In this document: piece after piece, positions 1 to 64,000 of the stretch | Position numbering within the stretch: the first letter of the stretch is position 1 | Layout of the letters: each line of letters begins with the position of its first letter | Source of the DNA: Vibrio sp. CB1-14 | Lineage (GTDB): Bacteria > Pseudomonadota > Gammaproteobacteria > Enterobacterales > Vibrionaceae | Direction: 5' to 3' | Assembly (NCBI RefSeq): GCF_040412085.2 | Contig: NZ_CP115920.1 | Span: forward strand, 620,001-684,000 | DNA: 64,000 nt | The notes under the pieces: generated by a model | Databases searched by the model: none | The model's input: only the letters and a program-made list of their open reading frames with translations | What the model was told of the DNA's origin: nothing | Translations under genes and position numbers: made by a program

Positions 1-584
1 CCGAGAAAGCGGGTATTGAAGTGGATGAGCGCGGCTTTATCAATGTTGATAAGCAAATGCGTACTAACGTTCCACATATTCACGCTATCGGTGACATCGT
101 TGGTCAGCCAATGCTTGCTCACAAAGGTGTGCATGAAGGTCACGTAGCGGCTGAGGTTATTTCTGGTAAGAAGCACTACTTTGACCCGAAAGTGATTCCT
201 TCAATTGCTTACACTGAGCCAGAAGTGGCATGGGTTGGTAAGACAGAAAAAGAAGCGAAAGCGGAAGGCATTAACTACGAAGTGGCGACATTCCCATGGG
301 CAGCATCAGGCCGTGCTATCGCGTCTGACTGTGCTGATGGTATGACTAAGCTTATCTTTGATAAAGAGTCTCACCGTGTTATTGGTGGTGCTATCGTTGG
401 TACTAACGGTGGTGAACTGCTTGGTGAAATCGGTCTAGCGATCGAGATGGGTTGTGATGCAGAAGATATCGCTCTGACTATCCACGCTCACCCAACACTA
501 CACGAATCTGTAGGTCTTGCAGCAGAAGTATTTGAAGGCACAATCACTGACCTTCCAAATGCGAAAGCGAAGAAAAAGAAGTAA
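1..584 (+). CDS. lpdA: Dihydrolipoyl dehydrogenase, C-terminal part (partial)
   Basis: This is the C-terminal part of the E3 flavoprotein shared by the pyruvate and 2-oxoglutarate dehydrogenase complexes, which reoxidises dihydrolipoyl groups with NAD+. The reading frame is open from base 3, so the start lies before the window. Visible features are the FAD-binding stretch ending in HAIGDIVGQPMLAHKG, the dimerisation domain with YTEPEVAWVG, and the active-site HAHPTLHE segment, whose histidine and glutamate form the catalytic pair at the dimer interface. The protein ends in a lysine-rich tail (AKAKKKK), as E. coli Lpd does. A strong hairpin terminator follows. lpdA next to the luxR homologue and hpt is a typical Vibrio arrangement. 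Identity is secure; only the N-terminus is missing. Confidence 0.97.
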   Translation, partial: EKAGIEVDERGFINVDKQMRTNVPHIHAIGDIVGQPMLAHKGVHEGHVAAEVISGKKHYFDPKVIPSIAYTEPEVAWVGKTEKEAKAEGINYEVATFPWAASGRAIASDCADGMTKLIFDKESHRVIGGAIVGTNGGELLGEIGLAIEMGCDAEDIALTIHAHPTLHESVGLAAEVFEGTITDLPNAKAKKKK

Positions 585-596
585 GTTCTGAATAAA

Positions 597-632
597 GAAA
601 AACGGCCAGTAGCAATACTGGCCGTTTTTTTA
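597..632 (+). terminator. Rho-independent terminator after lpdA
   Basis: The hairpin has arms AACGGCCAGTA and TACTGGCCGTT around a GCAA loop and is followed by a run of T. It ends the lpdA transcript. It is A-rich on its left flank, so it may also act on reverse-strand transcripts coming from luxR. Confidence 0.9.
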
Positions 633-714
633 TGGTTTTGATTTATCGCTTTGAATTGTCACTTCTATTTGCGCGAGGCAAGTAGCTAGCGAGGTTCTAG
701 TCGCGATGAGCAAA

Positions 715-1341
715 CTAAGATGCGTGCGCTTCACCGTTGTTGTAAATACACACCATGTCCATATAGCAATCAGTGAGTGATTTTACGATATCGCTATCGT
801 TAGTGCGCATTGCTTCTACAAATAGTGAGTAGCAAAGACCATGGAATAGGCTAGTTAAGTGTTTTGGATTGTGGTGTGGGCACACTTCACCGCGTTCAAT
901 GGCTTTAATGAACATGTTTTCAATCAAAGCTTGGCTGGTTTTGTTTGAGCTAACAAACAGCGGCCAAACTTCATCACGTGTCGATGTGCTCCACTCAAAC
1001 CAGACTTTACTCCAGTGACAATCTTCGACCACCATGTCGACCACACCATCTAGGATGTTCGCCAAGTTGTCTTTGATGTTCACATCAAGATCAATCGTGT
1101 TAGATAGAAAGTTTGAGTACTGGCATACGACGTGATTGAGTACTTCATCCACCAAGTCTTCACGAGTTGGGAAATAGTTGAATACTGTTGCCACCGAGAC
1201 CTGTGCGATTTCAGCGATATCGGCGTGTCCCCCGCGTCCAATGCCACGCTTTGCAAATACTTCAAGCGCTATCTCCATAAGCTGTAGTTTACGCTTTTGT
1301 GGAGACAGACGAGTCCTAGGTCTTTTTACTATAGAGTCCAT
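715..1341 (-). CDS. luxR: LuxR/HapR/SmcR/OpaR-family quorum-sensing master regulator (TetR superfamily)
   Basis: This 208-residue protein is the high-cell-density master transcription factor of Vibrio quorum sensing, a dimeric TetR-type DNA-binding protein not related to V. fischeri LuxR. The N-terminus MDSIVKRPRTRLSPQKRK and the helix-turn-helix segment GGHADIAEIAQVSVATVFNYF (residues about 33-54) are diagnostic of the LuxR/HapR/OpaR/SmcR group. The conserved VWFEWSTSTRDEVWPLF and MFIKAIERGEVC blocks lie in the ligand and dimer domain. I chose the ATG at 1341 because it has an AAGGA ribosome site 7 bases upstream and matches the family start. A TTG six codons earlier is also in frame but would use part of that ribosome site as coding sequence. 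Expression is probably controlled by Qrr sRNAs over the ribosome site (separate entry). The C-terminal tail (NNGEAHAS) is slightly longer than in V. harveyi LuxR. Confidence 0.96.
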   Translation of the reverse strand: MDSIVKRPRTRLSPQKRKLQLMEIALEVFAKRGIGRGGHADIAEIAQVSVATVFNYFPTREDLVDEVLNHVVCQYSNFLSNTIDLDVNIKDNLANILDGVVDMVVEDCHWSKVWFEWSTSTRDEVWPLFVSSNKTSQALIENMFIKAIERGEVCPHHNPKHLTSLFHGLCYSLFVEAMRTNDSDIVKSLTDCYMDMVCIYNNGEAHAS

Positions 1342-1857
1342 ATTGTTTTTCCTTGCCAACGATTGTCGAGGTGGTGACTTTTTATTAGTCGCCTTATTCC
1401 TCGTTTATTATGAGTCAGCCATTTCACATGACGGAAAACCACATAAACCCTTTGACCGATGACGTTATACCAGTCTTTGTAGGGTTATTTCCAAAATGGA
1501 AATTAACTGCTCCTATTTTTCTAATTCCAAATAAGTGTAATGGTGCATATGTTAATGGTCAATAGTCATACACTGATAATTATCATAATTAAGAGTAATT
1601 TATCTGCGTATCACATTTTGTTGTGAAATTAATAAAATATTTCAACAGAAGTCGTTAACAGTGGGGCGGTTATTGTAGTTGTTACCAAGGACTATGAGCG
1701 TGCTGCGGGTTTTTATCGGATGGTATAAAGTGATACTATTGCGCGCAAATTGACAGGCATGCCTAGGCGAGCGACTTTATCTTGATGTTTTATACTCTAT
1801 CAAGGTGCGCGGTCATGGCTGCGTTTGTTCTACCCATATACCAACATCGAGATAGAT
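1342..1857. promoter_or_regulatory. Long luxR-hpt divergent intergenic region
   Basis: This is a 516-base AT-rich stretch without a convincing gene. It holds the promoters of luxR (reverse) and hpt (forward). Visible elements are the Qrr-like pairing site next to luxR, a perfect 12-base palindrome TGATAATTATCA at 1574-1585, an inverted repeat TGAAAT...ATTTCA at about 1624-1644, a TTGACA at 1750-1755 next to a 10-base palindrome AGGCATGCCT (1756-1765), and a possible -10 TATACT at 1791-1796 for hpt. I cannot assign a complete promoter pair with proper spacing. Confidence 0.5.
1349..1372 (-). promoter_or_regulatory. Candidate Qrr small-RNA pairing region over the luxR ribosome-binding site
   Basis: Reading the reverse strand, the leader just before luxR contains CGACAATCGTTGGCAAGG. 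This resembles the complement of the conserved Qrr core (CCTAGCCAACTGACGTTG), with TTGGCAAGG matching TTGGCTAGG except for one base. It includes the AAGGA ribosome site. In V. harveyi and V. cholerae, Qrr pairing at this position blocks translation of LuxR/HapR. The sequence match is seen directly; the regulation is inferred from the family. Confidence 0.55.
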
Positions 1858-2388
1858 ATGAAACATACTGTAGAAGTCATGATCTCTGAGCAAGAAGTTC
1901 ATGAGCGCGTACAAGTGTTAGGCAAAGCCATCACCGAACATTACCAAGGCAGCGAAGATCTAGTGATGGTCGGTCTGCTTCGTGGCTCATTTGTGTTTAT
2001 GGCGGATTTGGCTCGTGCGATTGATTTGACCCACTGCGTGGACTTCATGACCGCTTCTAGCTACGGCAACACGATGAAAAGCTCTCGCGATGTGCGCATT
2101 CTTAAAGATCTTGATGATGACATTAAAGGTAAAGACGTACTGCTAGTAGAAGACATTATTGATACAGGTAACACGCTAAACAAAGTGAAAGAGATTTTGT
2201 CGCTGCGCGAGCCTAAGTCTATCGAGATTTGTACTTTACTGGATAAGCCTTCTCGCCGTGAAGTTGACGTTGATGTAAAGTGGATTGGTTTTGAGATCCC
2301 AGACGAGTTTGTTGTGGGCGTGGGTATCGATTACGCTCAGAAATATCGTCACCTGCCATATATTGGCAAGGTAGTGCCTCAAGAGTAA
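1858..2388 (+). CDS. hpt: Hypoxanthine phosphoribosyltransferase
   Basis: This purine salvage enzyme transfers phosphoribose from PRPP to hypoxanthine (and, less well, guanine) to give IMP/GMP in the cytoplasm. The 176-residue product begins [18 protein letters not shown], as in E. coli Hpt (178 aa). It carries the PRPP-binding loop [14 protein letters not shown] (residues about 94-108) and the flexible-loop SSYGN segment. I chose ATG 1858 over an in-frame codon 11 codons upstream because of this alignment and the GAGATAG ribosome site in front of it. It faces the carbonic anhydrase gene tail to tail and shares a terminator with it. Its adjacency to can is also seen in E. coli. Confidence 0.95.
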
Positions 2389-2400
2389 TCTCTCGAGTAA

Positions 2401-2430
2401 TAAAAAAGCCCACTAGTGGGCTTTTTTTGA
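2401..2430. terminator. Bidirectional terminator between hpt and can
   Basis: The hairpin has arms AAAAAAGCCCACTAG and CTAGTGGGCTTTTTTT with almost no loop, with A and T tracts on both sides. It can serve the two convergent genes. Confidence 0.9.
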
Positions 2431-2445
2431 TTCTGTGTGGGCTTA

Positions 2446-3096
2446 TTACTCAGCGCCGAGGATTGTCTGCATTGCCGTTTGGTAGTTTGCTTCCAATGTT
2501 TCACGGCTTGAGCAACGAACACCTAAATCTTCAAGTTTGCCATCACCAATACCATAAACCACACCATGCACTTCTACGTCTTGGCCTCTTTCCCACGCAT
2601 TTTGCAGAATCGTTGAGTTGCCAAGGTTATAAACCTGTTCAGCAACGTTGATCTCGCATAGCTTGTCACCCCACGTCTCACGCGGTAAATCATTTAAGAA
2701 CTTACGGTGCTTGAGGTACAAATCGCGAATATGCAGAAGCCAGTTATTGATAAGACCTAGTTGAGGATTGTCGATAGCCGCATTTACACCACCGCAGCCG
2801 TAGTGGCCACATACAATAATGTGCTTCACTTTGAGAACGTCAACCGCGTATTGCACCACGGACAAGCAGTTCAGGTCGGTATGAATGACTTGGTTAGCCA
2901 CGTTTCGATGAACAAAAAGCTCACCTGAATAGAGGCCTGTGAGTCGCTCTGCTGGGACTCGGCTATCGGAACAACCGATCCAAAGAAAGCCCGGGCTTTG
3001 TCCCTCTTCAAGCTTAGCGAAATACTCAGGGCGCTGAGAGGTGATCTCTTGCGACCATTTTGAGTTGTTGTCAAAAAGTTGTTTGATTTCCGGCAT
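2446..3096 (-). CDS. can: Beta-class carbonic anhydrase
   Basis: This enzyme interconverts CO2 and bicarbonate with a zinc ion. The 216-residue protein aligns with E. coli Can. Zinc ligands are Cys42, Asp44, His98 and Cys101, and Arg46 completes the Asp-Arg dyad typical of type II (bicarbonate-regulated) beta-CAs. The motifs CSDSRVPAE and HYGCGG are intact. I chose the ATG at 3096 because GAAGGGAAG precedes it at good spacing; an in-frame start five codons upstream has no such site. The gene is divergent from a SulP-type anion transporter, with a 233-base shared promoter region. This suggests a carbonic anhydrase/bicarbonate-transporter pair that feeds carboxylation reactions, but the transport substrate is inferred. 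Confidence 0.95.
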
Positions 3097-3329
3097 GGTA
3101 CTTCCCTTCAATGATTCGCCACACTATACACAATGTTACAAATTGAATCTCGTTAAAAAGTGTCACAAATTCACTCATCTGACGTGTTCTTGCACGTAAA
3201 ATCAGATATTTAACGATTGCGTGACAAACTGTCATAACTTATGTCGAATGAGCAGTATTTAATAAATATTAACTCATCGTCACATTTGTTAACCTGAATC
3301 AATTTTTTGGTTATTTTTCAGGGATAGTA

Positions 3330-4976
3330 ATGAAGTTAGGACGTCGTTTTGAAGATATTAACCTAAAAGGAGATCTGTTTGGTGGTGTGACCACCGCGAT
3401 TATCTCTTTGCCACTTGCGCTCGCATTTGGTGTTGCCTCTGGAGCAGGCGCGGAAGCGGGTTTATGGGGTGCGATCATGGTTGGCTTGTTCGCCGCGCTA
3501 TTCGGCGGTTCATCCACTTTGATCTCTGAGCCGACCGGCCCGATGACCGTCATCATGACGGCCGTGTTAACCAGTATGATGGCCAAATACCCAGAAACTG
3601 GTCTGGCGATGACCTTTACCGTCGTCATGATGGCGGGTGTATTTCAGATATTGCTTGGTACATTAAAGCTGGGGAAATACGTCACCTTAATGCCATACAG
3701 TGTGGTGTCGGGCTTCATGTCAGGGATTGGCGTTATTCTTATCATACTCCAGTTAGCGCCACTGCTTGGGCAAGCCGCACCATCTGGTGGAGTGATTGGT
3801 ACCTTAACAGCGTTGCCAGATATGTTGGCGAACATAGATGTAGCGGAGCTGTTTTTAGGCGTGTTAACACTCGCAATTTTGTTTCTTTTACCTAAGAAGT
3901 ATCGTCAACACGTGCCGCCGCAGCTTGTTGCACTGGTGGCTGTGACGCTGCTGTCGGTACTGCTGTTTGACAATGAATCCATTCGCCGCATTGGTGAAAT
4001 TCCAGCAGGTCTACCTTCACTGGTGATGCCGCATTTCAATGCAGAAATGTTCACAGAGATGGTGATTGATGCTCTAGTTTTAGGCACGCTGGGCTGTATC
4101 GATACACTGCTTACCGCGGTTATCGGTGACTCATTGACTCGTAAAGAGCACGATTCAGACAAAGAGCTGCGTGGTCAAGGGCTTGCTAATTTACTGGCGG
4201 GTTTATTTGGCGCACTACCAGGTGCAGGTGCGACCATGGGGACAGTAACCAACATTCAAGTTGGAGCTCGTTCACCTCTTTCTGGCGTGGTTCGCGCTTT
4301 GGTACTCATGCTGGTGGTATTGGTCGCCAGTGGTTTAACAGAACCGATCCCAATGGCGGTACTGGCAGGTATCGCAGTGTACGTCGGTTTCAATATTTTG
4401 GATTGGAGCTTCATTCAACGAGCTCATAAAGTCAGTATCCCGGGTATGGCCATCATGTATGGTGTGATGCTTCTGACGGTGTTTGTCGACTTGATTGTCG
4501 CGGTCGGACTTGGGGTGTTTATCTCAAACATTATTATTATCGAGCGTTTGAGCCGTGAGCAAGCAAGGCAGGTAAAAGCCATCAGTGATGCCGATGATGA
4601 CGATGTACCATTAACGGATGCGGAAAAAGCACTGCTCGACAAGTCGCAAGGCAAAGTACTGTTTTTCTATTTGTCGGGACCGATGATCTTCAGTGTATCG
4701 AAAGCGATTTCTAGGCAGCACTCGAGCATTGCTGATTACCAAGCAATGATCCTCGATTTGACTGATGTTCCTATGATCGACGTAACGGTCGGGTTGGCAT
4801 TGGAAAATGCGATTAAAGATGCACAAGATGCTCACTGTCATGTCTACTTACTCTGCCCACACGATAAGATCCGTCAACAACTTGATAAATTCCACGTTGT
4901 TGATTTGGTGCCGGATGACAATATCTTCATTGAACGTGAGGCGGCTTTAGAGGCGGCACATGTGGCTACGGCATAG
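3330..4976 (+). CDS. SulP-family anion permease with STAS domain (possible bicarbonate transporter)
   Basis: This 548-residue inner-membrane protein of the SLC26/SulP family begins MKLGRRFEDINLKGDLFGGVTT and contains the SulP signature EPTGPMTVIM. About ten to twelve hydrophobic segments fill residues 20-420, with conserved GTLGCIDTLLTAV and GLFGALPGAGATMGT segments. A cytoplasmic STAS domain follows at about residues 440-535 (LSGPMIFSVSKA, LDLTDVPMIDVT). Family members carry sulfate, bicarbonate or dicarboxylates with Na+ or H+. Divergence from the carbonic anhydrase gene favours bicarbonate, but the sequence alone does not decide this. An AGGGA ribosome site precedes the ATG. A terminator at 4995-5031 closes the unit. 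Confidence 0.85.
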   Translation: MKLGRRFEDINLKGDLFGGVTTAIISLPLALAFGVASGAGAEAGLWGAIMVGLFAALFGGSSTLISEPTGPMTVIMTAVLTSMMAKYPETGLAMTFTVVMMAGVFQILLGTLKLGKYVTLMPYSVVSGFMSGIGVILIILQLAPLLGQAAPSGGVIGTLTALPDMLANIDVAELFLGVLTLAILFLLPKKYRQHVPPQLVALVAVTLLSVLLFDNESIRRIGEIPAGLPSLVMPHFNAEMFTEMVIDALVLGTLGCIDTLLTAVIGDSLTRKEHDSDKELRGQGLANLLAGLFGALPGAGATMGTVTNIQVGARSPLSGVVRALVLMLVVLVASGLTEPIPMAVLAGIAVYVGFNILDWSFIQRAHKVSIPGMAIMYGVMLLTVFVDLIVAVGLGVFISNIIIIERLSREQARQVKAISDADDDDVPLTDAEKALLDKSQGKVLFFYLSGPMIFSVSKAISRQHSSIADYQAMILDLTDVPMIDVTVGLALENAIKDAQDAHCHVYLLCPHDKIRQQLDKFHVVDLVPDDNIFIEREAALEAAHVATA

Positions 4977-4994
4977 AGACCGATAACTTTACCG

Positions 4995-5031
4995 AAAAGC
5001 GAGTGCGGATTTATCCACACTCGCTTTTTTA
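4995..5031 (+). terminator. Terminator after the SulP permease gene
   Basis: A hairpin with arms AGCGAGTG and CACTCGCT (loop with its own small GAT/ATC pairing) is followed by six T residues. Confidence 0.85.
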
Positions 5032-5156
5032 TATTCATTTTTGCTAATTGACTTGAAAACTGGTGCAGCAATCATCATGTGTAGTACCATCAGATAACTT
5101 TTCGATATTGATGGAAATATTCCAGTTTCTATCAAGGCAGATTTTGGAAACAAGCT

Positions 5157-6077
5157 ATGGTCGCATTAGAAATAGAACAGCTAAAAAAAACATACGCCGG
5201 TGGCTTTGAAGCGCTTAAAGGTGTGAGCCTGACCGTTGAGCAAGGTGACTTCTACGCATTGCTTGGGCCTAACGGAGCGGGGAAGTCGACCACCATCGGC
5301 ATTATCACTTCATTGGTTAACAAAACCTCAGGCAAAGTGAGCGTGTTTGGTCATGATATCGATAAAGAGCTAGAGCTCGCGAAGCAGCAACTAGGTTTAG
5401 TGCCGCAAGAGTTCAACTTCAACCAGTTTGAAACGGTGGAGCAAATTGTCCTCCAGCAAGCGGGTTACTACGGTGTACCGAAAGATGTCGCTAAACAAAG
5501 AGCACAGAAGTACCTATCTCAGCTTGATTTGTGGGAAAAACGCAGCGAGCGTGCTCGTCATTTGTCGGGTGGGATGAAACGTCGTCTGATGATTGCTCGC
5601 GCCTTAATGCATGAGCCTAAACTGCTGATCTTGGATGAACCAACCGCAGGGGTGGATATTGAACTGCGCCGCTCCATGTGGGATTTTCTTAAAGAGATCA
5701 ATCGTCAAGGTATTACTATTATTTTGACGACTCACTACCTTGAAGAAGCGGAGCTGCTGTGTCGTAACATCGGTATTATTCAGCGCGGTGAGCTGATTGA
5801 GAACACGTCGATGAAAGCGCTGCTGAATAAACTGCATGTCGAGACCTTCATTCTTGATATCGAAGGTGATGCAGATATCCCTGAGCTTGAGGGTGTGAAT
5901 GCACAGCATCTGGTTAATGGCTCTTTAGAGATTGAAATTGAGAAGACTCAGGGGCTTAACCATATCTTCAGTCAGCTATCGGCTTCTGGCATTAAAGTAT
6001 TATCAATGAGAAACAAAGCGAACCGACTTGAAGAGCTGTTTGTCTCCATTGTTCGTGAACAAACGGAGGCAAAATAA
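5157..6077 (+). CDS. yadG: ABC-2 type exporter, ATP-binding subunit (YadG family)
   Basis: This 306-residue ATPase subunit belongs to a two-gene ABC-2 exporter. Motifs in order: Walker A GPNGAGKST (about residue 38), the Q-loop PQEFNF, the signature LSGGMKRR (about residue 138), Walker B LLILDEPTAGVD (about residue 158) and the switch histidine in LTTHYLEEAE. The C-terminal 80 residues resemble the extension of DrrA/YadG-type ATPases. The permease gene follows with a one-base overlap (TAATG), so the two are co-translated. E. coli yadGH also lies close to hpt and can. Substrate unknown. Confidence 0.92.
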   Translation: MVALEIEQLKKTYAGGFEALKGVSLTVEQGDFYALLGPNGAGKSTTIGIITSLVNKTSGKVSVFGHDIDKELELAKQQLGLVPQEFNFNQFETVEQIVLQQAGYYGVPKDVAKQRAQKYLSQLDLWEKRSERARHLSGGMKRRLMIARALMHEPKLLILDEPTAGVDIELRRSMWDFLKEINRQGITIILTTHYLEEAELLCRNIGIIQRGELIENTSMKALLNKLHVETFILDIEGDADIPELEGVNAQHLVNGSLEIEIEKTQGLNHIFSQLSASGIKVLSMRNKANRLEELFVSIVREQTEAK

Positions 6078-6853
6078 TGAACATGTATGGTTTGTATTGG
6101 ACGGCTTTTAAGAGCTTACTGACCAAAGAGATCAATCGCTTCACACGTATTTGGGTGCAAACTTTGGTACCGCCAGCGATCACCATGACGCTGTACTTTA
6201 TTATCTTTGGCAGCCTTATCGGCTCACGCATCGGCGAGATGAACGGCTTTAGTTACATGGAGTACATTGTGCCGGGTCTTATCATGATGTCGGTAATTAC
6301 TAACTCTTACTCTAACGTGGCATCGTCATTCTTCAGCGCTAAGTTTCAGCGCAATATTGAGGAGTTGCTCGTCGCACCGGTGCCAAACTACATCATCATT
6401 GCAGGCTTTGTGATGGGCGGCGTAGTGCGTGGGTTACTCGTAGGTACCATAGTGACGATTGTATCGCTGCTGTTTGTCGATCTGCGTGTAGAGCACTGGG
6501 GCATCATTATTGCGACGGTATTTTTAACCTCGGTAGTATTTTCACTGGGCGGTCTTATCAACGCCGTGTTTGCAAAGACATTCGATGATATCTCTATTAT
6601 TCCAACGTTTGTGCTGACCCCTCTGACTTACCTTGGCGGCGTATTCTATTCCATAAGCTTGCTGCCTGATTTTTGGCAGGGCGTGTCGAAAATCAATCCT
6701 ATAGTCTACATGGTCAACGCGTTCCGCTACGGATTTTTGGGTGTGTCGGATGTAGGGATTGTGACATCTTTTGGCGTACTCTTAGCGTTTATCGTGGTAC
6801 TTTATGGTGTAGCCCATCATTTAGTGACCAAGGGAATTGGCTTGAGAAGCTAA
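6077..6853 (+). CDS. yadH: ABC-2 type exporter, permease subunit (YadH family)
   Basis: This 258-residue membrane protein has about six hydrophobic segments: FTRIWVQTLVPPAITMTLYFIIFG, MEYIVPGLIMMSVI, YIIIAGFVMGGVVRG and several in the C-terminal half. It carries the ABC-2 motif with FDDISIIPTFVLTPLTYLGGVFY. It overlaps the stop codon of the ATPase gene by one base and forms an exporter with it. Length and order match E. coli YadH (256 aa). Substrate is not predictable. Confidence 0.92.
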   Translation: MNMYGLYWTAFKSLLTKEINRFTRIWVQTLVPPAITMTLYFIIFGSLIGSRIGEMNGFSYMEYIVPGLIMMSVITNSYSNVASSFFSAKFQRNIEELLVAPVPNYIIIAGFVMGGVVRGLLVGTIVTIVSLLFVDLRVEHWGIIIATVFLTSVVFSLGGLINAVFAKTFDDISIIPTFVLTPLTYLGGVFYSISLLPDFWQGVSKINPIVYMVNAFRYGFLGVSDVGIVTSFGVLLAFIVVLYGVAHHLVTKGIGLRS

Positions 6854-6899
6854 GGCTTTTTAGCAAGTTCCAAATGATCACAGCGACAAGCGAATGAAA

Positions 6900-6928
6900 C
6901 AAGTGGTGGCCTCGGTCACCACTTTTGT
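6900..6928 (+). terminator. Hairpin between the ABC exporter operon and glnE
   Basis: Arms AAGTGGTG and CACCACTT enclose GCCTCGGT and are followed by TTG-rich sequence. It is probably the terminator of yadGH. The T tract is short, so leakage into glnE is possible. Confidence 0.6.
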
Positions 6929-6952
6929 TATGAGTCGAGACAAGGACGACAA

Positions 6953-9808
6953 ATGCAACTGCCTCCCGAATTACAACAAGACGCTGATAAGGCGTTAGCG
7001 CAACTCAAAGACACCTATTCCGATTTCTCCCAGTGGTCTCAAGAGAGACTAACTCAGCTTCAACAAGTGACGGCAATGAGCAAGTTTGTCACTGAAGCGC
7101 TGCAACAAGATCAAACGCTGTTTGAACAACTGCCAGTGATGCTCGCTGAATCAAGCCGCGAGCAGGCGTATCGAGAACGCTTGGCGGCTTTACTGGCTGT
7201 ATGTGAACAAGAAGTCGATGGTCACCGTGTGTTGCGCCGCTTCCGAAATCGGGAAATGGTGTATATCGCTTGGCGAGATTTCCTCAATGACTGGACGCTG
7301 GAAGAGAGCCTAAGTCATTTGTCGATGCTTGCTGAAGCGATGATTGTTGAGACTTACCAATGGCAATACCAAGTTTGTTGTAAGGAGTGGGGCACGCCGT
7401 GCAATGCTGAAGGCGAAGCGCAGCCAATGCTGATCATCGGTATGGGTAAGCTTGGCGGTGGCGAGCTTAACTTCTCCTCCGACATCGACCTTATCTTTAC
7501 CTATCCAGAAAATGGTGAAACTCAAGGTGCTCGCCGCTCGATCGCCAATGCCCAGTTCTTCACTCGCCTCGGTCAGCGCATCATAAAGGCGCTTGATCAG
7601 CAAACTTTTGATGGCTTCTGTTATCGCGTAGATATGCGTCTAAGACCATTTGGGGAAAGTGGCCCTTTGGTAATGAGTTACGCAGCACTGGAAGATTATT
7701 ATCAAGAGCAGGGGCGTGACTGGGAGCGTTACGCCATGGTGAAAGCTCGGGTGATGGGGCGTGAGATGTACCCTGAATACCAGGAGCTTAGACAGATGCT
7801 GCGCCCCTTTGTGTTCCGTCGTTACATCGACTTTAGCGCCATCCAATCTTTGCGTCGAATGAAGTCGATGATCAGCAGCGAGGTAAGACGTCGTGGCTTA
7901 GGCAACAACATCAAACTCGGAGCCGGTGGCATTCGAGAGGTCGAGTTTATTGCTCAGGTGTTTCAGTTGATCCGCGGTGGCCGTGAGCCAAGTCTTCGTG
8001 GCCGAGGCTTGCTGGAGACATTGGACGCCATTGAAACGTTGAAGCTGCTTGAGCTAGGCGAAGTCGATCAACTAAGAGACGGATATTGTTTCTTGCGCCG
8101 TCAAGAAAACCTTCTGCAAGCGATGGCTGATAAACAGACTCAAACTCTGCCAGACAACGAGCCCGAACAGCGTAGGCTTGCCTTTGCTATGGGCTTTGAC
8201 GACTGGCAGAGTATGCTGAGCGCCACTGAGCAGCATATGCTCAACATCCATAATGTGTTTGCTAATCTGATTGGTGAAGATGAGGAAGACGAAGACGCTA
8301 ATCCAATCGCCAAGCACTTTCATGAACTATGGGACATGGTTGGCCGTGCAGAAGTAATCGAACACATTTTGCAGCATGACCTCAATGTGGAAAATGCACA
8401 CGACAAGTGTGCGACTATTCAGCAGTTCAAAGCCGATCTGGCTAAAAAGACCTTAGGTCCAAGAGGACGTGAGGTGCTCAACCGATTGATGCCAAAAGTC
8501 TTTAGCGCCATTTATAGCCACAAAGACGCTGAGTTCGGTTTACCGCGCGTGTTGCATGTTCTGCATCGAATAGTCACTCGTACGACATACCTGGAGCTGC
8601 TCGATGAGCACCCAGCAGCACTGACTCAGCTTGTACGATTGTGTACCGCTAGTCCGATGATTTCAGAGCAGTTGGGGCGCTATCCAATTCTTTTAGATGA
8701 GCTTCTCGATCCTGCTCATCTTTATAACCCAGTGCCTTTGGAGTCCTATAAAACTGAACTGCGTGACTACCTAGCTCGTATCCCTGAAGAGGATATGGAG
8801 CAGCAGATGGAGGCGCTAAGGCAGTTTAAACAAACCTGTATCCTTCGAATTGCCGCTGCCGATATTGCGGGCGTACTGCCAGTGATGAAGGTAAGCGATC
8901 ACTTAACTTACCTAGCTGAGGCGATTGTCGAGGCGGGTATTAACCAAGCTTGGCAGCAAATGGCAGCCAAGTATGGTGAACCAACGCATCTAAAAGACCG
9001 TGGCAGCAAAGGGTTTGCTGTTATTGGCTATGGCAAAGTTGGCGGCTGGGAGCTTGGCTATAATTCAGACTTGGATATCGTATTTATGCATGACTGCCCT
9101 GTGAGTGTGTATACCGACGGTAAGAAAGAGATTGATGGTCGTCAGTTCTACCTGCGTTTAGCGCAGCGCATCATACATATCTTCTCGACACGCACCGCAT
9201 CGGGCATCCTGTATGAAGTAGATACTAGACTGCGCCCATCTGGTGCGTCAGGGCTACTGGTAAGTCCAACTGATGCGTTTGATGACTATCAGCACAACGA
9301 TGCTTGGACTTGGGAGCATCAGGCATTAGTACGAGCACGAATGATTTATGGGGACGCGCAATTGGAGCAAGCGTTTGGTGCTACTCGCCACAATATTTTG
9401 TGTAAGTCTCGCGATAAGGGTGCTCTGATCGAGCAAGTGGTCGATATGCGTGAGAAAATGCGTGACCATTTGGGCGGTAAGAAAGCGGGGCGCTTTATGC
9501 TTAAGCAAGATCCTGGTGGTATCACTGATATTGAGTTTTTGGCTCAGTACTTGGTGCTGCAATACAGCCATGACAAACCGAAACTGACGCGTTGGTCTGA
9601 TAATGTGCGTATCTTTGAGTCGATGATGGCACAAGGGGTGATGGCAGAAGGGCAGGCGATGGCACTGACTTGTGCTTACACCACATTACGTGATGAGATC
9701 CATCACCGTAACCTTCTCAATTTGGATGCGGATGTGGCCGAAGAAAAGTTTGAACCGGAAAAAGCCATTGTGGTCGAAGCATGGAATGCCTGGCTTGGAA
9801 CCCGCTAG
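6953..9808 (+). CDS. glnE: Bifunctional glutamine synthetase adenylyltransferase/adenylyl-removing enzyme
   Basis: This 951-residue enzyme attaches AMP to, and removes it from, glutamine synthetase in response to PII protein and glutamine. Two nucleotidyltransferase domains are visible. The N-terminal deadenylase has [18 protein letters not shown] at about residues 162-179. The C-terminal adenylylase has [19 protein letters not shown] at about residues 693-711. Both G-x10-11-D-x-D active sites are intact. Length agrees with E. coli GlnE (946 aa). In E. coli the order is ygiF-glnE-hldE; here hldE still follows, but the ygiF-like CYTH/CHAD gene is 48 kb away. Confidence 0.96.
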
Positions 9809-9946
9809 CGAAAAGCATGGCTTGTTTTAGTAGTGCATCGATGAGTTGTGCTACTATCCCATCAAAGGCTTACTGAGATAAAGCCAAAGTAAATTATGAT
9901 AAGAAGATGCTATGGCATCTTCTTTGTCACTATGTGGAGTACAGAA

Positions 9947-11377
9947 ATGAAACCCATCCTACCGAATTACAGCGACTCTGGCGTATTAATTGTTGGCGAT
10001 GTGATGCTTGATCGCTATTGGTATGGCCCAACAGGGCGTATCTCACCAGAAGCGCCAGTACCTGTAGTGAAAGTAGAAAACAACGAAGAGCGTCCGGGCG
10101 GTGCTGCGAACGTGGCTATGAACATCGCTTCTCTTGGTGGTCATGCTCACACTATTGGTTTAGTGGGTATGGATGAACCAGCGAAAGTGCTTACCGAGAC
10201 TTTGACTTCACTGAAAGTGAAATGTGACTTTGTTGCTTTGCCAGACTACCCAACCATCACCAAATTGCGTGTATTGAGCCGTGGTCAACAGCTTATCCGT
10301 CTTGATTTCGAAGACAAATTTGAGAACACGGATCCAGAGTTGGTACTGGCGAAAATGGAACAAGCGTTACCTGATGTTCGCGCCGTGATCTTATCGGATT
10401 ATGCCAAAGGCGCACTAGAACACGTTCAGCGCTATATTCAAAAAGCTAAAGCAGCCGGCGTTCCAGTATTTATTGATCCGAAAGGTGCGGATTTTGAACG
10501 CTATCGCGGCGCAACGTTGCTGACACCAAACATGACAGAGTTTGAGCATGTTGTCGGCAAGGTGAAAAACGAACAAGAGTTGATTGAAAAAGGTAATGCA
10601 CTTATCGAACAGTTCGACTTTGAGGCGCTATTGGTGACGCGAAGCGAGCACGGTATGACCTTACTGCGCCGTGGCCAAGAGCCATTCCATCTACCGACCC
10701 AGGCTAAAGAAGTCTATGACGTAACAGGTGCAGGCGATACGGTAATATCAGTATTGGCGGCATCGGTTGCAGCAGGTAAACCGCTGGATGAAGCGTGTGC
10801 ACTTGCTAACGCAGCGGCAGGTGTGGTTGTGGGTAAACTGGGTACGTCAACGCTTTCAACTATTGAGCTTGCGGAAGCTATTCACGGTAGTCAAGATACC
10901 GACTATGGCGTGATTAGTGAGCAAGCACTTATCGAAGCGGTTGCTAAAGCGCGCGCGAAAGGCGAGAAAGTAGTCATGACCAATGGCTGCTTTGATATCT
11001 TACACGCTGGCCATGTTTCTTATCTGAACCACGCAGCAGAGCTTGGCGATCGCTTGATTGTTGCGGTGAATACTGATGAATCTGTGCGTGAACTGAAAGG
11101 CCCTGGTCGCCCGGTGAATCCAACCGATCGCCGTATGGCAGTACTTGCTGGTCTCGGTGCTGTGGATTGGGTGGTTCCGTTTTCGGAAGAGACGCCACGT
11201 CGTTTGATCTCTGAAGTATTGCCTACACTTTTAGTGAAAGGCGGCGATTACAAACCAGAAGAGATTGCTGGTGGTAAGGAAGTGATTGCTGCGGGCGGTG
11301 AAGTGAAGGTGCTTAACTTCGAGGATGGCTGCTCAACCACAGAAATCATTGAAGCGATTAAAGGTGGCAGAGGCTAA
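9947..11377 (+). CDS. hldE: Bifunctional heptose 7-phosphate kinase/heptose 1-phosphate adenylyltransferase
   Basis: This 476-residue cytoplasmic enzyme carries out two steps of ADP-heptose synthesis for the lipopolysaccharide inner core. The N-terminal ribokinase-like kinase domain has [11 protein letters not shown] (about residue 51) and the catalytic DVTGAGDT (about residue 259). The C-terminal cytidylyltransferase-like domain has [12 protein letters not shown], with the HxGH motif at about residue 352. I chose ATG 9947 because GGAG lies 7 bases upstream and the length equals that of E. coli HldE (477 aa). An in-frame codon 17 codons upstream has no support. A bidirectional terminator separates it from the convergent tolC. 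Confidence 0.96.
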
Positions 11378-11401
11378 TTTAATCCTTTATACCAAGCTAA
11401 G

Positions 11402-11430
11402 CAAAAGGGACGCCGAGGCGTCCCTTTTTG
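11402..11430. terminator. Bidirectional terminator between hldE and tolC
   Basis: Arms AAAAGGGACGCC and GGCGTCCCTTTT enclose GA, with A and T tracts on each side. It serves the two convergent genes. Confidence 0.9.
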
Positions 11431-11447
11431 GTATTACTAACTATGAG

Positions 11448-12768
11448 TTAGTTCGCTTTCTTAAGGCCAGCATTGATATCAATGATATCTTGCTCACTCA
11501 AGGTGCCAACTGATTGACGTAGGTTTAGAACACTCACAATGTAGTCGTAACGAGCATCAGACAGGTTGCTTTCTGCATCGTACAGCGCCTGAGTTGCTTC
11601 TAGTACGTCAACGATAGTACGCGTACCCACATCAAAACCTGCTTTGGTTGCTTCCAGTGCCGATTCAGCAGAAATTACTGTCTGCTCAAATGCACGGATT
11701 GCACCGATGGAAGAGTTGATGTTGTTGTTATTCGCACGAACATTACGAACTACCGAGCGGTAAGTTTGCTCTAGCTGTTCGCTTGACTCAACGTACGCAA
11801 ACTCTGCCTGGCGGGTTTGCGAGGTAATGTTACCACCTGTATATAGCGGCACAGACAGGTTGATACCGGCGTTGAACACATTTGTTGTATCATTTCCGCC
11901 TAAAACACGAGTGTTGCTTGAGTTACGCTCATTGTCATAACCGTAACCACCATCAAGTGTAAGCTTAGGTAAATGACCAGAGCTTGCTAACGTGATGTTG
12001 TCTTTCGCAATATCTTGACCGATACGTGCTGAGAGTAAATCCAAGTTCTTCGACTGTGCTTCTTCTAGGAAGAAGGTAACGTTTTGCTCTGGGCGAGCCG
12101 CTGCGAAACGATCCGTATCAAGGACATCGATATTGTTGTGCTCTTGACCTGTGATTTCACGTAGTGCTTCGTATTGGTTCAGTAGGTTGTTTTCTGCAAC
12201 CACTTCATCGGCAAGTACGCGGTCATACTGAGCTTGCGCATCGTGTACGTCAGTAATTGCTGATAGACCTACTTCAAAACGCTGTTTAGTCTGCTCTAGC
12301 TGGCGAGCTACTGCTGCCTTGTTGGCGCGAACCGATTCAAGAGCATCTTTAGAACGCAGCACTTCAAAGTATGCTTGCGCGGTACGAAGGATTAGGGATT
12401 GTTGCGCCGCTGCATATTGAGAGTCCGCTTGACGTGCTGTTTTCTCAGCCGTGTCTAGCGTGATCCAACTTGTACGGTTGTACAGCTCTTGAGAAAAGCC
12501 AACGCCAGCTGTTAGGTTATCACTGTCTCCACCTGTGTAGTCCGCACGAGTAAAGTCATACCCAGCGGTCAAGTTGATTTGTGGTAGAAGTGTTGCACGA
12601 GCAGAATTGATCGCTTCAAATGCACGATCACGCTGAGCCGCTGCACGCAGCAACTGAGGATCGTTTTGCTTTGCTTGATCGTAGATCTCGGTTAGGGAGT
12701 CGGCCCATGCCGCTGCACTTACGCTTCCTAATGCAGCTGTAATAAAGAGTGGAAGCAGTTTTTTTCAT
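11448..12768 (-). CDS. tolC: Outer membrane efflux channel TolC, with a one-base frameshift in the signal peptide
   Basis: TolC is the trimeric outer-membrane exit duct for RND, MFS and type I export systems. The body (residues MLRAAAQRDRAF onward, 401 codons, 11448-12653) is intact, with both tandem TolC repeats: RFEVGLSAITDVHDAQAQYD in the first, FDVGTRTIVDVLEATQALYD in the second. Upstream, the same frame encodes a normal signal peptide and mature start (LLPLFITAALGSVSAAAWADS). The only plausible start, ATG at 12768 in the context ATGAAAAAAACTG, is one base out of phase because the A run is 7 long (12759-12765) instead of 6. With one A removed the product would be 439 residues starting MKKLLPLF, as expected for TolC. 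In the window sequence the in-frame codon before the run is TGA. Assembly error, true mutation or slippage are all possible. Confidence 0.9.
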
Positions 12769-12998
12769 TTGTCCTAATCCTGCCTAATACTAATAAAGGT
12801 ATGATTCACAGTTTAACTTAAATTGGCCGTAATTCACTCGAAACTTTGCACTTTTTTACGCAAGCTCACCAAAAGTTGAGACAAATAATTAACCAGAATC
12901 AAATTAATTTTGAATTTTTACGTGAAAAATTGAGCCGTGTCCTTGGTAGTCGCTCTATTCCTTGAGTAAACTATAAGGTTCACGGAAGCCAGAGGTCG

Positions 12999-13625
12999 AT
13001 GATGAAAGACGGATTACAGCCAAACGAACAGTATACGTCGCAAGACGTAGAGGTTGTGTCAAAACAAACCGTATTTAAAGGTTTTTTTGAAATGGTTCAG
13101 TTTCGCTTCAAGCATAAACGCTTTGAAGGGGGCTGGAGTGCATTAATTGACCGAGAAATGTTTGTTCGTGGTGATGCAGCCGCTATGCTGCCTTATGATC
13201 CGATTACTGACCAAGTCGTGCTTATTGAACAAATCCGTGTTGGCGCTCTCGAGCATCCTAATCCGTGGCAAATAGAAATTGTTGCCGGCATTGTCGATAA
13301 GCAAGAGAGTATCGAAGAGCTGGTTTGCCGTGAAGCAGTGGAAGAAGCGGGCGTTGATGTAAAGCAATTGGTGCCGATCACGCGCTATTACCCATCTTCA
13401 GGTGGCTGTAATGAGCGTATTTCCGTGTTTGTTGGCTATGTTGATGCGACGCAAGCGTCTGGCGTACATGGTCTGGAAAGTGAAGGTGAAGATATTCGCG
13501 TAAGCGTGGTATCTCGCGAACGTGCATACCAAATGGTGGAGAGTGGCGAGATTGAAAATGGCGCCTCCATTATCGCCTTACAATGGCTACAACTGAATTA
13601 CCAAAAGCTCAAGCAGCAATGGTAG
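12999..13625 (+). CDS. nudF: ADP-ribose pyrophosphatase (Nudix hydrolase)
   Basis: This 208-residue enzyme hydrolyses ADP-ribose to AMP and ribose 5-phosphate. The Nudix box GIVDKQESIEELVCREAVEEAG is present at about residues 97-118 with its REVEE-type metal ligands. The C-terminus (ENGASIIALQWLQLNYQKLK) closely follows E. coli NudF. The AGAGG ribosome site precedes two adjacent ATG codons; the first is used here. It is the first gene of nudF-yqiB-cpdA-yqiA, the same order as in E. coli, and is divergent from tolC. Confidence 0.95.
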   Translation: MMKDGLQPNEQYTSQDVEVVSKQTVFKGFFEMVQFRFKHKRFEGGWSALIDREMFVRGDAAAMLPYDPITDQVVLIEQIRVGALEHPNPWQIEIVAGIVDKQESIEELVCREAVEEAGVDVKQLVPITRYYPSSGGCNERISVFVGYVDATQASGVHGLESEGEDIRVSVVSRERAYQMVESGEIENGASIIALQWLQLNYQKLKQQW

Positions 13626-13636
13626 AGGGAATTTTT

Positions 13637-14083
13637 ATGGCTCGCGTTGTCGATACTAATACGTATCATGTTGATCTTGCTGAGTTAATGCGTGTCTATG
13701 AAACCAACTACGCTAAGCTCAATCGCTTGATCCCGACACAGCCAGAAGTTGGGGATGTACGCTGTTATCAAGCGGGCTCACTGACTTACCAGTTAGAAGT
13801 GCGAGAAGTGACGAAGTACACAACATTGGTTGAAATTTTCCAAGATGATGAGCTTCCTGTTTTCCCATTGCCTAAAATGACCGTTAGGCTCTATCACGAT
13901 GCAAAAGTGGCAGAGGTAAGTGATTGTGAAAACGCGTCTCGCGTCCAAGCAAGGTACGATTACCCCAACGCAAAAATGCATCAAAAGGACGAAAAATTTC
14001 AGTTTAATCAGTTTTTAAGTGATTGGCTGACGTTCTGTTTAAAAAATGGCATTAGTCGAGCTCCGATCATGTATCGCAGCTAA
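13637..14083 (+). CDS. yqiB: YqiB family protein (DUF1249)
   Basis: This 148-residue cytoplasmic protein of the DUF1249/YqiB family is recognised by LAELMRVYETNYAKLNRLIP, the YTTLVEI segment and its position between nudF and cpdA. Its biochemical role is unknown. I chose ATG 13637 because AGAGGGA lies directly upstream (spacing about 6), which also places it 11 bases after the nudF stop. In-frame starts inside nudF exist but are unlikely. Confidence 0.85.
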   Translation: MARVVDTNTYHVDLAELMRVYETNYAKLNRLIPTQPEVGDVRCYQAGSLTYQLEVREVTKYTTLVEIFQDDELPVFPLPKMTVRLYHDAKVAEVSDCENASRVQARYDYPNAKMHQKDEKFQFNQFLSDWLTFCLKNGISRAPIMYRS

Positions 14084-14113
14084 CAAGAATTATAATTTCA
14101 GGTTTTTAATATT

Positions 14114-14938
14114 TTGAACACAACACCCAGTGATGAATCTCAGTTAAGTAGCGTTAGGTTGCTGCAATTAACGGACACGCATCTGTTTGCGCCTGATGAT
14201 GGTTGCTTACTGAGTGTTAATACCCAAGATAGTTTTCACGCCGTCGTAGCGGAAGTTATGCAGCAAGGCATACCGTTTGATGCCTTGCTTGCGACGGGCG
14301 ATATTTCTCAGGATCATACCGAAGCGTCGTATCAAAAATTTGTCGATGGTATCGAACCGTTAGGCTTGCCTTGTTATTGGCTGCCTGGCAACCATGACTA
14401 TAAGCCGTGCATGAACAGTGTCGTGAGCGCACCGCTTATTCAAGATGTGACTTACGCATTGCTCGGTGAGCATTGGCAAGTATTGTTGCTTGATTCGCAA
14501 GTGGTTGGTGTGCCTCACGGTAGGCTCAGTGACAGTCAGTTGGACTTTTTAGATCGTAAACTGACCGAGCACAGCGACAGACATACATTAGTGCTATTGC
14601 ATCACCACCCGATGCTGGTGAATAGTGCATGGCTTGACCAACACTCGCTCAAAGATGCGCACGAGTTTTGGCAGGTAGTTGAAAAGCACAACAATGTACG
14701 CGCTGTATTGTGTGGCCATATCCATCAAGAGTTGGATCACATTCGCAATGATGTTCGCGTGCTTGCAACACCATCAACGTGTGTGCAGTTTAAACCAAAC
14801 TCTAATGAGTTTGCGCTTGATACTTGCTCACCAGGTTGGCGCGAGTTAGAGCTTTGTGCTGATGGAGAGGTAAAAACAACGGTAAAAAGGCTGCCGCATG
14901 GCGCATTTCGTCCTGACTTTAACGCGGAAGGTTACTAA
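14114..14938 (+). CDS. cpdA: 3',5'-cyclic AMP phosphodiesterase CpdA
   Basis: This 274-residue metallophosphoesterase hydrolyses cAMP and so tunes CRP signalling. Metal-binding motifs are in order: LTDTHLF, ATGDISQDHT, GNHDYKP, HHHPMLV and CGHIHQELD. The conserved tail TPSTCVQFKPNSNEFALDT matches E. coli CpdA. The start is a TTG (14114) with only an AGG-type ribosome site; no ATG fits the alignment, so weak initiation is likely. The next gene overlaps its stop (TAATG). Confidence 0.93.
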   Translation: MNTTPSDESQLSSVRLLQLTDTHLFAPDDGCLLSVNTQDSFHAVVAEVMQQGIPFDALLATGDISQDHTEASYQKFVDGIEPLGLPCYWLPGNHDYKPCMNSVVSAPLIQDVTYALLGEHWQVLLLDSQVVGVPHGRLSDSQLDFLDRKLTEHSDRHTLVLLHHHPMLVNSAWLDQHSLKDAHEFWQVVEKHNNVRAVLCGHIHQELDHIRNDVRVLATPSTCVQFKPNSNEFALDTCSPGWRELELCADGEVKTTVKRLPHGAFRPDFNAEGY

Positions 14939-15525
14939 TGAGCGTAAAGCGTCCACTGCTTCTTTATATCCACGGCTTTAACAGCTCACCCAAGTCGTTT
15001 AAGGCGCAAGCCATGTTGGCGTATTGTCAGCAGGCGAGACCCGATATCAAAGTTGTCGTACCGCAAATGCCGTGCTTTCCAGAGCAGGCTGCCCGTTACC
15101 TTGAGCAGATCGTGACGCAATACCAAGCGGACTACCAGATAGCACTGGTTGGGAGCTCACTGGGGGGATACTTGTCAACCTGGCTCAATCATCATTATGG
15201 CTTTAAAGCCGTATTGATAAACCCAGCGGTTAAACCTTACGAGTTATTGCTCGACTTCCTCGGTGAACAGCAAAACCCATATACTAACGAACGTTACACG
15301 TTGGAAGCGAAACACATTGATGATCTAAAAGCACTCGATGTCGAGACCATTCAATCACCTGATGATTTTTGGCTGTTGCAGCAAGAGGGCGATGAAGTTC
15401 TAGATTATCGCCAGGCAGTCGACAAGTATCGCCAATGCATGCAAACTGTCGAGGAAAATGGCGATCATAGCTTTGTCGGTTTTGAACGATTCCCTGAACA
15501 GATTATCCGCTTCTTAGGCCTGTAA
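14938..15525 (+). CDS. yqiA: YqiA-type esterase (alpha/beta hydrolase)
   Basis: This 195-residue alpha/beta hydrolase has YIHGFNSSPKSFKA at the N-terminus (oxyanion region), the nucleophile elbow GSSLGGYLS (about residue 79) and a late HSFVGFER histidine. It belongs to the YqiA family, which shows carboxylesterase activity on short-chain substrates. It overlaps cpdA by one base and sits upstream of parE, as in E. coli. A short hairpin (GTCTCC...GGAGAC, 15540-15557) follows. Confidence 0.92.
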   Translation: MSVKRPLLLYIHGFNSSPKSFKAQAMLAYCQQARPDIKVVVPQMPCFPEQAARYLEQIVTQYQADYQIALVGSSLGGYLSTWLNHHYGFKAVLINPAVKPYELLLDFLGEQQNPYTNERYTLEAKHIDDLKALDVETIQSPDDFWLLQQEGDEVLDYRQAVDKYRQCMQTVEENGDHSFVGFERFPEQIIRFLGL

Positions 15526-15761
15526 TCGTCGCTTTTTTCGTCTCCCCTTGAGGAGACAGTCATAATTTTCCCTCCAACTTCTGCGTGAAACTTGACAACA
15601 CCTGCATTGGGCCAGACTATGATGTGTCTGTACTTACGCGTAGCCCGCAGTGGTGCACTAGTCAACGATGCACGACTGAACAAACGGGCCAGCGACTTTA
15701 AGTCGCAATCTCTATTTTTGCTGCTAAGTATCAATCATTATTTGAGTAAAATTTCCGTATT

Positions 15762-17642
15762 ATGACAGAACAATATAATGCTGGAGCCATTGAGGTTCTC
15801 AATGGTCTTGAGCCAGTACGTCGCCGACCAGGGATGTATACGGATACAGCGCGCCCAAACCATTTGGGCCAAGAAGTTATCGATAACAGTGTCGATGAAG
15901 CGCTAGCCGGACATGCCTCTAAGGTACAAGTCATTCTGCATGCCGACCAATCGCTAGAAGTGATTGATGATGGTCGTGGTATGCCCGTCGATATCCACCC
16001 TGAAGAGAAGATTTCAGGTGTTGAGCTTATTTTCTGTAAGCTCCACGCGGGTGGCAAGTTCTCGAACAAAAACTATCAATTCTCCGGCGGTTTGCACGGG
16101 GTTGGTATCTCCGTGGTTAACGCACTTTCGAAACGCGTTGAAGTGGCAGTGCGTCGCGACGGCCAAGTGTATGAAATGGCCTTTGAGCACGGTAATAAAG
16201 TTCAGGAGCTGACAGTCACTGGCACTTGTGGTCGCCGTAATCGCGGTACCAGCGTTCATTTCTGGCCTGATGTGAGCTATTTTGACTCGGCGAACTTCTC
16301 GGTCACTCGTCTGGTGAACAACCTGCGTGCGAAAGCGGTGTTGTGTCCGGGTCTGGAAATTACCTTTACCGATAAGGTAAATGGCAAAGACTATAACTGG
16401 TACTACGAAGATGGTCTAAAAGACTATCTAGCGGAAGGCGTAAAAGGTTACGCAGTCCTACCTGAAGCACCATTTACCGGCGAATTTACCGCAGAGACTG
16501 AAGCGGCAACCTGGGCTGTGATCTGGCAGCCAGAAGGCGGTGAGATGATCACCGAAAGCTATGTTAACTTGATCCCAACAGCTCAAGGCGGTACGCACGT
16601 TAATGGTCTGCGTCAAGGCTTACTGGATGCGATGCGCGAGTTCTGTGAGTTCCGTAATTTGCTTCCTCGTGGCGTTAAGCTAACCGGTGATGACGTATTT
16701 GAGCGATGCTCATACGTACTGTCTATTAAGATGCAAGATCCGCAGTTTGCAGGACAAACTAAAGAGCGCCTCTCTTCTCGTCAGTGTGCTGCGTTTGTTT
16801 CTGGCGTGGTCAAAGATGCGTTTAGCCTATGGCTAAATGAAAAGCCTCAGCTTGCTGAGCAATTGGCAGAAGTCTGTATTGCCAACGCGCATCGTCGTAT
16901 GCGTGCCAGTAAAAAAGTGGTGCGTAAGAAGGTAGCTTCTGGTCCTGCACTACCGGGTAAGCTGACGGATTGTTCACAACAAGATCTTAACCGCACCGAA
17001 ATTTTCTTCGTGGAGGGTGACTCGGCGGGTGGCAGTGCCAAGCAGGCACGCGATCGTGAGTTCCAAGCAGTGATGCCATTGCGTGGTAAAATCCTCAATA
17101 CATGGGAAGTATCGGCAGACCAAGTTTTGGCGTCGCAAGAAGTACACGACATCTCCGTGGCTTTGGGTATTGACCCAGATACCGAAAACCTTGATGGTCT
17201 TCGCTACGGTAAAGTCTGTATCCTTGCCGATGCGGACTCGGATGGTCTGCACATTGCGACGCTTCTATGTGCACTCTTTACTAAACACTTCCGTTCATTG
17301 GTTGCCGCCGGGCACGTCTATGTCGCAATGCCACCACTGTATCGTATCGATTGTGGTAAAGAGGTGTTCTACGCCCTTGATGACGATGAAAAAGATGGCG
17401 TGCTTGAACGTCTGAGCAAGAAAAAAGCGAAGATCAACGTCCAACGATTTAAAGGTCTGGGTGAGATGAACCCATTGCAGCTGCGTGAAACCACGATGGA
17501 TCCAAATACCCGTCGCTTGGTGCAGTTGACCATTGATGATGACGAAGCCACCAATGAGATGATGGATATGCTGCTTGGTAAAAAGCGTGCTGACGATCGT
17601 CGTAGCTGGCTACAAAACAACGGTGACATGGCTGAGGTATAA
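15762..17642 (+). CDS. parE: DNA topoisomerase IV subunit B
   Basis: This 626-residue ATPase subunit of topoisomerase IV decatenates replicated chromosomes. The GHKL ATPase motifs are [32 protein letters not shown] and [15 protein letters not shown]. The TOPRIM domain has [19 protein letters not shown] and DADSDGLHI. Length is near the E. coli protein (630 aa). The parC ATG lies two bases after its stop, so the two subunits are co-translated. The upstream region holds a TTGACA (15592) but no well-spaced -10. Confidence 0.97.
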
Positions 17643-17644
17643 CA

Positions 17645-19921
17645 ATGTCGACTGAAATGTCTTTTGATGGTGTAGAACAGCTGCCTCTGCGAAAGTTCAC
17701 TGAAGACGCCTATCTGAATTACTCAATGTACGTGATTATGGATCGTGCATTGCCTTACATCGGTGATGGATTAAAACCCGTGCAACGCCGCATTATCTAT
17801 GCGATGTCTGAGCTGGGTCTGTCCGCATCGGCGAAATACAAAAAATCTGCACGTACCGTTGGTGATGTGTTGGGTAAATATCACCCACACGGCGACTCTG
17901 CGTGTTATGAAGCCATGGTATTGATGGCTCAGCCATTCTCATATCGCTACCCATTGGTGGACGGTCAAGGTAACTGGGGTGCCCCAGATGATCCTAAATC
18001 GTTCGCGGCAATGCGTTATACCGAAGCCAAGCTGTCTAAGTTTGCTGAAGTTTTGCTGGGTGAAGTTGGCCAAGGCACGGTTGAGTGGCAGCCAAACTTT
18101 GACGGCACGATGAAAGAGCCGAAGATCTTACCGGCACGATTGCCCCATATCTTGCTTAATGGCATTACGGGTATCGCAGTTGGTATGGCTACTGATATCC
18201 CACCGCATAATATGCGTGAGATTGCCGACGCGACAATTCATCTTATTGATAAGCCAAAATCTGAGCTTGCTGAGGTGATGGAGTTTGTTAAAGGGCCGGA
18301 TTACCCGACTGAAGCTGAAATCATTTCACCGCAAGCCGACCTAGAGAAAATCTATCGTACGGGTCGTGGTAGCGTGAAGATGCGTGCAGTGTGGCACAAA
18401 GAGGGCTCGGAGATTGTGATCACTGCGCTGCCACATCAGGTTTCTGGCGCTAAGCTTTTGGAGCAGATTGCAAACCAGATGCGAGCGAAGAAGCTGCCTA
18501 TGGTAGACGATCTTCGTGATGAGTCTGATCACGAAAACCCAACGCGTATCGTTGTGGTGCCGCGCTCAAACCGCATTGATTGCGACCAGCTTATGAATCA
18601 TTTGTTCGCATCGACCGATCTTGAGAAGAACTTCCGTGTGAACCTCAACATGATTGGTCTCGATAACCGTCCACAAGTGAAAGGTCTGATACAGATCTTA
18701 ACAGAGTGGATTGAGTATCGCCGTGAGACAGTGCGCAAGCGTCTTCAGTATCGTCTAGACAAGATCCTTGCTCGTTTGCACATCCTTGAAGGTTTGTTGG
18801 TTGCGTACCTCAACCTTGATGAAGTGATTGAGATTATCCGTACTGAGGACGAACCAAAAGCCGTACTGATGGCGCGCTTCGGGATTACGGATATTCAAGC
18901 GGATGCGATTCTGGACACCAAACTTCGCCACCTTGCGAAGCTAGAAGAAATGAAGATCCGCGGTGAACAAGGCGAGCTTGAGAAAGAGCGTGAGAAGCTT
19001 GAAAAGCTACTTGGCTCTGAGCGTCGTATGAACACGCTATTGAAGAAAGAAATCCAAGCTGACGCTGAGAAATACGGTGACGATCGCCGCTCTCCAATCG
19101 TTGAGCGTGCAGAAGCGAAAGCGATGACCGAGCGTGACTTGGTACCAAGCGAACCAATCACTGTTGTGCTTTCGGAGAAAGGTTGGATCCGTCACGCGAA
19201 AGGCCACGATGTGGATGCGAGCGGGCTCAACTACAAAGCGGGCGATAAATTCTTAGCCTCCGCTAAAGGTAAGAGTAGTCAGCCAGCGGTATTCCTTGGC
19301 AGTGATGGGCGCAGTTACTCGTTGGAGTCACACTCGTTGCCATCGGCTCGTAGCCAAGGTGAACCAATTACAGGTCGACTCAACATCAGTGCTGGCTCAA
19401 CAGTGCGCCAAGTCGTGATGGGTGAAGAAGATCAGCTATGGTTGATTGGCTCAGATGCGGGTTATGGCTTTGTGTGTAAAGGTAGTGATCTGCTATCGAA
19501 GAACCGCAGCGGTAAAGCGTTGGTGACTCTGCCACAAGCTTCTGAAGTGATGACGCCAGCAACGGTTGGCGATCTTGAGTCAGACGAAATCTTAGCGATC
19601 ACCAACCAAGGCCGTATGCTACTGTTCCCGATTAAAGATTTGCCGCAGTTAGGCAAAGGTAAAGGGAACAAGATCATCAACATTCCATCGGCTAAGGCTA
19701 AAGCGCGTGAGGAGTTTGTCTCTCACTTGATGGCATTGCCACAAGGTGTATCCATTACCCTTTATGCGGGTAAGCGCAAGCTTGGACTGAAAGCGAGTGA
19801 TCTGGATAACTTCCGTGGTGAGCGTGGGCGTCGTGGCGGGCTACTACCAAGAGGTCTTCAGCGTGTGACTCGTATTGAGGTAGATACTGGTAACGCACCA
19901 GAAGCTGCTATCGAAGAATAG
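17645..19921 (+). CDS. parC: DNA topoisomerase IV subunit A
   Basis: This 758-residue breakage-reunion subunit has its catalytic tyrosine in [11 protein letters not shown] (about residue 125). The quinolone-resistance determining region reads [12 protein letters not shown], with Ser85 and Glu89 (E. coli Ser80/Glu84) both in the susceptible form. The C-terminal beta-pinwheel region is present ([19 protein letters not shown]). A strong terminator follows. Identity is certain. Confidence 0.97.
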
Positions 19922-19933
19922 TAAGCGAATAAA

Positions 19934-19969
19934 ACAAAAAACCTCCGACACTGTCGGAGGTTTTTTTAT
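19934..19969. terminator. Terminator between parC and degS
   Basis: The hairpin has arms AAAAAACCTCCGACA and TGTCGGAGGTTTTTTT with a 1-2 base loop. It can serve both convergent genes. Confidence 0.92.
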
Positions 19970-20001
19970 ATCTGCTATAAAGTACTAAGTCTAGCGATGC
20001 G

Positions 20002-21066
20002 CTAGTCTCGGCTGTCTTCACCCACAGTGACCGGTAAGATAAGCTCCTTGCCGTCCCGCAGCAGTTTCACGTCAACCGTAGTGCCGGGTCTCAGGTCGGT
20101 AACTAAATCCAAAACGCCTTGACGGCCATTCAGTTTATTGCCGTCAATCATTAGGACGATGTCTTGCACTTCAATACCGGCTTTGGCAGCCGGCCCTTCA
20201 GGATCAAGCCCTAGCACTATGATGCCACCAATGTGTTCATTGCCGAGTAGGCGAGCAGTGACGGAGTTAATATCTTGGCCATCAATGCCAATATAGCCGC
20301 GGATAACGCGTCCATCAGCGATGATTTTTTCCATGATTTTACTCGCCAACTGATAAGGAATAGCAAATGAAATACCGTAGGTTTCTAAATCAGTTGCTTG
20401 CTGGAATGAGGCGGTGTTAATACCAACAAGCTCACCAAGCGTATTTACCAATGCACCCCCTGAGTTACCTTGGTTGATAGCTGCGTCGGTTTGGATGAAG
20501 GCTTGAATACCGCCAGCGCTAATGGATGAGCGTCCAGTGGCAGAGATGATGCCGAAGGTGGTGGTCTGTCCTAAGTTGTATGGATTACCAATCGCCAGTA
20601 CCACATCGCCAACTTTTGGTGAGTAGTTTGGATTGAGTGGGATTACAGGGAGGTTCCCCCCTTCAATGCGCAGTACCGCAATGTCGGTGCGCTGATCTTT
20701 ACCAACAAGCTGGGCAGCAGCAACGCGCCCATCTTGCAGTGCGACAATGATCTGGTCAGCATTGGCGACGACGTGATAATTGGTAATGATGTAGCCTTTA
20801 TCACTGACGATTACGCCTGAGCCTAGACCTTGTGTTGACAGTGTGGTGCGATCGCTCTCTTTATACTGACGACTGTAAATATTGACGACTGCAGGCGCCG
20901 CCTTGCGTACTGCTTGATTAAATGAGACTTGCTGAGATTGATCGTATTCAGGTTGCGAGACGATATTATTCGGTATGACGTTTTGTCTGAGGGAAGGTAC
21001 CGCTAGTAGCACTAAGAGCGCCGTAATAAGACCCATAGATACAGAGCGGATTAAAAAGTTCAGCAT
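20002..21066 (-). CDS. degS: Periplasmic stress-sensing serine protease DegS
   Basis: This 354-residue inner-membrane-anchored trypsin-like protease cuts RseA to release sigma E when its PDZ domain binds C-termini of misfolded porins. It has an N-terminal membrane anchor (residues about 7-25), the catalytic triad in ITNYHVV, RTDIAVLRI and NQGNSGGALV, and a single PDZ domain at about residues 255-345. One PDZ domain plus an uncleaved anchor separates it from DegQ next door. The degQ-degS order, same strand, is as in E. coli. Confidence 0.95.
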   Translation of the reverse strand: MLNFLIRSVSMGLITALLVLLAVPSLRQNVIPNNIVSQPEYDQSQQVSFNQAVRKAAPAVVNIYSRQYKESDRTTLSTQGLGSGVIVSDKGYIITNYHVVANADQIIVALQDGRVAAAQLVGKDQRTDIAVLRIEGGNLPVIPLNPNYSPKVGDVVLAIGNPYNLGQTTTFGIISATGRSSISAGGIQAFIQTDAAINQGNSGGALVNTLGELVGINTASFQQATDLETYGISFAIPYQLASKIMEKIIADGRVIRGYIGIDGQDINSVTARLLGNEHIGGIIVLGLDPEGPAAKAGIEVQDIVLMIDGNKLNGRQGVLDLVTDLRPGTTVDVKLLRDGKELILPVTVGEDSRD

Positions 21067-21240
21067 TTTTCCCTCGAGTTGAATCGAAAATATAGCCGCA
21101 ATGTCAGACTTAGCAAACGGTCACCTTGTTAAGTTAGTATTAACTAACTCGCAAAACGAGATAATTTTTTGAAATCAACCAAAAAAGTAAAAGACGTACA
21201 GCAGAGTTCGAAAGGATATCATTTATACCGCTGAGAATAA

Positions 21241-21268
21241 AAGAGCAGCCTCAACAGGGCTGCTCTAT
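21241..21268 (-). terminator. Terminator after degQ
   Basis: Arms AGAGCAGCC and GGCTGCTCT enclose TCAACA. On the reverse strand they are followed by TTTTATT, so the hairpin ends the degQ message and leaves degS with its own promoter in the 230-base gap. Confidence 0.8.
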
Positions 21269-21297
21269 GACACAAAATTAACCAAGTTGAGTCGTGA

Positions 21298-22665
21298 TTA
21301 TCGAACGACTAGGTAGATGGTTCTGTCTCCGCGCTGAATGTTCAGTGCTAATACACCAGGTTTTTTCTCAAGCAGCTTACGCAGCTGTGCGACGTTTTTC
21401 ACTCGAGTACGGTTCACGCCGATGATGATGTCATCTTTTTGCAGCTCGTATTGAGCGGCAGGAGAGCCTTCTGCAACCGATGTCACCTTGACCCCTTCAA
21501 TGGCATCACTGCTGGTCGTGTTGGCAAACTCTGCTCCAGTGAGTCCTTCATGAAGCTTGTCCGCTTTAGTTGCTGATTGTGTGGACTCTTTCAGCGTCGC
21601 TTCGAAAGACTTTTCTTTGCCATCACGAACCACGCCAAGCGTGACCGTTTTGCCCGCCCCGAGAGTGGCGACTTTGGCACGTAGTTCGCTAAAGGTGGAG
21701 ATTTTCTTACCATTTACCGAGACGATGATATCGCCAGCTTCCAGCCCTGCTTTGTCTGCTGCACTATCAGGTACGACTTGGCTAACAAACGCACCTTTGC
21801 TTGAATCATAGCCGAGTGCTTCTGCAAGCTCTGAGGTGACTTCGCCACCTTGAACGCCCAGCATGCCACGTTTCACCTCACCAAACTCAATGATTTGACC
21901 GGTAAGGTTGGTCATCATGTTCGATGGGATGGCGAAACCAATACCAACGTTGCCACCATTTGGTCCTAAGATGGCAGTGTTGATACCAATAAGCTCACCG
22001 TTGAGGTTTACCAAGGCACCACCAGAGTTACCGCTGTTAATAGCCGCATCGGTCTGAATGAAGTTTTCAAAGTTTTCAATGTTGAGGCCACTTCGCCCTA
22101 GCGCGGATACAATACCGGAAGTAACAGTTTGTCCTAGACCAAATGGGTTACCAATCGCGACGGTAAAGTCACCGACACGAAGCCCGTCTGAATCAGCCAC
22201 TTTAATTTCTGTAAGGTTCTTAACGCCATCCACTTTTAGCAGGGCGACGTCCGACATTTCATCACCGCCAACAAGTTCAGCGTCGAACTCACGTCCATCA
22301 CCAAGTTTGATGCGGATTTCTTCCGCGCCATTGATGACGTGATAGTTCGTCACGATGTAGCCTTTATCGGCATCAATGACGACACCGGAGCCTAGCCCGC
22401 GGAATGGGCGCTCTTGAAGCTGTTCTGTAGGAAAGTCAGGACCAAAGAAAAAGCGAAACTGGTCTGGCAGTTGTTGTCGAGAAACTTGTGTCCCCTCTAC
22501 GGCGATGCTGACCACCGCTGGGGTGACCTTTTCTAACATAGGTGCAAGGCTTGGTAGTTGTTCACCGTTAACAGACAGTGGTAGAGCGGCCGTCGCAGGT
22601 AGTGGGGCGATGATTGCACTTAGGCTTAACGAAAGAACAGTTAACACAAGTACGGGTTTTTTCAT
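21298..22665 (-). CDS. degQ: Periplasmic serine endoprotease DegQ (HtrA family)
   Basis: This 455-residue periplasmic protease/chaperone has a cleavable signal peptide (MKKPVLVLTVLSLSLSAIIA, cleavage near ATAALP). The catalytic triad lies in VTNYHVI, DVALLKV and NSGNSGGALV. Two PDZ domains follow (about residues 255-345 and 360-450). A conserved short LA-loop fits DegQ rather than DegP. Length equals E. coli DegQ (455 aa). The start chosen is the ATG at 22665, seven bases after AGGAG; the adjacent ATG three bases upstream is also possible. Confidence 0.93.
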   Translation of the reverse strand: MKKPVLVLTVLSLSLSAIIAPLPATAALPLSVNGEQLPSLAPMLEKVTPAVVSIAVEGTQVSRQQLPDQFRFFFGPDFPTEQLQERPFRGLGSGVVIDADKGYIVTNYHVINGAEEIRIKLGDGREFDAELVGGDEMSDVALLKVDGVKNLTEIKVADSDGLRVGDFTVAIGNPFGLGQTVTSGIVSALGRSGLNIENFENFIQTDAAINSGNSGGALVNLNGELIGINTAILGPNGGNVGIGFAIPSNMMTNLTGQIIEFGEVKRGMLGVQGGEVTSELAEALGYDSSKGAFVSQVVPDSAADKAGLEAGDIIVSVNGKKISTFSELRAKVATLGAGKTVTLGVVRDGKEKSFEATLKESTQSATKADKLHEGLTGAEFANTTSSDAIEGVKVTSVAEGSPAAQYELQKDDIIIGVNRTRVKNVAQLRKLLEKKPGVLALNIQRGDRTIYLVVR

Positions 22666-22733
22666 CATAAAACTCCTCATAGGATCAGTAAGGTTTATGA
22701 CTCAACGATTGTAGTAAAGTTCAGCCTTAATAT

Positions 22734-22768
22734 AAAAACGGCCAGCGATTGATTTAATGGCTGGCCGA
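22734..22768 (-). terminator. Terminator after zapG
   Basis: Read on the reverse strand, arms CGGCCAGC and GCTGGCCG enclose CATTAAATCAATC and are followed by TTTTTATAT. Confidence 0.75.
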
Positions 22769-22783
22769 TTCCGGTGTTTCTAA

Positions 22784-23245
22784 TTAAGAAGCTTTGGCTG
22801 TGGTTACGGGCTCTTGAGCGATGGCCGAAGGGGCTTCGACCACTTCTTTTTTCTCTTCTCTCAATAGACCGGTTGCACCGTTAACATAATCTTTAGGTGG
22901 CTGATCAGTAGAATCGTTAGCGTCAATGACTTCTACGTTGTGTTCAGCAATTTTCTTCACAAATGGATTATCTTGCTCAGGAAGGTTAGGCATTAGCTCA
23001 GTTGAAGTTTTAGCCATGTGTTGATAAAGCTTAGTGTAGTCTTTGCCCAGCGTGTCGAGCATTTCTGCGGTTTGCGCAAAATGATCCGACAGTTCTTGTC
23101 TTTGCTGTTCTAATGCAAATTTAGCGGATTCGAGGTCTTTTTGTAGCGTCTTTTGTTTTTTGTATTGTGGAGTAGTCAGTCGGGAAATCACAATTCCTAG
23201 AATAGCACCAACTAGCAAGCCGACAATGGCATAGATCCAAGGCAT
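22784..23245 (-). CDS. zapG: ZapG/YhcB cell-envelope division factor (DUF1043)
   Basis: This 153-residue protein has one N-terminal membrane anchor (WIYAIVGLLVGAILGIVI) followed by a cytoplasmic coiled coil (about residues 25-75) and a conserved LYQHMAKTS...LMPNLPEQDNPF segment. It matches E. coli YhcB/ZapG, which links envelope growth and division. The C-terminal tail (EEKKEVVEAPSAIAQEP) is longer than in E. coli. It is divergent from zapE, as in E. coli. Confidence 0.9.
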   Translation of the reverse strand: MPWIYAIVGLLVGAILGIVISRLTTPQYKKQKTLQKDLESAKFALEQQRQELSDHFAQTAEMLDTLGKDYTKLYQHMAKTSTELMPNLPEQDNPFVKKIAEHNVEVIDANDSTDQPPKDYVNGATGLLREEKKEVVEAPSAIAQEPVTTAKAS

Positions 23246-23386
23246 AACAGCTCCTTTATAATGATTATTAACATGCGCGTTACCAAGTGGTTACACACGT
23301 CGTATAGCCATGTTACTATGAGAGTTCGAGCCAATAAAGCAAAAATACGCGCTCTTTAGCCCTTGGATCAGTGTTGCGAGTAATCC

Positions 23387-24490
23387 ATGACGCCCATAGA
23401 AAGATATGAACACGATATTGAAACAAATGGTTTCCAGGCAGACCCTGCCCAACGCACTGCAGTGGAAGCCTTAGACAAACTACACCATCAATTTAGTGAC
23501 TATTTAAAATTTGAAGCGCCTCCGCTTTCAATGATGCAAAAGCTGCTAGGAAAGAAGCCAGAACAAGCAATACCTCCGAAGGGGCTGTATTTCTGGGGTG
23601 GAGTAGGGCGAGGCAAAACCTATTTGATGGACGCATTTTTTGATAGTTTGCCGACATCGAGAAAAATGCGAGTCCACTTCCACCGCTTCATGTATCGCGT
23701 ACATGATGAACTAAAACGACTTGGAGACGTTGAAAACCCGTTAGAGAAAGTCGCAGACATCTTTGAATCCGAAGCTAAAATTATTTGCTTCGATGAGTTT
23801 TTTGTCTCTGATATTACGGATGCGATGATTCTAGCGACCTTGCTACAAGAGCTGTTTAAGCGTGGGGTTGTTCTTGTCGCAACGTCCAATATCCCTCCGG
23901 AAAACTTGTATCGCAACGGCTTGCAGCGTGCCCGATTTATGCCGGCCATTTCGCTGATTCAAAGTCAGTGTGTGGTGCTAAATGTCGACAGCGGTATTGA
24001 TTATAGACTTCGAACGCTTGAGCAGGCAGAGATTTACCATTTCCCACTCGATGAGGCGGCTAACCAAAATCTTGAGCGCTATTTCAATCAGTTGGTAATG
24101 GACGATCGCGTTCATGACGCTAGTATTGAGATTAATCACCGTGATGTTGACGTGTTTGCCGCCGCTGACGATGTCTTGTTCGCAAGTTTCGCACAGTTGT
24201 GTCAAACCATGCGTAGTCAAAACGACTATATAGAGATGTCTAAAATTTATCACACGGTGCTGCTGGCTGATGTGAAGCAGATGGATGCGAAACTGGATGA
24301 TGCCGCTAGGCGCTTTATCGCGTTAGTGGATGAATTTTATGAAAGACGGGTAAAGCTGATCATTTCAGCCGAAGTCGCTTTAGAGGAGTTGTACACTCAC
24401 GGTCAATTGGAGTTTGAGTTTAAGCGATGTATTTCGCGACTCACCGAGATGCAAAGTCACGACTATTTGGCTTCTGAGCACCTCCCTTGA
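23387..24490 (+). CDS. zapE: Cell division ATPase ZapE (AFG1 family)
   Basis: This 367-residue P-loop ATPase associates with the Z ring under stress. Walker A is GGVGRGKTYLMD (about residue 71) and Walker B is IICFDEFFVSD (about residue 133). The sensor segment ATSNIPPENLYRNGLQR and the C-terminal FKRCISRLTEMQ are conserved in AFG1/ZapE. An ATG at 23387 with no strong ribosome site is used; it fits the family start (MTPIERYE). Confidence 0.93.
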   Translation: MTPIERYEHDIETNGFQADPAQRTAVEALDKLHHQFSDYLKFEAPPLSMMQKLLGKKPEQAIPPKGLYFWGGVGRGKTYLMDAFFDSLPTSRKMRVHFHRFMYRVHDELKRLGDVENPLEKVADIFESEAKIICFDEFFVSDITDAMILATLLQELFKRGVVLVATSNIPPENLYRNGLQRARFMPAISLIQSQCVVLNVDSGIDYRLRTLEQAEIYHFPLDEAANQNLERYFNQLVMDDRVHDASIEINHRDVDVFAAADDVLFASFAQLCQTMRSQNDYIEMSKIYHTVLLADVKQMDAKLDDAARRFIALVDEFYERRVKLIISAEVALEELYTHGQLEFEFKRCISRLTEMQSHDYLASEHLP

Positions 24491-24519
24491 TGTTTTTGGC
24501 CAATTTGTCCAAAAAATAG

Positions 24520-24701
24520 ATGATTTTTTCCGCGAGCTTCTCTATAATCCTGCGACCCACCGTTACTGCAGGCGAGTTTCTTCAAATTTTTTGAGGAACG
24601 ATGCCGAGAGTTTCAACACTCGAAGGGGTGATGTATGGGCTCTTAGACAGTGGGAGCGAAAGCTCCTTAAGTGTAAATTAAATTAACGGGTTATTATTAG
24701 C
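24520..24701 (+). promoter_or_regulatory. rplM-rpsI promoter and structured leader
   Basis: A -10 TATAAT lies at 24543-24548 with a weak -35 near 24521. The leader of about 150 bases contains two hairpins: CGAGAGTTTCAACACTCG (24605-24622) and GGAGCGAAAGCTCC (24650-24663), the latter closed by a GNRA-type GAAA loop, followed by TTAAGTG. In E. coli this operon is autoregulated by L13 through its leader; the same is inferred here. Confidence 0.6.
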
Positions 24702-25130
24702 ATGAAAACTTTCGTTGCTAAACCAGAAACTGTAAAACGCGACTGGTACGTTGTAGACGCTGAAGGTAAAACTCTTGGCCGTCTAGCAAGTGAAATTGCA
24801 TCTCGCCTACGTGGCAAACACAAAGCTGAATACACTCCGCACACTGACACTGGTGATTACATCATCGTTGTTAACGCTGAGAAAGTTACTGTAACTGGTA
24901 ACAAGGCTAAGAACAAAGTTTACTACCGTCACTCTGAGTTCCCAGGCGGCCTAAAATCAATCACTTTTGAAAAGCTGATCGATCGTAAGCCTGAAATGGC
25001 TCTTGAGCTAGCGGTTAAAGGTATGCTACCACGTGGTCCTCTAGGCCGTGCTATGTACCGTAAGCTTAAGGTTTACGCTGGCGCTGAGCACAACCATGTT
25101 GCTCAACAACCACAAGTACTAGACATCTAA
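24702..25130 (+). CDS. rplM: 50S ribosomal protein L13
   Basis: This 142-residue early-assembly protein of the large subunit begins [20 protein letters not shown] and carries the L13 signature [20 protein letters not shown]. Length equals E. coli L13. It is followed 15 bases later by rpsI in the universal rplM-rpsI operon. It shows strong ribosomal-protein codon bias. Confidence 0.98.
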
Positions 25131-25145
25131 TCGGGGATTTCGAAA

Positions 25146-25538
25146 ATGGCAGAGAATCAATACTACGGCACTGGCCGTCGCAAAAGCTCAGCTGCTCGTG
25201 TTTTCATCAAACCAGGCACTGGCAATATCGTAGTTAACAAGCGTGAACTAGAAGTATACTTCGGTCGCGAAACTTCTTGCATGGTAGTTCGTCAGCCTCT
25301 AGAGCTAACTGAACTAACTGAGAAGCTAGACCTATTCGTTACTGTAAAAGGTGGCGGTATTTCTGGTCAAGCAGGTGCTATCCGTCACGGTATCACTCGC
25401 GCGCTAATGGAATACGATGAGACTCTACGTCCTGCTCTACGTGCAGCTGGCTATGTTACGCGTGACGCTCGTTGCGTTGAACGTAAGAAAGTTGGTCTAC
25501 GTAAAGCACGTCGTCGTCCACAGTTCTCTAAGCGTTAA
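25146..25538 (+). CDS. rpsI: 30S ribosomal protein S9
   Basis: This 130-residue small-subunit protein begins [20 protein letters not shown] and ends in the basic tail [11 protein letters not shown], which reaches the P-site tRNA. It has the S9 signature [19 protein letters not shown]. It is co-transcribed with rplM and ends at a terminator. Confidence 0.98.
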
Positions 25539-25592
25539 TTTTCTCCTTACCGAGAAGATTATGCTTTCCAACTATATGTTGGAATGTGGATT

Positions 25593-25624
25593 CAAAAAGC
25601 TCAGCTTCGGCTGGGCTTTTTTGG
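25593..25624 (+). terminator. Terminator of the rplM-rpsI operon
   Basis: Arms AAAAAGCTCAGC and GCTGGGCTTTTTT are capped by a UUCG tetraloop. A smaller hairpin (TTCCAACTATATGTTGGAA, 25566-25584) precedes it. Confidence 0.92.
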
Positions 25625-26003
25625 TTTTATACGTCCAATAACCCTACTAAATTCAGAAACTCTGATCTTCACTCTCTCCTTTTCCCTCCTTTTGTGAACT
25701 AGCAAGCGAATTCCCGCTATAGATGTTACGAAAAGGTAGCTTTATCTTGTCAAAAAGTAGGGTTTTCTTTATCATTTGCTATCAAATAAATACAACTAAA
25801 ATTCGTATTTTGTTAGCCATGCTCTACTGGTCGGAATCGATGTCTGAGCAGACTCAAGTAGCCAAAAATAATTAGTACTATTGGCTCGTTCAATTTGAAG
25901 GAAAATAGCCCAAGGAATGGTTCCCCAATGGGTTATTCCATCTAAAAGAGCAACTTGGATTCGCTCAGTATTGACCCAAAGGAGCAAATGGGAGAAATGT
26001 TGG
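25625..26003 (+). other. rpsI-petA intergenic region and petA leader
   Basis: Apart from the predicted promoter, no gene is visible here. The last part holds AAAGGAG (25978-25984) in front of a 12-codon ORF (ATG 25988, stop 26024-26026) that overlaps the petA start in another frame. A dyad AGCCCAAGGAATGG...CCAATGGGTTATTCC lies at about 25907-25939. Confidence 0.4.
25747..25775 (+). promoter_or_regulatory. Predicted petABC promoter
   Basis: TTGTCA (25747-25752), a 17-base spacer and TATCAT (25770-25775) match the sigma-70 consensus at 10 of 12 positions. The implied transcript would carry a 5' leader of about 220 bases before petA. Confidence 0.6.
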
Positions 26004-26594
26004 ATGAGCAATGCGCCTTTAAATAACGGTCGCAGGCGTTTCCTTACTGCGACAACTGCGGTTGTCGGTGGTTTGGGAGCAGCTGCAGTCGCCGTTCCTT
26101 TTATTAAATCTTGGAACCCAAGTGCCAAAGCTAAAGCCGCTGGTGCCCCTGTTGAAGTGGACGTCAGCAAGCTTGAAGAAGGTCAAATGGTTCGTGTTGA
26201 ATGGCAGGGTAAGCCGGTATGGGTTGTGCGCCGCGCACAGTCTGTTTTGGACAACCTAAATAACCTAGCCGCTCAATTGCGTGACCCAGACTCAGGGGAA
26301 GAACAGCAACCAGAGTATGCACAAAACGTGTACCGCTCCATTAAACCGGAGTACTTTGTCGCTGTTGGTTTCTGTACCCACCTAGGTTGTTCGCCTACCT
26401 ATCTTGCTGATTCCTTTAGTGAACAAGTTCAGGGTGTGAAATCGGGTTTCTTCTGCCCATGTCATGGCTCTAAGTTTGATATGGCTGGTCGTGTTTTCCA
26501 GAACGTACCAGCACCACTCAACCTAGTCATTCCTAAACACATGTACTTGAGTGATACCAGAATCCTTATTGGTGTTGATGAGGGGGATGCATAA
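26004..26594 (+). CDS. petA: Ubiquinol-cytochrome c reductase Rieske iron-sulfur subunit
   Basis: This 196-residue Rieske protein of the cytochrome bc1 complex carries electrons from ubiquinol to cytochrome c1. It has an N-terminal Tat-like signal anchor (GRRRFLTATTAVVGG plus a hydrophobic stretch). The [2Fe-2S] ligands are Cys124/His126 in CTHLGC and Cys151/His154 in CPCHGS, with disulfide partners Cys129 and Cys153. I chose ATG 26004 because the twin-arginine region then lies near the N-terminus; a start 29 codons upstream has no family support. petB overlaps its stop by one base. bc1 is present in Vibrio and absent from E. coli. Confidence 0.96.
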   Translation: MSNAPLNNGRRRFLTATTAVVGGLGAAAVAVPFIKSWNPSAKAKAAGAPVEVDVSKLEEGQMVRVEWQGKPVWVVRRAQSVLDNLNNLAAQLRDPDSGEEQQPEYAQNVYRSIKPEYFVAVGFCTHLGCSPTYLADSFSEQVQGVKSGFFCPCHGSKFDMAGRVFQNVPAPLNLVIPKHMYLSDTRILIGVDEGDA

Positions 26595-27859
26595 TGCAAG
26601 CGTTACTTGATTGGGTAGAAAAACGTCTACCTGCGATGAATGCTTATAAAAAGCATCTATCCGAATACCCAATGCCAAAAAACTTTAACTTTTGGTACCT
26701 GTTTGGTTCACTAGCGATGCTAGTGTTGGTCAACCAAATCCTAACCGGCATTTGGCTGACAATGAACTACGTACCTTCTGGTGAAGGTGCATTTGCCTCT
26801 GTTGAATACATCATGCGTGATGTGGAATACGGGTGGCTACTCCGCTATATGCACTCAACGGGTGCCTCGGCCTTTTTCGTTGTTGTCTACCTACATATGT
26901 TCCGTGGTCTTATCTATGGTTCTTATCAGAAGCCGCGTGAGCTGCTTTGGGTGTTCGGCATGCTGATCTTCCTTGTGTTGATGGCAGAAGCATTCATGGG
27001 TTACCTACTGCCTTGGGGACAAATGTCTTACTGGGGTGCACAGGTAATCATCTCGCTATTTGGTGCGATTCCAGTTATCGGTGATGACCTAACGCTTTGG
27101 ATCCGTGGTGACTACATCATCTCTGGTGCAACGCTAAACCGCTTCTTCGCACTGCACGTGATTGCGCTACCAATCGTGCTACTACTGCTGATTGTGCTGC
27201 ACGTACTCGCTCTACACGAAGTGGGTTCAAACAACCCAGATGGTATTGAGACTAAGCTTCCGAAAGGCAGCATGGGCGATGACTACAAGACGCAGTTCAA
27301 GTTCCACGACTACTACAGCAAGAAATACGACATCATCGATTCGATTCCTTTCCACCCTTACGGTACGGTAAAAGATCTCGTTGGTGTAGCTGGCTTCTTC
27401 TTCCTGTTCTGTTATGTGTTGTTCTTTAACCCAGAGATGGGCGGTTATTTCCTTGAGCCACCTAACTTTGAAGCTGCGAACCCGCTGAAGACACCTGAGC
27501 ACATTGCTCCAGTATGGTACTTCACTCCGTTCTACGCGATTTTGCGTGCGGTACCAGACAAGCTACTTGGTGTTGTTGCAATGGGACTATCGATTGTATT
27601 CCTGTTCCTACTTCCTTGGTTCGACCGTTGTAAAGTTCGCTCTTATCGCTACAGAAGTAAGATTCACCTAATCAACATCATCCAGTTCACCATTAGCTTT
27701 ATTGCTTTGGGTATTCTTGGTGCGCTACCAGCGACGCCAACGTACACGCTACTGGCTCAGATCTTCAGTTTAGGTTACTTCATGTTCTTCGTTCTGCTGT
27801 TCTTCTACAGTAAGAATGAAAACACCAAGCCATTGCCAGAGAGGGTGACATTCAAATGA
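26594..27859 (+). CDS. petB: Ubiquinol-cytochrome c reductase cytochrome b subunit
   Basis: This 421-residue membrane subunit holds the quinol oxidation and reduction sites. About eight to nine membrane spans are visible, with haem-ligating histidines in RYMHSTGASAFF, YLHMFRGL and ALHVIALPIVLLLLIVLHVLALH. The Qo-site motif is PVWYFTPFYAIL (PEWY loop with V in place of E). It overlaps petA by one base and petC by four. Confidence 0.96.
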   Translation: MQALLDWVEKRLPAMNAYKKHLSEYPMPKNFNFWYLFGSLAMLVLVNQILTGIWLTMNYVPSGEGAFASVEYIMRDVEYGWLLRYMHSTGASAFFVVVYLHMFRGLIYGSYQKPRELLWVFGMLIFLVLMAEAFMGYLLPWGQMSYWGAQVIISLFGAIPVIGDDLTLWIRGDYIISGATLNRFFALHVIALPIVLLLLIVLHVLALHEVGSNNPDGIETKLPKGSMGDDYKTQFKFHDYYSKKYDIIDSIPFHPYGTVKDLVGVAGFFFLFCYVLFFNPEMGGYFLEPPNFEAANPLKTPEHIAPVWYFTPFYAILRAVPDKLLGVVAMGLSIVFLFLLPWFDRCKVRSYRYRSKIHLINIIQFTISFIALGILGALPATPTYTLLAQIFSLGYFMFFVLLFFYSKNENTKPLPERVTFK

Positions 27860-28593
27860 AAAAGTGGATTGTAGTACTTTTCGCATTGCTGCCATCTCTA
27901 GCACTAGCCGCTGGTGGTAATGTAAATCTTGATAAAGCAAACAATGATTTGACGGATAAAGCGTCGCTTCAAAACGGTGCTAAGCTGTTTATGAACTACT
28001 GCTTTGCGTGTCACTCGACGCAGTATCAGCGCTATGAGCGTGTAGCAACTGACTTGGGTATCCCTGTTGATCTAGCTAAAGAAAACCTAGTTTTCGATCC
28101 AGAAGCAAAGATCGGTGACCTGATGGTTAACGCAATGCCTCAGAAACAAGCAGCAGCTTGGTTTGGTGCTGCGCCACCAGATCTTACTTTGGTTGCTCGT
28201 GTTCGTGGTGTGGACTGGTTATATACTTATCTACGTACGTTCTACGCCGATCCAAGTCGTCCGTTTGGTGTGAACAACACCACATTCCCAAATGTTGGTA
28301 TGCCGCATGTTCTTGAAGAGCTACAAGGTATCCCAACGCCGATCTTCGAAACGAAAGTGGTTGATGGTGAAGAAGTTCAGGTGATTGTTGGTACTGAAAC
28401 TGATGGTCGTGGTGAACTCAGTTCAAGCGAATATGACGATGCGGTACGTGACCTAGTTAACTTCCTTGAGTACTCAGGTGACCCTGTGAAACTCGAGCGT
28501 CATGCACTAGGTTGGTGGGTGATGGCGTTCCTAGTCATCTTCACTATCGTTGTAGTGCTGCTCAAGAAAGAGTATTGGCGTGATGTTCACTAA
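27856..28593 (+). CDS. petC: Ubiquinol-cytochrome c reductase cytochrome c1 subunit
   Basis: This 245-residue periplasmic cytochrome has a cleavable signal peptide (MKKWIVVLFALLPSLALAAG), the haem c site CFACH (Cys49, Cys52, His53), the sixth-ligand region VNAMPQKQ and a C-terminal membrane anchor (about residues 217-235). It overlaps petB by ATGA, so the three subunits are translationally coupled. It accepts electrons from the Rieske protein. Confidence 0.96.
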   Translation: MKKWIVVLFALLPSLALAAGGNVNLDKANNDLTDKASLQNGAKLFMNYCFACHSTQYQRYERVATDLGIPVDLAKENLVFDPEAKIGDLMVNAMPQKQAAAWFGAAPPDLTLVARVRGVDWLYTYLRTFYADPSRPFGVNNTTFPNVGMPHVLEELQGIPTPIFETKVVDGEEVQVIVGTETDGRGELSSSEYDDAVRDLVNFLEYSGDPVKLERHALGWWVMAFLVIFTIVVVLLKKEYWRDVH

Positions 28594-28599
28594 TTGTGC

Positions 28600-28605
28600 T
28601 ATAAT
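28600..28605 (+). promoter_or_regulatory. Extended -10 element upstream of sspA
   Basis: TGTGCTATAAT contains a perfect TATAAT (28600-28605) preceded by TG-rich sequence just after petC. A TTGGCG lies 19 bases upstream. The transcript would start near 28612, ahead of the terminator hairpin at 28629-28658. Confidence 0.5.
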
Positions 28606-28628
28606 AGCGCGTTAATTCCAATTTGTTC

Positions 28629-28658
28629 ACAATGGAGGCCTTGCCTCCATTGTTTTTT
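28629..28658 (+). terminator. Terminator (or attenuator) between petC and sspA
   Basis: Perfect 11-base arms ACAATGGAGGC and GCCTCCATTGT enclose CTT and are followed by TTTTT. It is the likely terminator of petABC. Because it lies downstream of the TATAAT at 28600, it would also be in the leader of any sspA transcript starting there. Confidence 0.88.
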
Positions 28659-28679
28659 GTAAGTATCCCGGAGGGCTCC

Positions 28680-29315
28680 ATGGCTGTAGCTGCCAATAAA
28701 CGTTCTGTGATGACTCTTTTTTCCAGTGCTACTGATTTATATAGCCACCAGGTTCGAATCGTTCTTGCGGAAAAAGGGGTTAGTGTTGAAGTCGAGTTAG
28801 TGGATGACGTGAACATCCCAGCTGAGCTTGCTGAGCTAAACCCATACAAGACTGTTCCAACTTTGGTCGATCGTGAGCTAGCCCTTTACGACTCAAAGAT
28901 CATCATGGAATACCTAGATGAGCGTTTCCCTCATCCACCACTAATGCCAGTATATCCGGTAGCTCGTGGTAACAGCCGCTTAATGATTTATCGCATTGAG
29001 CGTAACTGGTACTCGCTTGCAGAGAAGGTAATGAAAGGTTCTGCAGAAGAATCAGAAGCGGCACGTAACAAACTTCGTAACGACCTACTGACTCTCGCGC
29101 CTATTTTTGCTGAGTACGAGTACTTCATGAGCGAAGAGTTCAGCCTAATTGATTGCTACCTAGCTCCACTATTATGGCGTTTGCCAGAGATGGGCATCGA
29201 GCTTGTTGGTCCTGGCTCAAAAGAAATCAAAGTGTATATGAACCGTGTATTTGAACGTGATTCATTCCTAGCTTCTCTAACAGAAGCTGAGCGTGAGATG
29301 CGTTTGGTTCGCTAG
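28680..29315 (+). CDS. sspA: Stringent starvation protein A
   Basis: This 211-residue protein with a glutathione S-transferase fold binds RNA polymerase and modulates stationary-phase and acid-stress transcription. It has an N-terminal thioredoxin-like domain (MTLFSSATDLYSHQVRIVL, PYKTVPTLVDR) and a C-terminal helical domain. The start is ATG 28680, preceded by GGAGGG at good spacing; a longer frame upstream would run through the terminator hairpin. sspB follows 24 bases later. Confidence 0.95.
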   Translation: MAVAANKRSVMTLFSSATDLYSHQVRIVLAEKGVSVEVELVDDVNIPAELAELNPYKTVPTLVDRELALYDSKIIMEYLDERFPHPPLMPVYPVARGNSRLMIYRIERNWYSLAEKVMKGSAEESEAARNKLRNDLLTLAPIFAEYEYFMSEEFSLIDCYLAPLLWRLPEMGIELVGPGSKEIKVYMNRVFERDSFLASLTEAEREMRLVR

Positions 29316-29339
29316 TCCTTATAGGTTTCTCTCGAGACG

Positions 29340-29828
29340 ATGGATATTGAAAAAATGACACCTCGCCGACCATATATGCTTCGTGCATTTTATGATTGGC
29401 TAGTTGAGAATGATTTAACCCCGCATATTGTTGTTGATGCAAATATGCCGGGTGTGCGAGTTCCTTTGGAATTCGTGCAAGATGGTCAGATCATTCTTAA
29501 TATTGCTCCAAGAGCGGTCGGCCAGCTTGAGTTGGGTAATGAAGCGATTACGTTTCATGCTCGATTTGGTGGTAAGCCGCACTCTGTGATTGCTCCTTTG
29601 TATTCGGTACAAGCGATTTATGCTCGTGAAAACGGTGCAGGCACTATGTTCGAACCTGAAGATGCGTATCTTTCTATTGAGGAAGAAGACATCTCAGAGC
29701 CAGAAGTGGTGACCGGTTTGTCCGTGGCCGCAGAAACTGAGCAGCCAGAGCTAAGCAGTGAAGAGCCTAACGGAGATGATGAACCGCCTAAACCAAAAGG
29801 GCGACCAAGTCTTCGTGTAGTCAAATAG
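29340..29828 (+). CDS. sspB: ClpXP adaptor SspB
   Basis: This 162-residue adaptor delivers ssrA-tagged proteins to ClpXP. The N-terminal substrate-binding domain is conserved (MTPRRPYMLRAFYDWL, QIILNIAPRAVG, AIYARENGAGTMFEP). A flexible acidic linker (residues about 115-150) leads to the ClpX-docking tail GRPSLRVVK. It is in an operon with sspA and followed by a terminator. Confidence 0.96.
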   Translation: MDIEKMTPRRPYMLRAFYDWLVENDLTPHIVVDANMPGVRVPLEFVQDGQIILNIAPRAVGQLELGNEAITFHARFGGKPHSVIAPLYSVQAIYARENGAGTMFEPEDAYLSIEEEDISEPEVVTGLSVAAETEQPELSSEEPNGDDEPPKPKGRPSLRVVK

Positions 29829-29859
29829 CAAAAAGCCGCATTGATATGCGGCTTTTTTG
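29829..29859 (+). terminator. Terminator of sspAB
   Basis: Arms AAAAGCCGCAT and ATGCGGCTTTT enclose TGAT and are followed by a T run. Confidence 0.92.
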
Positions 29860-29946
29860 TACCTCTAACACCTTACCTTTTTCTCATCTTATTGCTAACA
29901 GCGACTTTCTTCTTGCTTTTGAGACGTGTAAAAAACGTGCCACTGT

Positions 29947-30004
29947 ATTAGACTTTAGTCTAATGCTGATTAAAACTTGACCTGTTAAGTGTAATCAGTA
30001 AACT
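29947..30004 (+). promoter_or_regulatory. Palindromic operator candidate plus promoter for the 43-codon ORF
   Basis: A perfect palindrome with 8-base arms, ATTAGACT and AGTCTAAT around TT (29947-29964), lies 12 bases before a TTGACC -35 (29977-29982). TAAACT, a 16-base spacer downstream (29999-30004), can serve as -10. The arrangement suggests a regulator-controlled promoter. The regulator is unknown; the convergent GntR protein is one candidate. Confidence 0.45.
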
Positions 30005-30127
30005 AGGCGTTCTTGGAGTAAGGTCACACTTTTGGGTTCACATTTTCTCCTTCCTCAAGAATGGAATTTACTTTTGATTGGACAGTATTCACTTGGATGT
30101 CAATGGGTTAGGTGATAGAGGTTTGTT

Positions 30128-30259
30128 ATGTACAATCACTTTTTGGTAAGGCTCACCGTCGGCGCTTTGGTCGTACTGGGCATCAAGTTGAGCGCATTAT
30201 ACTTTTTGCCTATGGTGCTTCTGCTCAACACGCATCACAAAGAATTCTTTGGATGGTAA
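30128..30259 (+). CDS. Putative 43-residue membrane microprotein
   Basis: This short ORF reads MYNHFLVRLTVGALVVLGIK and continues through LSALYFLPMVLLL to a polar end NTHHKEFFGW. It has one long hydrophobic segment (residues about 5-34), long enough for one span. AGAGG lies 8 bases before the ATG, a plausible promoter is 125 bases upstream and a strong terminator starts directly at the stop codon. These signals together make a real gene likely. I recognise no family and assign no function. An overlapping 65-codon frame (30112-30309) runs through the terminator and is less likely. Confidence 0.6.
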   Translation: MYNHFLVRLTVGALVVLGIKLSALYFLPMVLLLNTHHKEFFGW

Positions 30260-30288
30260 AAATCGGGGCTAGCCCCGATTTTTTGTTT
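30259..30288. terminator. Bidirectional terminator between the microprotein and the GntR gene
   Basis: Perfect arms AAAATCGGGGCT and AGCCCCGATTTT have essentially no loop and are flanked by A and T tracts. It serves the convergent genes on both strands. Confidence 0.9.
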
Positions 30289-30958
30289 AATTCATTTCGA
30301 TTTCGCTGACCGTTGGTTCGATGTCTTTCATCATATCATTGAGATATTGGGTCAGTTGCTGACGAGCTCCGTCGATGTCTTTATCGAGGGTCAGCTTCAT
30401 CATCTTCTCGTGCTCTTCAAGGTTAAACAGCTCTGAGAAAGCTTTAGGTGAGTGACTTAGTGAGATGCGGCGATAGCGTTTGACTTGTCTGATGATGTCA
30501 TTAAAAAAGTCGAGCATGTTCTTAGAGAAGCATCCGCTGAGCAAAGAACTATAGAAAGCTTCATGACGATCTTCCCATTCCTGCCAGTTAAAATTATCCC
30601 CTTGGAACTTAAAGCGAGATAGCTTGTGGAACTCTGTTAGGATCTCTAACTCCCAACTTTCGCTGCCTTGTTGGATTGACTTCTCTAACAGTACTGACGA
30701 GACAACCTTCAAGCTTTCATACAAATCATACAGCTCTAACTTTGAAATAGGCGCTACCCAGCAACCTTTTTGTGGTTCGAGTTTGACGTATTTAATCCAC
30801 GAAAGTTGAATCAGTGCTTCTCGAATAGGAGAGGCTCCTACGTTGTACTTTTCCTTAAGCTCAGCAACCACCAGTTTTTGGTTTGGCTTGAGCTCCCCCG
30901 ATAGAATATCCTGACAGATCATTTTAGCGACTTTGTCTGTCAATGTTGGGCTTGACAC
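30287..30958 (-). CDS. GntR-family transcriptional regulator (FadR/FCD subfamily)
   Basis: This 223-residue regulator has an N-terminal winged helix (residues about 8-72: LSGELKPNQKLVVAELKEKYNVGASPIREAL) and an all-helical FCD effector domain (about 80-215) that usually binds a small carboxylic acid and a metal. The WQEWEDRHEAFYSSLLSG segment is the typical D-x3-H metal-ligand region. Target and ligand are unknown. It is convergent to the microprotein and lies between it and pyk; no catabolic operon is next to it. Confidence 0.85.
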   Translation of the reverse strand: MSSPTLTDKVAKMICQDILSGELKPNQKLVVAELKEKYNVGASPIREALIQLSWIKYVKLEPQKGCWVAPISKLELYDLYESLKVVSSVLLEKSIQQGSESWELEILTEFHKLSRFKFQGDNFNWQEWEDRHEAFYSSLLSGCFSKNMLDFFNDIIRQVKRYRRISLSHSPKAFSELFNLEEHEKMMKLTLDKDIDGARQQLTQYLNDMMKDIEPTVSEIEMN

Positions 30959-31069
30959 GTTACACCTCTTAACTCAGAAAATAAAATCTGGAAACGCACG
31001 GCGGTATGCCGTGTTGTAAAGCATGTCTGATAGTACAGCGTGTTGAAAATTTGGGCAAGAAAATTATAA

Positions 31070-31097
31070 AAAAAAGAGGGCGTAAGCCCTCTTTTTA
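31070..31097 (-). terminator. Terminator of pyk
   Basis: Arms AAAAAGAGGG and CCCTCTTTTT enclose CGTAAG. It lies 30 bases past the pyk stop on the reverse strand. Confidence 0.88.
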
Positions 31098-31123
31098 TAG
31101 ATATTTTGTATATATCTTCGGAA

Positions 31124-32536
31124 TTATAGTACGTGAACAGACGCTGTGTTCGTTGTACCAGATGCTACTAGAGCACCAGAAACCATAACTACGATGTCGC
31201 CTTTCTTACCAAAACCAGACTCTAGAGCGTACTCTTTACCGTTTTTGTAGAACTCATCAGTGCTGTCGATTGAATCAACAAGAACTGGACGAACACCTTT
31301 AGTCAGAACTAGCTGTGCAGCTGTCTTAGAGTTAGTCGTTAGTGCAACGATGCTTGCTGTTGGGAAGTACTTACGTACAGAACGTGCAGACTTACCACCT
31401 TCAGTAGCAACGATGATTAGTGGAGCAGCTAGCTTCTCAGCTGTGTCTACTGCACCTTTACATACTGCTTCAGTGATACGTAGGCGTGGGCTGTCTAGAC
31501 GAGAACCTAGTTCAGCTTTTAGTGCACCGTCAGTACGGTTCGCGATTTGAGCCATGATAGTTACCGCTTCAACAGGGTACTTACCTTTCGCTGTTTCACC
31601 AGAAAGCATTACTGCATCAGTACCGTCCATGATTGCGTTCGCAACGTCACCCGCTTCTGCACGAGTTGGACGTGGGTTTTGAATCATAGAATCAAGCATT
31701 TGAGTTGCAGTGATAACAGTCTTACGTGCACGGTTACACTTCTCGATCATCATCTTCTGAGCGAAGATTACTTCTTCAGCTGGGATCTCAACACCTAGGT
31801 CACCACGTGCAACCATGATGCCGTCAGAAAGCTCAAGGATCTCGTCGAAGTTATCTACACCTTCTTGGTTCTCAATCTTAGAGATGATGTGGATGTTCTC
31901 GCCGCCGTTTGCGTTTAGCACGTCACGGATTTCTTTAACGTCTGCCGCTTTACGGATGAAAGATGCAGCAACGAAATCAACGCCTTGCTCACAACCAAAT
32001 TTAAGGTCGTTCTTATCTTTTTCAGATAGAGCTGGAAGCTGAACAGAAACGCCTGGAAGGTTAACACCTTTGTTTTCACCAAGTGCGCCGTTGTTAAGAA
32101 CTTTACACTTAACTTCAGTGTCAGTTGTAGAGATAACTTCCATTTCGATTAGACCGTCGTCTACTAGGATAGTGTTACCAGCAGAAAGGTCTTTTGCGAA
32201 ACCTGCGTAAGTTACAGCAACAGTGTCTTTGTTACCTACAACAGCGATGTCAGTTGTGAAAGTGAATTCTTGACCAGCTACTAGATCAACGTCGTTGCCG
32301 CCTTCTAGCTTGATAGTACGAATTTCTGGACCTTTAGTGTCTAGAAGAATTGCAAGTTGCTTACCTACGTTTGCCATTACTTCACGGAAGTTAGCAATAC
32401 GAGTGCCGTGCTCTTCGTAGTCACCGTGAGAGAAGTTTAGACGCATAACGTTCATGCCAGCGTTTACAAGCTCAGTTAGCTTCTCTACTGATTCAGTTTT
32501 AGGGCCAATCGTACATACGATTTTGGTCTTTTTCAT
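31124..32536 (-). CDS. pykF: Pyruvate kinase (type I, PykF)
   Basis: This 470-residue glycolytic enzyme converts phosphoenolpyruvate and ADP to pyruvate and ATP. It begins [20 protein letters not shown]. Motifs include [23 protein letters not shown], the signature [13 protein letters not shown] and [12 protein letters not shown], and [10 protein letters not shown]. Length and start match E. coli PykF (470 aa), the fructose-1,6-bisphosphate-activated form. Codon use is that of a highly expressed gene. The 530-base upstream region contains palindromes that may be operators. Confidence 0.96.
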
Positions 32537-33068
32537 GGAAGATACTCTCCGGTAAATATTATTACAATTTGAAAGTTAGTATTAGTCTCTCTAGAAGGCT
32601 AGGGATGCCCACAAATAATTCACGTGAGCTATCAATCTTTTCTCTAGTTTCGCTTCTTCTAGAAGTGAAAGTCTTTCATCAAGTTTAGTCATTTTATGAC
32701 TAAATGAGGCGCTTTCTAGGCCACTTTTTTGGCCGCTTACTAGGGTAATTCAGTAAGATTGCAAAAAAATAACCGCTAATTCTGTAATTTTTTTTCTTTT
32801 CGGGCACGAATTCTACCACCGAATTGATCGGATTTCACTGTGCATAAGTTGTTTTAGAGCAAGGTTTCGGCGCTTAAGATTTAATTTTTGGATCAAAATA
32901 AATAAACCGGATGAATCGACACCATTTGGTAACTTTTTTTCAAAATGGTTACCAATACGGTACATAATCCTGTCCATTGAAGAGGCTCATTGCTGGTGAT
33001 ATTGTGTACTCAGCATGGCTGTTTACTGTTCAAAAAGAGCCAGTTGGGATCGAGAGGTGCAGTAAAAT
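32537..33068. promoter_or_regulatory. Divergent pykF / HAD phosphatase regulatory region
   Basis: This is a 532-base gene-free stretch. Elements seen: a hairpin with arms TTTCGCTTCT and AGAAGTGAAA (32648-32670), a perfect palindrome TTTAGTCA-TTTTA-TGACTAAA (32684-32704), GGCC...GGCC arms near 32718-32733, and paired half-sites TTGGTAAC (32926-32933) and GTTACCAA (32948-32955), 22 bases apart, directly before a CATAAT (32963-32968) that could be the -10 of the forward gene. No gene is visible. Confidence 0.45.
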
Positions 33069-33737
33069 ATGGCTTCAAATCACATCAAATGTGTAATTTT
33101 TGATTGTGACGGTACGCTTATCGATAGCGAACGTCTATGTATACAGGCAATCGTCGAAGTACTTGAGGGTGTTGGCGTTCATGTTGATTATGTGAACGTG
33201 AAAGATCAGTTCCAAGGGGTGAAGCTTGAAAAGATTTTTGGCGAACTTATCGCTGGTAGTTCATTGCTTAGTGATGATGGCTTAACAGGACTTGTTCGGC
33301 ACTATCGTCAGCGCTGTCAGGAGCTGTTCACTGAGCAGCTAACGGTCATTGATGGCGTTTATGAGGTTTTAAATGAGCTCAAAGCCAACAACATTGCGAT
33401 ATGCATAGCGTCAAATGCCCCTCACGAAAAGATGGCGTTCACCCTGCCGCTGACAAAACTCGACCACTATTTCGAGGGCACGGTGTACAGCGCAATAGAC
33501 GCACATGCCTGGAAGCCAGATCCTAAACTTCTGCACTTTGTCATGGACAAAATGCAAGTGAGAGCAGAAGAGTGTCTATTTATTGACGACTCTCTTGTCG
33601 GTGTTCAAGCAGGCATAGGCGCACAAGTAACCACCTTGTATTTCTCACATGCAGAGCCTCATAAAAAGATTGAAATCGATAGCCCTTACCTACACTACAT
33701 TTCCGATATAAGACAATTGCTATCCTTTGTTCAATGA
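33069..33737 (+). CDS. HAD-superfamily phosphatase, YieH-like
   Basis: This 222-residue subfamily IA haloacid dehalogenase has motif I FDCDGTLIDSE (Asp nucleophile about residue 10), motif II IASNAP, motif III lysine in WKPDPKLL and motif IV FIDDSLVGVQAG. The FQGVKLEKIF segment and the overall pattern are closest to E. coli YieH, a 6-phosphogluconate phosphatase. Substrate here is not proven. It converges on the ArsC-ArsR fusion gene, 15 bases away, with no clear terminator between them. Confidence 0.82.
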   Translation: MASNHIKCVIFDCDGTLIDSERLCIQAIVEVLEGVGVHVDYVNVKDQFQGVKLEKIFGELIAGSSLLSDDGLTGLVRHYRQRCQELFTEQLTVIDGVYEVLNELKANNIAICIASNAPHEKMAFTLPLTKLDHYFEGTVYSAIDAHAWKPDPKLLHFVMDKMQVRAEECLFIDDSLVGVQAGIGAQVTTLYFSHAEPHKKIEIDSPYLHYISDIRQLLSFVQ

Positions 33738-33752
33738 TTTTCAAAGCATAGG

Positions 33753-34502
33753 TCAGTTGTGCTTGTCTGGGCGATTGGCAGATTGGTTGAGTAACTGATT
33801 AGCGGCGAGTAATTTGCTACGCATGCTGACAACAGATGCATCCAGTATGTCGATAGCCCATAGCGGTAACTTATCTGAGATGGAATAAAACGCCCATTGT
33901 CCTCGGCGTCGATCACTAACCACCCCACAGTTTCTAAGCACGCCAAGCGCTCTGGAGATCTTTGGCTGAGATTCTTGCAGCGCGTCGCACAACTCACCCA
34001 CGCTGAGTTCCACTTCGGTAAATATCATTAAGGTGATGAGAAGCCTTGTTTGGTCGCTCAGACACTTATGAATCACCAGTGGGTCAAAATCTAAATCATT
34101 GCTGTCACTGTGCACGGCCACAAACAGTTCGATTCGCTTGTACAGGTCATATAAAGAGGCGTCAAAAGAAGTCTCTGATAAAGAGGTGGGGGAGGGAAGA
34201 TCCCAAAACAGGCTCTCTTGGCTGTTTTCAAATACCCCGCATTCCTTATGCGCCGAGGAACATAGCGTGATGACATAATCAAAATGCTGTCCGTCGAACT
34301 CTTCTACCGACTTTGAGCGCAGACCCCCGCTATCAAAACCAGACTCTTTGAGTGTTGTTAGCGTTCTATTGTCGACATGACTTGGATTGCTACCAGCGCT
34401 AAATGCTTGGTATTGATCCGCATAATCTCTGTTGACGATCGCCTCTGCGAGCTGCGAGCGTGCCGAGTTTCCTCTGCAAACAAAGAGTATTTTTTTTGTC
34501 AT
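33753..34502 (-). CDS. Fusion of thioredoxin-type arsenate reductase (ArsC, LMW-PTP fold) and ArsR repressor
   Basis: This 249-residue two-domain protein combines an enzyme and a regulator. Residues 1-135 are a low-molecular-weight phosphatase fold with the P-loop CRGNSARS (Cys9, Arg15) and two further cysteines, Cys81 and Cys88, in LCSSAHKEC. These match Cys10, Cys82 and Cys89 of thioredoxin-coupled arsenate reductases. A WDLP acid loop follows at residues 100-103. Residues about 138-235 are an ArsR winged helix (LSVGELCDALQESQPKISRA) with a single cysteine in the alpha-3 region rather than CxC. I chose the ATG at 34502 because it follows GAGGA and fits the family start MTKKILFVC; an in-frame codon 24 codons upstream is unlikely. 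It may be an arsenate reductase that also binds ars DNA. It is divergent from arsR1. Confidence 0.82.
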   Translation of the reverse strand: MTKKILFVCRGNSARSQLAEAIVNRDYADQYQAFSAGSNPSHVDNRTLTTLKESGFDSGGLRSKSVEEFDGQHFDYVITLCSSAHKECGVFENSQESLFWDLPSPTSLSETSFDASLYDLYKRIELFVAVHSDSNDLDFDPLVIHKCLSDQTRLLITLMIFTEVELSVGELCDALQESQPKISRALGVLRNCGVVSDRRRGQWAFYSISDKLPLWAIDILDASVVSMRSKLLAANQLLNQSANRPDKHN

Positions 34503-34658
34503 GGTGTCCTCATCAAATCGGCTTGTACTAGCGCACACAATATTATGAAAGCTTATCGGTGCGAATGAAAGCATTGTATACCTCTGTTGTCCCTCAATCG
34601 TTTTAACCTGTATCGGCTACATTCTGTAAGAATCTTTTATGACAGTATAAAAAGATCC

Positions 34659-34710
34659 TTGACTCGCTCGTGATATTTTTTAATATATACGCATATCCAT
34701 ATATGAGTAT
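34659..34710 (+). promoter_or_regulatory. arsR1 promoter and operator
   Basis: TTGACT (34659-34664), a 16-base spacer and TAATAT (34681-34686) are followed immediately by an inverted repeat with 10-base arms ATACGCATAT (34687-34696) and ATATGAGTAT (34701-34710), one mismatch. The arrangement would let an ArsR dimer block RNA polymerase. The start codon of arsR1 follows 6 bases later, so the leader is very short. Confidence 0.7.
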
Positions 34711-34716
34711 TTAAAG

Positions 34717-35046
34717 ATGCTTCCACATGAGTTTTTTAAATTGATGTCTGATGAAACCCGTATTCGAACCCTACTTTGGGTATCGGCCAACGGCTCTGTC
34801 TGTGTCAACGATCTGGTGGAGGCATTGGGAGAGAGCCAACCTAAGGTATCGAGGCACCTTGCTATGCTACGACAAGCTGGTGTGCTCAAGGATACGAGGC
34901 AAGGGCAGCATGTCTTTTACAGCTTAGCTGAAGGATTGCCGGGTTGGCTTTATCGAACATTGAAAGGGCTTGAGCAATCGAACTGTTTGCAAAGCGCTTA
35001 TCAACTAAACTTTAACGAGCTTGCGTCATCATCAAACGATGCCTAG
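34717..35046 (+). CDS. arsR: ArsR-family repressor of the arsJ operon
   Basis: This 109-residue winged-helix repressor opens an operon with GAPDH, a phosphatase and ArsJ. Its recognition helix region is DLVEALGESQPKVSRHLAMLRQAG (residues about 32-55). It has only Cys29 (SVCVNDL) and Cys90 (SNCLQ), not the classical ELCVCDLC box, so its arsenic site would have to be built differently. It closely resembles the ArsR domain of the divergent fusion protein (shared ESQPK-SR and FYS blocks). No strong ribosome site is seen before the ATG; the leader from the predicted promoter is only about 20-25 bases. Confidence 0.88.
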   Translation: MLPHEFFKLMSDETRIRTLLWVSANGSVCVNDLVEALGESQPKVSRHLAMLRQAGVLKDTRQGQHVFYSLAEGLPGWLYRTLKGLEQSNCLQSAYQLNFNELASSSNDA

Positions 35047-35093
35047 GGCTTGACGGTACAACCGAATATTTTACGTAATTAAGAGATTAAGTT

Positions 35094-36098
35094 ATGGCGA
35101 TTAAAGTAGGTATTAACGGATTTGGTCGAATTGGCCGTTTGGCGCTTCGCGCAGCATTTGATTGGGACGAGCTAGAGTTCGTATTGATCAATGACGTTGC
35201 AGGTGATGCAACCACACTAGGTCACTTATTGGAGTTCGATTCAGTGCAAGGCACATGGCACCACGGCGTAACCGTGGAAGGTGATGAGCTTGTGGTGAAC
35301 GGCAAGCGTATTAAGACGACTCAAGAGCGTGATATCGACGCGATTGATTGGTCTGGTTGCGACGTTGTGATTGAAGCAACAGGTGTGCACCGTAAAACCA
35401 AATTCCTAAACAAATACCTCGACCAAGGCGTTAAACGTGTTGTGGTATCCGCGCCAGTGAAAGAAGAAGGCATTGCCAACATCGTTGTCGGTGTGAACGA
35501 TGAAATCTTTGATGCAGCAGCTCACCGAATCGTGACAGCGGCGTCTTGTACTACAAACTGTATCGCTCCAGTGGTGAAAGTGATCCACGAGAAACTCGGT
35601 ATTGAACAGTCGTCGTTCACGACTATCCACGATCTAACGAATACCCAGACTATCCTTGATGCGCCGCACAAAGATCTGCGCCGTGCTCGTGCATGTGGTA
35701 TGAGCCTTATCCCAACTACGACGGGCAGCGCAACAGCGATTGTTGAGATTTTCCCTGAGCTAAAAGACAAGATCAATGGTCACGCGGTTCGTGTACCTCT
35801 AGCAAATGCGTCACTAACGGATATCATTTTTGACGTGAAGCGTGATACAACGGCTGAAGAAGTCAACGCGCTACTGAAAGAGGCATCACAAGGCGAGCTA
35901 AAAGGTATTCTTGGTTTTGAAGAGCGTCCACTTGTGTCTATCGATTATCGTGGCGACCAACGCTCAACTATCGTCGATGCGCAATCGACTATGGTGGTCG
36001 GTACTCGCATGGTGAAAATCTACGCGTGGTATGACAATGAAATGGGCTATGCAACACGCACAGCTGAATTGGTTCGTAAAGTCGGTCTAGCGGGGTAA
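35094..36098 (+). CDS. Glyceraldehyde-3-phosphate dehydrogenase of the arsenate/ArsJ pathway
   Basis: This 334-residue GAPDH has the NAD-binding [17 protein letters not shown] at the N-terminus, the catalytic Cys152 in AASCTTNC and His179 in TTIHDLT. The [10 protein letters not shown] and [11 protein letters not shown] blocks are intact. In ars operons with arsJ, this enzyme joins arsenate to glyceraldehyde 3-phosphate and forms 1-arseno-3-phosphoglycerate, which ArsJ exports. Location between arsR and arsJ supports that role over a central glycolytic one. The next gene overlaps its stop by one base. Confidence 0.9.
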
Positions 36099-36595
36099 TG
36101 ATGATGCATCCAACATGGGAATTAAACGTAGATAACGCAGCGTTAGTGCTAACGCCTTGTCCAGGTACCAAAGAGGCGTCGTTAGACGACTCATTAGCGC
36201 AACTTAAAGAGCAAGGTGTCACGGTTATCGTGACTGCTCTGGATAATCACGAGATGGCAGAAGCAGGCGTGGCTGAGCTTGGAGAAAAAGCACAGGCGCT
36301 AGGCATCAAGTGGTTCCAAACGGCAATTGAAGATGACCGAGCGCCTGGCGCTGAGTTTGCTGCTAACTGGAAAGCGATCTCTCCAGAGCTTCATCAAGCA
36401 ATTGAAGCGGGCGAGAAAATTGTGATGCACTGCATGGGCGGCTCTGGTCGTACTGGCCTTCTTGCTGCAAACCTTTTGCTTGAGAAAGGTTGGGAACTTG
36501 AGACCATTCGCCGTGAAGTTCAGGCGCTACGCCCGGGCGCTTTCACAAAGCAGCCGCAAATTGACTACGTAGAGAAGCTTGCTGCGACTTTCTAA
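36098..36595 (+). CDS. Dual-specificity-type phosphatase in the ars operon
   Basis: This 165-residue protein has the cysteine phosphatase loop HCMGGSGRTG (Cys112, Arg118) and an upstream acid candidate in IEDDRAP (Asp79/Asp80), in the CDKN3/dual-specificity protein fold. Such a protein is repeatedly placed with GAPDH and arsJ in ars operons, but I know of no assigned function. A role on phospho- or arseno-metabolites is speculation. Three consecutive ATG codons follow GGGG; the first overlaps the GAPDH stop, and the second or third may be used. Confidence 0.75.
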   Translation: MMMHPTWELNVDNAALVLTPCPGTKEASLDDSLAQLKEQGVTVIVTALDNHEMAEAGVAELGEKAQALGIKWFQTAIEDDRAPGAEFAANWKAISPELHQAIEAGEKIVMHCMGGSGRTGLLAANLLLEKGWELETIRREVQALRPGAFTKQPQIDYVEKLAATF

Positions 36596-36628
36596 CCCGA
36601 GTCTCCTTAGCGAGTAAAATCAGCGAGT

Positions 36629-36652
36629 AAAGCCCTCTGATGAGGGCTTCTA
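36629..36652 (+). terminator. Hairpin between the phosphatase gene and arsJ
   Basis: Arms AGCCCTC and GAGGGCT enclose TGAT and are followed by TCTATT. The T tract is weak, so it may be a partial terminator or processing site that lowers arsJ expression. Confidence 0.45.
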
Positions 36653-36690
36653 TTCCTGAACCCTTATCCCTGTTATTAGGCAGAATAATT

Positions 36691-37911
36691 ATGTTGTCTA
36701 ACCTTAGCAAAAGCGTTCGCCAGTATATGCTGGTGACCTTTAACTACTGGAATTTCACCATTACCGATGGTGCCTTGAGAATGCTGGTGGTGCTTTACTT
36801 CCACGATCTCGGCTACAGTTCACTCGCCATTGCCTCACTGTTTCTTTTCTATGAGTTCTTTGGTGTGGTTACCAACCTTATTGGTGGATGGTTAGGGGCG
36901 CGTTTAGGCCTTAACCGAACCATGAACGTTGGTCTCGGGATGCAGATCTTTGCATTGTTAATGCTGGCCGTCCCGAGTGCTTGGTTAACCATCCCGTGGG
37001 TGATGGCGGCACAAGCGCTATCAGGTATTGCTAAGGATCTGAACAAGATGAGTGCCAAAAGTGCCATCAAGACCTTGGTTCCTGATGAGCAGCAAGGGGC
37101 GCTTTACAAATGGGTAGCCATTCTGACAGGTTCTAAGAATGCACTGAAAGGCGCAGGCTTCTTTATCGGTGGCTTATTGCTGTCTGTCCTGGGTTTCCAG
37201 TATGCCGTTGCAGCCATGGCGGCGGTACTGACACTGGTGTTTATTGGTAGCGTTATCAGCTTAGAAAGTGATATGGGTAAGGCAAAAGCTAAGCCTAAGT
37301 TTAAGCAGATCTTCTCTAAGTCAGAAAGTATCAATATCTTATCCGCTGCGCGTATGTTCCTGTTTGGCGCACGTGATGTTTGGTTCGTAGTTGCCTTACC
37401 AATTTATCTTGGTTCTGTCTTTGGTTGGGATCATACCTTGGTAGGGGGATTTCTTGCGCTATGGGTCATCGCTTATGGCTTTGTCCAAGGTGTTGCACCA
37501 AAGGTTACCGGCAAGGCGCAGGGCAGAGTGCCAGATGGCAGTGCTGCCATGTGGTGGGCGTTAGCATTAGCCGTGGTGACAGGAATTATTGCATATTGTG
37601 TTCAGATGCAGTGGTATCCGCAAGTGGTTATTGTTGTGGGGCTATTGATTTTTGGCGCTATCTTTGCGGTCAACTCATCCTTACACAGCTATTTGATTGT
37701 GAGTTATGCAAAAGGCGATGGCGTGTCGATGGACGTTGGCTTCTACTACACGGCTAACGCGATGGGTCGTTTAATTGGCACCGTGTTGTCTGGTTGGGTG
37801 TTCCAAATGGCGGGTTTAGCGGCTTGCATGTGGGTGTCGTTTGCCTTCTTGGTACTGACGACTATTATCTCCATTAGCTTGCCAGGCGCGCCTAAAGCGG
37901 TTGCAGGATAA
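36691..37911 (+). CDS. arsJ: ArsJ organoarsenical efflux permease (MFS)
   Basis: This 406-residue major facilitator protein has about eleven to twelve hydrophobic segments. The N-terminus MLSNLSKSVRQYMLVTFNYW and the TDGALRMLVVLYFHDLGY block are typical of ArsJ. It exports 1-arseno-3-phosphoglycerate, which then breaks down outside the cell to arsenate, so the partner GAPDH is needed. I chose ATG 36691 (AGG upstream) because it matches the family N-terminus; the frame is open 17 codons further but without a ribosome site. A long hairpin containing an ars palindrome follows. Confidence 0.9.
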   Translation: MLSNLSKSVRQYMLVTFNYWNFTITDGALRMLVVLYFHDLGYSSLAIASLFLFYEFFGVVTNLIGGWLGARLGLNRTMNVGLGMQIFALLMLAVPSAWLTIPWVMAAQALSGIAKDLNKMSAKSAIKTLVPDEQQGALYKWVAILTGSKNALKGAGFFIGGLLLSVLGFQYAVAAMAAVLTLVFIGSVISLESDMGKAKAKPKFKQIFSKSESINILSAARMFLFGARDVWFVVALPIYLGSVFGWDHTLVGGFLALWVIAYGFVQGVAPKVTGKAQGRVPDGSAAMWWALALAVVTGIIAYCVQMQWYPQVVIVVGLLIFGAIFAVNSSLHSYLIVSYAKGDGVSMDVGFYYTANAMGRLIGTVLSGWVFQMAGLAACMWVSFAFLVLTTIISISLPGAPKAVAG

Positions 37912-37926
37912 CGGAATTGAATCAAA

Positions 37927-37967
37927 AAAAAAGAGTTAATCGTTAAAAGACGATTGACTCTTTTTCG
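37927..37967 (+). terminator. arsJ terminator containing an ArsR2-type palindrome
   Basis: A long stem is formed by AAAGAGTTAATCGT and ACGATTGACTCTTT (one G-T pair) around TAAAAG, followed by TTCG. Its upper part, AATCGTTAAAAGACGATT (37938-37955), is nearly the same palindrome as the operator 30 bases downstream. The last bases form the -35 (TTGACT) of the arsR2 promoter. Confidence 0.75.
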
Positions 37968-37999
37968 TTTCAGGCGTATGTTAATCGTCAAAAGACGAT
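37954..37999 (+). promoter_or_regulatory. arsR2 promoter and operator
   Basis: TTGACT (37954-37959), a 17-base spacer and TATGTT (37977-37982) are followed one base later by the perfect palindrome ATCGTC-AAAA-GACGAT (37984-37999). The same palindrome occurs, with small changes, at 37938-37955 and 38411-38426. Confidence 0.72.
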
Positions 38000-38011
38000 A
38001 GGGGATACACA

Positions 38012-38350
38012 GTGACCAGTTGTAGTGTTGAAAATCCAGACATGTTTATCGCGACTGAGCAGCAGTTAGCCACAGAAAAAAAGCTAGCCGTACAAGCGAA
38101 GGCTTTGTCGCATCCTGCACGTATCCGAATTATCCGTATTCTGTCTGATTTAGAGCGTGCTGGTGGTTGTTTGAACAGTGACCTTGTATCGCAGTTGGGT
38201 CTTGCCCAATCAACCGTCTCTGAGCATTTACGCATACTTAAAGTGGCGGGGTTTATTAGTGCAGAATCAACACCACCGAAAGTCTGCTATCGTATTCAGC
38301 GTGATGCGTTAAACGAGTTTTCTTCGTTGACCTTATCAGCATTTGATTAG
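38012..38350 (+). CDS. arsR: Second ArsR-family repressor, upstream of acr3
   Basis: This 112-residue winged-helix repressor starts at GTG 38012 with AGGGGA upstream. DNA-binding helices lie in LVSQLGLAQSTVSEHLRILKVAG (about residues 58-80). Its cysteines are Cys4, Cys53 (GGCLNSD) and Cys92 (KVCYRI), a pattern different from the CxC of E. coli ArsR and from arsR1 in this window. It probably binds the ATCGTY-N4-GACGAT palindromes at its own promoter and at acr3. Arsenite sensing is inferred from context. Confidence 0.88.
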   Translation: MTSCSVENPDMFIATEQQLATEKKLAVQAKALSHPARIRIIRILSDLERAGGCLNSDLVSQLGLAQSTVSEHLRILKVAGFISAESTPPKVCYRIQRDALNEFSSLTLSAFD

Positions 38351-38373
38351 GCCAATTCGAATTAATAATATCA

Positions 38374-38433
38374 TTGAGTCGGCATTGCGGACTTTTATTA
38401 CCACTGAATTATCGTTATTCGACGATTAACGAT
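38374..38433 (+). promoter_or_regulatory. acr3 promoter and operator
   Basis: TTGAGT (38374-38379), a 16-base spacer and TATTAC (38396-38401) form a candidate promoter. The palindrome ATCGTT-ATTC-GACGAT (38411-38426) with an extra half-site AACGAT (38428-38433) covers the expected start of transcription. The shared operator suggests that arsR2 controls acr3 separately from its own transcript. Confidence 0.65.
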
Positions 38434-38447
38434 GTTGGAGAGTTACC

Positions 38448-39503
38448 ATGTCTCAGCTAGCCATTGAGCAACCAAAAAAATTGGGGTTTCTGGATAGATT
38501 CCTAACCTTGTGGATCTTCTTAGCTATGGGGTTCGGCGTACTATTGGGCGTCGCTTTTCCTAGCCAAATCGAAAGCTTGAATGAGTCAATGACGATTGGT
38601 AGTACCAACATACCGCTTGCTATTGGTCTTATCTTGATGATGTACCCACCGCTTGCCAAAGTGAACTACGGCTTGATGGGCAAAGTGCTGCAAGATAACC
38701 AAGCTGTTACTCTCTCATTGGTGATGAACTGGTTGGTCGGGCCAATCTTGATGTTTGTGCTCGCTCTAATCTTCCTTGGCGATGAGCCTAGCTTAATGAC
38801 AGGCGTTATCTTAATTGGCCTAGCACGCTGCATTGCTATGGTGTTGGTGTGGAATGATATTGGTGGCGGTAATAAAGAATATGGTGCAGCGTTAGTCGCT
38901 CTAAATAGTGTATTCCAAATTATCACTTATAGTTTCTTGGCATGGCTATTCATCACTGTGTTGCCACCTATATTCGGTTTTCAAGGCCAAGTGGTGGAAA
39001 TCTCGATGGGAGAGATTGCTGAGAGTGTGCTGATTTATCTTGGTATTCCATTTTTGGCTGGCTTTTTAAGCCGCAAGATCTTAGTCGCGAAAAAAGGCGA
39101 GCAGTGGTACAACGAGACGTTTATTCCGGCGGTATCACCTATCACGCTTATCGCATTGCTAGCCACCATTGTGCTGATGTTCAGTCTCAAGGGGGAAATG
39201 ATGGTTGAGCTCCCAATGCAAGTGGTTCGTGTCGCTGTTCCGTTGACTATCTATTTCTTCTTGATGTTCTTTGTGAGCTTCTTTGTGGCGAAAAAGATGG
39301 GCGTGCCATTCGATAAGAATGCGTCGATCGCTTACACCGCAACAGGAAACAATTTTGAACTGGCTATTGCTGTTGCGATTGCCGTATTTGGTTTGAACTC
39401 ACCAGAGGCGTTTGCGGGCGTGATTGGCCCCCTAATTGAAGTGCCGGTGCTGATTGCATTAGTGAACTTTACCTTAAAAATGAAGTCACGCTATAACGCG
39501 TAA
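38448..39503 (+). CDS. acr3: Arsenite efflux permease Acr3
   Basis: This 351-residue inner-membrane protein of the ACR3 family has about ten membrane spans. It pumps arsenite out by proton exchange. The family-conserved cysteine is in GLARCIAMVLVWND (Cys128), and the GNNFELAIAVAIAVFG segment is the conserved helix near the C-terminus. GGAG precedes the ATG. It takes the product of an arsenate reductase; the ArsC domain of the fusion protein is the only candidate nearby. A terminator follows. Confidence 0.94.
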   Translation: MSQLAIEQPKKLGFLDRFLTLWIFLAMGFGVLLGVAFPSQIESLNESMTIGSTNIPLAIGLILMMYPPLAKVNYGLMGKVLQDNQAVTLSLVMNWLVGPILMFVLALIFLGDEPSLMTGVILIGLARCIAMVLVWNDIGGGNKEYGAALVALNSVFQIITYSFLAWLFITVLPPIFGFQGQVVEISMGEIAESVLIYLGIPFLAGFLSRKILVAKKGEQWYNETFIPAVSPITLIALLATIVLMFSLKGEMMVELPMQVVRVAVPLTIYFFLMFFVSFFVAKKMGVPFDKNASIAYTATGNNFELAIAVAIAVFGLNSPEAFAGVIGPLIEVPVLIALVNFTLKMKSRYNA

Positions 39504-39512
39504 TGACAATAG

Positions 39513-39542
39513 AAAATGGAGCGTTTTCGCTCCATTTTTTGT
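39513..39542. terminator. Bidirectional terminator between acr3 and the GGDEF gene
   Basis: Arms AAAATGGAGC and GCTCCATTTT enclose GTTTTC and are followed by T residues on the forward strand and by TTTTC on the reverse strand. Confidence 0.88.
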
Positions 39543-39544
39543 AT

Positions 39545-40393
39545 TTAAGACGGATTTTTTGAATTGACAGAACGCTTGGTATGCTTGGATTGGTACATAG
39601 CGAGATCGGCTTTTTTTAATGTGATGCGTAAGCTGGTTTGGTAGGGGGCATAACCGATGCTGTGACAAAGCATGGGGTACTGAACAAAGTTATCTCGAAA
39701 CAATACGGAGAGCTTATCTAGCGCTTGGTTTAGCCTTGCTTCATCCTTATCGTGGGTTAAAACCACAAACTCATCACCACCATATCGAACTAAAATGTCC
39801 TGTCCGGAGAAAGCTTGGCGCAAGCAGCGTGCGAATCGCATCAATACGATGTCTCCCTCACTGTGGCCTGAACTATCGTTAACGTGTTTGAAGTTATCAA
39901 GGTCGATCACCACACAAAAACCAGAATGCCAATTCACAGAGCTAAGGTAGGCGAGGTTGTGCAGCTTGGTGAGGGGATCGGTGTACGCTTTTTTTTCCAA
40001 AAACTTTACTTCATGGTGTAAGTCGGACACATCAAAGCTGGTGGTGTAAATGTAAGGTTCGCCATCAATGTACACTTTAAACTTGAGTACATTGAAGTAA
40101 GAGACAGAATCTAGACCTTGAAACGTAAGAATTTTCGGCGCACATTGCCCCGCTTCAAGGTATTCCAAGCTGGCATCGTGGCACTCATTGAGCATATCTC
40201 CGACATTGCTTGGTACGAGTTTGGCCAATTGATTGGCATTGAGGCCTATAGGATCTGCATCAGAGTATTGGCGTAACCATGCAGTGAATCGGTCGTTTAG
40301 GTAAACGTATTGGTGCTGCGCATTGCGAATAGAAAGAAAGCCAGGGAAATGGCGAAATAGCGCCAACGCCTGTTGGTACGTCAAATCTGTCAC
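39545..40393 (-). CDS. PAS-GGDEF diguanylate cyclase
   Basis: This 282-residue soluble protein has no membrane segment. Residues about 5-125 form a PAS-like sensor (FLSIRNAQHQYVYLNDRF, YTTSFDVSDLHHEV). Residues 130-275 form a GGDEF domain (YTDPLTKLHNLAYL, RYGGDEFVV), so it probably makes cyclic di-GMP. The inhibitory RxxD site five residues before GGDEF reads SGQD, so product feedback at the I-site is likely absent. Signal sensed by the PAS domain is unknown. It has its own promoter region of about 230 bases shared with no other gene. Confidence 0.88.
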   Translation of the reverse strand: MTDLTYQQALALFRHFPGFLSIRNAQHQYVYLNDRFTAWLRQYSDADPIGLNANQLAKLVPSNVGDMLNECHDASLEYLEAGQCAPKILTFQGLDSVSYFNVLKFKVYIDGEPYIYTTSFDVSDLHHEVKFLEKKAYTDPLTKLHNLAYLSSVNWHSGFCVVIDLDNFKHVNDSSGHSEGDIVLMRFARCLRQAFSGQDILVRYGGDEFVVLTHDKDEARLNQALDKLSVLFRDNFVQYPMLCHSIGYAPYQTSLRITLKKADLAMYQSKHTKRSVNSKNPS

Positions 40394-40573
40394 TGCAAAA
40401 TCTCATCGTTTCTTTCAACCTCGAAAGCGTTTGGCTATCGGAAGTTTTTGAAAGAGTTATAGTTTTTGAGTGCTTTCTATCATGCCCTTTGCATAAGAAC
40501 TGTGATGCTTATCATTCTGTGGCCAGTTCTTGATGAAGTTCACCTCTATTCTCAGTTCTGAGACAAAGTGAAC

Positions 40574-40603
40574 ACAAAAAAAGCAGCTTTTGCTGCTTTT
40601 TAG
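40574..40603 (-). terminator. Terminator after the OlsF-like gene
   Basis: Arms AAAAAAGCAGC and GCTGCTTTTT enclose TTTT. It sits just beyond the stop of the reverse-strand gene. Confidence 0.85.
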
Positions 40604-40625
40604 GTCGTTTAGTTATCTCTACCGT

Positions 40626-42410
40626 TTAGGGCGTCGAGTGGTTGTGACGGTGAAGATAATGACAGGCATTATCGCTGCCCATATAGCGAGCGAGTGAACG
40701 TTGGGGGACTCGCCTTAAGTCGACGACAATCAATCCATCAAGAGCATTGTTAAAGTCAGGGTCGACATTGAAGCTGACAAGCTTACCGTTGAGACTAAGG
40801 TACTGTCTGAGTAATACAGGTACGCTTTTGCCTTGGTCAAGGCGAGCGATAACACGAGAGAGTAACTGCATATCAGCCAGCGCGGACAGCAACTGAGCGT
40901 TCCAGTTGGGATGAGCAGCAAGCTTGGGTGGGTTAGGGGCACTGACATGCTGTGCGCTGTCTTGGTCGTAGTGGTGTAAGGTCATGGTATCGGTGAGTAA
41001 CTGTCTTGCGACATCGCTATAGTCACTACTGATACTGACCGGACCAAACAGGTGAGTATAGTCTGGGTGGCGATGCACAAACTCAGCGATACCTTTCCAA
41101 AGCAGTAACAGTGCGCTCATGCTCTTTTGATACTCTTCGGCAATCACGCTGCGACCCATTTCAATCGATTTGCCCATAGTAGCCAAAAAGGGGTGTTCAT
41201 AGTCAAAAAGAGTGCGCGAATAAAGGCCTTGAATGCCGTGCTTCTCCAGCAATGTATCAACCAGACCAAGACGGTAAGCCCCCACTAATTTATTGTTCGC
41301 TTTGTCCCAAATAAATAGGTGTTGGTAGTCCTTATCAAAGTGGTCGATATCCAGTGCTTGCCCAGTCCCTTCGCCTACCAAACGGAAGTTGTGTTCTCGC
41401 ATGCGACCAATCTCATGCATCAAGGCTGGAATATGCTCCATGGTCGTGCAGTAGACATCAAACTCACCGCTAGAGAGTAAGTGGTGCTGCGATGGTAACT
41501 GGTTGATATCGTTCAGCAGTTCGCTTAAAGGTAGAGCCGAGGCAACCGGCTCTGGGTGTGTTAGTGATGACGATTGAGTATTCGGGTTCGTCTCTGCTGG
41601 TATTTGGCTTTGCTGTTTGCCCAGTAGGTAAGTATTGAGACGAAGGTAGTTCACCAACTGACGATTATCTAAGGTATTGACCTCTTTGAACTTGATTACT
41701 TCGCCGATAGAGATGCTTATGGGGCGATTTTTCTTGTTCAGCAGTTCACGGCCGAGCATGGCTGTTCGAAGCATTGGATGAACCTTACCCGCCAGATAAA
41801 AACGCTTGGAGTTAAGGCCGCCAATGTGCACTGGGACGGTCAGTGCTTTGTATTTCTTAATAAGCGTACTGACCGAGCGGCTCCACTCTTTATCTTCGAG
41901 GCAAAGTGCTTTGCTATCGACCAGTTGCGAGACTTCACCCGCCGGGAACACCAATAGTGCGCCGCCCTCTTCAAGGTGATGATTGGCTTGGCGTAATGCA
42001 CGGGTATTGGACTTGTGTGCATTGGCGCCATCAAATACGTCAACGCCAATAAACAAGGGTTCTAGTTCAGGAACCAGTTTTAGAAACTCATTGGCTAGGA
42101 TCTTCACATCTTTGCGCCGTTGCAACAGAAGCTCAGCCAGTATCACACCCTCAACGCAGCCTAGCGGGTGATTAGCGACAATGAGGGTCGCGCCCGTTTG
42201 AGGCAGGTTATCTCGACTTCCAGTAACAATGTGATAGTCAATGCCCAAGATCTCGAGTGCAAAGCGAAGAAAACGCTCGGTATCACAACCTGGTGGACGC
42301 TGTGCATATAAGTGGTCTAATACAGAAAGGCCGGTTGCCCACTCGGCAACATTTTCTGCAATGCCCAGTGGGGTTTTTCTCGGTAAGCGAAACGGGCTGG
42401 TGGTATCCAT
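40626..42410 (-). CDS. olsF: Bifunctional ornithine lipid synthase, OlsF-like
   Basis: This 594-residue protein joins two acyltransferases. The N-terminal half (residues about 60-265) is a PlsC-like O-acyltransferase with the NHPLGCVEG motif at His81 and VFPAGEVS. The C-terminal half (about 320-580) is a GNAT-like domain of the OlsB/hemolysin-related family (EHNFRLVGEGTGQALDIDHFD, LVGAYRLG, SIEMGRSVI). This order matches OlsF, which makes phosphorus-free ornithine lipids and is used under phosphate limitation in several gammaproteobacteria. It is often annotated as hemolysin. No Pho box was identified. Confidence 0.75.
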   Translation of the reverse strand: MDTTSPFRLPRKTPLGIAENVAEWATGLSVLDHLYAQRPPGCDTERFLRFALEILGIDYHIVTGSRDNLPQTGATLIVANHPLGCVEGVILAELLLQRRKDVKILANEFLKLVPELEPLFIGVDVFDGANAHKSNTRALRQANHHLEEGGALLVFPAGEVSQLVDSKALCLEDKEWSRSVSTLIKKYKALTVPVHIGGLNSKRFYLAGKVHPMLRTAMLGRELLNKKNRPISISIGEVIKFKEVNTLDNRQLVNYLRLNTYLLGKQQSQIPAETNPNTQSSSLTHPEPVASALPLSELLNDINQLPSQHHLLSSGEFDVYCTTMEHIPALMHEIGRMREHNFRLVGEGTGQALDIDHFDKDYQHLFIWDKANNKLVGAYRLGLVDTLLEKHGIQGLYSRTLFDYEHPFLATMGKSIEMGRSVIAEEYQKSMSALLLLWKGIAEFVHRHPDYTHLFGPVSISSDYSDVARQLLTDTMTLHHYDQDSAQHVSAPNPPKLAAHPNWNAQLLSALADMQLLSRVIARLDQGKSVPVLLRQYLSLNGKLVSFNVDPDFNNALDGLIVVDLRRVPQRSLARYMGSDNACHYLHRHNHSTP

Positions 42411-42542
42411 AGCAACCTCTAAACAATTTCCATGTAGTGTCGTTAAGAGGGTATGACGTCTATATGTCAGAATTGCGTAGCCTAGATGGAAGATGGATGA
42501 CGTATTGATGTCAAACGGGTGACGAGGTGAACAATAAGCAAT

Positions 42543-42570
42543 AAAAAAGAGCGCCGTAGCGCTCTTTGTA
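42543..42570 (-). terminator. Terminator after the TonB-dependent receptor gene
   Basis: Arms AAAGAGCGC and GCGCTCTTT enclose CGTA; on the reverse strand they are followed by TTTTAT. Confidence 0.82.
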
Positions 42571-42584
42571 TAAGAAAGGGATAG

Positions 42585-44693
42585 TTAGAATGAAGCGTTG
42601 ACTGACAGTTTAAAGCGGCGCTCATTGCCATAGTGCACATCCGTAACGACACCGTGGCTGGTGCTGCCACCCGTGCCTGATACATATTCGGTATCAAACA
42701 GGTTTTCGATGTTGAAGCGGAAATCCCAAGTTACATAGTCGCTGCTGATTTTGTGCGATGCACCGGTATCAACGCGGGTGTAACCATCAAGTGTGACGGT
42801 GTTTGCGTTATCTGCCCAGCGCTCACCTTGATAGAACAAGCCGATATTAAATGCCGTTGCGTCAGTAAATGCGTAGCGTGTCCAAACGGAACCAGACCAC
42901 TCAGGTACGTTTGCTGGTGTCTTATCTTGATATAAGTCGTGCTGGTCGTACTTAGCATCTAGGTACATGGCAGATGTCATCACAAACCAGCTATCAGATA
43001 GCTGACCTTGCGCGCCAGCTTCAGCGCCGCGGTGGTGTTGATTACCATTTTGCGTAGTGAAGCCATTCTCTTCGATACTGATGTTACGTTTTTCGATATC
43101 AAAAAGCGCACCTGTTAGCAGTAAGCGGTTATCCAAAAGCTCCCACTTTGTTCCCAGTTCGTACTGGCGGCTCTTTTCTGGTGTACGCTCAGTAATTGAC
43201 CCATCATCATTGACAACATTGTCCACCGGATTGAAGCTTTCTGAGTAGTTGGCATAAATGCTGCCTGAATAGCTTGGATGATAAATCACGCCGAATTTTG
43301 GTGAGAAAGCTTGGCTGTCGTTCGCGCCATTCACGGTGTCACCGTTACTATTCGTACCATCTTCGAAGTACTGATCGTAGCGGCCACCCACAAGCGCTTG
43401 CCACTGGTCGTTGAAAGTAATCAGATCTTGCGCATAGATACCGTAGAAGTGGTTGCTACTTTCGTAGGCAGTATCGTCATTGTGATAGTCTAGACCCGGA
43501 TTCTTAGGAGATTCGCCTGGGTTGACATTGATAGTACTGCCTCTAACGAGTAGCTGGGTGTACTCATAGAATTGGCCGTTAGCACCAAATAGCACTTGAT
43601 GATCGACACCAAGTGCCGAGAAGTCGCCGTGTAAGTCAGCATGGAACGCTTGAGTTTTCCACGTATCATGACGGTCAAACGGACTCATTGTGTAGCTGCC
43701 ATCGACGATGGTTTGAGCCGTCGGTTTTGGGCTAGAGTCATAGCGGTGACGCTTCATATGCTGTGAGTTATAACTGAAGTTAGCGCGCCATTGTGAGTTG
43801 ATGTACACATCAAGATCAGCACCCCAGTTTTCCACATCGTTGTTGATGAATGACCAAGAGGCATCGCGGATCGTATCGCGATCGCTAATTCGGTTGCCTT
43901 GCATGTCTAGCCAAGAACCCGTGTCCAGCGGCGCGTTGTCGTTGGTCTTTTCATAGTTAACAGATAATAGACCCCAGTCAGACAGATCCGCTTCAATCAC
44001 ACCATAGCCTAGGAAGCGATCTCGCTCGCGCTGTTCCCCATTAGCATATTGACGAGATTCCACAGCGTCTTGTTTCACCAGCACAGTACGACCTCTCAAT
44101 GTGCCAGATTCATTAAGCGCACCAGAAGCGTCAATGTGATAGCGAGTGCTACCAAGGTGGTCGATATCGGTACCAACATTGACTTGTGGTGTCGCGGTTG
44201 GCTTTTTAGACACCATGTTGATCATGCCACCAGGCGCCGAGTTACCGTAAAGAAGGCTCGATGGTCCTTTAACGACCTCGATACGATCTAAGGTCTCAAT
44301 CGGCAGCATGTAATGAGTAAAGAGTGAGTGACCGTTTCTTAGATAGCCGTTGGTTGATGAGAGCTCAAAGCCGCGCAGATAAAATACTTCGCGATTCCAC
44401 TTTTGAGAGCCCGCATTGACACTGGCGTCGTTTTGCAGCGCTTCACCTAATGTGGTGGCCAGCTGTTCATCGAGCACAATTTCAGGAATGACGTTAACCG
44501 ACTGTGGGGTTTCTAGCATGGTAGTATCGGTGCGCATAGCGCCGCTTGCACTGTCAACTTTATAGTCGTCGAAGCTTTGGGCGTGTATTACCAAGGTTTC
44601 GTCAGTTTTTGTTGGTTCTGATTGGGCAAATACCGGAGAAGTATTGAGTGCAAGTACCACTGCACTGCAAAGTGTGGTCACTTTGAAATTCAT
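42585..44693 (-). CDS. TonB-dependent siderophore receptor
   Basis: This 702-residue outer-membrane beta-barrel has a signal peptide (MNFKVTTLCSAVVLALNTSPVFA), a TonB box-like ETLVIHA near residue 33, a plug domain (residues about 55-170: ETPQSVNVIPEIVLDEQ, RIEVVKGPSSLLYGNSAPGG) and a barrel ending in LSVNASF with a C-terminal Phe. It matches the ferrichrome/ferrioxamine-type siderophore receptor family. Specificity cannot be set. No siderophore biosynthesis or ABC importer genes are adjacent, so it may take up a foreign siderophore. Confidence 0.9.
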   Translation of the reverse strand: MNFKVTTLCSAVVLALNTSPVFAQSEPTKTDETLVIHAQSFDDYKVDSASGAMRTDTTMLETPQSVNVIPEIVLDEQLATTLGEALQNDASVNAGSQKWNREVFYLRGFELSSTNGYLRNGHSLFTHYMLPIETLDRIEVVKGPSSLLYGNSAPGGMINMVSKKPTATPQVNVGTDIDHLGSTRYHIDASGALNESGTLRGRTVLVKQDAVESRQYANGEQRERDRFLGYGVIEADLSDWGLLSVNYEKTNDNAPLDTGSWLDMQGNRISDRDTIRDASWSFINNDVENWGADLDVYINSQWRANFSYNSQHMKRHRYDSSPKPTAQTIVDGSYTMSPFDRHDTWKTQAFHADLHGDFSALGVDHQVLFGANGQFYEYTQLLVRGSTINVNPGESPKNPGLDYHNDDTAYESSNHFYGIYAQDLITFNDQWQALVGGRYDQYFEDGTNSNGDTVNGANDSQAFSPKFGVIYHPSYSGSIYANYSESFNPVDNVVNDDGSITERTPEKSRQYELGTKWELLDNRLLLTGALFDIEKRNISIEENGFTTQNGNQHHRGAEAGAQGQLSDSWFVMTSAMYLDAKYDQHDLYQDKTPANVPEWSGSVWTRYAFTDATAFNIGLFYQGERWADNANTVTLDGYTRVDTGASHKISSDYVTWDFRFNIENLFDTEYVSGTGGSTSHGVVTDVHYGNERRFKLSVNASF

Positions 44694-44789
44694 TGGGGCT
44701 ATCCTAGCTCGATTATCCGAGACAATTGTTTTTGTTATTAGCAGAATGAACCTGAAGTAGGTCTACGATTGAACTGCGAAATGAATGCT

Positions 44790-44808
44790 AATGCGATTTA
44801 TTATTATT
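44790..44808 (-). promoter_or_regulatory. Weak Fur-box candidate upstream of the siderophore receptor
   Basis: On the reverse strand AATAATAATAAATCGCATT matches the 19-base Fur consensus at about 11 positions. It lies within the AT-rich upstream region of an iron-uptake gene. Context supports iron regulation; the match itself is weak. Confidence 0.3.
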
Positions 44809-44920
44809 TGCAATTGTAATAAATGTAAGCATTTGTATCTTTTGTAGGTACAAGGGATTGATTGCATATAAGTGGTAGATAGGGTGTAATTATCTTGTTG
44901 TAATTAAGGAGGTTCTATCA

Positions 44921-45571
44921 ATGGAATGGGGACAAGAACAACAAAAACAGAGCTACCGTTTCTTGCAGCCGGGAATGAAACTTACCTTGTCTTCGGTGAG
45001 TGATTCACACATCAAAGGTGTGGCTGTTAACTTGCTTGGCTACAAAATTGATGAGTTTATTGTCGTTGATACCTCAGGACTGACTCCGGATGTGCAGCAG
45101 CAAATCAATGACGGTGAGTTTGTGGTGCGTGGACTCTCAGATACCAGTTTTGGTCACGTTATCGCGTTTCGCTGCCATGCTCTTTCCAGTTCAGAATTAC
45201 CTTGCAGTCACCTGTTCCTATCGTCTCCGGCAGAGTTTGTATCCAAGCCGATCCGCGAGCATTCTCGTTACAAACTCTCTATGCCTTGCACGGTGTCTTA
45301 TGGTCAATCCAGCATTGAAGGTAAAATTGTCGATTTCTCGCTGGCTGGATGTGGAGTTTATCTAGAACAAGCTCACGACTTTTGTAAGGGGCTCGATGTG
45401 AAAGTGGAGTCGACACTGAATCAGTTTCTGCCTGCGGGGATGGTGTGTGAGGTGGTAACGGTGCGAAAGCAGGGTCGTGGGAGTCTGCTGGGTATCCAGT
45501 TTAACCAGCAAGTGCTGATGTCGAACCGTTTAAAGACCACCTTAGCGGAACAGTCCCTCGCGGTTTCCTAG
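44921..45571 (+). CDS. PilZ-domain cyclic di-GMP binding protein
   Basis: This 216-residue cytoplasmic protein has an N-terminal domain resembling the YcgR/PilZN region (residues about 15-105) and a PilZ domain with the two ligand motifs: RxxxR at Arg112/Arg116 (REHSR) and D-x-S-x2-G at 138-143 (DFSLAG). It should bind cyclic di-GMP. Downstream effect (motility, adhesion) is not readable. It has a full AAGGAGG ribosome site. A GGDEF gene is 4.5 kb away. Confidence 0.85.
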   Translation: MEWGQEQQKQSYRFLQPGMKLTLSSVSDSHIKGVAVNLLGYKIDEFIVVDTSGLTPDVQQQINDGEFVVRGLSDTSFGHVIAFRCHALSSSELPCSHLFLSSPAEFVSKPIREHSRYKLSMPCTVSYGQSSIEGKIVDFSLAGCGVYLEQAHDFCKGLDVKVESTLNQFLPAGMVCEVVTVRKQGRGSLLGIQFNQQVLMSNRLKTTLAEQSLAVS

Positions 45572-45771
45572 TACAAACTTCATTTCAGAGAAGCGCTGCT
45601 ACGCTCGCGAAAGTGCGCTAAACGTCAAGCCAGTGGTATGCGCTCGTCAAGATTAAGCTAGTGGGTGCTCACTTTTGTACCTAGGATGCAACAATGCTTT
45701 TTCTTCGCTTATTTCAAGGTGTAAACTGTGCTATATAAAGAGCAGAATTTCTCAATGGAATGTTCCGACTT

Positions 45772-46053
45772 ATGCGTATCTTCACTCTTGTGCTGCTAAT
45801 GGTTTTTTCTTGGCTTCAATACACCCTCTGGTTTGGAAAAAATGGCATTGTTGATTTCCAACAAGTGGATACAGAAATCCAAGTACAGCAACAAGTTAAT
45901 GGCAACTTACAAACCCGCAACGATGAAATGTTTGCTGAGATTGACGATCTTAGACAAGGGTTGGATGCCATTGAAGAGCGAGCGCGACATGAGCTAGGAA
46001 TGATTCAACAAGGAGAAACCTTCTACCGAATCATAGGTGAGGATAACCAATGA
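45772..46053 (+). CDS. ftsB: Cell division protein FtsB
   Basis: This 93-residue bitopic protein forms the FtsQBL divisome complex. It has an N-terminal membrane span ([19 protein letters not shown]) and a periplasmic coiled coil (residues about 30-70) followed by [20 protein letters not shown] chose ATG 45772 by alignment with E. coli FtsB; an ATG four codons upstream (45760) is also possible. ispD begins before its stop (4-base overlap). The usual upstream neighbour eno is absent; a PilZ gene lies there instead. Confidence 0.93.
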
Positions 46054-46760
46054 TCCCTGAGCATCATCCTATTATTGCTATCGTGCCTGCCGCAGGTGTT
46101 GGTAGCCGCATGCAAGCGGATATTCCCAAGCAATATCTCAAAATCCATGAACAAACCATTCTTGAGCACACCATAGAGCGCTTGCTGGCGCATCGAAGTA
46201 TCGATAGCGTCATCGTAGCGATCAGTGATGGCGACCCATACTTTGAAGGTTTATCGTTTATCTCAGATAAGCCTGTTGTACGGGTCTTGGGAGGTGGTGA
46301 GCGGGCAGACTCAGTGCTGTCGGCCATTGAGTACGTCAAACAGCGTATTCCTAATGCGTGGTGCTTGGTTCATGATGCGGCAAGGCCGTGCATTACCCAT
46401 GAAGATATTAGCAAACTCATCTACGAAGTAAGCACTCACCCAGTTGGTGGTATACTCGCAGCCCCGGTGAAAGACACGATGAAGCGCGCTAACGATGCAC
46501 AAGGTATCGATCATACTGTCGATAGAGCAGGTCTTTGGCATGCGCTAACCCCACAGATGTTTAAAGTAGAGTTGTTGCATAGTGCGCTCAGTGATGCGTT
46601 AGCCGAAGGGGTCACTATCACTGATGAAGCATCAGCGGTCGAGTGGACAGGTTTGTCCCCACTGTTGGTTGAAGGGCGCAGCGACAACATTAAAATTACT
46701 CGTCCAGAGGATCTCGCTCTGGCGGAGTTTTATCTCAAAAATAAGGAATTAGAACAATGA
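46050..46760 (+). CDS. ispD: 2-C-methyl-D-erythritol 4-phosphate cytidylyltransferase
   Basis: This 236-residue enzyme performs the third step of the MEP isoprenoid pathway, coupling MEP to CMP. It has the CTP-binding loop [18 protein letters not shown] (residues about 12-28), HDAARPCI and the ISPD signature around [13 protein letters not shown]. It overlaps ftsB and ispF by four bases each, so the three are translationally coupled. Confidence 0.96.
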
Positions 46761-47236
46761 GAATAGGCCATGGCTTTGATGTACATAAGTTTGGTGGTGA
46801 AGGACCTGTCATCATTGGTGGTGTCGCCATTCCTTATGAACAAGGGCTAGTTGCCCATTCTGATGGTGATGTGGCGTTGCATGCACTGTGTGATGCACTG
46901 CTAGGCGCTATTGCTGCAGGCGACATTGGTCGTCATTTTCCTGACACGGATGAAGAGTGGAAAGGAGCAGACAGCCGCGCATTGCTTCGTGATGTCTACA
47001 GCAAGGTCAAATCACAAGGTTATGAGTTGGTGAATGCTGACGTAACCATCATGGCACAAGCACCAAAGATGGCTCCGCACATTGAAACTATGTGCCATAC
47101 CATTGCCGCTGATTTGGAAACCGACATTGGTAACATCAATGTAAAAGCAACCACGACGGAAAGACTCGGTTTTACAGGACGTAAAGAAGGTATCGCCACA
47201 GAAGCTGTGGTTCTGATCAACAAAGTAACGTCCTAA
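46757..47236 (+). CDS. ispF: 2-C-methyl-D-erythritol 2,4-cyclodiphosphate synthase
   Basis: This 159-residue trimeric zinc enzyme of the MEP pathway begins [14 protein letters not shown], whose Asp8 and His10 are metal ligands. [19 protein letters not shown] contains the third metal ligand. [18 protein letters not shown] binds CDP. It is coupled to ispD by a four-base overlap and followed by truD 11 bases later. Confidence 0.97.
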
Positions 47237-47247
47237 AGGCAAATATC

Positions 47248-48225
47248 ATGACTGATGTGTTAGAAAACCTGAATTATCTTCACGGCAAACCTGCGGTTAG
47301 CGCTAAGTTTAAAGCCAGCAACCAAGACTTCATTGTCAATGAGGTTCTGGGGTTTGAGTTTGCGGGAGAAGGGGAGCATTTGATGCTCCGCATACGAAAA
47401 AATGGTGAAAACACCAGTTTTGTCGCCAATGAATTGGCCAAAGTGTGTGGCGTAAAATCGAAAGATATTGGTTGGGCCGGCCTCAAAGATCGCCATGCCG
47501 TGACTGAACAGTGGTTAAGCGTCCATTTACCAAAGAAGAACGTACCAGACTTTAGCGCCTTCTTGGCGCAGTATCCTAGTATTGAGATAGTGGCGACCGA
47601 TTGGCACAACAAAAAGCTGCGTCCAGGCGATCTTGCTGGTAATGAGTTTGCCATCCGTTTGACTGAGGTGTCAGATGTTGAAGCACTAAAAGCGCGCGTA
47701 GCGCTCGTTTGTGATTCTGGCGTACCAAACTATTTTGGTCAGCAGCGTTTTGGACACGATGGTAACAACGTGAGCGAAGCGAAGCGTTGGGGACGTGACA
47801 ACGTGCGCACTCGCAATCAGAATAAACGCAGTTTGTATCTCTCTGCGGCGCGCTCATGGATCTTTAATCACATCGTTTCAGAGCGTTTGCAGCAAGATTG
47901 CTTTAACACTGAGCTGGCCGGGGACATTCTTGACGAAACTGGGATGATCACCGCTGCATTGGCAGGTGATAATGCGCTACCAACCACCGATGAGGCCGAG
48001 AAGCTTGAACAAAGCATCTTAGATCAAGAGCCAGATTTGATGGCGCTTATCCGCGGTAATCGCATGCGTCACGACAGACGCGCTATTGTGTTAAAGCCTG
48101 ACTCATTGAATGCACAATGGGATGAAGATTCTGTAACACTGAGCTTTTTCTTGGATTCAGGCAGTTTTGCGACCTCGATTCTTAGAGAGCTGGCAAATGT
48201 AGAAGAAGTAGAAAGGCAATTCTAG
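47248..48225 (+). CDS. truD: tRNA pseudouridine-13 synthase TruD, with a shortened internal segment
   Basis: This 325-residue pseudouridine synthase modifies U13 of tRNA-Glu. The catalytic block is [15 protein letters not shown] (Asp about residue 80), and [16 protein letters not shown] is intact. E. coli TruD has 349 residues. The whole 24-residue difference maps to one place: between the AGD and MITAAL segments (47923-47946) this protein has 6 residues, E. coli has 30. Both flanks stay in frame and align well. This segment belongs to the TruD-specific insertion domain, not to the active site. Confidence 0.93.
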
Positions 48226-48230
48226 GATTC

Positions 48231-48998
48231 ATGGAAACAAACAAACAGAGAATCAAAGTCCTCATCAGTAATGATGATGGCGTACACGCCGAGGGAATTC
48301 GCACATTAGCGGCGGAGCTGGCAAACATTGCTGATGTGACCATCGTTGCGCCAGACAGAAACCGTTCGGGCGCATCGAACTCATTAACGCTTGAGCAGCC
48401 GCTGCGTGTTAACGAAATTGAGCCTGGTGTTTTCTCGGTTCAAGGAACGCCAACCGATTGTGTGCACTTTGCGCTTAATGAATTGATGAAAGACGATCTT
48501 CCCGATTTAGTTCTGTCTGGGATCAACCATGGGGCTAACTTGGGCGACGATGTGCTCTATTCTGGTACTGTAGCGGCGGCTATGGAAGGACACTTTCTAG
48601 GCGTTCAATCCATCGCTTTTAGTCTGGTTGGTAAACAGCACTTTGCTGTAGCGGCGATCATCGCTCGTCAATTTGTCGAGCGTCATTTGGCTACTCGTGT
48701 GCCGACCAATCGACTATTGAATATTAATATCCCAGATAAGCCGCTGGCGCAGCTTGGTGATGTTGCCGTGACTCGATTGGGTGCCCGTCACCATGCTGAA
48801 GCGATGATTAAGCAGCAGGACCCAAGAGGGCACGACATTTATTGGTTGGGACCTCCAGGGAAAGAGCAGGATGCTGGAGAGGGCACCGATTTTTACGCAG
48901 TTGAACATGGGCGTATTTCTATTACACCACTGCAGGTGGATTTGACCGCACATGAGTCGATTGGTGCGATGGAACGTTGGGTGTCAGGGAGAGAGTAA
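48231..48998 (+). CDS. surE: 5'/3'-nucleotidase SurE
   Basis: This 255-residue metal-dependent nucleotidase acts on nucleoside monophosphates in stationary phase. It has the metal site [35 protein letters not shown] and [25 protein letters not shown]. Order truD-surE-pcm-nlpD-rpoS follows E. coli. pcm starts three bases after its stop. Confidence 0.96.
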
Positions 48999-49001
48999 TT
49001 A

Positions 49002-49625
49002 ATGAACCCACAAGCAGCGAAATTAGTGGAGTTTATCCGAGCGCACGGTGTAGCTGATCCCCGTGTGCTGGATGCTATCTTCTCCGTACCCCGTGAGCAA
49101 TTCGTGTCACAAGCGATGCTTCACCAAGCCTACGACAACAATGCTTTGCCTATTGGTGCTGGGCAGACGATTTCTCAGCCCTACATTGTCGCGAGAATGA
49201 CCGAGCTGCTTGAGCTGACACACGATACTCGAGTGCTTGAAATCGGAACTGGCTCAGGCTATCAAACTGCCGTGCTGTCGCAGTTGGTGGAGCATGTCTA
49301 TTCGGTTGAGAGAATAAAAGCACTGCAATGGGAAGCAAAGCGCAGGCTAAAGCGTCTTGATATTTACAACATCTCCACCAAACACGGTGACGGTTGGCAA
49401 GGCTGGCAAGCCAAGGGGCCATTTGATGCCATTATCGTCACGGCTGCAGCTTCCGAAGTCCCTCAAGCACTATTGACCCAGCTCAATGATGGTGGACGTT
49501 TAGTGATCCCTGTCGGTGATAATGAGCAACAACTATTAAAAATCACTCGTAAAGGTGATAGCTTTACTACCGAAGTTATTGAATTAGTGAGGTTTGTTCC
49601 TCTCGTAGCAGGTGAATTAGCGTAA
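49002..49625 (+). CDS. pcm: Protein-L-isoaspartate O-methyltransferase
   Basis: This 207-residue SAM-dependent enzyme repairs isoaspartyl residues in aged proteins. Motif I is [18 protein letters not shown] (about residue 78) and the [17 protein letters not shown] block binds substrate. nlpD begins directly after its stop codon. Confidence 0.96.
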
Positions 49626-50600
49626 ATGCAAAAGCGGTTAAAAGCAGTGGTCTCCGTTGTTTTTTTGTCCAGTGCACTGATTGGGTGTGCTGGGCATTCG
49701 CCTGCGCCTGTCTCAAATCTGGGAGGCAAGTACGATAGTGTTTCCCGTGGCAGTTATCGTGGCAGTTACTATGAAGTGCAAAAAGGGGACACCCTATATT
49801 TTATCTCATACGTCACGGATAAAGATGTTAACGATCTGATAAGACTCAATAATCTTAAGAAACCCTACACCATTCACCCAGGCCAGCGTTTGAACCTGTG
49901 GCGCCCGGTCTATTCCCCACCGGTGTTTGCTGGTTCTGGTTCAGGTGAGGTTGCAACCGCCTCTGTGGCAACGGCTGCAGCGAGCTCGAGCACCGCGACA
50001 ACGGCGTCAAAACCGCCTTCAAAAGCGGGTAGCTCATCAACGCAAAATAGTCAAAAAACCGCCGCAAAGAAGGTTGATCAAACTCAAACAAAGGAGTATG
50101 GTGAGGCTAAAGGTAAACAAAATGTTAACAAGACTAAGCCCCAAACGGTAAAACAGACAACCAAGCCAGCCGCGAAGCAAACTGTCGCGAAGGCGAAACC
50201 AGCACCGAAACCGGCGCCAAGCACAGCGGCAAAAGTATCAAGTTGGGTCTGGCCGACTAAGGGTCGTGTCATAAAGAACTTTTCTGCAGGGGACCAAGGA
50301 AATAAAGGAATCGATATTGCAGGCCGCCGAGGCCAAGATATCGTCGCCACTGCAAAAGGAACCGTGGTTTACTCAGGCAACGCACTACGTGGTTATGGAA
50401 ACCTCGTTATTGTTAAGCATAACGACAGTTACCTAAGTGCTTACGCTCACAATGACAGACTATTGGTATCGGAAGGACAAAGTGTTAAAGCCGGACAAAA
50501 AATCGCTACGATGGGAAGTTCCGGAACCAACAGCGTTAGACTGCACTTTGAAATCCGTTATCAAGGAAAATCAGTAAACCCAAAACGCTACTTGCCGTAA
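49626..50600 (+). CDS. nlpD: Murein hydrolase activator lipoprotein NlpD
   Basis: This 324-residue lipoprotein has a lipobox LIGC with Cys21 as the acylated residue. It carries a LysM peptidoglycan-binding domain (residues about 50-97, YEVQKGDTLYFIS), a long Ala/Ser/Lys-rich linker (105-200) and a C-terminal LytM/M23 domain. The LytM metal site is degenerate: GIDIAG lacks the first histidine and LHFEIR replaces HxH. This fits an activator of AmiC rather than an active peptidase. rpoS transcription in E. coli starts partly inside nlpD, and the same is likely here. Confidence 0.94.
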   Translation: MQKRLKAVVSVVFLSSALIGCAGHSPAPVSNLGGKYDSVSRGSYRGSYYEVQKGDTLYFISYVTDKDVNDLIRLNNLKKPYTIHPGQRLNLWRPVYSPPVFAGSGSGEVATASVATAAASSSTATTASKPPSKAGSSSTQNSQKTAAKKVDQTQTKEYGEAKGKQNVNKTKPQTVKQTTKPAAKQTVAKAKPAPKPAPSTAAKVSSWVWPTKGRVIKNFSAGDQGNKGIDIAGRRGQDIVATAKGTVVYSGNALRGYGNLVIVKHNDSYLSAYAHNDRLLVSEGQSVKAGQKIATMGSSGTNSVRLHFEIRYQGKSVNPKRYLP

Positions 50601-50718
50601 CTGCCGTATAACGAATACACCATACGAAAAGCTACTTGCAATTTGATTGACTTAATCAGAGAAAGTTAGCGACATAGTTGAGTTGTCATGTCTTGCTAGC
50701 TCGCCAGGGGGAGGCGCT

Positions 50719-51702
50719 ATGAGTATCAGCAATGCAGTAACCAAGAACGAAAACTTCGATGCCAACAGTGAGACTGTTGATGTTGTAGAACCTACACTGA
50801 CGAACGATGACGCCGCAACAGAGACTGAAGACAAGGATTTGTACGATGCCTCTGCGAAAAGCTTAGATGCCACCCAGCTCTATCTCGGCGAAATCGGCTT
50901 TTCACCACTCTTGACCGCAGAAGAAGAAGTGCTCTATGCAAGACGTGCACTGAAAGGCGATGAAGCAGCCCGTAAACGCATGATCGAAAGTAACTTGCGA
51001 TTAGTGGTTAAGATCTCTCGACGCTACAGTAACCGTGGTCTAGCGCTTCTTGATTTAATTGAAGAAGGCAATTTAGGTCTTATTCGTGCAGTAGAGAAAT
51101 TCGACCCCGAGCGCGGCTTCCGTTTCTCAACGTATGCGACGTGGTGGATACGCCAAACTATTGAGCGTGCTTTGATGAATCAAACACGCACGATTCGTCT
51201 GCCTATCCATGTGGTAAAAGAGCTCAACATTTACCTACGTACAGCCCGTGAACTGTCCCAAAAGCTGGATCATGAGCCAACAGCCGAAGAAATTGCACAT
51301 AAGCTGGATAAACCGGTGAGCGACGTTTCCAAGATGCTGAGACTCAATGAACGTATCAGTTCGGTTGATACGCCAATTGGTGGGGACGGTGAGAAAGCGC
51401 TGTTAGATATCATTCCGGATTCAACGCACTCAGATCCTGAAGTCTCAACCCAAGATGACGATATTAAATCATCGCTTATTCACTGGCTTGATGAACTGAA
51501 TCCAAAACAAAAAGAAGTGTTGGCACGACGCTTTGGATTGCTAGGCTATGAGCCTTCAACCCTTGAAGAAGTTGGGCGAGAAATCAATCTTACTCGCGAG
51601 CGTGTGCGTCAAATTCAAGTCGAAGGTCTACGTAGACTGCGTGACATTTTAGTCAAGCAAGGCTTGAATATGGAATCACTGTTTAACTTTGACGACGATT
51701 AA
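50719..51702 (+). CDS. rpoS: RNA polymerase sigma factor RpoS
   Basis: This 327-residue stationary-phase/general stress sigma factor has region 1.2 ([21 protein letters not shown]), region 2 ([35 protein letters not shown]), region 3 and region 4 ([27 protein letters not shown]). ATG 50719 follows GGGGGAGG and matches the family start [11 protein letters not shown]; an in-frame codon 12 codons upstream overlaps that ribosome site. In many gammaproteobacteria mutS follows; here ygiM lies convergent instead. Confidence 0.96.
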
Positions 51703-51719
51703 ATCGTAATTGAACCGTA

Positions 51720-51751
51720 ATAAAAAACCGCCGTGAGGCGGTTTTTTTGTA
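51720..51751. terminator. Terminator after rpoS
   Basis: Arms AAAAAACCGCC and GGCGGTTTTTT enclose GTGA and sit between the convergent rpoS and ygiM genes. Confidence 0.92.
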
Positions 51752-51772
51752 TTCAAAGTCATGCTCTAAGCA

Positions 51773-52384
51773 TTATGCCCAGCCATTAGGACTCTTCTTA
51801 CGACGTGGGATAATGTGAGGAAGGATAAGACCAAACAAAAGGCCTACACCCGCAACACCACCGCCATACATAAAGTAGCGCAGTAGTAGGTCTTCTTTTT
51901 GCGTATCCAGTTTAGCACGTAGCTCGCGGATTTCTGTTTGAGAAGACGTCAGCTGCGCGCTGATGTCAGAGTAGTTTTGCTCAAGCTCTGCAATTTGCTT
52001 GTTGCGCGCTTCTAGAGAGCTGACTAGGCCACCTTTCTCGCTGTCCGCAGTTTCGCGTGCATTTGCTAGCTGAGATTTAACTTGCGTCAGTTCTTTCTCA
52101 AGACGAGGTAGGCGTACCGCCATACTTTCTTGAGCCGTGACGAACTTCGAGTCTACCCAGCCTTTACGGCCGCGGTTGTCTTGAACTTGGGAGTAGCCCG
52201 TGTCACGGTTAGAAGATAGTAGTTGCACTTTGTCACCAGCGTTAATGCTGCCGATGATACGATACTGAGCGCTTGGCCCTGAGTGCAGATAGGTAAATAG
52301 CTTGTCAGCAATATATCGATCTTGAGCCAACGCTGCGGGAGCAGCGAGTAACGACACCATGATCATGCAGATCAGTTTTTTCAC
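51773..52384 (-). CDS. ygiM: YgiM-type SH3 domain protein
   Basis: This 203-residue envelope protein has a signal peptide (MKKLICMIMVSLLAAPAALA), a bacterial SH3 domain (residues about 22-85: YIADKLFTYLHSGPSAQYRIIG, GWVDSKFV), a coiled coil (about 92-165) and a C-terminal membrane anchor (GGGVAGVGLLFGLILPHI) ending in basic residues. The topology is that of E. coli YgiM. Function unknown. Confidence 0.88.
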   Translation of the reverse strand: MKKLICMIMVSLLAAPAALAQDRYIADKLFTYLHSGPSAQYRIIGSINAGDKVQLLSSNRDTGYSQVQDNRGRKGWVDSKFVTAQESMAVRLPRLEKELTQVKSQLANARETADSEKGGLVSSLEARNKQIAELEQNYSDISAQLTSSQTEIRELRAKLDTQKEDLLLRYFMYGGGVAGVGLLFGLILPHIIPRRKKSPNGWA

Positions 52385-52518
52385 AGTAAGTCCCTTAAGT
52401 GTATCAATGGGGAATGATGAAGAAAGTCGCGTTTGCAGCTGGGCTGATACGCACTCTCAAATTGTAAACTTTTAAGAATGGGCAAATAGTATGAAGTTTC
52501 TCAATCGGGTGCAACAAA

Positions 52519-52542
52519 GAAGGGAGGCAAAGCCTCCCTTTA
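52519..52542 (-). terminator. Hairpin between pit and ygiM
   Basis: Arms AAGGGAGGC and GCCTCCCTT enclose AAA. On the reverse strand the T tract is poor (CTTTG). It probably ends the DUF47-pit transcript. Confidence 0.6.
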
Positions 52543-52604
52543 TTTGAATTTGAGTCAAATATGACGTGAGCTTCACATCTCCCTGACTTTATCTAAGCCT
52601 TGGC

Positions 52605-53867
52605 TTATGCACCAAATATCGCTTGCATCATGTAGTAGAATACTACCGCAAGTAGTGCACCAGCAGGTAGAGTCACTACCCAAGAAGCCACGATATTACG
52701 TACAACACCTAAGTTAAGTGCTGCGATACCACGAGCGAAACCAACACCCAATACCGCACCTACAAGCGTTTGTGTGGTCGAGATAGGAAGACCGGTACCC
52801 GACGCTAGAACAACGGTACAAGCCGTTGCTAGCTGCGCTGCGAAGCCGCGGCTAGGCGTTAGTTCAGTGATACCTGTACCTACCGTTGCCATTACTTTGT
52901 GCCCCATAGTCGCGAGACCCACAACGATACCGATACCACCTAGTGGAAGAATCCACCATGCGATGGTGCTCTTAGCGTTGATTTCACCCATGTGCTCAAC
53001 CGTTGAAACAACAGCAGACAGCGGACCAATCGCGTTCGCTACGTCGTTTGAACCGTGTGCAAATGCCATCGCACAAGCTGTGATAACCATCAGAACGCTG
53101 AAGATACCTTCTACGCCACTAAAGCCATGGTCTTCTTCACGGTCTGCAAATTTACGTTGGATGTAGATGTATCCGCCAATCATAACTAGAGACGAAACGC
53201 CTGCAGCCCACGCCCACGCTTCCATACCTTCAAGGTGCAAGCCTACGTGTTTTAGACCTTTCTTGATGGTTACCAGCGCAATCACCATAGTGGTAATGAA
53301 CATGTACACTGGAACAAAGCGCTTAGCGTTAAACAGTGGCTTTTCGGTATCGAAAATCAGGCGCTGTGCGCTGACAAAGATAAGGTAAGCGAAGAAACCA
53401 GAAATCACAGGTGTGATAACCCAGCTACCTACGATGCCTTTTACTGAACCCCAGTCAACCGCTTCAGTACCCACAGACACACAAGCGAAACCGATGATAG
53501 CGCCAATGATTGAGTGAGTAGTTGATACCGGCCAGCCCATGTAAGAAGCGAGCAATAGCCAAGTACCTGCCGCTAATAGAGACGACATCATACCGAATAC
53601 TAGAACGTCTGGCTGGTGAGCAAACAGCGAGGTTTCAATCACACCCTTACGGATAGTGTCTGTTACCTCACCGCCAGCAAGGTATGCGCCGGCGAATTCG
53701 AAGATCATCGCGATGATGATAGCTTGCTTAACTGTTAGAGCTTTAGAGCCAACAGAAGTACCCATTGCATTGGCAACATCGTTTGCACCGATACCGATCG
53801 CCATAAGGAAACCGAACATCGCCGCAACAAGAATCAGGATAGTGCCGTAGTTTGCAAGAATATCCAT
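52605..53867 (-). CDS. pit: Low-affinity inorganic phosphate transporter (PiT family)
   Basis: This 420-residue inner-membrane protein of the PiT family has about ten membrane spans and the two conserved repeats GANDVANAMGTSVGSKALT (N-terminal) and AFAHGSNDVANAIGPLSAV (C-terminal) that form the phosphate site. It takes up phosphate with H+ or Na+. It follows the DUF47 gene by 123 bases on the same strand, a frequent pair in bacteria. Confidence 0.94.
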   Translation of the reverse strand: MDILANYGTILILVAAMFGFLMAIGIGANDVANAMGTSVGSKALTVKQAIIIAMIFEFAGAYLAGGEVTDTIRKGVIETSLFAHQPDVLVFGMMSSLLAAGTWLLLASYMGWPVSTTHSIIGAIIGFACVSVGTEAVDWGSVKGIVGSWVITPVISGFFAYLIFVSAQRLIFDTEKPLFNAKRFVPVYMFITTMVIALVTIKKGLKHVGLHLEGMEAWAWAAGVSSLVMIGGYIYIQRKFADREEDHGFSGVEGIFSVLMVITACAMAFAHGSNDVANAIGPLSAVVSTVEHMGEINAKSTIAWWILPLGGIGIVVGLATMGHKVMATVGTGITELTPSRGFAAQLATACTVVLASGTGLPISTTQTLVGAVLGVGFARGIAALNLGVVRNIVASWVVTLPAGALLAVVFYYMMQAIFGA

Positions 53868-53990
53868 TGTAATACCTAGTTTTGTTTCATAACAAGCGGA
53901 GCAAAAGTTTGGCGCAGGGCAATCTCTTAAGCATTGTCTGTGCTCAACGCCTAATACTTCTTCGCTCTTTGTTACTTAGTTAACGTGTGT

Positions 53991-54671
53991 TTAAGACCTA
54001 GACAGCATGAGTTCAAGACGAGCGCCTACGCGCTGAGCTTGATCTGCAATACCGCCGACCCATTCAAGAATTTTGTACAAGAACATAACGTCGATTGGGT
54101 TCATGTCTTGTTCAATCGCCATCAGTTGCTGACGAAGCTGGATTTGCATGGCATCGGTATCATCTTCGATGACATCGAGTTGGTGAATCATCTCTGCTAC
54201 CAGAGTCACTTCACGACCTTTAAAGCCTGTCTCTAGCAGTTCATCCAGCTCATTGATAACTTTCTGAGCTTGGTTTGCTGCATCAAGACAACGCTTCACA
54301 TAAGCGATGAAGTTTTCTTGAAGTGGCGCAGGAATGACAAGTTGGCGACCGTAAACACGACCGGCAATGTCTTTGGCAAGGTTGGCAAGCTTATCTTGCT
54401 GCGTCAGTAGCTCTAGCATATCGCTACGGTCTACAGGCAAGAACAGGCCGCGTGGTAGTTTAAGACGGATCTCACGTTTCAAAACGTCGGCTTCTTTCTC
54501 AAGATGAGAAATCTGCGCACGGATCTCCGCTGCTTTTTCCCAATCACCCTTTGAGCTTGTCTCAAAGAAGTTGATAAGGTGAGAGCAACATTCTGTTACG
54601 CACACAACGTGGCGCTGCAAAGGCTTAATTGGGGACTTTGCAAATAACCCCATAATTGTATTTACTGGCAT
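53991..54671 (-). CDS. DUF47/PhoU-like partner of the phosphate transporter
   Basis: This 226-residue all-helical cytoplasmic protein of the DUF47 (TIGR00153) family is distantly related to PhoU. It is recognised by MGLFAKSPIKPLQRHV, EKEADVLKREIRLKLPRGLFLPVDRSDML and the late WVGGIADQAQRVGARLELML. It is thought to regulate or assist PiT transporters. It is the first gene of the pair with pit. Confidence 0.9.
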   Translation of the reverse strand: MPVNTIMGLFAKSPIKPLQRHVVCVTECCSHLINFFETSSKGDWEKAAEIRAQISHLEKEADVLKREIRLKLPRGLFLPVDRSDMLELLTQQDKLANLAKDIAGRVYGRQLVIPAPLQENFIAYVKRCLDAANQAQKVINELDELLETGFKGREVTLVAEMIHQLDVIEDDTDAMQIQLRQQLMAIEQDMNPIDVMFLYKILEWVGGIADQAQRVGARLELMLSRS

Positions 54672-54877
54672 GGTTGTTCAACCTAATTAATATAACCTGA
54701 AATAAACATACACCAATATCATGGTGAAATGTTGAGCGATGGCTATAAAGGCGCGCATGTTAACCCATTAAAACGCCGATTTAAACTGTTTTAGATCATC
54801 ATTTGGGTGATATTTGTCACTTGCTGATTAGTACAATTGCTCATATCCTGTTGTGAGTGTCCCCGAAAGGTAAAACT

Positions 54878-56395
54878 ATGGAAACCGAGATAGAACTGAA
54901 GTTTTTTGTTTCTCCTGATTTTTCAGAAACTTTACTCAGCAAGATTGCTGAAACAAAAGTACTTCAGCACAGTTGTCGCGAGTTAGGAAACACTTACTTC
55001 GACACCCCCGATAACTGGCTTCGTCAGCATGACATTGGACTGAGAATTCGTCGTTTCGATGATGTTTTTGTGCAAACCATGAAAACCGCAGGTCGCGTCG
55101 TTGCGGGGTTGCATCAACGTCCGGAATTTAATGCTGAACACACATCAAATGATCCAGAACTCACGCTACACCCCCTCGACATCTACCCAGAAGGGCGCAG
55201 CGTTGAAGAGCTGCAAGCTCAATTGGTGCCGATTTTTGCCACCGACTTTACGCGTGAGCAATGGTTGATTGGTATGGCCGATGGCAGTCAGGTAGAAGTG
55301 GCGTTTGATCAAGGTTTAGTGTCATCAGGGGACAAAACTTACCCTATCTGCGAAGTCGAACTCGAGCTTAAATCGGGGCAAACAGACGTGCTATTTACGC
55401 TTGCTCGCGCCTTCTGTGAGGCGGGCGGTATTCGTCTAGGTAACTTAAGTAAAGCTGCGCGAGGCTATCGCTTAGCGGCGGATTATGGCGGCGATCCGGT
55501 GAAAAGCCTGGAGCTGGTGGACACCTCGGACACAGACAGTGTTGAAACCTGCTTTATCCAGTCTCTAGAGCATGCTTTGGCGCATTGGCACTATCACGAG
55601 CAGATATATACCGAGCACGAATCGATTGAAGCGCTGCTCGAAATCAGCTACGCACTGAGCTTTATTCGTCAAACATTGACCGTATATGGCAGCATCGTCC
55701 CTCGACGCGCCAGCGCTATCGTTAGGCAAGAGCTGAAGTGGCTAGAGCAAGAACTTGCTTGGCTAAAGAGCTATGAACATTTTGAAACACTTTTGGAAGA
55801 CAAAGGACACGTGCTTCGAAAGCTTGATGCTCGAAAATTCCTCGTTTCAAAGCTAAAAGAGCGTGAGCAAGACTTGCCAGATCGCGAAGATATGTTGCGA
55901 CTGATTCATTCGGGACGATATGCGGGTCTGTTACTGGACCTCAGCCGTTGGATTTTGTCTCGCGGTTGGCAGCCATTCTTAGATGATAAAGCACGCGAGA
56001 AAATGGCTCAGTCAATCAAGCCATTCTCCATGCAGCAGTTGGCACGCACTTGGGCTGAGCTGATGGATGCCTTCCCGCCCAAAAAATCACTGACACGTCA
56101 GGAATACATTGAGCAGCAGTACCGACTGATGCGCAACCTTTACACGGGTGTTGGTTTCGCCAGCCTTTACAGCATGGAAGAGCGGAATAATTTTCGCTTG
56201 CCGTGGGCAGACTTGCTGCAAGGCATTGATGATCTGCTGATGTTAGAGCTTTTAGAGCCGCTGGTGGAAAAACTGGAAGGCGAAGAGCGTGAACAGCTTG
56301 AACGCTGGCTACGTCGCCAAGAGAGCTCGATTCTGCATGCCATGGAGCAAACTAGGCAAATCAGTATTGAAGCTGAGCCATATTGGCAAAACTAG
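54878..56395 (+). CDS. ygiF: Inorganic triphosphatase (CYTH-CHAD protein, YgiF-like)
   Basis: This 505-residue protein has an N-terminal CYTH triphosphatase domain beginning with ExExK (Glu4, Glu6, Lys8) and containing YFDTPDNWLRQHDIGLRIRR and EVELELKSG. A C-terminal CHAD helical domain (about 215-500) may bind polyphosphate. E. coli YgiF hydrolyses inorganic triphosphate. The ATG at 54878 follows GAAAGG and gives the family start METEIELKFF. It lies next to phosphate transport genes here; in E. coli it is directly upstream of glnE. Confidence 0.92.
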   Translation: METEIELKFFVSPDFSETLLSKIAETKVLQHSCRELGNTYFDTPDNWLRQHDIGLRIRRFDDVFVQTMKTAGRVVAGLHQRPEFNAEHTSNDPELTLHPLDIYPEGRSVEELQAQLVPIFATDFTREQWLIGMADGSQVEVAFDQGLVSSGDKTYPICEVELELKSGQTDVLFTLARAFCEAGGIRLGNLSKAARGYRLAADYGGDPVKSLELVDTSDTDSVETCFIQSLEHALAHWHYHEQIYTEHESIEALLEISYALSFIRQTLTVYGSIVPRRASAIVRQELKWLEQELAWLKSYEHFETLLEDKGHVLRKLDARKFLVSKLKEREQDLPDREDMLRLIHSGRYAGLLLDLSRWILSRGWQPFLDDKAREKMAQSIKPFSMQQLARTWAELMDAFPPKKSLTRQEYIEQQYRLMRNLYTGVGFASLYSMEERNNFRLPWADLLQGIDDLLMLELLEPLVEKLEGEEREQLERWLRRQESSILHAMEQTRQISIEAEPYWQN

Positions 56396-56407
56396 TACAA
56401 ATTAGAA

Positions 56408-56436
56408 TAGGGAGGCTTTAGGCCTCCTTATTTTTT
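56408..56436 (+). terminator. Terminator after the CYTH-CHAD gene
   Basis: Arms GGAGGC and GCCTCC enclose TTTAG and are followed by TTATTTTTT. It overlaps the end of the convergent channel gene. Confidence 0.75.
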
Positions 56437-57198
56437 CTCGCGTTCTAGTGATTCAATTTTCTGTTCCATTTTCTCCAGCTTATGCAAAATCACCTCTTGC
56501 TGATTGAGCACCTTTTGTAACATCACTTCTTTGTGTTTGGAGCGTCTTTCATCCATGGAACTGGGTGAAGATAGGAGCGAAGTGATCAAGCCCGATGTCA
56601 TACCAAACATACCGACACCGCAGATAATAATCATACCAGCCAAGACCTTACCCACACTTGTAACTGGGTAGTGATCACCGTAACCGACGGTCGATACCGT
56701 GACGAAAGCCCACCAAACAGCATCACCAATATGCTGGATATTCGCATCAGGATCGCCACTTTCCGCCCACATAATGAGTCCAGCGCCAACCGTAATTAGC
56801 AGCACAAGCAGCAGAAGGATCGAGGCGATTGTCGTCTCATGCTTGTTGCGAGCAAGCTGTCTTAACAAGGTTTCACCAGAACGAATGACAAGCACTACGC
56901 GGAAAATGTGAAAGACACGAGCAAAGCGCAGTGGCTCGATCATCGGCAGACTGGCGAGGAAATCAATCCAATGCGTTTTCATAAATTGCACTCGATCTGT
57001 GGAGCGGATCAGATCCACAACAAGTTGCAGAATAAATAAGCTACAGATAATAAAGTCGAGGCCGATAAGAACAGTACGCTCATCCTCGTTGATGGGAGCA
57101 AACAATAAGGCTGAGATCACAAATAGAGCCATAAAAGAGAGGATAAGTGACAATAAGCTCAGAGGCTTAACTTCAGTTTTGGTATCATTTGCTTTCAT
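56428..57198 (-). CDS. Voltage-gated-type potassium channel
   Basis: This 256-residue membrane protein has about six hydrophobic segments. It carries a basic S4-like stretch (PLRFARVFHIFRVVLVIRSG, residues 89-108), a pore helix and the selectivity filter TVGYGD at 170-175. After the last span a short cytoplasmic coiled coil (about 215-256) probably drives tetramer formation. It lacks an RCK/TrkA-N ligand domain. Physiological role is unknown. Confidence 0.9.
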   Translation of the reverse strand: MKANDTKTEVKPLSLLSLILSFMALFVISALLFAPINEDERTVLIGLDFIICSLFILQLVVDLIRSTDRVQFMKTHWIDFLASLPMIEPLRFARVFHIFRVVLVIRSGETLLRQLARNKHETTIASILLLLVLLITVGAGLIMWAESGDPDANIQHIGDAVWWAFVTVSTVGYGDHYPVTSVGKVLAGMIIICGVGMFGMTSGLITSLLSSPSSMDERRSKHKEVMLQKVLNQQEVILHKLEKMEQKIESLEREKK

Positions 57199-57331
57199 AC
57201 GAGGCTCGAAATAAATAACTTGGTCTCATGAGTCACAATTCCCCCTACGGCTTTGGCATGCAGGCAAGTGATGATGACATTCAGTTAGAGAAAGATTCTC
57301 TAACTATATAATAATTAATGGAGAACGGATA

Positions 57332-58588
57332 ATGACCGCACTGACATTTAAACCATGGGAGCGACTCATCACGGATGTACGCTTGATCCCTAAGATGTTG
57401 ATGTTGATGATTTTTAGTACCGTATTGCTGATTGGTAAGCAGTTGTGGGATGCAAGCACATTTTACGACTCCCTTCTTGCCGCAACCCAGAACGAAGCGA
57501 TTGCTCAGCAGCACTACGAAGCCTATCTAATTCAAGTCGTATGGCAGACTGCCCTAATGATTGTTCTCTTCGTGGCTCTATTGTTGTTTGCCGCGAAAAC
57601 TATGCTTAAGCAAACCAACTATTTAAGTGATGCGATTAAGCGTATGGCCGATAAAGATCTTACCATTCCTGTGCTTATGGAATGTAAAGATGAATACGGC
57701 GATGTGGCGCGTGAACTTGAGAAAACGCGTGTCCACCTGCAAGACATCATCAAGACTCAGGTAGCGACCTCTCAAGAGCTAGCGACGCTGACTGAAGTGA
57801 TGACACTTAGCATGTCTGAGACCAAAGAATCTTCTCAAGAAGAGTTCCAAGAAATTGATCAACTGGCGACGGCAATGAGCGAAATGACGTCGACGGTACA
57901 AACTGTGGCTGATCATGCGCAAAATGCTTCGCAGCTGACTGAACAAGCGTCGGGTCAAGCAGAGACAGGTCAGCGCTTTGTACAAGGTACCGTGACTAAG
58001 ATGAGTGAGCTGTCGAATGATATCTCTGCATCAGCCCAGGCGGTCAACCAAGTGGAAGAGCGTGTTGAGTCGATTGGTAGTGTTGTTGGCACTATTCAAG
58101 GCATTTCAGAGCAAACCAACTTACTAGCGCTTAATGCGGCGATTGAAGCGGCACGTGCGGGTGAAGCTGGCCGCGGCTTTGCTGTGGTTGCGGATGAAGT
58201 ACGTAACTTAGCGCAGCGCACTCAGCAGGCGACGGTTGAAATCCAAGAGATGATTTCTCACCTTCAATCGAGCGCCAATTCTGCGGTAGAGCTAATGGAG
58301 AAAAGTGTGGTTGAAGCGGCAGATGGTGTGGAGCTTGTGACCAATGCCGGTGCTGAACTTGATGGCATCGTTAGCCAAGTCAATCAAATCAATGACATGA
58401 ACTTCCAAATCGCGACCGCAGCGGGTCAGCAAAGCAGCGTAGCGGAAGAGATGAACCAAAATCTGACCAATGTTCGCGAGTTGGTTGAAGCGTCTGTGAC
58501 GGTGGTGACAGAGCTTTTAGAGACATCAGAGATGATGCAAAGCAACGCAGAAGAGTTGGACGGAAAGATCAAATCATTCCGAGTTTAA
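57332..58588 (+). CDS. Methyl-accepting chemotaxis protein with a minimal periplasmic loop
   Basis: This 418-residue chemoreceptor has two membrane spans at about residues 20-38 and 68-88, with only about 30 periplasmic residues between them. A HAMP-like linker (about 89-140) leads to a cytoplasmic signalling domain with the hairpin tip [37 protein letters not shown]. The short loop cannot hold a usual PAS/Cache sensor, so the signal may be membrane-based or redox/energy related. No pentapeptide CheR tether is present. Confidence 0.9.
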
Positions 58589-58628
58589 TGCGAGCTCATG
58601 GCGTCTAAACCGGAAGGTTTACATCATT

Positions 58629-58667
58629 AAAAAACGGCTCACTTGGTATCAAGTGAGCCGTTTTTCT
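58629..58667. terminator. Terminator between the chemoreceptor gene and panC
   Basis: Long perfect arms AAAAACGGCTCACTT and AAGTGAGCCGTTTTT enclose GGTATC, with A and T tracts on both sides. Confidence 0.92.
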
Positions 58668-58728
58668 ATCTATTATTCATCTCTATTCAGTGGCCATCTT
58701 TATTGGCTGGCAACCGCAATCGTGATGA

Positions 58729-59622
58729 CTATTGATTTTCTTCGCTGCTTGTCTCAGGTTCCACTTGGGTATGCTGAAGTTCGAGTACTTGATTGTCAAT
58801 CAGGCGCGCTTTGCCCAAAAACGCTGACATTAAAATGACCGCTTGCGCCGAGCTCTCGTTGATCGCTTGTAGGGAGTGTGCATCACGAATGAAAATTTCA
58901 TCCGGCTGCAGACCTGCTGCGCGCAGTTGGTCACTAGCATCTTCAATGATAGATGGGTAGTCGTCACGGCCGCCACGAATCGCGCTGTTCATCCAACGCA
59001 TGGTTTTAGCCAGTACTGGTGCACGTTGACGCTCATCCATAGTTAGGTAGCCGTTACGTGAACTCATTGCGAGACCGTCCATCTCACGGACAGTTGGCAC
59101 ACCAATGATCTCGATATTCATCGCCAGATCGCTCACCATTTGACGGATCAAAGCTAACTGCTGGAAGTCTTTCTCACCAAAGCAAGCGACGTCCGGTTGC
59201 ACGATGTTAAACAGCTTAGTAACGATTGTTGCGACGCCTCTAAAGTGCCCTGGGCGTGATACGCCTTCGAGCATGTGTGAGATGCCCGGCACTTCAACAA
59301 ACGTCTGTTTGTCTAAACCTTGTGGGTACATCACTTCTGGTGTCGGCGTGAAAACCAAATCGACGCCTTCAGCGGTCAGCTTACTAAGATCATCTTCGAG
59401 TGTGCGAGGATAGTTGTTGAGGTCATCCGCGCGCTCAAACTGCATAGGGTTAACAAAAATACTCGCTACCACTACATCTGCATTCTCACGAGCTTTGCGC
59501 ATCAGCGTTAGGTGACCTTCGTGAAGGTTGCCCATAGTCGGAACAAAGGCAATTCGGCGTTGTTCACGCTTTAGCTGAGCAATTTGCTCTCTAAGTTCTG
59601 CAATATCAGCGAAAGTTTGCAT
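58729..59622 (-). CDS. panC: Pantoate-beta-alanine ligase (pantothenate synthetase)
   Basis: This 297-residue enzyme condenses pantoate and beta-alanine with ATP in pantothenate synthesis. It has [14 protein letters not shown] (HIGH-type), the [16 protein letters not shown] block, and [16 protein letters not shown], which contains the KMSKS-like region. It starts 8 bases after the panB stop with AGGGGGAA upstream. The C-terminal tail is acidic ([10 protein letters not shown]). Confidence 0.96.
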
Positions 59623-59630
59623 GATTCCCC

Positions 59631-60425
59631 CTAGGCAATCGTATGAGCGTCGTCTGGGAAAGCACCGCTTTCCACATCCGCGATATATTTAGCAACGGCG
59701 CTACGCATGTCGCCCGTTTCAGCCAAAAAGTTCTTTGAGAATTTAGGCATGTAGTTCGCTGAAATGCCAAACATGTCGTGCATTACTAGGATTTGACCAT
59801 CGGTGCCATTACCTGCGCCAATGCCAATCACTGGAACATCAAGCACTTCTGTAATGCGCGCTGCGAGTTCAGCAGGAACACACTCAAGTAGAATGATCTG
59901 CGCGCCAGCTTCTTGTAGTGCAAGTGCGTCACGTACCATTTTGTCCGCGTTCTTTTGATCGCGGCCTTGTACCTTGTAGCCACCAAAAATGTTCACACTT
60001 TGTGGTGTTAGGCCTAGGTGAGCACAAACGGGAACCGCTCGCTCAGTCAACATTTTTACTGTATCAACCAGCCAGTCGCCACCCTCTAGCTTCACCATGT
60101 TTGCGCCAGCGCGCATCAGTGTTGCTGCGTTCTCACACGCTTGCTGTGGGGTTGCGTAGCTCATAAACGGCATATCTGCCATCAACAAGCAGTTAGGGCT
60201 ACCAGCACGCACTGCACGCGTGTGATAGGCGATGTCTTCAACAGTCACTGGCAAGGTATCGTTGTGGCCTTGCAGTACCATGCCGAGTGAGTCGCCGACT
60301 AAAATAACAGGCATCTCTTGGCTTTCAAACAAAGCCGCAAAGCTCGCATCATACGCGGTGGATGTTGCAAATTTGCGACCTTCGTTTTTCCACTTCATGA
60401 GGTCGTTAATGTTGATTTTTTTCAT
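59631..60425 (-). CDS. panB: 3-methyl-2-oxobutanoate hydroxymethyltransferase
   Basis: This 264-residue enzyme makes ketopantoate from 2-oxoisovalerate and methylene-THF. It has [42 protein letters not shown] and [16 protein letters not shown]. The AAGGATT ribosome site precedes the ATG. panD is not adjacent, unlike the E. coli layout. Confidence 0.96.
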
Positions 60426-60449
60426 TTTTAATCCTTATTAGGGGCTTGG

Positions 60450-60935
60450 CTAGGATTGCCAAACTCTGAGTCCATTGCGGTCGACTTGGTCGATAAGTAC
60501 AGTGAGCTCAGTCCCATCAGGGAGTTGTAAATTTGGTGCGATTTCCATAAGCGGATAGAGAACAAACTCACGTTGTTTCATTCCATAGTGCGGAACCGTT
60601 AAGCGCTCGGAATCGATCACCTCATTGCCGTAAAGAATGATGTCGAGATCGAGAGTTCTTGGGCCCCATCTCTCATCTTTACGGACACGCCCACGTTCTA
60701 GCTCGATAGCTTGGGTGCAATCGAGCAGTTCCAAAGGCGTTAATTCGGTAGTTACCTTTGCCACAGCGTTGATGTAATCGGGCTGATTTTGTGGCCCCAT
60801 CGGTGTACTGCTGTAAAGGGAAGAGCAAGCCAATAGCTCGCTCTTTGGTAGTGTTTTCAATGCCTCAATGGCCACTTTGGCTTGCGAGACAGGATCGGAC
60901 AGGTTGCTGCCAATCGCAATGTAGCAGATGGTCAT
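60450..60935 (-). CDS. folK: 6-hydroxymethyl-7,8-dihydropterin pyrophosphokinase
   Basis: This 161-residue folate enzyme has the N-terminus CYIAIGSNLSDP, the loop YSSTPMGPQNQPDYINAV and the HPPK signature ERWGPRTLDLDIILYG. Its start codon shares one base with the pcnB stop, so the two are translationally coupled. Confidence 0.96.
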   Translation of the reverse strand: MTICYIAIGSNLSDPVSQAKVAIEALKTLPKSELLACSSLYSSTPMGPQNQPDYINAVAKVTTELTPLELLDCTQAIELERGRVRKDERWGPRTLDLDIILYGNEVIDSERLTVPHYGMKQREFVLYPLMEIAPNLQLPDGTELTVLIDQVDRNGLRVWQS

Positions 60936-62290
60936 TACTCAGCACTCTTCGCTTTTTTGGCTTTTGGGCTGCGTTTGCGACGTGAGCCAGAACGCGAGCT
61001 CGAACCACCAAGGTCATTCACCATTGCTTGACGCATATTGCGACCTGCTGATTGGAATGTGCCCCACCATTTAGCTAGAGCGGCCACTTCACCACCTTCG
61101 ATTTCGCCACGCATTTCGAGGAAGTCGAAGCCGGCGCGGAACTTGTTGAGCTCCATGAGGCGGAAAGCGCGTTTGCCAGAGCGACGCGGTAAGCGAAGTT
61201 GTAGCTGCCAGATCTCGCGAATCGTCGCGGTGTGACGACGTGGAATTGCTGTCGATTTCACCTGCTCATCAAGGACAATGTTGCTGGCTTCCATCATCGC
61301 GTCGTATTCGGACATGCCGCGCTCCATCAACTCTTTGGCGTGCTCCATCATTGGGTACCAAAGCATGGCTGCGAACATAAACGCTGGATTGACGCGTTTA
61401 CCTTCCTCGATACGCTCATCGGTGGCATCAAGGACCAAATCAAGTACTTGCTCTGACTGGGACGAGTAGTCCTCGGTAAAGTGCGGCGCAATAAGTGGGA
61501 ACAATTGTTGGAACAAGTTGTACTCACGCATTAGGTGATAGGTCTCTAAACCGTAACCAGATTGCAGCAGCTTAAGTGACTCTTCGTACAAACGTGCAGA
61601 TGGGATGTCACGTAGCAGTGGTGCAAGCTCTTCAATCGGTGCTGCCGTATCTTCTTCGATATCAAAATCGAGCTTGGCGGCAAAACGAACTGCACGCAGC
61701 ATACGAACAGGATCTTCACGGTAGCGCACGTCAGGCTCGCCAATGAGGCGAATCAAACGGTCTTCAAGATCTTCAACACCGCCAGCGTAATCGTGAATCG
61801 AGTAGTCACCAATGCTGTAGTACATCGCATTGATAGTGAAATCACGACGCTCAGCATCTTCATCAATGCTACCGTAGACATTGTCACGCAGCAGCATGCC
61901 ATCTTTGCTCTGTTGAGAGACGTTCTTTTCTTGCTCTTGGTGATGACCTCGAAACGTCGCGACCTCGATAATGTCACGCCCAAACATGATATGAGCAAGG
62001 CGGAAACGGCGGCCAATCAGGCGACAGTTTCTAAACAGCTTCTTGATCTGCTCTGGCGTTGCGTTAGTCGCTATATCGAAATCTTTAGGTTGTTCTCCAA
62101 GCAGCAAATCACGCACGCCACCACCAACGAGGTAGGCGTCATAACCTGCACCGTTTAAGCGGTAGAGGACTTTTAACGCGTTATCGCTGATTTGCTTGCG
62201 CGAGATGTTGTGCTCGTCACGTGTATAGACCTGTAAGGATATGTCACTATATACATGATGAGCTTTCTGGGAATTTTCTTTTTTATTCAT
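60935..62290 (-). CDS. pcnB: Poly(A) polymerase I
   Basis: This 451-residue class II nucleotidyltransferase adds 3' poly(A) tails that target RNA for decay. It has LVGGGVRDLLLGEQPKDFDIATNATPEQI with the catalytic DxD, RRDFTINAMYY and a basic C-terminal tail (SRRKRSPKAKKAK). E. coli pcnB starts at an AUU codon; here an ordinary ATG at 62290 fits, though no good ribosome site is visible in front of it. Confidence 0.95.
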   Translation of the reverse strand: MNKKENSQKAHHVYSDISLQVYTRDEHNISRKQISDNALKVLYRLNGAGYDAYLVGGGVRDLLLGEQPKDFDIATNATPEQIKKLFRNCRLIGRRFRLAHIMFGRDIIEVATFRGHHQEQEKNVSQQSKDGMLLRDNVYGSIDEDAERRDFTINAMYYSIGDYSIHDYAGGVEDLEDRLIRLIGEPDVRYREDPVRMLRAVRFAAKLDFDIEEDTAAPIEELAPLLRDIPSARLYEESLKLLQSGYGLETYHLMREYNLFQQLFPLIAPHFTEDYSSQSEQVLDLVLDATDERIEEGKRVNPAFMFAAMLWYPMMEHAKELMERGMSEYDAMMEASNIVLDEQVKSTAIPRRHTATIREIWQLQLRLPRRSGKRAFRLMELNKFRAGFDFLEMRGEIEGGEVAALAKWWGTFQSAGRNMRQAMVNDLGGSSSRSGSRRKRSPKAKKAKSAE

Positions 62291-62377
62291 AGTATTAACG
62301 CAATTAAGGTTCGCGAAACTGGGTGATTTTTACCCAAGCTCCGTGCCTGACGCATGAAATTTGCCGCTTATTCTAGC

Positions 62378-63265
62378 CTAGAGCGACTCATTTGAGAATG
62401 GTGGTTTGATTTTGAGCTGATTTGGAAGCTGAAATAGCTGCCAATTCTCAACTCCCCATTGCACGATTTTGGCGATATTTTGACCGGCGATATCGTCGCT
62501 TATCTCAAAGCCTAGAAAGCGCATTGCATTGAGCAAGGTCGGTTTCGGGTTGCTGAGATCAATCGCTGTCGCGTGATTTTGCTTAGACAGCTTATTGCCA
62601 CTGTCATCAATCGCGAGCGGCAGATGCAGATAAGTGACAGGTGCGGCACCTAAGGTCTTATACAAGCTGATTTGGCGCCCGGTTGGCTCAATGAGATCAG
62701 CGCCACGTACGACCTCTGTGACGCCTTGATGGATGTCGTCGAGCACCACGGCAAGGTTATACGCAAACAAGCCATCACGGCGTTTGATAATGAAGTCTTC
62801 CTTAGCGAGTCCATCTGGGATCGTCAATGTTCCGTGTTTCTCATCCACAAAACAAGAAATTGGATAATGCATCTTAAGACGTACGGAGCAGCCTTGGCTA
62901 TCAGTAAGCGCTTTGTCGCGGCATGCCCCTTGGTAGAAACCGCCTGCGGCCTTAATTTGCTTGCGAGTACACTCGCATAGGTAAGCTTGCTCCTCTGCTA
63001 GCCAACGGTCAATTTGCGCTTGATAATCGTCTAGGCGCTGACTTTGGTATAAAACCTCACCATCCCAATTAAGCTCGTAGGCTTTTAGGGTTTGTAGAAT
63101 TAGCTCTGAGGCACCTTCAACTTCTCGTGGTGGATCGATATCTTCGATGCGAACCAGCCAAAGCCCATTTCGGGACTTAGCTTGAAAGTAACTGCCTAGA
63201 GCAGCCACGAGAGAGCCAAAATGAAGGGGGCCTGACGGAGAGGGGGCGAATCGACCAATATACAT
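62378..63265 (-). CDS. gluQ: Glutamyl-Q tRNA(Asp) synthetase
   Basis: This 295-residue truncated GluRS-like enzyme charges the queuosine base of tRNA-Asp with glutamate. It has the HIGH-type motif APSPSGPLHFGSL, zinc-binding cysteines in LCECTRKQ and GACRD, and the KMSKS-type GNKLSKQNHA. It lacks the anticodon-binding domain, as the family does. ATG 63265 gives the family start MYIGRFAPSPSG; the frame is open 16 codons further upstream. Its neighbours dksA and pcnB keep the E. coli order. Confidence 0.94.
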   Translation of the reverse strand: MYIGRFAPSPSGPLHFGSLVAALGSYFQAKSRNGLWLVRIEDIDPPREVEGASELILQTLKAYELNWDGEVLYQSQRLDDYQAQIDRWLAEEQAYLCECTRKQIKAAGGFYQGACRDKALTDSQGCSVRLKMHYPISCFVDEKHGTLTIPDGLAKEDFIIKRRDGLFAYNLAVVLDDIHQGVTEVVRGADLIEPTGRQISLYKTLGAAPVTYLHLPLAIDDSGNKLSKQNHATAIDLSNPKPTLLNAMRFLGFEISDDIAGQNIAKIVQWGVENWQLFQLPNQLKIKPPFSNESL

Positions 63266-63310
63266 AGTGCTTAAATATAGCCAGTGCTTAATTGTGTTTG
63301 AGGAGTAGAT

Positions 63311-63340
63311 CAAAAAAGGGAGCGTGTGCTCCCTTTTTTC
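63311..63340 (-). terminator. Terminator after dksA
   Basis: Arms AAAAAAGGGAGC and GCTCCCTTTTTT enclose GTGT. It separates dksA from gluQ on the reverse strand. Confidence 0.9.
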
Positions 63341-63345
63341 GCTTG

Positions 63346-63792
63346 TTAGCCTTGCATCTGTCTTTCTTTGATTTCTGCAAGTGTCTTACAGTCGATACAC
63401 AAATCAGCTGTAGGACGCGCCTCTAAGCGGCGGATACCGATCTCGATACCACAAGATTCACAGAAGCCAAAATCGTCTTCTTCAATCTTGTTTAGCGTTT
63501 TTTCGATCTTTTTGATCAAACGACGCTCGCGGTCACGGTTACGTAGCTCTAGGCTGAACTCTTCTTCTTGAGAAGCTCTGTCAACCGGATCTGGAAAGTT
63601 AGCTGCTTCGTCTTGCATGTGGTGCACAGTACGATCAACTTCTTCCCTAAGTTGGTTGCGCCAAGCGCTTAAGATTTTAGTAAAGTGATCCAATTGAGGC
63701 TGTGACATGTATTCTTCACCAGCTTTTTCTTGGTATGGATCAACACCTGCAATGGCTAGGATGCCTAGCGCTTTTTTCTTAGATTCTGGCAT
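63346..63792 (-). CDS. dksA: RNA polymerase-binding transcription factor DksA
   Basis: This 148-residue protein enters the secondary channel of RNA polymerase and works with ppGpp. It has the long coiled coil with [12 protein letters not shown] (tip aspartates) and the four-cysteine zinc finger [30 protein letters not shown] precedes the ATG. The order sfsA-dksA-gluQ-pcnB-folK-panB-panC matches E. coli except for missing panD. Confidence 0.97.
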
Positions 63793-63923
63793 GCAGCATC
63801 TCCTACTTACACCTAGTCAACTGTGCGAACAGTTAATTTTAAGGCGGGTATCTATAGCAAAAACAAATGCCGGTGGCAAACGAAGTTTGTTAATCTTCTT
63901 CTCAATGTGAAGTGGCATCACTT

Positions 63924-64000
63924 TTAACTGAAATCCAGCGCGGATACGAGCCTAATTTCATTGTCAGAAAACGCTGCCTTATAACAAATCACTTCAACCC
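63924..64000 (-). CDS. sfsA: SfsA family protein, C-terminal end (partial)
   Basis: The last 25 codons of a reverse-strand gene are visible, ending at a TAA (63924-63926). The peptide VEVICYKAAFSDNEIRLVSA continues with LDFS, and its VEVICYKA segment fits the C-terminus of SfsA (sugar fermentation stimulation protein). sfsA lies directly upstream of dksA in E. coli. The rest is beyond the window. Confidence 0.75.
   Translation of the reverse strand, partial: VEVICYKAAFSDNEIRLVSALDFS

What the first reader, a model, noticed from the sequence alone, without database searches (positions are those of the whole stretch)
12759..12768. tolC is out of frame with its own start codon by one base in an A7 run
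The frame of the intact 401-codon TolC body continues upstream through a perfect signal peptide and mature start (LLPLFITAALGSVSAAAWADS), but the only plausible ATG (12768) is separated from it by seven A residues where six would keep the frame. Removing one A gives a 439-residue protein starting MKKLLPLF. In the sequence given, the codon before that frame is TGA and no other ATG, GTG or TTG start exists until after the signal peptide. Options are an assembly error in a homopolymer, a real loss of function affecting all TolC-dependent export, or expression through slippage or phase variation in the run.
Basis: partly seen in the sequence, partly recalled or inferred. Interest (0 to 1): 0.7.

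Follow-up and report, generated by a model that had tools for sequence, protein, structure and literature searches.

The report
tolC frame break: likely sequencing error
The published genome of a marine Vibrio shows its TolC export-channel gene broken at its very start, but the same kind of break sits in a gene the cell cannot live without, so this is most likely a run-length error in the sequence and not biology.

Summary
On the minus strand the only plausible tolC start (ATG, 12768-12766) is followed by seven A (12765-12759), and the 401-codon TolC body (12653-11448) lies in another frame. Contig lengths identify the genome as Vibrio chaetopteri CB1-14T = KMM 8419. Its methods section describes a nanopore library assembled with Flye and mentions no short reads. 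Of 80 relatives examined, 79 have an in-frame start; none shares this break. Against V. mediterranei, 4 of 467 conserved ORFs in three sampled regions are frame-split, each at a run of A: tolC, hrpB, an aromatic aminotransferase and alaS. alaS has no second copy and its class of enzyme is essential, so at least that break must be a sequence error. mutS and mutL are open. Best reading: a homopolymer-length error, with an intact TolC in the living cell (0.93). Against it: the split rate is no higher than in V. mediterranei (3 of 477 in the reverse test), so the case rests on kind, alaS and provenance. Reads, or sister strain KMM 8420, would decide; neither is held here.

The parts
12766..12768 (-). 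Only plausible start codon (ATG) of tolC, preceded by AGGA
   Evidence: relatives' starts at the matching place
12759..12765 (-). Run of seven A at which start and body part company
12654..12758 (-). Signal-peptide region and mature N terminus in the body's frame, without ATG, GTG or TTG
11448..12653 (-). TolC body, 401 codons plus stop
   Evidence: NF007002 561.7 bits against a cut-off of 495; Pfam OEP
12628..12768 (-). Short frame read from the ATG as it stands, 46 residues and stop

Best explanation
The A run at the start of tolC has the wrong length in the deposited assembly. Long-read base calling errs at homopolymers, and in this genome some such errors stayed in the final sequence and split conserved genes. 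In the living strain tolC most likely has an ordinary in-frame start and makes a normal outer-membrane channel. Shown: the frame mismatch, its absence from the relatives examined, the published nanopore/Flye method, and three further breaks at A runs, one of them in alaS. Inferred: that the tolC break belongs to the same class of error as the alaS break.
For: 79 of 80 relatives have the start in frame and none has this break. The contig lengths 3,497,892 and 1,804,652 and the total of 5,543,559 equal those of V. chaetopteri CB1-14T (papers). Section 5.5 of PMC11641403 describes a nanopore SQK-RAD002 library, MinION and Flye 2.9 with default parameters, without short reads or polishing. Homopolymer-length errors are the commonest residual error of long-read-only bacterial assemblies (PMC8812927, passages). 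In three regions 4 of 467 conserved V. mediterranei ORFs are frame-split in this genome, each at a run of A. One is alaS, found only as two pieces in two frames; aminoacyl-tRNA synthetases are essential enzymes (PMC6209979, passages). The tolC body shows strong purifying selection: dN/dS 0.020, 0.024 and 0.047 against three relatives, no stops.
Against: Four breaks in 498,057 nt are few for an unpolished early nanopore assembly (my expectation, from no call), so polishing may have been done and not described. The reverse test found 3 of 477 ORFs of this genome split in the V. mediterranei draft after tRNA places were set aside, so a raised rate is not shown. Table 1 of PMC11945961 leaves 90 genes that are neither coding nor rRNA/tRNA here against 180 in the hybrid-assembled sister (my subtraction), so this record does not look worse. 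Real frameshifts also favour homopolymers. No read was seen.
Confidence: 0.93

Rival explanations
1. A real, very recent frameshift mutation inactivates tolC in this isolate, natural or arisen in culture, so that TolC-dependent export is lost.
For: The sequence as deposited says so. By rate the assembly is not clearly worse than the V. mediterranei draft. An intact body with dN/dS 0.02-0.05 would also fit a very recent loss.
Against: The same kind of break is found in alaS, which cannot be lost. mutS and mutL are open and over their cut-offs, so no mutator background is seen. Only distant TolC-family members, 21-25% identical, could stand in. V. cholerae tolC is needed for bile resistance (title of a cited paper, seen in a reference list).
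Confidence: 0.05
2. The run is a real contingency or slippage site: DNA or RNA length changes in it switch TolC on in part of the cells or transcripts.
For: Runs of A and T are where transcription insertions prevail in E. coli and Buchnera (PMC5574713, passages), and the run lies right behind the start codon. PMC1088944 notes that some bacteria may slip on runs shorter than nine (passages).
Against: In a large proportion of 108 genomes selection against slippage-prone runs becomes evident at nine bases (PMC1088944 abstract); this run has seven. Insertion frequency rises exponentially with run length, and the authors saw no case in which a transcription error restored a frame (PMC5574713, passages). 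No out-of-frame start layout is shared by the 80 relatives examined.
Confidence: 0.02

Closest known systems
Residual homopolymer-length errors of long-read-only bacterial assemblies (PMC8812927, passages)
   Same: Single-run length change that shifts a conserved gene out of frame, several unrelated genes hit, nanopore/Flye method
   Different: Fewer than I would expect of an unpolished early nanopore assembly; reads not seen
Disrupted ORFs rescued by transcriptional slippage at runs of nine A or T (PMC1088944, passages)
   Same: An A run where two frames of one gene meet
   Different: Seven A, not nine; layout not conserved in relatives
Intact Vibrio TolC genes, for example V. maritimus (L005, L007) and V. 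mediterranei (L012)
   Same: Same neighbourhood and body, 89-98% protein identity
   Different: Start in frame with the body there

Membership tests
TolC outer membrane channel protein (NF007002) | Score over the curated cut-off | tested here: met
   561.7 bits against 495, positions 41-441 of 460
TolC outer membrane channel protein (NF007002) | Start codon and signal peptide in frame with the body | tested here: not met
   Not in the deposited sequence; met in 79 of 80 relatives
Homopolymer-length error of an assembly | Break at a homopolymer and absent from relatives | tested here: met
Homopolymer-length error of an assembly | Same kind of break in genes that must be intact | tested here: met
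   alaS split at a run of seven A, no second copy
Homopolymer-length error of an assembly | Error-prone read type, no short reads | tested here: met
   Method as published (section 5.5 of PMC11641403); unreported polishing not excluded
Homopolymer-length error of an assembly | More frame breaks than in a comparison genome | tested here: not met
   4 of 467 against 3 of 477 in the reverse direction, tRNA places set aside
Homopolymer-length error of an assembly | Accurate reads disagree with the assembly | not testable with these tools
   No reads held
Slippage or phase-variable run | Run long enough, layout conserved | tested here: not met
   Seven A; not conserved in 80 relatives; nine is the usual length (PMC1088944 abstract)
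Mutator strain | Broken mismatch-repair gene | tested here: not met
   mutS and mutL each open and over the cut-off; mutH and uvrD not tested

The most novel reading that the evidence does not exclude
The A-run changes in tolC, alaS, hrpB and the aminotransferase are real and tolerated, because this strain's RNA polymerase or ribosome corrects short A runs at a useful rate; V. chaetopteri would then keep even an essential gene split in its DNA.
Probability: 0.01. Interest if true: 0.75.

Novelty: not a real feature. Interest (0 to 1): 0.07.

Why it matters
Mainly a caution. The type-strain genome of V. chaetopteri holds at least one A-run length error in an essential gene (alaS) and probably others, tolC among them. 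Pseudogene or loss-of-export calls made from this record should not be trusted without reads.

Tried and rejected
References that did not serve. The nearest drafts, V. maritimus JCM 19240 (G061) and CAIM 1455 (G063), carry many indels: 74 split pairs among 154 ORFs of this genome with a hit in G061, and 24 split pairs among 208 ORFs of G061 with a hit in this genome. I put most of the 24 down to errors in G061 but did not check them one by one. Of 38 indels not divisible by three that both drafts show against this genome, the tolC and hrpB places are two. V. sp. 10N.286.49.B1 (G065) gave 0 splits among 48 of 208 ORFs with a hit; its contig holds a tolC match, so the scan missed the tolC break there. 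It is weak near gene ends, and four breaks is a lower bound.

Set aside before counting: two of six split queries, lying on tRNA-Cys and tRNA-Arg genes. Reverse direction, ORFs of this genome split in G066: 2 of 174, 2 of 92 and 1 of 211; one of the 92 and the one of the 211 lie on tRNA genes, leaving 3 of 477. I saw two of these three in alignment; their gaps are not in A runs. The third was not looked at. For the aminotransferase the DNA alignment returned nothing; its break is placed by protein matches and frames only.

Other ideas: mutator (mutS and mutL open); a later start (first in frame is TTG at 12653, past the signal peptide); a second TolC (three distant family members); an RNA element (Rfam, 0 matches at gathering score in the window). 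Paper searches; I claim no absence from print. Whether KMM 8419 tolerates bile was not found in PMC11945961 ('bile' and 'TCBS' 0 hits); its text gives the same three resistances for KMM 8419 and KMM 8420 (section 3.4), results for the other drugs were not seen.

Full report
What is in the sequence. On the minus strand the window reads AGGACAA, ATG (12768-12766), seven A (12765-12759) and then the signal-peptide region of a TolC. The 401-codon body, 12653-11448, scores 561.7 bits against the NCBIfam TolC equivalog NF007002 (cut-off 495) and matches Pfam OEP. It lies in an open frame of 438 codons that begins after a TGA overlapping the ATG; its first ATG, GTG or TTG is the TTG at 12653, past the signal peptide. 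Read from the ATG as it stands, translation ends after 46 residues.

Relatives. A scan of one genome per species gave 295 places that encode a relative; the best 80 were kept and all 80 were examined. In 79 a start of the form M-[KRN]-K-[LI] is in frame with the body. The exception, V. hannami (L033), has a start in frame with its signal peptide but changes frame further downstream, so it does not share this break. In the protein collection the best match is 97% identical; of the 120 listed (of 6210), 119 are 435-455 residues long and one is 336 (lengths read by eye). In the 100 bases before the ATG the window differs from V. maritimus (two strains) and V. variabilis by one three-base gap. The body differs from those three by 9, 22 and 12 nonsynonymous and 104, 110 and 112 synonymous changes in the order L005, L007, L006, without stops: dN/dS 0.020, 0.047 and 0.024 by simple counting. 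The gene was under strong purifying selection until very recently, or still is.

Which genome. The window is 620001-684000 of contig 1 of a three-contig genome of 5,543,559 bases; contigs 1 and 2 have 3,497,892 and 1,804,652 bases, which leaves 241,015. These are the replicon lengths of Vibrio chaetopteri CB1-14T = KMM 8419, a marine species from a polychaete (PMC11945961 abstract; PMC11641403 passages). Section 5.5 of PMC11641403, read whole, names a rapid nanopore kit, MinION and Flye 2.9 with default parameters; short reads and polishing are not mentioned. The sister strain KMM 8420 was assembled from MiSeq and MinION reads (section 2.4 of PMC11945961). Long-read-only bacterial assemblies usually keep errors, most often in homopolymer length (PMC8812927, passages).

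Is the break alone? I asked, in three regions, which conserved ORFs of V. mediterranei (G066; at least 80 aa, at least 70% identity) jump frame in this genome: 172 ORFs around the window, 86 on chromosome 2 and 209 around mutS, together 467 ORFs and 498,057 nt. Six were split; two of these lie on tRNA genes and were set aside. The four left are tolC, the helicase HrpB near its C terminus (C1:687056), an aromatic amino acid transaminase (C2, about 1658666) and alanine--tRNA ligase (C1, about 3238640) (families). Each breaks at a run of A: seven, six, five and seven bases in this genome. alaS weighs most. It is present only as two pieces in two frames, model positions 1-148 and 146-847; the other two matches are weak and below the cut-off. 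Aminoacyl-tRNA synthetases are essential enzymes (PMC6209979, passages; that alaS is among them is also my own knowledge). So at least one A-run break in this record must be an error, and tolC shows the same signature.

What speaks against. Four breaks in half a megabase are fewer than I would expect of an unpolished early nanopore assembly (recalled, no call), so the record may have been polished in a way not described. In the reverse direction 3 of 477 ORFs of this genome are split in the V. mediterranei draft once tRNA places are set aside, so a raised rate is not shown. Published gene counts leave 90 genes here, and 180 in the hybrid-assembled sister, that are neither coding nor rRNA or tRNA (my subtraction from Table 1). 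Real frameshifts also favour homopolymers. The case rests on the kind of break, on alaS and on the published method.

Rivals. A real recent loss would need tolC to be the exception in a class that must contain errors; no mutator background is seen (mutS and mutL open; mutH and uvrD not tested), and only three distant family members, 21-25% identical, could stand in. Slippage is unlikely at seven bases: selection against slippage-prone runs becomes evident at nine in a large proportion of genomes (PMC1088944 abstract), although the same paper allows shorter runs in some bacteria. Insertions rise exponentially with run length, and no frame-restoring transcription error was seen by the authors (PMC5574713, passages). 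No conserved switch appears in the 80 relatives.

Verdict. As biology it is ordinary; as a warning about this reference genome it is useful.

Noticed in passing
L225:4537-7120 (G000:C1 about 3236537-3239120): alaS of this genome is split into two frames at a run of seven A; no second alaS.
   Followed up: yes
L123:8685-11102 (G000:C1:684685-687102): HrpB helicase loses its proper C terminus at a run of six A, about 3 kb beyond the window's end.
   Followed up: partly
L207:15262-16475 (G000:C2 about 1658262-1659475): Aromatic amino acid transaminase present as two pieces in two frames near a run of five A.
   Followed up: partly
L033, about 1320-1530: V. hannami tolC changes frame near codon 40, at another place than the window's; its cause was not examined.
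   Followed up: partly
G061 and G063 (V. maritimus drafts): Both drafts carry many frame-shifting indels against this genome (4151 coding of 5523 genes for CAIM 1455 in Table 1), so they are poor references.
   Followed up: partly
G000, whole genome: The abstract of PMC11945961 gives 5,591,686 bp, but its own replicon lengths add up to 5,543,559, the size held here.
   Followed up: no
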